From a virus: a stretch of 24,899 bases of DNA. Each line of letters opens with the position of its first letter. Within the stretch, counting starts at the first letter, position 1. A program made the translations under genes and the position numbers. Of the stretch, positions 1 to 24,899 are shown in pieces. The notes under the pieces are model-generated. The model worked only from the letters and a program-made list of their open reading frames with translations, made no database searches and was not told the DNA's origin. The DNA is taken from the IMG/VR virus record IMGVR_UViG_3300034284_002621, positions 1 through 24,899 of that record; one strand, 5' to 3'.

Positions 1-280
1 CCATGGCCGAGACGATGTCGGCGGGGATGACATAGGAGCCCGACGGGACATGCATCGGCAAATGGTCTGTGCGGCCGGCAACGGCGCTGTGAATCGGGCC
101 CGTGTGCAACTTCTTGCCACCAGACTTCGGCGATGACGGCATGTGCAAACCGCCTCGAGCGGATTCGCGCGCAGTCTGCAACGCTGCGGCAACGGCTTGG
201 GTCTGCGGATGACCGGCGTGCGTCATTTCGCTGATGTTGCCGCTGATAATTTCTTGAGACTTACCCTTGTGCAGTGGCAT
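1..280 (-). CDS. Conserved phage protein, N-terminal part (runs off left edge)
   Basis: An open frame starts at ATG 280 and continues to base 1 with no stop, giving 93 residues of a longer protein. The start is two bases after the TGA of the preceding gene (282-284), with a G-rich Shine-Dalgarno-like run just upstream. The N-terminus (MPLHKGKSQEIISGNI) and the block around residues 61-91, with TDHLPMHVPSG and YVIPADIVSA, match from memory a protein seen in many environmental tailed phages near tail genes. Its biochemical role is unknown to me. It contains an ARGG and a KSGGKK motif (residues 41-56), like the basic RGG-type proteins elsewhere in the window. The C-terminal domain is outside the window, so function cannot be assigned. 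The reading frame is certain; the family identification is from memory. Confidence 0.85.
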   Translation of the reverse strand, partial: MPLHKGKSQEIISGNISEMTHAGHPQTQAVAAALQTARESARGGLHMPSSPKSGGKKLHTGPIHSAVAGRTDHLPMHVPSGSYVIPADIVSAM

Positions 281-281
281 G

Positions 282-1532
282 TCAGCCCCCCCTCGTCAAG
301 TCGTAGAAAGCGATGGAACCGATAGCATCACCGCTAGAGCCGGAGAGCACACGCACTCCGAGCGTATATATGTCGCTCGTACCCCCAACCGTCGCGCCCA
401 ACTGCAAGTCGTAGTTGTACCCTGTTGGGCCAGTAACAGCGGCTGCGCTTTGATTGCTCGACGACACAAAATCCGACTGCACAATTGTGCCGCCCGTCAT
501 CGAAGTAGAAGCCACATCAAACTCGACATTTGGAGACGAGGTGTTGTTCCACGACGCAGATGTCAGCGTTGCGTTCTTCACCAACGCAAATTCGTAATTA
601 GCCGTTGAAGTCGGAAGGCAGTTTATTAGATACGGAAGCACTACAGCGCCTGTGCGACTAGCCTTTAGGCGTATCGACACCAGTGGAACAAATGTCGTTC
701 CTATCGAACTCAAAATAGTCGTGCGCCGCGCAAGCGACGGAGCGACTACCGCGGAGTATCCGCCTTCGGACATAACGCTTGAGCAAATCTGCTTCATGCT
801 CGAGGCCGAAGCCGTCGCGCCCGTGTTCTCGATTTCATATCGAATGGGAAGCGTTGCGGTTGTCATGTACACATTCGCAATCTGGTTTGCGTTCTCGAAT
901 GTGTGACAGATAATGTACTGGCCATTGATGACAAAGCCGCAGCGCACGCTTCCAACGCCAAGCCATTCAAAATCCATAAACAGAATCTGAGCCTTCGATA
1001 CATCTAGCGTCAGTCCGCTCGGCCCAGTGCCATTCAATTTGTCGCCGTTCCAGTTGGCTTGCGTAACCGTTCTTGCATCGCTCGCAGAGCCTGTGACTGA
1101 CGACCTAAGAACAAATGACCTGCTCGTGCCATCCTGCTGAAAAAACACTCCGTTCTGCGTGTTGAAATAGCCAACGCGCTGACGAAGTCCAGTCTTGCCG
1201 GCGTTCATCACGAAGGTGGCTAGCACAAGCAGACTCTTGCCCGGCTGATACGCGAACGACCGATATGACTGCCGATACGCGAACGAACCGCTTGTCGTCG
1301 TAACTGACATCTGCACCGACGACTCGTCAGTCAGCGCAGTTGTGCTGCCTCCAGTGCCGGTCGAGGTGTCAAATTGCGTGTCTGCGCCATAACGGTTCTG
1401 GCTGTCAAACAGCGTATCCGGCTGACTAACGCGCAGGCGGCCGAACGAGTCAAGTTGCGCCCCCGCGTACTGCACCGTTGCCGGCGCGCTCGAGGAAGCA
1501 CCAATGGGAGGGAAAAGCGAAATGGTGCTCAT
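282..1532 (-). CDS. Conserved phage structural protein, 416 aa
   Basis: Starts at ATG 1532, overlapping the TGA of the preceding gene in an ATGA arrangement, with GGAG about ten bases upstream. A longer frame exists to 1808, but it would lie over the preceding gene. The protein is rich in Ser, Thr, Val and aromatic residues and predicted mostly beta. The central region (PGKSLLVLATFV, RQRVGYFNTQNGVFFQQDG, FMDFEWLGVGSVRCGFVING) matches from memory a widespread family of phage virion proteins usually next to nozzle or tail genes. No catalytic motif is visible. Its position directly after the nozzle-like gene and a 142-residue protein suggests a tail or tail-surface component. The C-terminus ends in TRGG. 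The exact role is inferred from context. Confidence 0.85.
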   Translation of the reverse strand: MSTISLFPPIGASSSAPATVQYAGAQLDSFGRLRVSQPDTLFDSQNRYGADTQFDTSTGTGGSTTALTDESSVQMSVTTTSGSFAYRQSYRSFAYQPGKSLLVLATFVMNAGKTGLRQRVGYFNTQNGVFFQQDGTSRSFVLRSSVTGSASDARTVTQANWNGDKLNGTGPSGLTLDVSKAQILFMDFEWLGVGSVRCGFVINGQYIICHTFENANQIANVYMTTATLPIRYEIENTGATASASSMKQICSSVMSEGGYSAVVAPSLARRTTILSSIGTTFVPLVSIRLKASRTGAVVLPYLINCLPTSTANYEFALVKNATLTSASWNNTSSPNVEFDVASTSMTGGTIVQSDFVSSSNQSAAAVTGPTGYNYDLQLGATVGGTSDIYTLGVRVLSGSSGDAIGSIAFYDLTRGG

Positions 1533-1957
1533 GACGCCGCTCCGCCCGACGCTGTGATGGTGCAGCCGGCCGCCGACGCCTGAACCTGCAAAGTGTCTCC
1601 CGCGGCCATGGCAACAGAACCGGTCCACTGCATCGTGCTGTACGCAGGCAGCGACGCGTTGAAGAAGATAGCGTTCGACGCTCCTGCAGTGCCTCCAGAC
1701 GGAACCACGGACACATAAATTCCGATGGCCGCTGCGGTGGTGTTGCAGATGTTCATGTCTACGATGCATGCGCGCTGACCAAGCGGGCAGGTATAAAGCG
1801 TTGCCCAACTGGTCGTCATCGCCGCCTGACCAATCTTCGACAATCCACCAAAAATAGCCAACAGATTCGCAATCGCCTGCGTGTAGCGGCTGATGTCACC
1901 AAGAGCGACGACGCCATTCTTCTGCGTGGTAAGAATATCGCCAAGAGAAGTAGACAT
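1529..1957 (-). CDS. Putative virion protein, 142 aa
   Basis: ATG 1957 overlaps the TGA of the nozzle-like gene by one base (TGATG), with GGGAAG just upstream. It is the C-terminal part of a longer open frame to 2884, but that extension lies over the nozzle gene and is a shadow. Residues 1-48 look helical (DISRYTQAIANLLAIFGG). Residues 48-142 look like a compact beta domain (TTSWATLYTCPLGQRACIVD, followed by Thr/Ala-rich strands). Such small beta proteins are common in phage tail clusters, and the second half resembles a beta-sandwich attachment domain. No enzyme motif is seen. Tight coupling to the structural genes on both sides suggests equimolar synthesis with tail proteins. Assignment as a tail component is an inference from position. 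Confidence 0.8.
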   Translation of the reverse strand: MSTSLGDILTTQKNGVVALGDISRYTQAIANLLAIFGGLSKIGQAAMTTSWATLYTCPLGQRACIVDMNICNTTAAAIGIYVSVVPSGGTAGASNAIFFNASLPAYSTMQWTGSVAMAAGDTLQVQASAAGCTITASGGAAS

Positions 1958-4041
1958 CAGAACTTCCCATCCGGTTTGATTCGATAGCGGATGTTGCCGA
2001 TACGCCAGAAACTGCCGACATCGTTGCTCGAGAGTTGAATTGACATCAGGCGACCGCGAAACCGCGGAGAGATGTATTGCGTCGCTTGCGTGACCGGATA
2101 CGGTCCGTACACCTTCGGGGTTTGCCCGGGGTAATCTGCGACATAGAAGGTAATGTTGACCGTTGCGTTCTGGACTCCACCAAAGTAGCCCCACTTCATG
2201 TCCGGCCACACTTGGTCCACATAGGTCATCTGGTCGCCTTCCGCGATGGCGAACCATCCTGTGCGCACCGCCGGCAGCATTGCTTGACCGTCCGCATCCG
2301 GAGAGGTCTCGTGCTGATAGATGTAACCTGTGTTCGGGTCTGCTCCGATGGGCGGCCCGAGAACCGACTGGTCTAACCACGCGGAGCGCGACAATGACCC
2401 GTAGTCCCACGCTTGCAGCAGCGTGTTGTATTTCACATACGCGTTGATTTCGCCACCATTGCCGGTGGTCGGGTAGTACCACGCCACCTCCCCGAATCGA
2501 GAATTGGTAGCGATGCGAACCTTGTCGATGTTGTTCTGGTCGATGTCCTGAAAAATCACATCCCACAGCGGGCACGGAAGCGGCGTTACACCCTCTCCCG
2601 ACAGCATGTAGAACTGACTTTGAGACATCCAGTACACCACACCGCCCAAAGACGCCGCCGCCTTCTGCGCAATGAGGCCGCAGCCGGTGCCAAGTTCGTT
2701 GAACGAATAGACATACGGAGCGCCGGTGTACTGCATCGCCCACACGCCGAGGTCTGTCCAGATAAGGCCCTGTTGCGGACCTTGAATGCATCCAACAATC
2801 TTCGAGCCTTTTGGAATGCGATACGAGCCCGCCTGATTGGTGATTGACGCAACCCACTCGTTGTAGTTGTTGACATCGCACCAACGAATCAACAGCGGGT
2901 CTTCAATGCCAGTAAAAGTAGAGCCCCACGCGACAATCTGCCTCTGCGGCATCGCAACAAACGCGCCCATGTTCTTTGCGGGCGAAGTAGGAATAGCCTC
3001 TGCAATTGGCGCACCGCTTGTCGGGTCCCACAGATAAACTGGTGCAAAAATATCGTTGTTGCGCGGGACTGCGACAAGGATTTGACCCCAGTTGTCTAGC
3101 GTCCAATCGTATGCGTCAATCGGGTCGCCATAAAGCGTTGCCGTCGCAGGTCCTGTGCCGTATCCGCCAGAGCCATATCCACCAACGCCGTATCCGCTGC
3201 CGATAGGAATCGCGCCGACGCCGTAACTGTATCGAAACCTGACATTTCCGCCGTTGATGAATCCGGACGCCGAAGAAGTTGCAACCGTGCTTGCAAAAAT
3301 AGTGAAGTTGTCGGCGTCCACGATTGTGCGAATCGTGTAATTGCCAAAGATAGTTACGCCGCCGACCGTGGTTGCAACAAGACACGGATAGGTATCGCCA
3401 ACCTGATAGCCGTGATTTGCCAGTTCCACATTGACGGTGTATTGACTTGAAACCGTGGTGAACTCCGCAACCAAGCCGCCCGCTGTAACGGTCGAAGAAG
3501 CGAGAAACGGCTCTCCAAGCACATTGATAGCCGTGATGTTGTACTCGGTTGCAGACACATACACCATCGGGTAAAGACCAAAAAGAATGACGCCGCCGAC
3601 TGAGACATGAGTCTCGATGTAAACCGTGTTGAACCCGATGAGGCCAACTGTGGTGGCGTCCGTGACCTTGACTACCGGACTGCCGGCAGTCGTGTCAAAA
3701 TCTTCCGCAATGTCCGTCTGCTCCGAGCGCGGAGTGATGAATATTTGCACGCCATTCGTGAGGACTGACAGTACAGACTCATCGGTGAGAGGGTCAGATT
3801 CCTGACCGATAGCGAGATGCGACTGGGAGTTCGTGTCTTCCCACCCCCACAAAGCGCGCACTGGCGTTGCGAAAGTGTCGTTGAAGAATTTCACCCATCC
3901 GCCAAGTTTCTGGACAAGGCCAAGACCGTTCCTGTCCGGGATGAAGCGAACAAGGTTGGAGGTCGAAAGACCAGTCTCGTTGAGCGCCGGCGTTTCGTTC
4001 TGGTCGATGCCCGGCTTGACCTTGAGCGAGGCGTGCGGCAC
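1957..4041 (-). CDS. Phage nozzle / stabilisation-like tail protein, 694 aa
   Basis: A GTG start at 4041 lies three bases beyond the TAA of the adaptor gene (4045-4047). The N-terminus (VKPGIDQNETPALNETG, then LVRFIPDRNGLGLVQKLGGW) is the typical opening of phage nozzle and P22 gp10-like stabilisation proteins. In podoviruses these form the tube below the adaptor ring and are usually 450-700 residues, so the length fits. Repeated WG, GW and aromatic beta strands across residues 300-600 suggest a propeller-like fold. Residues about 273-298 form an unusual Gly/Tyr-rich low-complexity stretch (GVGGYGSGGYGTG) between an inserted beta region and the propeller part. The gene follows an SU10-type adaptor, the expected neighbour order. 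The start assignment is moderate because the Shine-Dalgarno sequence is weak. Confidence 0.85.
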   Translation of the reverse strand: MPHASLKVKPGIDQNETPALNETGLSTSNLVRFIPDRNGLGLVQKLGGWVKFFNDTFATPVRALWGWEDTNSQSHLAIGQESDPLTDESVLSVLTNGVQIFITPRSEQTDIAEDFDTTAGSPVVKVTDATTVGLIGFNTVYIETHVSVGGVILFGLYPMVYVSATEYNITAINVLGEPFLASSTVTAGGLVAEFTTVSSQYTVNVELANHGYQVGDTYPCLVATTVGGVTIFGNYTIRTIVDADNFTIFASTVATSSASGFINGGNVRFRYSYGVGAIPIGSGYGVGGYGSGGYGTGPATATLYGDPIDAYDWTLDNWGQILVAVPRNNDIFAPVYLWDPTSGAPIAEAIPTSPAKNMGAFVAMPQRQIVAWGSTFTGIEDPLLIRWCDVNNYNEWVASITNQAGSYRIPKGSKIVGCIQGPQQGLIWTDLGVWAMQYTGAPYVYSFNELGTGCGLIAQKAAASLGGVVYWMSQSQFYMLSGEGVTPLPCPLWDVIFQDIDQNNIDKVRIATNSRFGEVAWYYPTTGNGGEINAYVKYNTLLQAWDYGSLSRSAWLDQSVLGPPIGADPNTGYIYQHETSPDADGQAMLPAVRTGWFAIAEGDQMTYVDQVWPDMKWGYFGGVQNATVNITFYVADYPGQTPKVYGPYPVTQATQYISPRFRGRLMSIQLSSNDVGSFWRIGNIRYRIKPDGKF

Positions 4042-4044
4042 GGA

Positions 4045-4815
4045 TTAGCGTCCCGGCGAGGCGGCCACAGCGGGCGACGCGGATGACCACGACGACGCTT
4101 GGAACTTCTTGCGCGCTTCCTCGACGAATGCCGACTTTAGCAGAGCCTGATACTGCGACTCGTAGGTGAAGCCCATTTCAGGGTCGTTCGCTGCGGCGCC
4201 GAAATTGCGTTGGAACATGCTGATGTAAATCATCGATGCCAACATCAGCAGGTCCGGAAGGTAAGTGCTGATGAAAGTGTATTGCGTGTCAGCGTCACCG
4301 ACGACCGCGAACTTGTAGAGCGACGGCAGACGCTTCGTGCCCTTGACCGTCACCGGATACGCGGCGTTCGGAGTGGGCCCGAACAGGATGTAGTTGTACA
4401 GGTTGCCGCCCGGAGAGTCGCCTCCGTACATGGCAAAGAACTTTGGCATGCCGGTGAACGCCGTGTCGTTGTAGACATTCTGCAGGTACTCTTTCGTCAC
4501 CGGCAGAAGCGGAATCTTCGCGGTGCCGGAAGTCACCTGCATCGTCTCAATCGCGACGAAGTCGTCTACATCAATCTCGAGGATGGGATTGCTCGGCGTG
4601 AGCGTGAAGGTTCCGGTCTGCTGAGACGGAAGAAGGTCGAGGTCTCTCTGGATGCGCAACTCTGCGTAGTTGAGCATCTGTGGAATGATGGCAGTGAACG
4701 GGGGGTCCACCCCCTGAACAACCCCGCCTACGCTCTGCGTGGCCACAACGGCCATCACGCCGATTTGCGTGACATAGGCGTTATAGGACAGGGGGTTTGT
4801 CTGAGGGTTGCTCAT
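4045..4815 (-). CDS. Phage head-tail adaptor protein, SU10-type, 256 aa
   Basis: ATG 4815 follows the 58-residue gene by 16 bases. The N-terminal half contains FTAIIPQMLNYAELRIQRDL and then LTPSNPILEIDVDDFVAIE. The middle has IPLLPVTKEYLQNVYND and GMPKFFAMYGG, and the C-terminal half contains a helical YLPDLLMLASMIYISMFQRNF segment. This arrangement, a helical start, a beta domain with the PKFFAMYG-like turn and a helical tail, matches from memory the phage SU10-type adaptor family, which forms a ring between portal and nozzle in short-tailed phages. The next gene encodes the nozzle-like protein, which supports the assignment. The last 20 residues are Ser/Ala-rich and probably disordered. No enzymatic residues are expected. 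Confidence 0.8.
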   Translation of the reverse strand: MSNPQTNPLSYNAYVTQIGVMAVVATQSVGGVVQGVDPPFTAIIPQMLNYAELRIQRDLDLLPSQQTGTFTLTPSNPILEIDVDDFVAIETMQVTSGTAKIPLLPVTKEYLQNVYNDTAFTGMPKFFAMYGGDSPGGNLYNYILFGPTPNAAYPVTVKGTKRLPSLYKFAVVGDADTQYTFISTYLPDLLMLASMIYISMFQRNFGAAANDPEMGFTYESQYQALLKSAFVEEARKKFQASSWSSASPAVAASPGR

Positions 4816-4831
4816 AGGGGTGGACTGTTCG

Positions 4832-5008
4832 TTACGGTTCCTGCGTCGGCTCCACCGGCGTGTTGACTGCAGTCATCTGCGCATCGCCCTGTCCCTTGAT
4901 AGCCATCATCAGGGGGTACGAGTGAGACGCGTTGGGCGCGTTGCCCAACAGACTGAGAAGCAGGTTGACCTGCGACACCGGCAGACAAAAGACGATTTCG
5001 CGTTCCAT
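4832..5008 (-). CDS. Small conserved phage protein, 58 aa
   Basis: A short frame from ATG 5008 to TAA 4832 encodes 58 residues beginning MEREIVFCLPVSQVNLLLSL and ending PVEPTQEP. A very strong Shine-Dalgarno sequence (AAAGGAGGCCCC) sits just before the ATG, which is the best evidence that it is translated. It has a short helical, hydrophobic middle (VNLLLSLLGNAP, then SYPLMMAIKGQGDAQM) and an acidic, Pro-rich tail. Similar 50-70 residue proteins with the pattern of a beta strand plus VNxxLxxLxxxP are common in phage structural clusters; I recall no function. It sits between the lysis genes and the adaptor. A role in tail assembly or lysis timing cannot be decided. Confidence 0.75.
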   Translation of the reverse strand: MEREIVFCLPVSQVNLLLSLLGNAPNASHSYPLMMAIKGQGDAQMTAVNTPVEPTQEP

Positions 5009-5044
5009 GGGGCCTCCTTTGGCGTTGTAGACCTGCCCATGATA

Positions 5045-5080
5045 CGGCGCCGGGGGTGCGGTTGCATCCCCCTAGCGCCG
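5045..5080 (-). other. Strong imperfect hairpin between holin and the 58-aa gene
   Basis: An outer stem CGGCGC (5045-5050) pairs with GCGCCG (5075-5080). An inner stem GGGGGTGC (5052-5059) pairs with GCATCCCCC (5064-5072) with one bulged base, around a GGTT loop. It lies 12 bases after the holin stop and ahead of the Shine-Dalgarno site of the next gene. There is no run of T after it on the minus strand, so it is not a canonical intrinsic terminator. It may stabilise or process the mRNA, or weakly attenuate transcription between lysis and tail genes. Confidence 0.5.
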
Positions 5081-5091
5081 GCCGAAACTGC

Positions 5092-5316
5092 CTACTTCAT
5101 GGGCAGCGGCGCGCGGGTAACCATCCGCAGGGCCATGATGCCAAGGCCAACGACCTGCCCGACGAGCGGACCGTACTTGCCGAAGAGCGGCTCCCATGCC
5201 GGCTGCAACTGAGCAGCCGTGGACAGAGCGGCCAGAGCCGTGCCGAACCACATGGTCTTGCTCTTCAGGCTTCCGCGGGCCCAATCCGCGGTGGTGATGG
5301 GCGATTCGTCAGTCAT
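5092..5316 (-). CDS. Putative holin, 74 aa, two membrane segments
   Basis: ATG 5316 overlaps the TGA of the amidase gene (ATGA) and is preceded by AGGAGA. The protein is 74 residues. It has a short soluble N-terminus, a hydrophobic segment at about residues 21-38 (TMWFGTALAALSTAAQL), a polar turn (QPAWEPLFGKYG) and a second hydrophobic segment at about residues 49-66 (GPLVGQVVGLGIMALRMV). It ends with a small basic/proline tail. Two short membrane spans, small size and direct coupling to an amidase are typical of phage holins, which permeabilise the inner membrane and time lysis. The KSKTMWFG opening resembles holin-like proteins I recall in other phages. Topology is not provable here; a membrane chaperone role is possible but less likely. 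Confidence 0.75.
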   Translation of the reverse strand: MTDESPITTADWARGSLKSKTMWFGTALAALSTAAQLQPAWEPLFGKYGPLVGQVVGLGIMALRMVTRAPLPMK

Positions 5317-5819
5317 GCGAGTCTCCTAAGTTCAGATGCCAATGCCGCGCAGCACGCCTTGCGCTGCGACCGGATGAGTTCGGCGTTGTAAACGAACTCC
5401 GGTTCGATGATGACAGAAATGCATTTCGTGCGCGCTAAAAGCGCCAATGGGCCTCTCCGCGGGTCTTGCTGATACCACCCCTCCTTGACCCCGCGGCCGA
5501 CGAAGAACCGCTCCAGAACGCTCTGAAGTCTTTCTGCAACGGCCCGGCCAGACGAGGACTTCGGAGCGTACAGAGTCTCGCATCCCCGGGCTCCCGGAGC
5601 GGCGGCATTGAAATGCACCTCGACCAACAGGTCCGAGGCGGAGGCGCGCTTGTTCACCCACGCAATCTTTCGGCTCAGTTCAACAGACGGGACGATGACG
5701 GCCTCTGGCAGAGAGGCAAGAATCTGCCAAACCCACAACTTGGCCTCGGCATGCTCTACGAAGCCTTTCCAAGAGGCTCCCGGCGCTGACGGAAAATGAC
5801 CCGCTGAGAGGTAAATCAT
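5313..5819 (-). CDS. Endolysin: N-acetylmuramoyl-L-alanine amidase (Amidase_3-like), 168 aa
   Basis: ATG 5819 overlaps the preceding TGA by one base (TGATG). The protein is a compact single domain of 168 residues, close to the minimal Amidase_3 size. Motifs expected for this zinc amidase are visible in order: SAGH at residues 5-8 (zinc His), a Glu at 22 or 25 in GFVEHAEAKLW (zinc Glu), VEVHFNA at 67-72 (zinc His69), and IIEPEFVYN at 137-145 (catalytic Glu139 region). The family hydrolyses the amide bond between N-acetylmuramic acid and L-alanine in peptidoglycan. No signal peptide or cell-wall binding domain is seen, so it should depend on the holin gene that overlaps its 3' end. Together with the upstream membrane-anchored coiled-coil gene it forms a compact lysis cassette. 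Confidence 0.88.
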   Translation of the reverse strand: MIYLSAGHFPSAPGASWKGFVEHAEAKLWVWQILASLPEAVIVPSVELSRKIAWVNKRASASDLLVEVHFNAAAPGARGCETLYAPKSSSGRAVAERLQSVLERFFVGRGVKEGWYQQDPRRGPLALLARTKCISVIIEPEFVYNAELIRSQRKACCAALASELRRLA

Positions 5820-6106
5820 CAGCCGAACAACTGAGCCGCGAGAATGCCGGCCATGCCAATCAGCAAAGCGAACGCCACCTTCACGATGGTGCTTGTGACT
5901 TGGTCCACCCGTTTTCCGAGGTAGTCGCGGTACAACGCAATGTCACTTCTCAACTGAAGGTGGTCATCCCGAAGTCGAGTGTATCGCTCTGCACACACAT
6001 CTTCGTGCGAACGAAGTCGCGACTCAACCTCTCGCATGCGAATGCTGAAATCGCGAGGGGTAGTTGTTGCACCTTCATCAAAATCTGGCATTTTTGCAAT
6101 CTCCAT
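5819..6106 (-). CDS. Membrane-anchored coiled-coil protein, lysis-cassette associated (XhlA-like architecture)
   Basis: The chosen start is ATG 6106 (95 residues), with AAGGG about nine bases upstream. ATG 6091, preceded by GGAG, is an alternative giving 90 residues. A longer frame to 6169 would overlap the preceding gene. The middle (SIRMREVESRLRSHEDVC, then RDDHLQLRSDIALYRDY) is a charged heptad-like helix. The last 23 residues are one hydrophobic membrane span (IVKVAFALLIGMAGILAAQL). A cytoplasmic coiled coil plus a C-terminal anchor, next to amidase and holin, is the layout of XhlA/hemolysin-type lysis accessory proteins. Direct sequence homology to XhlA is not claimed. Stop and amidase start overlap, so it belongs to the lysis operon. 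It could act as a second holin, pinholin-like protein or lysis regulator. Confidence 0.7.
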   Translation of the reverse strand: MEIAKMPDFDEGATTTPRDFSIRMREVESRLRSHEDVCAERYTRLRDDHLQLRSDIALYRDYLGKRVDQVTSTIVKVAFALLIGMAGILAAQLFG

Positions 6107-6120
6107 TTTTGCGCCCTTGA

Positions 6121-6360
6121 TTATTTCCAAGTGCCGCCGTCGTTGAACCAGACTGTAGCAATCTTCCAAGTGCCGCCGTCGTTAATCCATGTCGTAGCCT
6201 GCTTCCAAGTTCCTGCGTCGTTAAACCAAAGCACAGACTGCGCCGAAGGGCCGCTCGGAGTGACAAGCAGGTTTTCATCAAACCACCCCTCCGACCTCGC
6301 GTTGACATCGAACCACGAGCGAGGGTCGAGTTGCGGGTCAAATGTGCCGATTCTCGCCAT
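6121..6360 (-). CDS. Small tail-associated protein with three 13-residue repeats, 79 aa
   Basis: ATG 6360 lies right after the TGA of the 64-residue gene and is preceded by GAGGAAAAC. The N-terminus (MARIGTFDPQLDPRSWFDV) is followed by a short linker and three tandem copies of a 13-residue unit with consensus W-[FI]-N-D-[AG]-G-T-W-K. The copies are visible in DNA as a 39-bp period. Trp/Gly/Thr-rich repeats like this are found in phage tail and surface proteins and often mediate trimer packing or sugar contact. The protein ends exactly at the third repeat's TWK. It lies between tail proteins and the lysis genes. No family assignment is possible beyond a tail-associated repeat protein; expansion or contraction of the repeat is plausible. 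Confidence 0.75.
   Translation of the reverse strand: MARIGTFDPQLDPRSWFDVNARSEGWFDENLLVTPSGPSAQSVLWFNDAGTWKQATTWINDGGTWKIATVWFNDGGTWK
6125..6241 (-). repeat. Three tandem 39-bp coding repeats
   Basis: The string ttccaag starts at 6125, 6164 and 6203 on the plus strand, a spacing of exactly 39 bp. The first two copies share ttccaagtgccgccgtcgtt, and the third has a few changes. They encode the W-x-N-D-x-G-T-W-K units at the C-terminus of the 79-residue protein. The in-frame 13-codon period shows the repeats are selected as protein repeats and were probably made by slippage or unequal recombination. Confidence 0.85.
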
Positions 6361-6362
6361 CG

Positions 6363-6557
6363 TCAGTTTTCCTCAGGCGGACTCGGAGCAATCCAATTCC
6401 CGTGAATGTAAAGCCAACCGGGCTCTACATTTGACGGACACTCCACTCCAACAATTCCTGTTGGAAACTCGTTCCAATGAGACACGCTGTCCCAAACGCA
6501 AACATTTAGAACCACGCCGTCCGACTCGCGCACCAATGCAATCCGCTTCTTCACCAT
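6363..6557 (-). CDS. Small phage protein downstream of tail fibres, 64 aa
   Basis: ATG 6557 overlaps the stop of the third glycine-rich gene (ATGGTGA) and the frame ends at TGA 6363, giving 64 residues. A longer open frame to 6917 is a shadow of the glycine-rich gene. The sequence reads MVKKRIALVRESDGVVLNVC, then VWDSVSHWNEFPTGIVGVEC, and ends with EPGWLYIHGNWIAPSPPEEN in its last segment. The pattern of an initial beta strand, VxNVxVWD, a short variable stretch and xPGWxYxxxxWxxP is common in small phage proteins encoded just after tail fibres. It may help fibre assembly or cap a fibre, but this is inferred from position. The clear codon signal and stop-start coupling support expression. Confidence 0.78.
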   Translation of the reverse strand: MVKKRIALVRESDGVVLNVCVWDSVSHWNEFPTGIVGVECPSNVEPGWLYIHGNWIAPSPPEEN

Positions 6558-7879
6558 GTCATGATGATTCCGTAACCGTGTCCACCGCGCCCGCCAACGC
6601 CGCCTAACCCGGGGTTCATGCCGACGCCACCGCCGCCACCACCACCGCCGCCTTTGCCGCCTGTTCCGCCATTTGCCCCGTTGGTTGAGGCCGCAACTGT
6701 CGAACCGCCGCCGCCGCCGCCATAGCCGCCAGAGATGCCATCCGTGTCCGCGCCGTCCGCGCCTGCCGTGGGGGTTGCGCCGCTCGTTCCCGCTGCACCA
6801 CCGCCGCCAGAAGCCGTGGAGCCAACAGAGTTTCCAGTCTTGCCGCCTGCCGATGCATCCACGACAGCAGGCGTGGCATTGTGATGCCCGCCAGAGCCAC
6901 CGCCTGCACCACCCCAACGCGATGTTCCTCCTGCAAACGATGCAGGAGCAGTGTTACTGCCGCCACCTGCGCCGCCGCCTTCCCATGCAGGTCCGTTGGT
7001 CGCGGTGCTGCTAGCCGTTATGCCCGACATTGACGCTGCTGCGCCTGAGGTCGTTCCTTCGCGGGTGAAATGCCCAGAAGCGCCCGCCCCACCAGAGGTA
7101 GAAGCGGCCGAGATTGCGCCACCGCTTCCTGCAAGCCCACCTGCGGCAACAAGAAACACAACTCTTGAATCACCGGGAATGCTACCCGGGGTAGAAAGGG
7201 TTGAAACAGATATTCGAGACACACTGCCGGCATTTCCTGTACCGCCCGCAGCACCTGCCGCGCCCGGATTGCCGGGACTGCCGCCTAGCCCAATGGTTAC
7301 TGCAAGACTGTCTGGCACAAGTGCCGCGGGATATATGGCTTGCACCATAGACCCGCCACCGCCGCCAGAGCCGCCTTTTGCTACAACCGCCGTCGCAAGA
7401 CTTGCGCCTGCGCCGCCGCCGCCGCCTGCGCCCCACAGTTTCATCAACACAAACGACGGCGTGAATGTTGTTGGTTTTACCCAAGTTCCGCCGGGGGCAT
7501 CAAAGGTTTGAATGTCTGCCGAAACAGTCGGAGCCGAAACGCGCCATCCACAGTCCTCGTCAAAAATTACGCCAGATTGCGCGGGAACGCTACCAGACCA
7601 CAGATTGACCGTGGTCGTACCATCGGTGTGAAGCACGGTGATGGTCTGCGCTGTCGAAGCATCGTCGTTCCAAACCGAGAGAAACTTGACTGCCCGCTGC
7701 GTCGATGCGGCAGGAGACGCCACCACCGTGGTAGTAGTTGCGCTGCTGATGCTCGTGTTAGCGCGACTCGGTGTAACGGTTGTGCCAGAGAGGTCAACCC
7801 ACGAGGCATGAACGCCAACGGCGCCTGAGCCACTTGTAATGACGCGGATAAGGTCAGATGTTGAGGTAAGAAGAATCAT
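6551..7879 (-). CDS. Glycine-rich tail protein, paralogue 3 of 3, 442 aa
   Basis: ATG 7879 is three bases after the TGA of paralogue 2. Residues 1-115 are a domain shared by all three paralogues (MILLTST, VDLSGTTVTP, ASPAASTQR, TVLHTDGTT). Residues 116-150 form a beta linker (IQTFDAPGGTWVKPTTFTPS) leading into WGAGGGGG. From about 149 to the end the protein is a glycine-rich domain with runs such as GGSGGGGGS and repeated G-G-x-G, closing with GYGIIMTW. Phage glycine-rich domains of this kind form polyglycine-type sandwiches at fibre tips or tail adhesins. Receptor binding is therefore the likely role, though not proven. The N-terminal domain probably docks to the virion. Low-complexity DNA here creates long proline-rich antisense frames that are not genes. 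Confidence 0.88.
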   Translation of the reverse strand: MILLTSTSDLIRVITSGSGAVGVHASWVDLSGTTVTPSRANTSISSATTTTVVASPAASTQRAVKFLSVWNDDASTAQTITVLHTDGTTTVNLWSGSVPAQSGVIFDEDCGWRVSAPTVSADIQTFDAPGGTWVKPTTFTPSFVLMKLWGAGGGGGAGASLATAVVAKGGSGGGGGSMVQAIYPAALVPDSLAVTIGLGGSPGNPGAAGAAGGTGNAGSVSRISVSTLSTPGSIPGDSRVVFLVAAGGLAGSGGAISAASTSGGAGASGHFTREGTTSGAAASMSGITASSTATNGPAWEGGGAGGGSNTAPASFAGGTSRWGGAGGGSGGHHNATPAVVDASAGGKTGNSVGSTASGGGGAAGTSGATPTAGADGADTDGISGGYGGGGGGSTVAASTNGANGGTGGKGGGGGGGGGVGMNPGLGGVGGRGGHGYGIIMTW

Positions 7880-7882
7880 TGG

Positions 7883-9172
7883 TCACCACGCATACACGAC
7901 ACAGTAGCCATCACCACCAACACCACCCGCGCCACCGACGCCCGGGTTGCTTCCTGCGCCGCCGCCGCCACCACCGCCACCGCCGAGCCCGCCCGCTGCG
8001 CCCTCTGCGCCCGAGGCTTGAGACGCCGCAAATCCGCCGCCGGCGCCACCGGCTCCGCCGCCCTGACCGCCGCTGATTCCGTTGGAGGCTGCGCCTGTGC
8101 CGCCCCGAGTAGGAATCTCCCCGCCTGAGCCACCAAGACCGCCGCCGTTAGCAAATGACCCGGTGCCGCCGCCTGCACTTCCTGAAACGGCGCTTGTTGC
8201 GCTTATTCGAGTTCCGCCGCATCCGCCGCCGCCGCCGCCCCACACGGAACCACCGCCGGCTATTGATGCTCCGCTAATGTTGCTTCCTGCCCCGCCTCCA
8301 CCGCCTGCCCATCCGTAAAGAATGGTTCCGGTCGTGTTTCCTGAAATTCCTTGAATATCAAAACCCGTCGCGGTTGAGACAGGCGCCCCGCCGCTGCTGC
8401 TAGTGCCCGCTCCAAGACCGCCGCCTCCGCCGCCGCTGCTTGTGGAAGTTGAGCCCGTTGCCCCTCCGCTGCCCGGACCGCCGCCATATGCGGTGACAAA
8501 TGCTCCAAAAGTTGTGTTTCCACCAACTCCACCATTGCTTCCGGAACCGGCCACAGTCGCGCCGCTGCCGCTTGCGCCGCCTGCGCCAATAGTCACCGTG
8601 ACATCCGCCGTCAACACGCTCGTCGGGAACAACTGCTCAACGCGACAGCCGCCCCCACCGCCTCCGCCACCCTTTCCTTGGGTCGCACCGCTTGTTGACG
8701 CTCCGCCGCCGCCACCGCCTCCTGCGCCCCAACAGCGCACCAGAGCCACGCTTGCCGTAAAGGTCTGCGGCTTGCGCCAAGTGCTAGAGGCAGGGAAGGT
8801 CTGGATGTTCAGCGCAGACATCGCGCCGTAGGTTGTCCATCCATCACCATCCGTGTACTGCACCCCGGCTTGTGGGGAAAGGTTCAGCGTGACCACATTC
8901 ACCGCAGTCGTGCCATCGGTGTGGATGACCGTAACCGTGTTCGATGCCGTCGCGCTGTTGTTGAAGATGCTGACAAGTTTCGCGTTGCGCTGCGTCGATG
9001 CAGCAGGTGACCCAATGATGTCGGTCGTGGTCGCCGTCGTAATGTTGCTGTTTGTGCGTCCCGGCGTCACCGTAGACCCAGACAAGTCCACATAGGACGC
9101 CTGCACCTCAACATCACCCGCCGCGCTAGTGACGAGTTGAAGTTTGTCATTGGTCGAGGTAAGAAGAATCAT
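7883..9172 (-). CDS. Glycine-rich tail protein, paralogue 2 of 3, 429 aa
   Basis: The start is ATG 9172, four bases after the TGA of the preceding copy. An earlier in-frame start at 9220 would overlap that gene and lacks the conserved beginning. The N-terminus (MILLTSTNDKLQLVTS, DLSGSTVTPGR, SPAASTQR, VIHTDGTT) aligns along its length with the other two copies. A short beta linker (IQTFPASSTWRKPQTFTAS) leads to WGAGGGGGGG, and the rest is glycine-rich with several TVTIGAGG-type strands, ending DGYCVVYAW. The divergence between copies is concentrated in the glycine-rich part, while the first 110 residues are well conserved. Likely a fibre or tail-tip adhesin whose N-terminal domain attaches to a common site. 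The Shine-Dalgarno is weak (GGTGA), so translation may be coupled to the gene before it. Confidence 0.88.
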   Translation of the reverse strand: MILLTSTNDKLQLVTSAAGDVEVQASYVDLSGSTVTPGRTNSNITTATTTDIIGSPAASTQRNAKLVSIFNNSATASNTVTVIHTDGTTAVNVVTLNLSPQAGVQYTDGDGWTTYGAMSALNIQTFPASSTWRKPQTFTASVALVRCWGAGGGGGGGASTSGATQGKGGGGGGGGCRVEQLFPTSVLTADVTVTIGAGGASGSGATVAGSGSNGGVGGNTTFGAFVTAYGGGPGSGGATGSTSTSSGGGGGGLGAGTSSSGGAPVSTATGFDIQGISGNTTGTILYGWAGGGGGAGSNISGASIAGGGSVWGGGGGGCGGTRISATSAVSGSAGGGTGSFANGGGLGGSGGEIPTRGGTGAASNGISGGQGGGAGGAGGGFAASQASGAEGAAGGLGGGGGGGGGAGSNPGVGGAGGVGGDGYCVVYAW

Positions 9173-9176
9173 GGAG

Positions 9177-10479
9177 TCACCAACTGAACACAATGCAATA
9201 ACCAACACCGCCCGCTGCACCTGCCGCGCCTATGCCGGGATTGGTGCCGGCTCCACCACCGCCCCCGCCGCCGCCACCTGAGCCACCTGCGCCACCCGTT
9301 GCGCCGTTTGTTGACGCTGTAATGGTTGAACCACCACCACCGCCACCCGTACCACCACGCACACCGTCAGTCGCCGTGCCTGCCGAGCCTGCGGTTGGAG
9401 CCGCACCAGAGGTACCCGCAGCACCACCGCCGCCAACTGCTGCGCTTCGACCGCCGCCGGCGCTACCCGCCGTCGCTGCTGTCGTGCCGTTGCGGTGACC
9501 GCCGGAACCACCACCGCCACCGCCCCAAATCGACGCACCACCCGCCCCGGTCAAAGGAGGAGCCGCAGCAGACGAGCCACCGCCTGCGCCACCGCCAAAC
9601 CACGATATCTGCGTCGTGGAGTTCGTGATAACACCTGTGATGCCCTGACAGTCATATGCAGGCCCGGTCGCAATCGTCGGCACACCACCCGTACCGCCAA
9701 CCGCCGCAGAGGCCGTACCACCTGCACCGTGCCCCCCACCACCACCACCGCCGCCAGTGGCAAGCGCAGAGTTCTGTCCACCGCGGCCACCGCCGCCGCC
9801 AAACCCAGTCAGATATGAACCGAAAGTAGTGTTGCCACCCGCGCCGCCGTCTCCTCCAGAGCCGCCGGCAGTCGATGCGGCGCCCGCCGTTCCGCCCGCG
9901 CCAATGGTGACCGACACCGTATTCGTAAGGTCTGTCGCGCGGAAATACTGTTCTGTGCGACACGCGCCGCCACCGCCACCGCCGCCCTTTGTGACAGTTG
10001 TCGTGTTGAGAGAAGCGCCACCGCCGCCGCCACCGCCGCCGCCCCAAACTCGAACAAGAACAACCCCCGCAGTGAACGATGACGGCTTCGACCAAGTGCC
10101 ATCCGCGCTGAATGTTTGAATGTTGACCGGGTGAGTCGCGCCGAAGGTCGTCCAACCAGACCCATCGGTGTAAATCAAGCCTGCTTGAGCCGGAAGCGAA
10201 AGAGCAAGAATGTCTACAGTCGTGCTGCCATCCGTATGCTGAACGGTAACCGTATTTGCATCGGTGGTTGAAGATTGAGACAGTCTTTATGTTTCTCTGA
10301 GTAGATGCGGCCGGAGACGCGACGATGTTTGTGGTTGCTGCGGTAGTGATGAGCGTATTGAGGCGCCCGGGCGTGACTGTCGTGCCAGACAAGTCAACAT
10401 ACGACGACTGCACTTGCACATTGCCCGCGGTGCTAGTGACGACGCGAAGAAGGTCAGATGTGGAGGTGAGAAGAATCAT
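9177..10479 (-). pseudogene. Glycine-rich tail protein, paralogue 1 of 3, frameshifted
   Basis: ATG 10479 opens the same conserved N-terminus (MILLTSTSDLLRVVTS, DLSGTTVTPGR, SPAASTQR) as the other two copies. After SIFN (AAC at 10267-10269) the frame is lost. The homologous sequence resumes one frame over, at TDANTVTVQHTDGSTT, and continues to TGA 9177, ending VGYCIVFSW. Compared with paralogue 2, about eight bases are missing at the junction. With them restored the protein would be about 436 residues, like its siblings. As given, translation from 10479 runs out of frame to a stop at 9652. The downstream part is open only from an internal TTG at 10178. It may be a true inactivation, a switchable state or an assembly error in repetitive DNA. 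Confidence 0.85.
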
Positions 10480-10486
10480 AGGTGCA

Positions 10487-12298
10487 TCAAGTGTACTGCA
10501 GGTAAATGTCGCCGCTCACACCGCCTGTCGGAGTGGCAGTGCCAGAGGTGATGGTCTTCTGCGCCGTCAAGTTCGACCGCGCCGTCGCGGCGTCCGTCGC
10601 GCCAGTGCCGCCGTTCGCCACGGCCAAAGTGCCGCCCAAAGTGATGGTGCCCGAGCCGGTTACCGGACCGCCAGAAGTGGTCAGGCCGGTTGTGCCGCCT
10701 GACACATTGACTGAAGTGACGGTGCCGTTTCCGGTTCCTGCCCCGATGGCGGTGCGGAAGGTTGACGCATCAAGCGTTGAAACAGTGTTGTCCGCGTTGA
10801 AGCGCGGGAAAGTGACGGCAGACGGGTTCGCCAGTGTGAAGAGATTGCTGCCAACTGTGGTCGCGCCAAGATTGGTTCGCGCGGCCGGTGCGGCAGTGGC
10901 GCCAGTGCCGCCGTTGGCCACAGCAAGGGTGCCGGCAAGGGTGATGGTACCCGAGCCGGTGATTGGACCGCCCGAAGTTGTGAGGCCTGTGGTGCCCCCA
11001 GAAACCGCAACGCTTGTGACCGAACCAGAACCGGTGCCTGCGCCAATCGCGGTGCGGAAGGTTGCAGCGTCCAAAGCCGACACTGTGTTGTCGGCGTTGA
11101 AGCGAGGGAAGGTGACAGCGGACGGGTTCGTCAGCGTGAAGAGGTTGGCGCCGACCGTGGTCGCGCCGAGGTTGGTGCGCGCAGCAGGCGCCGCGGTGGC
11201 GCCGGTGCCGCCGTTGGCAACGGCAAGGGTGCCGGCAAGGGTGATGGTGCCAGAGGTCGTAACCGGGCCGCCCGAGGTGGTAAGCCCCGTCGTGCCGCCG
11301 GAGACATCGATAGAGGTCACGGTGCCGGACCCGCCACCACCGCCGCCGGTAGCGTTCAAGACGCCCCCAGAGAGCGTCAGATTGGTCCCTATGGTGATTT
11401 CCTCGATGGCCCCCGTGCCTGCCGTAGAGCGGCCCAGAAGCCGCGCCGTGGCCATCGTGATGCCGGAACTGCCCACCGCCCCCGAGGCCGCTGCGCCAAG
11501 GTTCGAGCGCGCGCCGGGCGCCGTGGTAGCGCCAGTGCCGCCATAGGCAACGCCGACAGCCGTGCCGAGCCATGTTCCGGCCAGAATGTTCGTGAACGAG
11601 GCCGCCGCCGGGGCTCCGCCGCCGATGACCACGCCGTTCATCGTGCCGCCCGTGATGGCGACCGCAGTCGCGTTCTGGGTGGCCATGGTGCCGAGGCCGG
11701 TCACCTGCGAGGTCGAAATCTGAATCGAGACATTCCCGGCCGCCGACAACTGGCCGCTTGCCAGAACCGTGAACTGAGGGATGCTGCTTGCCGAGCCGTA
11801 AGTGCCGGCGGAAACGCCCGTCGGAGTCAGGTCGCTCGGCCCGACGGACAGGGTGCCCCACTGCGGAACTGCGCCGGAAGTGCTGAGGTACTGACCGGAG
11901 GTCCCGGGCGGGACAAGTGCCCACGCGCCGGCGCCGCGGTAAAGCATCGAGCCCGGAGTCGCCCCGATGGAGTCGAGGACGGCGTTGACTGTCACATCCT
12001 GCGGGTCCGCGGCCGAGCCCGTAAGGTTGCCCTTCAGCGTCCCCGGGCCCATCGGCGCGAGGTAGGTGTTCGTGATGGCGTTGGCAGGCAGCGAGATGGT
12101 GCCGCTGCCCGTAATAGGACCGCCGGTCAGGGCGCCGGCAGTGTTGATGAGCGTGACCGTGCCCGAACCTGTAGACGCGAGATTGACGAGTTGCTGCGTC
12201 GTCGCGCGACGCGATACGCCGTTCTGCACCAACTCCCACAACTCGGTGCCATCAAGCGAGATGGCCGGCGGCAGGTTCGGAATCGTGGTGTTCGCCAT
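10487..12298 (-). CDS. Repeat-rich tail fibre protein, 603 aa
   Basis: ATG 12298 lies three bases after the TAA of the zinc-cluster gene, with AGGGA upstream. The N-terminus (MANTTIPNLPPAISLDGTEL, then WELVQNGVSRRATTQQL) is a typical phage fibre attachment segment. The rest is Thr/Gly/Ala-rich. Motifs such as GTVTLxxxxGLTGGPITGSGTISL and NGGTGATxAxxARxNLGA recur and are hallmarks of trimeric tail fibre shafts. Residues 325-424, 425-524 and 525-579 are three near-identical repeats of 100 residues, the last shortened. The protein ends SGDIYLQYT. No enzymatic domain or intramolecular chaperone is evident. It is probably an elongated trimeric fibre, with tip functions supplied by the glycine-rich proteins encoded next. 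Confidence 0.88.
   Translation of the reverse strand: MANTTIPNLPPAISLDGTELWELVQNGVSRRATTQQLVNLASTGSGTVTLINTAGALTGGPITGSGTISLPANAITNTYLAPMGPGTLKGNLTGSAADPQDVTVNAVLDSIGATPGSMLYRGAGAWALVPPGTSGQYLSTSGAVPQWGTLSVGPSDLTPTGVSAGTYGSASSIPQFTVLASGQLSAAGNVSIQISTSQVTGLGTMATQNATAVAITGGTMNGVVIGGGAPAAASFTNILAGTWLGTAVGVAYGGTGATTAPGARSNLGAAASGAVGSSGITMATARLLGRSTAGTGAIEEITIGTNLTLSGGVLNATGGGGGGSGTVTSIDVSGGTTGLTTSGGPVTTSGTITLAGTLAVANGGTGATAAPAARTNLGATTVGANLFTLTNPSAVTFPRFNADNTVSALDAATFRTAIGAGTGSGSVTSVAVSGGTTGLTTSGGPITGSGTITLAGTLAVANGGTGATAAPAARTNLGATTVGSNLFTLANPSAVTFPRFNADNTVSTLDASTFRTAIGAGTGNGTVTSVNVSGGTTGLTTSGGPVTGSGTITLGGTLAVANGGTGATDAATARSNLTAQKTITSGTATPTGGVSGDIYLQYT
10562..11326 (-). repeat. 300-bp tandem repeats within the tail fibre gene (two full copies plus a partial third)
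   Basis: The repeat period is exactly 300 bp (100 codons). Copies lie at about 11326-11027, 11026-10727 and 10726-10562 in the gene's direction. Landmark strings such as aagggtgccggcaagggtga recur 300 bp apart. Coding units begin GTVTSxxVSGGTTGLTTSGG and end FRTAIGAGTG. The first two copies are very similar at protein level, which implies recent duplication or ongoing homogenisation. Such repeats can change fibre length by recombination and can also collapse in short-read assemblies. Confidence 0.88.
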
Positions 12299-12301
12299 GT
12301 C

Positions 12302-13036
12302 TTAAATCCCTGTCTGCGGTATCTGCGTGTAGCCGTATGGCAGTCCGACGGATGCCGTAATGATGCGCGATGTCGAATCCAGAAGCGACCCGGCGGCGAT
12401 GGGTTTTGCAACCGTGTACGAGAAGGCCGTAGCCGATGTGACAACGACGCTGTAAAACCCGCAGGCGCCCTTGTTGGAAAGCCCCTCGGCTGAAATCTGA
12501 CTGTCTGTCTGCAGGCCATGCGCGCTCGAGCAGGTCACCGCAATGTCGCAGGTGCCGTTTGCCGTAACCGACAAAAGCGGCAGTTTCACCGCATATTGAG
12601 TCGTCCCCTTCAGTGGCATGACCGCCGCCTGCGTGAGCCCCACGGGCGGCCCGATAGGTTGCGTCGTCAACTGCTGTCCGTCCTCGGTGTCCAAGGTCGT
12701 CGTCCCGGGGATGGGGATGCCTGTCGTCGGGTCTATCGTCGGAGGCTGCGTGATGGTTTGGTAGTCGGTCGAGGCCGCCACGAAGTCTTGCGTGCGGGCG
12801 TTCATGATAGGCGTCGGGTCTGCCGGAACCACGATTGACCGCTGCTGCTGTTGAGGATTGTCCGTGCAGGACTTGCACACGAGGATGCGCAAGTTCTGCA
12901 GCATCGCACCGCGCCAGTCGTACTGCCAACGCAGGTCAACATGGTTGTAGCGGAACCCGCACCGGTCGCAGATGGCATGCGCCTGCGGATTCGATGAACT
13001 GGTTCGCGCTCGACCGACTCGCGATGCGTAGCCCAT
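12302..13036 (-). CDS. Phage structural protein with four-cysteine zinc-type cluster, 244 aa
   Basis: ATG 13036 is two bases after the TGA of the adaptor-like gene. The Shine-Dalgarno is poor, so translational coupling is likely. The N-terminus is basic and carries CDRC (Cys23, Cys26) and CKSC (Cys54, Cys57) separated by an aromatic stretch (FRYNHVDLRWQYDWRG), a clear treble-clef or ribbon-like metal site. Residues 60-130 are Pro/Gln/Thr-rich and probably flexible. Residues 135-244 form a beta-rich domain (LLSVTANGTCDIAVTC). This family is familiar to me from many short-tailed environmental phages next to the head-tail adaptor, so a neck or tail role is likely. Metal binding is inferred from the motif. 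DNA contact during packaging or ejection is possible but unproven. Confidence 0.85.
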   Translation of the reverse strand: MGYASRVGRARTSSSNPQAHAICDRCGFRYNHVDLRWQYDWRGAMLQNLRILVCKSCTDNPQQQQRSIVVPADPTPIMNARTQDFVAASTDYQTITQPPTIDPTTGIPIPGTTTLDTEDGQQLTTQPIGPPVGLTQAAVMPLKGTTQYAVKLPLLSVTANGTCDIAVTCSSAHGLQTDSQISAEGLSNKGACGFYSVVVTSATAFSYTVAKPIAAGSLLDSTSRIITASVGLPYGYTQIPQTGI

Positions 13037-13038
13037 GG

Positions 13039-13728
13039 TCAGGGACTGAAGTAGCCGGAGATGAGCGGAGAGATGTACTGCGAGGCAGTCTCGATGTTCT
13101 GCGCCGCGGCGATGTCGTAAGCCTCATCGGCCAACGGCTTGAGGATTTGGATTTTCTCCGGCGCCCATATCATCGCCAGACGCTGCGCGAGGCCGTATGC
13201 GAATGCCTCCATGAAGTAGTAGGGCACCTCAACATTCTTTCCGTTCGACAGGTCCGCATCTTGAATCTGGCGCACCCGGTAATAGTCGAACGAGGCCTGC
13301 GTTCCATCAGGGACCGGCCAGAGCGTCACCTGCGGCGAGAGAAGGCGGTCGAACCAATAGGTCGTCGGGAACCCGCGCTGTTGCGGATTCGGATACGAGG
13401 CGTACTCCGAACGCGAGATGGGCAGGATGAGACGGTTGATGGAGGTGCCGCCAGAGGTCTGCACGACATACGCGTCGAGCATGACGATGGTATTCGAGGG
13501 CACCGAATAGGTTGCCTGCCCCGCGATGAGCGGGACAGACTGCAGGTCAACGCACCAAAGATTTACGCCTTGACTGCTCCAACGCCCAAGAAGCAGGTTC
13601 GACGCCATGCGCGCCGACTCCATGTGCTCTTGAAGGAGTGCAGTGTTCCTGATGCCGCAGAGGTTGAATGCGTATAGCGTCAACTCTCCTAGCGACGGAT
13701 TGTAGGCATAGGTGCCACTTGTGGCCAT
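13039..13728 (-). CDS. Head-tail adaptor (connector)-like protein, 229 aa
   Basis: ATG 13728 has a strong Shine-Dalgarno (GGAGG, spacing five). The N-terminus (YNPSLGELTLYAFNLCGIRN, then LLQEHMESARMASNLLLGRW) is helical. The middle is a beta domain with QSVPLIAGQATYSVPSNTI and VTLWPVPDG. The C-terminus is helical (VPYYFMEAFAYGLAQRLAMI, then LADEAYDIAAAQN). This alternation is typical of P22 gp4/SU10-type adaptors that bind below the portal. From memory the family is found in many environmental phages beside the zinc-cluster protein encoded next. A second adaptor-like protein is encoded at 4045-4815, so the division of labour between them is unclear; one may be an outer neck or fibre-docking ring. 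Confidence 0.85.
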   Translation of the reverse strand: MATSGTYAYNPSLGELTLYAFNLCGIRNTALLQEHMESARMASNLLLGRWSSQGVNLWCVDLQSVPLIAGQATYSVPSNTIVMLDAYVVQTSGGTSINRLILPISRSEYASYPNPQQRGFPTTYWFDRLLSPQVTLWPVPDGTQASFDYYRVRQIQDADLSNGKNVEVPYYFMEAFAYGLAQRLAMIWAPEKIQILKPLADEAYDIAAAQNIETASQYISPLISGYFSP

Positions 13729-13746
13729 GAAGCCTCCAGACCGTCG

Positions 13747-14397
13747 TTAGAGGGGCACATTGCTCGACTGCAGGAAGACAGAACGCACCGAGCCGGTGCC
13801 GCTGTTCAGCACCACGCGCGCGTACATCGGCGCGTATTGCAGGCCCTCGTTGCGGCTTACAGTCTGCGCCACAAGGTTTGCGACGCTCGAGTTCTGCCAC
13901 GCCATTGAGCCAACCGCCACCGGAATGGACGGGTCGTTCGGGTCGTCGAGAGTCGTCTGCACGGTGTAGTTGACCGTGCCAGTTGCCACACAGTTGACCG
14001 AGATGTAGTTCGGAGCCCAGTCATCAAAGCGAACCCACGGCGAGTCGGCAACGCCGTTGGTGCCGACCGTGATGGCGCCCGCAGCGTTGCCAGAAATCGT
14101 GATGGAGGTCACCGTCTTGAAACTGGTGTTGGTCGCAACGGTGCTGATATTCGGACCGGTCACCGTCTCGCTGATGGCGTTGCCTTGCCAGTTCGTGCCC
14201 GTGATGGTGAGCGTGCGCGTGGATTCGTTGGCCGCTGTGGTGACCAAAACCCTGCGCTGCACATCGAGAACAGCGACACCATCGACGACCGATGCTCCGT
14301 TCAGAGTCAGAGGGCCGGCTACCGGAGTCTGCGAGAGGCAGATGGCGTTTGCGCTTGCAGCGGCGATGGCACCGACTGTGACTTGGGCTTTCTTCAT
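13747..14397 (-). CDS. Beta-rich virion protein, 216 aa
   Basis: ATG 14397 is preceded by GGAGAGCG. The N-terminus (MKKAQVTVGAIAAASANAIC) superficially resembles a signal peptide, but the same type of start, a strand followed by QTP and LTLNGA, is seen in phage virion proteins I recall, so export is unlikely. The body is Thr/Val/Asn-rich, with alternating strands such as RTLTITGTNWQGNAISETVT and AAGAITVGTNGVADSPW. It ends with VVLNSGTGSVRSVFLQS. Similar proteins are encoded between capsid and adaptor genes in many short-tailed phages. The role could be head decoration or neck completion. No catalytic residues are evident, and the assignment rests on family memory and position. Confidence 0.82.
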   Translation of the reverse strand: MKKAQVTVGAIAAASANAICLSQTPVAGPLTLNGASVVDGVAVLDVQRRVLVTTAANESTRTLTITGTNWQGNAISETVTGPNISTVATNTSFKTVTSITISGNAAGAITVGTNGVADSPWVRFDDWAPNYISVNCVATGTVNYTVQTTLDDPNDPSIPVAVGSMAWQNSSVANLVAQTVSRNEGLQYAPMYARVVLNSGTGSVRSVFLQSSNVPL

Positions 14398-14421
14398 GTG
14401 ACGCTCTCCTTCAGATTCATC

Positions 14422-14691
14422 TTAGCACTTCACATCCCATCGCTTGAGGGCAAGATTGATGCGACTGTTTGGGTCATGCGCGGTCTTGGCAGAGGTCAAC
14501 TTGTCCTTCATGCCGCAGAATCGAGAACGGAAGTTGTCACGCCGTTGCGCGGCTTTCGGGCTGCGCTTCGCCTCTTCTTTCGTCACCGGAGGCTTGATGT
14601 CATGCCCCTGCGCGCGCAGAGATGCTCGACCGCGCTCGTTCAGGCCGCCAGAGGGCGACTTGCCTTCTTTCTTCTGCCACGCTCCGCTCAT
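14422..14691 (-). CDS. DUF6321-like small basic phage protein, 89 aa
   Basis: ATG 14691 follows the upstream terminator by about 15 bases, with GGGGGA as Shine-Dalgarno. The sequence begins MSGAWQKKEGKSPSGGLNER, has SPKAAQRRDNFRSRFCGMK in the middle, and ends SRINLALKRWDVKC. The order W-x-x-KEGK-x-P-x-GGLN, then KxSPKAAxRRxxFxxRxxGMK, then SAKTAxDPxSRINxALxxWxC is the pattern I recall for DUF6321 proteins of marine and freshwater phages. The protein is very basic, with a conserved C-terminal Trp-x-x-x-Cys. Function is unknown; nucleic-acid binding or virion DNA association is plausible. It begins a transcription segment after a terminator, yet no promoter is obvious, so expression may depend on read-through. 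Confidence 0.83.
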   Translation of the reverse strand: MSGAWQKKEGKSPSGGLNERGRASLRAQGHDIKPPVTKEEAKRSPKAAQRRDNFRSRFCGMKDKLTSAKTAHDPNSRINLALKRWDVKC

Positions 14692-14706
14692 GCGTATCCC
14701 CCATGG

Positions 14707-14733
14707 AAAAACGGGGGCACAGAGGCCCCCGTT
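14707..14733 (-). terminator. Intrinsic terminator after the capsid operon
   Basis: A perfect nine-base stem AACGGGGGC (14710-14718) pairs with GCCCCCGTT (14725-14733) around a six-base loop. On the minus strand it is followed by five U. It lies 24 bases after the stop of the 98-residue gene that follows the major capsid gene, and just before the start of the DUF6321-like gene. It should reduce transcription of downstream adaptor and tail genes relative to capsid. Confidence 0.8.
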
Positions 14734-14756
14734 GTTCCCGCTGTTGCGCTCCCCGA

Positions 14757-15053
14757 TTACTTCGGGGAGTTGCCGCTCACATTGCGGCCCTTCGGCGGCG
14801 TGCCGCCGTGGGCCGAGGTGAACGGGCTCTTCTCGCAGCCGGCGCGGCCACCGCTCTTTCGGGCCTTGCGACCCGCGTGATGAGCAGCCTTGCCTTCCAC
14901 CGTGCCGGCGTGCTTCTTGGCTCGGCCGCCGCGCTTGCGCTCCTCGGCCTCGTCCTGCACATTCGACTGGTAGGTGTAGCGCAGGTTCTTCTTGGAAGAG
15001 TCCTGCGCCGCCTCGTTTACGCCACCACTGGCGCGATGCTTGCGACCTTTCAT
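14757..15053 (-). CDS. Small basic RGG-motif phage protein, 98 aa
   Basis: ATG 15053 is preceded by AGGGGA and lies 16 bases after the major capsid stop. The protein is highly basic (Lys, Arg, His) and glycine-rich, beginning MKGRKHRASGGVNEAAQD. It contains KRGGRAKK (residues 40-47), KARKSGGRAG (63-72) and a conserved-looking end around NPF-like SPFTSAHGGTPPKGRNV. I recall close relatives next to capsid genes in other environmental phages; their function is not established. Its xGG[KR] motifs are shared with the 524-residue protein encoded at 19557-21131. Predicted disordered, it could bind DNA or line the capsid interior. Being in the capsid transcription unit, before the terminator, suggests high expression. 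Confidence 0.83.
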   Translation of the reverse strand: MKGRKHRASGGVNEAAQDSSKKNLRYTYQSNVQDEAEERKRGGRAKKHAGTVEGKAAHHAGRKARKSGGRAGCEKSPFTSAHGGTPPKGRNVSGNSPK

Positions 15054-15069
15054 GTGTGTTCCCCTGAGG

Positions 15070-15981
15070 TTACGACGGGAAGGACCCGAAGATGCTGCGC
15101 CAGTTGTAGTAGCCGAACGAGTACCGCTCGTAGCCCTTCACGAGCAGGTTGTCCGTGACGAAATCGACCTGCATGTCCGTCTCGAACTTGACGCGCTCCA
15201 TGTAGGAGAGACCGTCGATGTTCGTGAGCAGGAACCACGCGGACGCTGAGGTCAGGAAGTCGTTGACCATGTAGCCTTCCGGCAGGCCGCCGGCGGTGGT
15301 CAGGATGGCGTTCACATCGTTGTCCGCGGTGCCCGGGCGAAGTTCCGTCTTCGTCAGACGGATGGCCGTGGGCTCGAGCGCCGGCGGAACGACCAACTTG
15401 CGGCCGCGCGCGAAGACCTTGAGCCCGGCTTGGTCGCGGAAGTTGGTGCGGATGGAAATCATCGCGTTCAGCAGCGTGGCTTCGTTGAGTTCCACATCAA
15501 CCGCGGGACGGTTCGAGACCGTGCCGCCATCGATGGGATGGTTCGTCGCGATGAGCGCGACGCCGTCACCACCGAACGACGCGTTGTAGGTCGTGGCGGT
15601 GTTCAGGATGTTCGCGCCGTAGATTTCCTTGGTCTGCTGAAACGACTCGATGAGGCCGAGGTTCGACGGGTGGAACTGCGTCTTGTACAGGTTGTCGTCG
15701 ATGGCCTTGCGGGTGATGGCGTAGCCAAGAGCGATTTCGTTGTGCTCTTGGTTGTACACGAACCGCTGACCCGAGTTGTTGTCGAACGAGGTCTGCGCAC
15801 CCTCGGTCTTCAACTGCGCGAGTCCGAGGTACCGCATCTCCGCCGTGCGCTCGAGAGCGAGTTTCGAGTCGTGCTTGGTGAAGATTTTGTCGTACTGAGA
15901 CGGAATCATCTCGTACTTGCCTTCGATTCCACGGAGACCGGGGAGCAGAAGGTCCTTGATTGCACTCAGATTGACTGCCAT
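15070..15981 (-). CDS. Major capsid protein, Mu gpT-like (HK97 fold), 303 aa
   Basis: ATG 15981 has a strong Shine-Dalgarno (AAGGAG). The length, 303 residues, fits Mu gpT-type major head proteins. The N-terminal half includes GKYEMIPSQYDKIFTKHDS and YAITRKAIDDNLY. The middle holds a G-loop-like segment followed by TNHPIDGGTVSN. The second half shows ARGRKLVVPPALEPTAIRL (residues 191-209), the region preceding the P-domain strands in this family, then VNDFLTSASAWFLLTN and the ending YYNWRSIFGSFPS. No cleavable long N-terminal delta domain is visible, consistent with a separate scaffold protein encoded upstream. It shares a promoter with the 199-residue head protein before it. The capsid assignment is strong; the exact family rests on recognition by eye. 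Confidence 0.92.
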   Translation of the reverse strand: MAVNLSAIKDLLLPGLRGIEGKYEMIPSQYDKIFTKHDSKLALERTAEMRYLGLAQLKTEGAQTSFDNNSGQRFVYNQEHNEIALGYAITRKAIDDNLYKTQFHPSNLGLIESFQQTKEIYGANILNTATTYNASFGGDGVALIATNHPIDGGTVSNRPAVDVELNEATLLNAMISIRTNFRDQAGLKVFARGRKLVVPPALEPTAIRLTKTELRPGTADNDVNAILTTAGGLPEGYMVNDFLTSASAWFLLTNIDGLSYMERVKFETDMQVDFVTDNLLVKGYERYSFGYYNWRSIFGSFPS

Positions 15982-15994
15982 GGTCCTTTACTCC

Positions 15995-16594
15995 TTAGGC
16001 AACGCCCGTGAGGGTCTTGGTTTCGACATTGTTGAAGGCGACGATACCGTAGTTGTACGCGCCGGCGTCGGTGCCGTTCGCACCCGGGGGATTCGTCACG
16101 AGGCCGACGACCTTGAACGGCAGCGTGGCCGTTGCCGCAGGGGTCACGGAGATGTCGATGAACGCGCCAGAGATGCCGGTGTTCTGGTTGCCGGTACCGT
16201 AGGCGAACTGGACATTGGCGCCAATGTCAGCGGCAACGAGGCCGACCGAAGAGGAGCCGCCGACCTGCGCGATGAACTGCGCGTTCGGGTCGTTGACGAT
16301 GTAGCACTCGACCAACTGGTTGGAGGCGACATCGGAGCCGGGCCACCAGTTGCTCCACACGGTGCGACGCTGCGACACCGAGAGGTACTTGCAGCCGTTG
16401 AATACACCGGCAAGGATGCCGGCGCCCGGAGTCGTCGGCTGAATGCCGCCGGTGGTGCCGTTGCGGAAGACAGGGTCGCCGTTGTACATGGCGGCCGTGT
16501 TGTGGGCGCAGAAAGTGGTGACCTGCTCGTAGGTCGGCGCCGAACCATTACCTCGAGCCTGACTGAATCCGAAAGGTGCCTGAATGTTGGGCAT
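15995..16594 (-). CDS. Head protein encoded directly before the capsid gene, 199 aa
   Basis: ATG 16594 is chosen over 16624 because AGGAGA lies eight bases before it and the conserved start MPNIQAPFGFSQARGNG follows. The protein is beta-rich. It contains AMYNGDPVFRNGTTGGIQP, ILAGVFNGCKYLSVSQRRTV, WSNWWPGSD and VTPAATATLPFKVVGLV. This matches from memory a phage family always found next to the major capsid gene. The GDPV, GVFxGCKY and PFKV blocks suggest a decoration or stabilising protein binding the capsid exterior, similar in position to phage lambda gpD though not obviously homologous. It is the first gene after a well-formed promoter and has the longest leader in the window. Role as decoration or head completion is inferred. 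Confidence 0.83.
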   Translation of the reverse strand: MPNIQAPFGFSQARGNGSAPTYEQVTTFCAHNTAAMYNGDPVFRNGTTGGIQPTTPGAGILAGVFNGCKYLSVSQRRTVWSNWWPGSDVASNQLVECYIVNDPNAQFIAQVGGSSSVGLVAADIGANVQFAYGTGNQNTGISGAFIDISVTPAATATLPFKVVGLVTNPPGANGTDAGAYNYGIVAFNNVETKTLTGVA

Positions 16595-16690
16595 GACGGA
16601 GTCTCCTGAAGGAGAGGCCATCATCGCGCACCGAGGCGACTCAGACCAAGTTTTCTCGAAACCGCTCCGCCGGGGAACGGGAATGATGCT

Positions 16691-16719
16691 TTTTTACGCC
16701 GACATGCAAGGCGTGTCAA
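16691..16719 (-). promoter_or_regulatory. Sigma70-like promoter for the head operon
   Basis: On the minus strand a perfect -35 box TTGACA (16719-16714) is followed by a 17-bp spacer and the -10-like hexamer TAAAAA (16696-16691), four of six matches to TATAAT. It lies between the terminator at 16729-16771 and the start of the head protein at 16594, leaving a leader of roughly 90 bases. Position and spacing both support a real promoter. It would let a host-type RNA polymerase transcribe the capsid genes independently of upstream transcription. Confidence 0.7.
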
Positions 16720-16728
16720 CAGGTGCGC

Positions 16729-16771
16729 AAAAAAGAAAAAGGCAGGAACCCCTCTGAGGAAGTTCCTGCCT
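16729..16771 (-). terminator. Intrinsic terminator before the head promoter
   Basis: A perfect ten-base stem AGGCAGGAAC (16740-16749) pairs with GTTCCTGCCT (16762-16771) around a 12-base loop. On the minus strand it is followed by UUUUUCUUUUUU. It starts 18 bases after the stop of the 153-residue gene and directly precedes the -35 box of the head promoter, separating the two transcription units. Confidence 0.88.
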
Positions 16772-16788
16772 CTTCTAGGCGCCGTCAA

Positions 16789-17250
16789 TTACGGCGTGAG
16801 TTCGCGCGCCTGCAAGTAAGTCACCGTCACCGTCGCGGCTCCGGTCGTGCCGTTTCCGTTCTGCGCCGTGAAGTTCGCAACGACCTGAAGGTCGTCCGTG
16901 CCAACATTCGTCGCAGCAGCGTTCGTGAGCGTGCCTCGAGTGGTGGCCAACGCCTTCACATTGGTCGCCGGCTTGAACGCTGTGCCCGCCGCAACCGTGC
17001 CGACAGACACGGTCGCCGTGCCAGTGTCGTTATTCACGGTCGTGACATTCAAGATGACATCGACGATTTGAGAGCCCGCCGGCACCGTCGCAACGACCTG
17101 ATTAGCCGCGCTTGCGCCGATGATGTCGATGACGCTCGACTGCGCCATCAGGGCCCAACCGACATTCGACACATCCTGACCAACGGTGTTGCCGCTCGTG
17201 TTGAGGATGTTGCCGGCCTTAACCGGACCCGTAAAAGTAGTAGTACCCAT
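16789..17250 (-). CDS. Putative head decoration/fibre protein, 153 aa
   Basis: ATG 17250 follows GAGGAATC. The sequence begins MGTTTFTGPVKAGNILNTSG, then VGWALMAQSSVIDIIG, and continues with VVATVPAGSQIVDVILNVTT. The rest is Thr/Val/Ala-rich strands, ending VTVTYLQARELTP. The opening TxFxGPVKAG and the PAGSQIVDVxxxV block are familiar from phage structural proteins encoded beside capsid genes. Those are usually called decoration or head-fibre-like, and the beta content fits. It is the only gene between two strong terminators, so it seems to be a monocistronic unit. This may allow very high or separately timed synthesis, as expected for a decoration protein needed in hundreds of copies. No promoter with good consensus was found upstream; three AGACTG repeats are present instead. 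Confidence 0.8.
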   Translation of the reverse strand: MGTTTFTGPVKAGNILNTSGNTVGQDVSNVGWALMAQSSVIDIIGASAANQVVATVPAGSQIVDVILNVTTVNNDTGTATVSVGTVAAGTAFKPATNVKALATTRGTLTNAAATNVGTDDLQVVANFTAQNGNGTTGAATVTVTYLQARELTP

Positions 17251-17281
17251 AAAAGATTCCTCGCAAGTGAGAAAGGCGCGT

Positions 17282-17311
17282 CAGTCTACTTGCAGTCTGC
17301 CGGGTCAGTCT
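17282..17311 (-). promoter_or_regulatory. Three AGACTG repeats upstream of the decoration-like gene
   Basis: On the minus strand AGACTG occurs at 17311-17306, 17298-17293 and 17287-17282, and the outer two extend to AGACTGAC. They lie in the short gap between the terminator at 17321-17357 and the gene starting at 17250. Three direct copies in 30 bp exceed what one expects by chance in a short spacer and may bind a regulator or a phage-specific polymerase factor. No recognisable -35/-10 pair accompanies them. Confidence 0.3.
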
Positions 17312-17320
17312 GATGCGCCC

Positions 17321-17357
17321 AAAAAAAACCCCGGAGGCCCTTTATAGACCTCCGGGG
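17321..17357 (-). terminator. Strong intrinsic terminator after the scaffold operon
   Basis: A perfect nine-base GC-rich stem CCCCGGAGG (17329-17337) pairs with CCTCCGGGG (17349-17357) around an 11-base loop. On the minus strand it is followed by eight U. It lies 17 bases after the stop of the 203-residue gene. It closes the co-chaperonin/scaffold unit. Confidence 0.92.
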
Positions 17358-17374
17358 CAATCATCGTCAACCGC

Positions 17375-17986
17375 TCATTTCTCGGGGACGGGAATCGACT
17401 CGTAGGAACGGCCAACCTTCACGAGGCTGTCGGCCTTGTTGGAACGCTCGAACTGGCCCGCCGGAGCAGCGGTCAACTGCTCCTCCTTCTGCCGCACCTG
17501 AAGACGCGCGCGGCGAAGTTCGACGGCTCTGGCTTCGTTGGTGATTTCCACGGGCCGCTCCATCAGAATCATGCCCTTGCGCTCGATGACGGCATGCTTG
17601 CCGCCGTCAGGCATGAACGACGGATGACGCGAGGCCGGCACCGGCTCCCATCCGAGGCGCGCGAGGGCCACCTGATGGGCGGCATCTTCCTGCCCAAGGA
17701 CGCTTCTGCGCTTCCACTCGTAGGTCCACCCCTCCGGGATGGCTTCGAGCGGGATGTAGAACTCGTCGGTGCCCTCGTCGAGCCCGCCGATGTGGTTGCG
17801 AATCTCCGCAGCGCGGCGCGCGGCGCGCGTTCGGGGGTCCTCCTCACGAAGCGGCGGCCGAATGCTGTCGCGAATCTCTTCCGGAGCCGGCGCAACGGCG
17901 TGCTCCGCGGCCACCTCCTTCGCGGCTTCCTTGAACGGGCTCACCTTTGGCTTGCGCTGTCTGCGCGATGTGATTTCAGATTCCAT
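17375..17986 (-). CDS. Conserved phage protein of the head region, 203 aa
   Basis: The start ATG 17986 is preferred because GAGGA lies seven bases before it; ATG 17992 is too close to that site and ATG 18028 lies in the preceding gene. The N-terminus is basic and helical (RRQRKPKVSPFKEAAKEVA). The core has DEFYIPLEAIPEGWTYEWKR, then SVLGQEDAAHQVALARLGWE and PVPASRHPSFMPDGG, followed by VIERKGMILMERPVEITNEA. The C-terminus is a charged helix and a linker. The core (YIPxxxIPxGWxYxWKR, then GWxPVPASRHPxxMP) is highly conserved from memory in many environmental phages next to scaffold and capsid genes. Function is unknown; a scaffold partner or minor internal head protein is plausible. It is the last gene before the terminator. 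Confidence 0.85.
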   Translation of the reverse strand: MESEITSRRQRKPKVSPFKEAAKEVAAEHAVAPAPEEIRDSIRPPLREEDPRTRAARRAAEIRNHIGGLDEGTDEFYIPLEAIPEGWTYEWKRRSVLGQEDAAHQVALARLGWEPVPASRHPSFMPDGGKHAVIERKGMILMERPVEITNEARAVELRRARLQVRQKEEQLTAAPAGQFERSNKADSLVKVGRSYESIPVPEK

Positions 17987-17996
17987 GGTCATTTCC

Positions 17997-18875
17997 TCAG
18001 TTGAGTTTGCCTTCACGCTGCAGCGCAAGTTTGTTCCTCGCGTACTCTTGGTCGCTCATTCCCATCATCTGAGCCATTTCGCGTTCGGCTGAGGTCAGTC
18101 GAACGACATTCGGACGCGCTCCGGGAGTGTTGTTGCGAGATACCGGAGCCACGGCGGGCGCCGAGCGGCGCGCGACGGGCTTGGCGGCGTCCGACATCGG
18201 GTCCGAATCGCGGCTGACCGGCGCTTCGCGGCGCATCTTCAGCGTGTCCTCGACGGCCTCGAAGTACTCGTCGGTGTCCGCAGACAACCCATCTGCAACA
18301 GCGAGGTTGTGCGCCGCAATCATCTTCGCGTACAGCCTGCTGTCTCGCGCAAACTGCGGATTGGCGCGCACCCACGCCGCAGAGCGCGGCGACAACTGCG
18401 ACGCAAGGGCCTCGACAGGGTCCGCAGGTGCAGCCGCAGGGGTTTGCTGCGTTTTCGGAGCGTTCTCGAGCGCGGTTTTGCCCTGTTCCAACTGCAGCAA
18501 CTTTGCCGAGTTGGTGGACATGGCTGCCTGCACCTCTGCAGCGCGGTCATAGTCGCCCGCCGACATCGCTTCGGAATAGGATTTCTTCAGCACCGACTCG
18601 TTCTGCTTCAGCGTGTCGATGGCGTTGGTCACGAGCGCCAGATTCGAGTCCGCCACCTCGGTTCGAGCAGAGGCGGCGGCCTGCGCGGCGGCTTGTGCGC
18701 GACGCTCCGCATCAAGACGAGAGTTCCGCTCCTGTTCCAACTTCGCACGCAGCGTCTCGACGCCTTCTTCGGGCTCGATTGCGCGCGAAACAGGCTCCTT
18801 TTTCCCTTCCGCAGCAGATGCGGGGGTATCGCCTTCGTCTACCGGGACAAGAATGTCATTGTTGTCGTTCGACAT
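17997..18875 (-). CDS. Scaffolding-like coiled-coil protein, 292 aa
   Basis: ATG 18875 has AGGAGA seven bases upstream; a longer frame to 19166 would overlap the co-chaperonin gene. The first 36 residues are acidic (Asp, Glu). Residues about 38-75 form a strong Ala/Glu/Arg coiled coil (VETLRAKLEQERNSRLDAER). Residues 85-140 are another helical region. Residues 163-215 hold a compact segment (WVRANPQFARDSRLYAKMIA, then DEYFEAVEDTL). A flexible basic linker leads to a C-terminal helix with LTSAEREMAQMMGMSDQEYA. Acidic start, long coiled coil and small basic C-terminus are typical of phage scaffolds, and it lies just upstream of the capsid genes. The C-terminal block is recurrent in phage scaffold-like proteins. 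No protease motif is visible, so scaffold removal without cleavage is possible. Confidence 0.8.
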   Translation of the reverse strand: MSNDNNDILVPVDEGDTPASAAEGKKEPVSRAIEPEEGVETLRAKLEQERNSRLDAERRAQAAAQAAASARTEVADSNLALVTNAIDTLKQNESVLKKSYSEAMSAGDYDRAAEVQAAMSTNSAKLLQLEQGKTALENAPKTQQTPAAAPADPVEALASQLSPRSAAWVRANPQFARDSRLYAKMIAAHNLAVADGLSADTDEYFEAVEDTLKMRREAPVSRDSDPMSDAAKPVARRSAPAVAPVSRNNTPGARPNVVRLTSAEREMAQMMGMSDQEYARNKLALQREGKLN

Positions 18876-18885
18876 GGTGTTCTCC

Positions 18886-19278
18886 TTACCAGATTTGGTC
18901 GGGGTGAGCGACTTTTCCGCGCACATAGGTGTCGTCGAGGACACGGCAGCGCACGCCGTTGATAGTGACGGCCCATCCGTCGCTCGGACGGAACAGAATC
19001 CAGTCGTGAAGGCTGATTTCCGCGCCTGCAAACCACTGTTTCTGCTCCTCCACGAATGCAAGCGGGCCCTTCTTGATGAGAAGGCCGATTTTGCCTTGGT
19101 TTCGGTCCTCGTCGCGATGCTTGTCAGGCAGCACGATGCCGCCCGCGGTCTTCTCGGGACGAACATAGACGGCCACGAGGACCTGATTGTTGAAGATTTC
19201 GATGCCGTTCAGGTTGCCGACCTGCTTCATCAATTCCTTCTTCGGGTCCGCCTCGTGCGCCATGGCGTACTGGGTCAT
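18886..19278 (-). CDS. GroES-like co-chaperonin (Cpn10 family), 130 aa
   Basis: ATG 19278 is preceded by GAGGAGAG. After a 22-residue extension the Cpn10 core begins (NGIEIFNNQVLVAVYVRPEK). The key mobile-loop sequence is intact at residues 43-51 (KTAGGIVLP). Its Ile-Val-Leu tripeptide at 48-50 is the part of GroES that docks to GroEL. The barrel continues with QGKIGLLIKKGP and FAGAEISLHDWILFRPSDG, ending VRCRVLDDTYVRGKVAHPD. At 130 residues it is longer than bacterial GroES (about 97) and similar to phage co-chaperonins such as T4 gp31 in length. No groEL is visible here, so it presumably redirects the host GroEL to fold the capsid protein. Placement just before the scaffold and capsid genes supports this. 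Confidence 0.85.
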   Translation of the reverse strand: MTQYAMAHEADPKKELMKQVGNLNGIEIFNNQVLVAVYVRPEKTAGGIVLPDKHRDEDRNQGKIGLLIKKGPLAFVEEQKQWFAGAEISLHDWILFRPSDGWAVTINGVRCRVLDDTYVRGKVAHPDQIW

Positions 19279-19292
19279 GCTCTCTCCTCTGG

Positions 19293-19493
19293 TTAGCGTT
19301 TTGCAATCGAACTGTTCACTTCGTCACACATCTCGAGAGCCCATCTCAGGCCCCCGATGCGTCCAACTGTCTGCTTGTACTGCTCGAAGGTATCAATCCC
19401 GTGACCGGCCGAGACCTGCATCTCCATGTCTTCGATGGCGGCCTCGATTTTTTTCTTCAGTTCCTGCTCAAACAGCGTGTTCAGGGTTTGCAT
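19293..19493 (-). CDS. Small helical phage protein, 66 aa
   Basis: ATG 19493 is the first gene after the terminator at 19519-19554 and ends 14 bases before the co-chaperonin gene. The protein is mostly helical: MQTLNTLFEQELKKKIEAAI, then EDMEMQVSAGHGIDTFEQYK and QTVGRIGGLRWALEMCDEV. The pattern of a charged helix, a short G/I-D-F turn and YxxxVGRIxxLRxxLExC is common from memory in small proteins found between portal and scaffold genes in phages. The function is unknown, and a dimeric helical hairpin is likely. The Shine-Dalgarno is weak (TAGG), and I found no clear promoter in the short gap upstream. Confidence 0.78.
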   Translation of the reverse strand: MQTLNTLFEQELKKKIEAAIEDMEMQVSAGHGIDTFEQYKQTVGRIGGLRWALEMCDEVNSSIAKR

Positions 19494-19518
19494 GTTAGCC
19501 TAAGTAAATGTCGTTGGG

Positions 19519-19554
19519 AAAAGAAAGGGCGGTCGGAGTCACCCGCCGCCCCTT
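19519..19554 (-). terminator. Probable intrinsic terminator after the RGG-protein gene
   Basis: AAGGGCGG (19525-19532) pairs with CCGCCCCTT (19546-19554) with one extra C, around a 13-base loop. On the minus strand it is followed by a U-rich stretch (CUUUCUUUUCCC). It lies a few bases after the stop of the 524-residue gene and 25 bases ahead of the next gene. The U tract is interrupted, so efficiency may be moderate. Confidence 0.65.
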
Positions 19555-19556
19555 GG

Positions 19557-21131
19557 TCAGCCCTTGCGCTTCTGGATTTCGGCCTTCTCGAGACGACCGA
19601 GGCCACTGCCGGCGCCTGCATCCATATCCGCGGCCGACCGGTACGACCGATGGCCCGGCTTGCCCACAGTGCGGCCGCCGCGCTTGCGAGGCATCGGCAT
19701 GCCCGGAGGACCGCCCATGCCCGGAGGACCGCCCATCAGCCCCGGCGGCGGACCGCCCATGGGGCCCGGAGGAGGCGGCATAGGCCCGCCCGGGGGGAGG
19801 CCCGGGGGTGGCATGCCGGCGCCCGGAGGCGGCCCCATCATGGCCGGAGGAGGCGCTCCGATGGGGGGCTTCTTGGGCTCGGTGTTGATGATGACATTCA
19901 CATGGGTGCCCTTCGTGCGACCGCCAGTCTTGCGCGCAAGACGCCCGCCAGTCGGCCGGGTGCCCTGCATCGTGCCGTCGAGGGCCTTGCCGCCCGTCTT
20001 GCGCATCAGGCGCTCGTCGTCAGGGTTTTCCATGGCGAGGCGCGCAAGGCGGGAGGCTGCCATACGGGCCGGCCGCGCGCCGATGTCACCCGGCATCGTG
20101 TCCATGTCTTCCTCGCGGCGGAACGGGTTCTTCCGGTCGCCCTTGCGGCGGGACCGCATCACGCGCGAGTCCTTCATGCCGGCGGGGATGCCGCCGGTCG
20201 CAAGTTTCGTCGGCTTGGCGCCGGGATGCTTCGCCCTTTCGTGCTTGTGGACCGCCGCGCTGACGAGCGCCTTGCCGCCGCGGCGCCACCCCTTGCGGTT
20301 GAGTTCCGCCTTCGCAGTGCTGTGCGCGTCGTCAACATCGTCCGTGTGATGGTCCGAATCGCTTCCCAACGGGCTGCCATCGGCGCGGTAAAACTTCACG
20401 CGATACTCACCCCAGTCACGGTCTTTGTAGACCTTGGCTTGGCGGCCATTCTCATCCGTGTGCGTGCGAATCAATCGCAGAGACGGCTTCGGCTCATCGC
20501 TGCGGCCACCAGACGCGCGCGCGGCGCGGCCGCCGCGCTTCAGGCCGCCGGTGTGTTTCTTGCCTTCGCGCTGCTCGTTCGCCTCCTTCTGATTGAGGTT
20601 GGCAAGGCCATCGGCGCTCAGCGCCTTGCCGCCGGAGTTGTAGCCGCCGCGAAGAAGGCGATGGATTTTCGCCGCCTCACCCTTGCTGATTTTCCGTCCG
20701 CTGCGATTCGACGAGTCGATGGCCTTGTCCACAGCCTCCTTGCCGTAGCGCGGATTCGAGCCCTTGCCGTAACCCATCTTGTCGGCCATGTCGAAGATGG
20801 AGTTCATCAGGTTCTTCGGGCCGCCGGCCTGCTTGACCTCGTCTCGCTCCATGCGGTCTTCCGGAGAGTTGTCCGTCTGCCCGCCCGTCGCCAACTTGAT
20901 TGGCTTCTTGCGCGGCTTTCGACCCATGTGGGATACCTTATCGCCGTGGACCTTGCCGCCGCGCTTGTAGGCTCGACGCGAGACAGGGCGCATGCCCGTC
21001 TTCACATGAGCGTCGAGCGGGTCAGAGCCCTCGACAGGGTAACCAGAGGCATCGACGCTCTTCGGCGACTTCATCAGCCGCGCGATTTTGTCCTTCATGC
21101 CCTTGCGGGCTTTCTTTGCAGTTTCGTACAT
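19557..21131 (-). CDS. Basic, low-complexity protein with many xGG[KR] motifs, 524 aa
   Basis: ATG 21131 is preceded by AGAGGAAC. The protein is strongly basic. It has nine motifs of the form [RST]-G-G-[KR], at residues 57-60, 166-169, 199-202, 207-210, 284-287, 379-382, 394-397, 402-405 and 484-487, and two KLATGG copies (79-84, 309-314). A small folded-looking segment at residues 217-276 (QAKVYKDRDWGEYRVKFYRA, then a DSDHHTDDVDDA acidic turn) is reminiscent of a short domain seen in other environmental phages. Residues 420-480 are a Pro/Gly/Met-rich tract (PPGMGGPPGMPMP). No enzyme motif is recognised. It may bind DNA or act as an internal virion protein. It is the last gene before a terminator and follows three other poorly known genes. 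Confidence 0.82.
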   Translation of the reverse strand: MYETAKKARKGMKDKIARLMKSPKSVDASGYPVEGSDPLDAHVKTGMRPVSRRAYKRGGKVHGDKVSHMGRKPRKKPIKLATGGQTDNSPEDRMERDEVKQAGGPKNLMNSIFDMADKMGYGKGSNPRYGKEAVDKAIDSSNRSGRKISKGEAAKIHRLLRGGYNSGGKALSADGLANLNQKEANEQREGKKHTGGLKRGGRAARASGGRSDEPKPSLRLIRTHTDENGRQAKVYKDRDWGEYRVKFYRADGSPLGSDSDHHTDDVDDAHSTAKAELNRKGWRRGGKALVSAAVHKHERAKHPGAKPTKLATGGIPAGMKDSRVMRSRRKGDRKNPFRREEDMDTMPGDIGARPARMAASRLARLAMENPDDERLMRKTGGKALDGTMQGTRPTGGRLARKTGGRTKGTHVNVIINTEPKKPPIGAPPPAMMGPPPGAGMPPPGLPPGGPMPPPPGPMGGPPPGLMGGPPGMGGPPGMPMPRKRGGRTVGKPGHRSYRSAADMDAGAGSGLGRLEKAEIQKRKG

Positions 21132-21149
21132 GGTCTGTTCCTCTAAAAC

Positions 21150-22148
21150 TCAGGGCTCGTTAAAGCCGTCAGAAAGATTTGCCAATGAACCGCTAGGTTG
21201 AATTCTAGCGGGTTCTTCGTAACCAACAGGCAGCGCCCTTGAAAGTAACATTTGCCCAAGGCTTCCGGGGCTTCCGGCCTGCGAATTCAGAGGCCCTCTT
21301 GTCGCTTCCTGCATTCCAAGCGCGTTCTGTTCTTGCCATCTTTTTTCCATCGCCGCCCGCTCATCAGCGGGGAGAGCATGCATGTCGATAGGACCCTGAC
21401 CACCAAGTTGGTAGCGCCCGCTCATGCGCTCTTCTTCGGTCAGCGGCGGCCGACTGTCAACCGGCGACGGGAACGGGGACGGGTTGTAGTCGACCAACGA
21501 TTGCTGCGCCATCTGTTCGGATTTGTTGCCCCGGTACATGTGGTCCGTCACCGGCATAATCGTCTCGCGCGGCTCGGTCTCTTCTCGAGGAGGCACTGCG
21601 GGCGCGATGGCCGGTGCAGGCGTAGTGGCCGGCGGCCCCATCTCGACCCTCTGCGGAGACCGTCCGCCGGGCATGAATGGCTGCGGCCCGCCGCCCGGGC
21701 TCGGCGGACCGATTGGCAACGGCCTTGGGCCCGTAGGCATCGGCTGCCGTTGATTGCCGGGGTTCATGGGCATCGGTTGGAAGCCCTTTCCACCGCCAGA
21801 CACAGGCGGTTGGAACGCCGGAAACTGATAGGAGGGCCGCGCCATTGGGGTCGGCATTTGGCCGGCCATCTGGCCCTGAATACTCGGGTAGAAGAACTGC
21901 GGGCGCGCAAATTGCGCCGGCATGAAATTCATCGGCGCGTACTGAGCCTGATGACGCTGAGGGGGCATTGACTGGAAGCCCTTGCCGCTGCCGGCCTGCG
22001 AGTACCCGGGGGAGTAACCGCCTCCGAATCCGCCGAACCCTCCAAAGCCACCCAACCCGCCGCCATAGCCGCCCATGCTGCCGCCATAGCCGCCAAACTG
22101 GCTGCCGGGCATGTAGGTTGTGGTCGGAAATGTGGTTGAGCCGCCCAT
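21150..22148 (-). CDS. Gly/Pro/Met/Gln-rich low-complexity protein, 332 aa
   Basis: ATG 22148 is chosen because GGAGATAG ends just upstream and the preceding gene stops at 22151; the longer frame to 22274 overlaps that gene. The first 70 residues are Gly/Tyr/Phe/Ser-rich (YGGSMGGYGGGLGGFGGFGG). Residues 75-190 are Pro/Gln/Met/Phe-rich (PMNFMPAQFARPQFFYPSIQ). The C-terminal half has short charged segments (PREETEPRETIMPVTDHMYR, then MSGRYQLGGQGPIDMHALPA). I recognise no domain. Such composition suggests an intrinsically disordered or linker-type virion protein. The conserved-looking C-terminal half may be the functional part. It sits between the four-Cys protein and the RGG protein, in the same transcription unit. 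Function is unknown. Confidence 0.8.
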   Translation of the reverse strand: MGGSTTFPTTTYMPGSQFGGYGGSMGGYGGGLGGFGGFGGFGGGYSPGYSQAGSGKGFQSMPPQRHQAQYAPMNFMPAQFARPQFFYPSIQGQMAGQMPTPMARPSYQFPAFQPPVSGGGKGFQPMPMNPGNQRQPMPTGPRPLPIGPPSPGGGPQPFMPGGRSPQRVEMGPPATTPAPAIAPAVPPREETEPRETIMPVTDHMYRGNKSEQMAQQSLVDYNPSPFPSPVDSRPPLTEEERMSGRYQLGGQGPIDMHALPADERAAMEKRWQEQNALGMQEATRGPLNSQAGSPGSLGQMLLSRALPVGYEEPARIQPSGSLANLSDGFNEP

Positions 22149-22150
22149 GG

Positions 22151-24145
22151 CTATCTCCTGCGGGCCGAGCCCATCATAGCCGGAACTGTGCCGAGTCCAC
22201 CGGTTATTTGCAAGGCGCGCTGCACGGCTCGATTGGACGGCGCTCGAGCCGCGTTGGTCTCCGCCTCCTCCCAAGTCTCCGGCCGGTGGGCGTAGTGCAT
22301 CTGCACCGCAAGGCTCTGCGACGGCATGCCATCGTGCGCCTCGTCTAGCACGCCGTGTCCAACCGCGCCTCCGTAGGCTCGGAACTTGACCGTCTGCGGG
22401 GCGGCGTAGGGAGTGTTGGCCGCCTTCTCTTGCTCGTGCGGAGCATCGATTTCGTACTCGCCATTGTTCTTCCGCGCATGCTCGAGATGGCCATCATCGA
22501 CATGGTGCGTGAACTCCGACTCGTGCGCGTCATTGCTAGTCGAAGTCGTCGGCGTAGTCATCAAAATTGCGCCGGCAACTTTGCCGTTCTTCGTCTTGAA
22601 TCTTTTGCGCGGAAGATACTCTTCATCGCGGAATCGGGAATCTGTCGGCACCATGTGAGGAGTGCCGTCCTTGTTTACACCGACTTGCACAAGACGCGGA
22701 TGCAGGATGTGCTGCTTCTGGTAGTCGTAGCGCATGCCATTTCTCACCACATGGCCGTAGTGCGCTTTGTCTGGCGTGGTCGGATTGCCATTGCCGTCGA
22801 AATGACCCTCGCCGCCTTCGTTCTGCTCCGCAGTAGAAAGCAACTGCACCTTTCTCGGAGCAGACCAATACTTGGCGTACTTGACGGCTTTCTCGATGTT
22901 TTTTGCGTGGTCAGAATCGCGCTTGGCATCGATGACCATGTACGAGTTCTTCGGCGGCGTCAGGTTGCCCTGCTCGTTGACCAAGTCCTTATCGCGATTT
23001 TCCATCGCGGTGATGGTAGCCCTGACTCTTGAAGCGTCTCGCTGATAGTTGTCCCTGACCGAGTGGAACACCTTCTTCTCTCTTCCGTTTTCGTCCGCCC
23101 GAACGCCTCTTTTCACTTTTGGGCCCGAGTTGGAATAGGTCACATACCAACCGTTTTCCGGGTCGTTGAGTTCGTTGGTCTTGCCATATGAATTTCCGAT
23201 GATGGCCGGCAAGCCTTTCTCAGCGCGCTGCTTGTTGAGCGTTGCAACCACTTCTCTGGAAGAACGGTCTGACTCATCGACGATGTTCGGCCTGAAAAGA
23301 ACGATACGGCCTTTTTTGTCTGCGCGCTCCGCTGCGTTTCTCAACGAACCGATGTGCGCAAGAATCCAATCTTGAGTCATCTTCGGGTCGTGCTTTGCCT
23401 GCGCATGACATGCCCTGCGAATCGCTGAGTCTGCGTACTGAGACTCTGCATTGGGCGCAAAACAGGTTCCCTTAATCGTGTCTACGACGCCATCCGCACT
23501 GACGCCGCCGCCACACCCAGTCGTCTGCCCCGGGCATGTATTCAACACAACCTGCTTCTGGTTTGGCCCGTGCCCAGAAGTGTACAGCGCGTGCCCGGCT
23601 ACGCCTTTCGAGCCATACGCATCAAACTTCCTTCCCTGAGCGTCTTCTTCGTAGTTGATGGTGTCGAGTTTGGCGCTTTCATCGAGCGTGTCTGACTTGT
23701 GACTGATGTGCCGAGCCGCGCGCAGTCTTTCCAAGGCGGCCGCTTCAGCGGCCCTCTGCTCAGCCACAGGCTTTGCAAAATGAGACTGCATTGCCTGTTT
23801 GTGCGCTTTCTCGATTTCCCCCAAGGTCAGAGGGTCTCTGTTTTCGGCGCCGTATACTTGCGCGCGATAGCGGTTTATTTCACGCATCCCTATAGAGCGC
23901 GAACTTCCAGTCCACATGTGACGCGGAACGACGATTGCTTTCACTCCCGCCGGGCCCTGCGCTTTAAACTTGATTCGGTTTGGGTTGTCGGTTGTCTCAA
24001 TGTTTGCATCCGCAGGATGCGAATATTCGTCCTTGCCTTCACCGCCAACGACCGGCGCGACATCTTTGGCCACACCAACAGGGCTATTCGTGACGGATTT
24101 GGCGACGCTCAGCGCCTGCTCGATTGCGCTCTTCGGCTTTTTCAT
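22151..24145 (-). CDS. Four-cysteine phage protein, distantly Gp88-like, 664 aa
   Basis: ATG 24145 overlaps the preceding TGA (ATGA) with AAGGAG upstream. The N-terminal 200 residues include a helical region (EKAHKQAMQSHFAKPVAEQR). Exactly four cysteines occur: Cys204 (NTCPGQ), Cys211 (TGCGGG), Cys228 (GTCFAP) and Cys246 (RACHAQ). They form a CPGxTxxC...C..C cluster reminiscent of phage Gp88-type proteins, likely a metal or iron-sulphur site. After it come WILAHIGSLRNAAERADKKG and RIVLFRPNIVDESDRSSREV, resembling an alpha/beta core, then YGKTNELNDPENGWYVTYSN. Residues 400-520 hold a second possible domain (SYMVIDAKRDSDHAKNIEKA). The C-terminus (SNRAVQRALQIT) resembles that of the preceding protein. 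No known activity can be assigned. It is one of the largest proteins in the window and its role is an open question. Confidence 0.85.
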   Translation of the reverse strand: MKKPKSAIEQALSVAKSVTNSPVGVAKDVAPVVGGEGKDEYSHPADANIETTDNPNRIKFKAQGPAGVKAIVVPRHMWTGSSRSIGMREINRYRAQVYGAENRDPLTLGEIEKAHKQAMQSHFAKPVAEQRAAEAAALERLRAARHISHKSDTLDESAKLDTINYEEDAQGRKFDAYGSKGVAGHALYTSGHGPNQKQVVLNTCPGQTTGCGGGVSADGVVDTIKGTCFAPNAESQYADSAIRRACHAQAKHDPKMTQDWILAHIGSLRNAAERADKKGRIVLFRPNIVDESDRSSREVVATLNKQRAEKGLPAIIGNSYGKTNELNDPENGWYVTYSNSGPKVKRGVRADENGREKKVFHSVRDNYQRDASRVRATITAMENRDKDLVNEQGNLTPPKNSYMVIDAKRDSDHAKNIEKAVKYAKYWSAPRKVQLLSTAEQNEGGEGHFDGNGNPTTPDKAHYGHVVRNGMRYDYQKQHILHPRLVQVGVNKDGTPHMVPTDSRFRDEEYLPRKRFKTKNGKVAGAILMTTPTTSTSNDAHESEFTHHVDDGHLEHARKNNGEYEIDAPHEQEKAANTPYAAPQTVKFRAYGGAVGHGVLDEAHDGMPSQSLAVQMHYAHRPETWEEAETNAARAPSNRAVQRALQITGGLGTVPAMMGSARRR

Positions 24146-24899
24146 TTTGACTCCTTGGCAATCATCATTGCTCGACGGATTGCCTTGTCGCTGTCTTCAA
24201 CCATTCCGCCTCGATTCAGGCGTTCTACGATGCGGACCTTCTTCTCTTCGCCCGGGAATACGACGAAATTGCGGGTCCCATCGCCATTTCGCCGGCTGCT
24301 TGCATCCAGATACTTGATTCCCGGAATTCCACGACGCGCCAACTCTTCACTTGCCGCCTTGCCGAATTGACCTTTTCCGGCAAGCGCATCTGAACTTGCA
24401 ACAAGTTCGTAGAGTTTACTGCCTTTGATTTGATGATGTGGTATGCCGACTTTTTCAACGAGTTTTCGAGTGTCTGCGTCCCAGATTTCCGATTCCATCA
24501 GGTCTTTGAACACTTTCTGGACATGTTCCGACTGCTCACCAAGAGGCCTGTCCCAGTCGAGCATCTTGTTGACGATTTCAGGGTGCAATTTGACCCTGTA
24601 AAGAAACCCTTTCGGCTTCATCGCCTCGATGCCTTCGCTGTACGCCCTGTGCTTGTCTCCTAGCGACCTGAGTGTGGCGCTTTCCTCCGCCGATAAGTTT
24701 GGGCCGCCACTTGTAGTTTTGAACAACTTCCCCCTCAGGATGTCGTAAGTCTTCTGCTCACTTGTCGTCAGAGCGTCAGGTAATTTTTTCCCCTCCCACC
24801 ACGAGGGGTCGTCACCCAATCGACGAGACAACTGGTCTTTGTAGTGCCGGCCAATGCCCTGCGCCTCGGCCAGATAAGTCCCATACCCGAAGGCATCAT
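24142..24899 (-). CDS. ADP-ribosyltransferase-like polyvalent protein, C-terminal part (runs off right edge)
   Basis: The frame is open to the right edge; 251 residues are visible and the apparent TTG start at 24831 is only internal. The segment AFGYGTYLAEAQGIGRHY (from 24894 down) matches the G-x-G-x-Y-[LF]-A-[ED] block of the ART domain found in phage polyvalent proteins. It is followed at a typical distance by LYRVKLHPEIVNKMLDWDRP and LGEQSEHVQ, and then AASEELARRGIPGIKYLDAS and DGTRNFVVF. These are successive landmarks of that family. Such domains are part of very large multi-domain proteins thought to be delivered with phage DNA to modify host targets. Catalytic residues partly lie outside the window. 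The C-terminus (RGGMVEDSDKAIRRAMMIAK) shares a tail motif with the next protein. Activity is inferred. Confidence 0.8.
   Translation of the reverse strand, partial: DAFGYGTYLAEAQGIGRHYKDQLSRRLGDDPSWWEGKKLPDALTTSEQKTYDILRGKLFKTTSGGPNLSAEESATLRSLGDKHRAYSEGIEAMKPKGFLYRVKLHPEIVNKMLDWDRPLGEQSEHVQKVFKDLMESEIWDADTRKLVEKVGIPHHQIKGSKLYELVASSDALAGKGQFGKAASEELARRGIPGIKYLDASSRRNGDGTRNFVVFPGEEKKVRIVERLNRGGMVEDSDKAIRRAMMIAKESK

What the first reader, a model, noticed from the sequence alone, without database searches (positions are those of the whole stretch)
22151..24145. Large protein with exactly four cysteines arranged as a CPGxTxxC cluster, possibly a new relative of Gp88
In 664 residues the only cysteines are 204, 211, 228 and 246, all within 43 residues and flanked by Gly/Pro. 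This strongly suggests a single bound metal or Fe-S cluster. The CPGQTTGC element recalls Gp88-type phage proteins, but the long N- and C-terminal regions are not explained. The function of this family is not established. It is coupled by ATGA overlap to the ART polyvalent gene, so the two may act together.
Basis: partly seen in the sequence, partly recalled or inferred. Interest (0 to 1): 0.65.

Follow-up and report, generated by a model that had tools for sequence, protein, structure and literature searches.

The report
Three-cysteine Gp88-like core, phage head genes
A large phage protein made next to the genes for the DNA-packaging portal carries a strictly conserved three-cysteine site of the Gp88 family, probably holding an iron-sulphur cluster, and is joined in related phages to ever-changing effector-like domains, suggesting that it belongs to a package injected with the phage DNA.

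Summary
The ORF is real (minus strand, 664 aa; only Cys 204, 211, 228 and 246). In 112 aligned sequences (83 distinct) Cys204, 211 and 228 are invariant, while position 246 is Cys in only 29. The site is C-x6-C-x16-CFA: the Gp88 three-cysteine motif (C-x6-C-x3-CYA in D29 gp88) with an extra loop. An undisputed Gp88 protein of cyanophage B23 carries a similar loop. Pfam GP88 matches all 30 relatives scanned, and a fold search with the AlphaFold model returns Gp88 proteins (E to 1e-11). Where flanks are held, the gene lies in the terminase/portal region, and in most relatives its core follows variable N-terminal parts (up to ~1350 aa), several with ART, ASCH, LPD23 or PcfJ domains. In the window's lineage the order is portal, ART protein, Gp88 protein, with 4-base overlaps; in relative L036 the last two are one ORF. 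Best reading: the constant module of a phage 'polyvalent' protein, with a three-Cys metal site, probably radical-SAM-like [4Fe-4S] (inferred, unproven). The core is 61-67% identical between two phage lineages whose terminase, portal and capsid proteins are only 27-35% identical.

The parts
22151..24145 (-). Gp88-like protein, 664 aa (finding)
   Evidence: Open reading frame with 112 aligned homologues; Pfam GP88; fold match to Gp88 proteins
22385..24010 (-). Folded core, residues 46-587
   Evidence: Mostly pLDDT above 70; segments 1-45, 588-606 and 621-664 below 50
23462..23536 (-). Three-cysteine site C204-x6-C211-x16-C228-F-A (residues 204-228)
   Evidence: All three Cys invariant in 112 of 112 sequences
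23465..23512 (-). Loop between Cys211 and Cys228 (residues 212-227), 13 residues longer than in D29 gp88
   Evidence: Comparison with D29 gp88; a similar loop in cyanophage B23 gp236
23408..23410 (-). Cys246, not conserved
   Evidence: Cys in 29 of 112; otherwise A, G, S or T
23174..23299 (-). Blocks LFRPNIVDESD and IIGNSYGKTN (residues 283-324), counterparts of LFRIHWDGDFFS and FWAYTR of D29 gp88
   Evidence: Profile alignment; conserved columns
24041..24046 (-). Gly34-Gly35, before the core
   Evidence: Invariant in 30, at least 90% in 48 sequences; low-confidence stretch
22367..22372 (-). Gly592-Gly593, after the core
   Evidence: Invariant in 48 sequences; low-confidence stretch
24142..24145 (-). 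ATGA overlap with the upstream gene
   Evidence: Sequence
24142..24897 (-). C-terminal 251 residues of the upstream ART-bearing gene (649 aa in L002), cut by the window end
   Evidence: L002 is 99.7% identical over the 1919-base overlap and holds the whole gene; ART-PolyVal 29.7 bits, cut-off 31.2, in its first half
19557..21131 (-). Second head-region protein with the GG motif
   Evidence: Four motif copies, shuffles reach this with P 0.0015; phrog_7884
15070..15981 (-). Major head protein
   Evidence: phrog_371, E 3e-11

Best explanation
The ORF encodes the constant C-terminal module of a phage polyvalent protein. In this phage the polyvalent protein is split into an ART-bearing gene and the Gp88 gene, joined by a 4-base ATGA overlap. 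SHOWN: homology to Gp88; an invariant three-cysteine (not four-cysteine) site; location in the terminase/portal region; N-terminal partners that vary and often match ADP-ribosyltransferase domains. INFERRED: the three cysteines sit in the loop after the first strand of a beta/alpha barrel and bind a [4Fe-4S] cluster with one open iron site, as in radical-SAM enzymes. The barrel would be an enzyme making a radical- or redox-type modification. The protein would be loaded into the head near the portal and enter the host with the DNA, where ART and Gp88 modules modify host molecules at the start of infection.
For: Three Cys invariant in 112/112. GP88 profile in all 30 relatives, with none in 14 control genomes. 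Fold matches to Gp88 proteins, E 1e-11 and 2e-8. B23 gp236, a strong GP88 member, carries a similar loop and CFA..AE..Y. In the models the Cys loop follows a strand and precedes alternating helices and strands. The D29 gp88 model resembles TIM barrels, with spore photoproduct lyase and viperin among weak matches. Terminase/portal neighbourhood in about 100 loci. Variable N-terminal parts with ART-PolyVal, ASCH, LPD23, PcfJ. Phage polyvalent proteins of portal-terminase phages are argued to be packaged (PMC5512222).
Against: No significant match to any radical-SAM protein by sequence or fold. The RxHxxGD and Y(T/S)(R/K) motifs of canonical Gp88 are altered, so activity may have changed. Cys-Cys distances not measured. 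No evidence of packaging in virions. Pfam finds no ART in the part of the upstream gene inside the window.
Confidence: 0.45

Rival explanations
1. The three cysteines, with a nearby invariant histidine or aspartate, bind zinc or another single metal. The module is a metal-stabilised enzyme or binding domain rather than an Fe-S protein.
For: His252, Asp253 and His264 are invariant close to the Cys site; cysteine spacing is unlike the usual CxxxCxxC of radical-SAM proteins.
Against: No fourth ligand is identified; the related Gp88 and DUF5131 proteins keep a compact three-Cys motif.
Confidence: 0.25
2. The Gp88 core is a head-assembly or portal-associated structural module that anchors the variable effector domains in the virion, without catalysis of its own.
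For: Location beside portal or terminase; shares a GG motif with a second head-region protein; the core is the constant part and the N-terminal part varies.
Against: Many invariant polar residues as in enzymes; stand-alone Gp88 proteins of D29 and StarPlatinum lie among non-structural genes.
Confidence: 0.2
3. The cysteines hold no metal: they form a disulphide or act as a catalytic thiol, and the clustering is incidental.
For: Only three of the four are conserved; clusters of cysteines need not bind metal.
Against: Three invariant cysteines with the order and flanking residues (CPG, CFA/CYA) of a family-wide motif in a protein expected to act inside cells.
Confidence: 0.08

Closest known systems
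Gene product 88 family, Pfam GP88 (PF17338), e.g. mycobacteriophage D29 gp88 and cyanophage B23 gp236
   Same: TCPG..-C-...-C(F/Y)A three-cysteine motif; LFR and Y.K blocks in the same order; fold match to Gp88 proteins
   Different: 664 aa instead of about 240; 13 extra residues between Cys 2 and Cys 3; RxHxxGD and Y(T/S)(R/K) altered; no second Cys group C...CxxCxxC; located in the terminase/portal region
DUF5131 (Pfam PF07505, Gp37/Gp68 proteins)
   Same: C-x6-C-x2-CYAE motif; its members also score above the GP88 cut-off; weak fold match to the window model (E 0.057)
   Different: Different spacing; the window protein does not match DUF5131 in Pfam
Phage-type polyvalent proteins (Iyer et al. 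2017, PMC5512222)
   Same: Large head-region proteins with ART-PolyVal, LPD23 and other variable domains in portal-terminase phages
   Different: The paper does not mention Gp88; here the Gp88 core is the constant part and in this phage is a separate gene
Radical-SAM enzymes (spore photoproduct lyase, viperin)
   Same: Three cysteines in a loop after a first barrel strand, by topology of the models
   Different: No significant sequence or fold match; cysteine spacing unlike the usual CxxxCxxC

Membership tests
GP88 (PF17338) | Profile match at the curated cut-off | tested here: inconclusive
   Window protein 24.1 bits against 24.4; relatives 25.3 to 32.7 bits, above it, in 3 of 4 records, the fourth 22.4
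GP88 (PF17338) | Three cysteines with CPG and C(F/Y)A | tested here: met
   Invariant in 112 of 112, same order as D29 and B23
GP88 (PF17338) | RxHxxGD and Y(T/S)(R/K) motifs | tested here: not met
   RPNVVDETD and SYGKTN in their place
GP88 (PF17338) | Gp88 fold | tested here: met
   Viral models named Gene product 88 at E 1e-11 and 2e-8
Radical SAM superfamily | Three Cys binding [4Fe-4S] | tested here: inconclusive
   Three invariant Cys; cluster not shown
Radical SAM superfamily | Significant sequence or fold match | tested here: not met
   None for the window protein; spore photoproduct lyase only E about 0.2 with D29 gp88
Radical SAM superfamily | SAM binding and cleavage | not testable with these tools
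   Needs biochemistry
Phage-type polyvalent proteins | Several unrelated effector domains in one protein of a portal-terminase phage | tested here: met
   In relatives: ART-PolyVal, ASCH, LPD23, PcfJ upstream of the core, portal and terminase next to it; in this phage split over two genes
Phage-type polyvalent proteins | Packaged in the virion and delivered | not testable with these tools
   Needs virion proteomics

The most novel reading that the evidence does not exclude
The Gp88 core is a virion-carried radical-SAM-type enzyme, delivered with the DNA as the constant partner of interchangeable ADP-ribosyltransferase and other effectors, and it was exchanged between two otherwise distant groups of tailed phages.
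Probability: 0.2. Interest if true: 0.8.

Novelty: new variant of a known kind. Interest (0 to 1): 0.5.

Why it matters
Gp88 is a family with no assigned function that is common in phages (at least 415 relatives in one capped scan). Here it is large, strictly conserved, tied to the terminase/portal genes and coupled to ART-bearing effectors. That context gives a testable hypothesis (an injected Fe-S enzyme) and a precise three-residue target. The core and its variable partners also look like a module whose history differs from that of the head proteins around it.

Tried and rejected
Four-ligand site: rejected, because Cys246 is not conserved. Solved-structure relatives: none by sequence for the window protein or its profile and none significant by fold; the canonical Gp88 profile gave only chance-level matches. 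NCBIfam: no match. Plasmids: no match. Annotated phages: one relative, MW202545. Species genomes: three relatives, all in MAGs, each beside terminase and portal genes. Literature: no paper on the phage Gp88 family or DUF5131 found in the library. Single-sequence profile comparisons of the core with D29 gp88 or B23 gp236 were too weak to stand alone. Recent transfer nested inside the other lineage: not supported, because the window's group forms its own side of the core tree.

Full report
OBSERVATION. The region 22151-24145 is open only on the minus strand and encodes 664 residues from an ATG. Its four cysteines are at 204, 211, 228 and 246. Four residues placed at random in 664 fall within this span about once in a thousand. 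The upstream gene ends in ATGA, overlapping the start by four bases.

CONSERVATION. Relatives were collected from viral contigs, species genomes and one annotated phage, MW202545. In an alignment of 112 sequences (83 distinct) Cys204, 211 and 228 are Cys in every one, and position 246 in 29. The site is therefore C-x6-C-x16-C, with at most three conserved cysteine ligands. The core also holds many invariant polar residues, as in enzymes.

GP88. Pfam GP88 gives the window protein 24.1 bits, just below the cut-off of 24.4, but it matches all 30 relatives scanned (best E 1.6e-7) and passes the cut-off in three of four records. The control run found no match in 14 well-known genomes. Mycobacteriophage D29 gp88 reads CPDATAFCAKVCYA, LFRIHWDGDFFS and FWAYTR. 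Profile alignment matches CPG..C, C(F/Y)A, LFR and YGKTN/YTR in order and places a gap between the second and third cysteine (weak on its own, E 0.012, probability 3.7%). Cyanophage B23 gp236, a 171-bit GP88 member, carries a similar loop and CFAASSEATY, and so bridges the two forms. A fold search of viral models with the AlphaFold model (pLDDT 79) returned proteins named Gene product 88 at E 1e-11 and 2e-8. Two diagnostic Gp88 motifs, RxHxxGD and Y(T/S)(R/K), are altered here, and the second Cys group of D29 gp88 is absent, so this is a divergent branch.

FOLD AND MECHANISM. In both models the Cys loop follows a strand and precedes alternating helices and strands. The D29 gp88 model resembles TIM barrels (best E 9e-3), with the radical-SAM enzymes spore photoproduct lyase and viperin among the non-significant matches. 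The window model has no significant PDB match. DUF5131 proteins share a C-x6-C-x2-CYAE motif and score above the GP88 cut-off. A radical-SAM-like [4Fe-4S] site is the favoured reading by inference only. A zinc site is the main rival.

CONTEXT. L002 is nearly the same phage (99.7% over 1919 bases). It shows a portal gene (phrog_1216, 8e-31), then a 649-aa ART-bearing gene, then the Gp88 gene, each overlapping the next by four bases. In the relative L036 the ART and Gp88 parts are a single 1527-aa ORF directly after the portal gene; only the first ~90 residues and short linkers of its ART part align with the L002 ART protein, so the domains between have been exchanged. In the larger group the order is terminase, variable part plus Gp88 core, portal; in MW202545 the neighbours are confirmed as terminase and portal. 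A few relatives have the core directly after the terminase, with the portal 1.8 to 3.1 kb further on. The N-terminal parts run from none to about 1350 residues and several carry ART-PolyVal, ASCH, LPD23 or PcfJ domains. Iyer et al. 2017 (PMC5512222) described such polyvalent proteins of portal-terminase phages and argued that many are packaged in the capsid. The ART call for the part inside this window is indirect: Pfam finds none there, the first half of the L002 protein scores 29.7 bits against a cut-off of 31.2, and the window part aligns by BLAST with N-terminal parts of L032 and L088, the latter over a stretch overlapping a weak ART-PolyVal match.

A MODULE WITH ITS OWN HISTORY. Between MW202545 and the relatives in the window's group, terminase is 29-31%, portal 27-28% and capsid protein 35% identical (31% for the window itself), yet the Gp88 core is 61-67% identical. 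Within the MW202545 group the core is about as variable as the portal. The core tree puts the window's group on one side with good support (98/94). One old exchange between the two groups, or very unequal rates, would explain this. Recent nested transfer is not supported.

GG MOTIFS. Gly-Gly pairs flank the folded core (34-35 and 592-593) in stretches predicted with low confidence, probably disordered. In relatives a (K/R)-A-x-GG-x-V motif recurs between domains. Among the 68 MW202545 genes scanned only two carry the motif: this one and a second head-region protein. A processing or head-targeting signal is a speculation.

VERDICT. This is a new variant of a known, uncharacterised family, in an informative genomic setting.

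Noticed in passing
window 19557-21131 (-); L035 18808-20157; L038 19205-20728: A second head-region protein repeats the (K/R)-x-GG-x-(V/A/T) motif seen between the domains of the polyvalent/Gp88 ORFs; in MW202545 only these two of the 68 proteins scanned carry it. Could be a processing or head-targeting signal.
   Followed up: partly
L002 2128-4077; window 24142-24897 (-): The full ART gene of this phage may hold two ART-like stretches (the second with WHGTPHEF...FGYGTYLAE, partly inside the window) and repeats a K-A-(I/L)-R-R-A-(L/M)-M-x-A-K motif near its start and end.
   Followed up: partly
window 21150-22148 (-): Gly/Pro-rich protein (about 332 aa) directly after the Gp88 gene, no PHROG match.
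   Followed up: no
window 14760-15137 (-): Small ORF overlapping the major head protein gene, with two RKxGGRA motifs.
   Followed up: no
L131, L132 (genomes G060, G195): DUF5131 proteins score above the GP88 cut-off, which suggests that the two Pfam families belong to one superfamily.
   Followed up: partly
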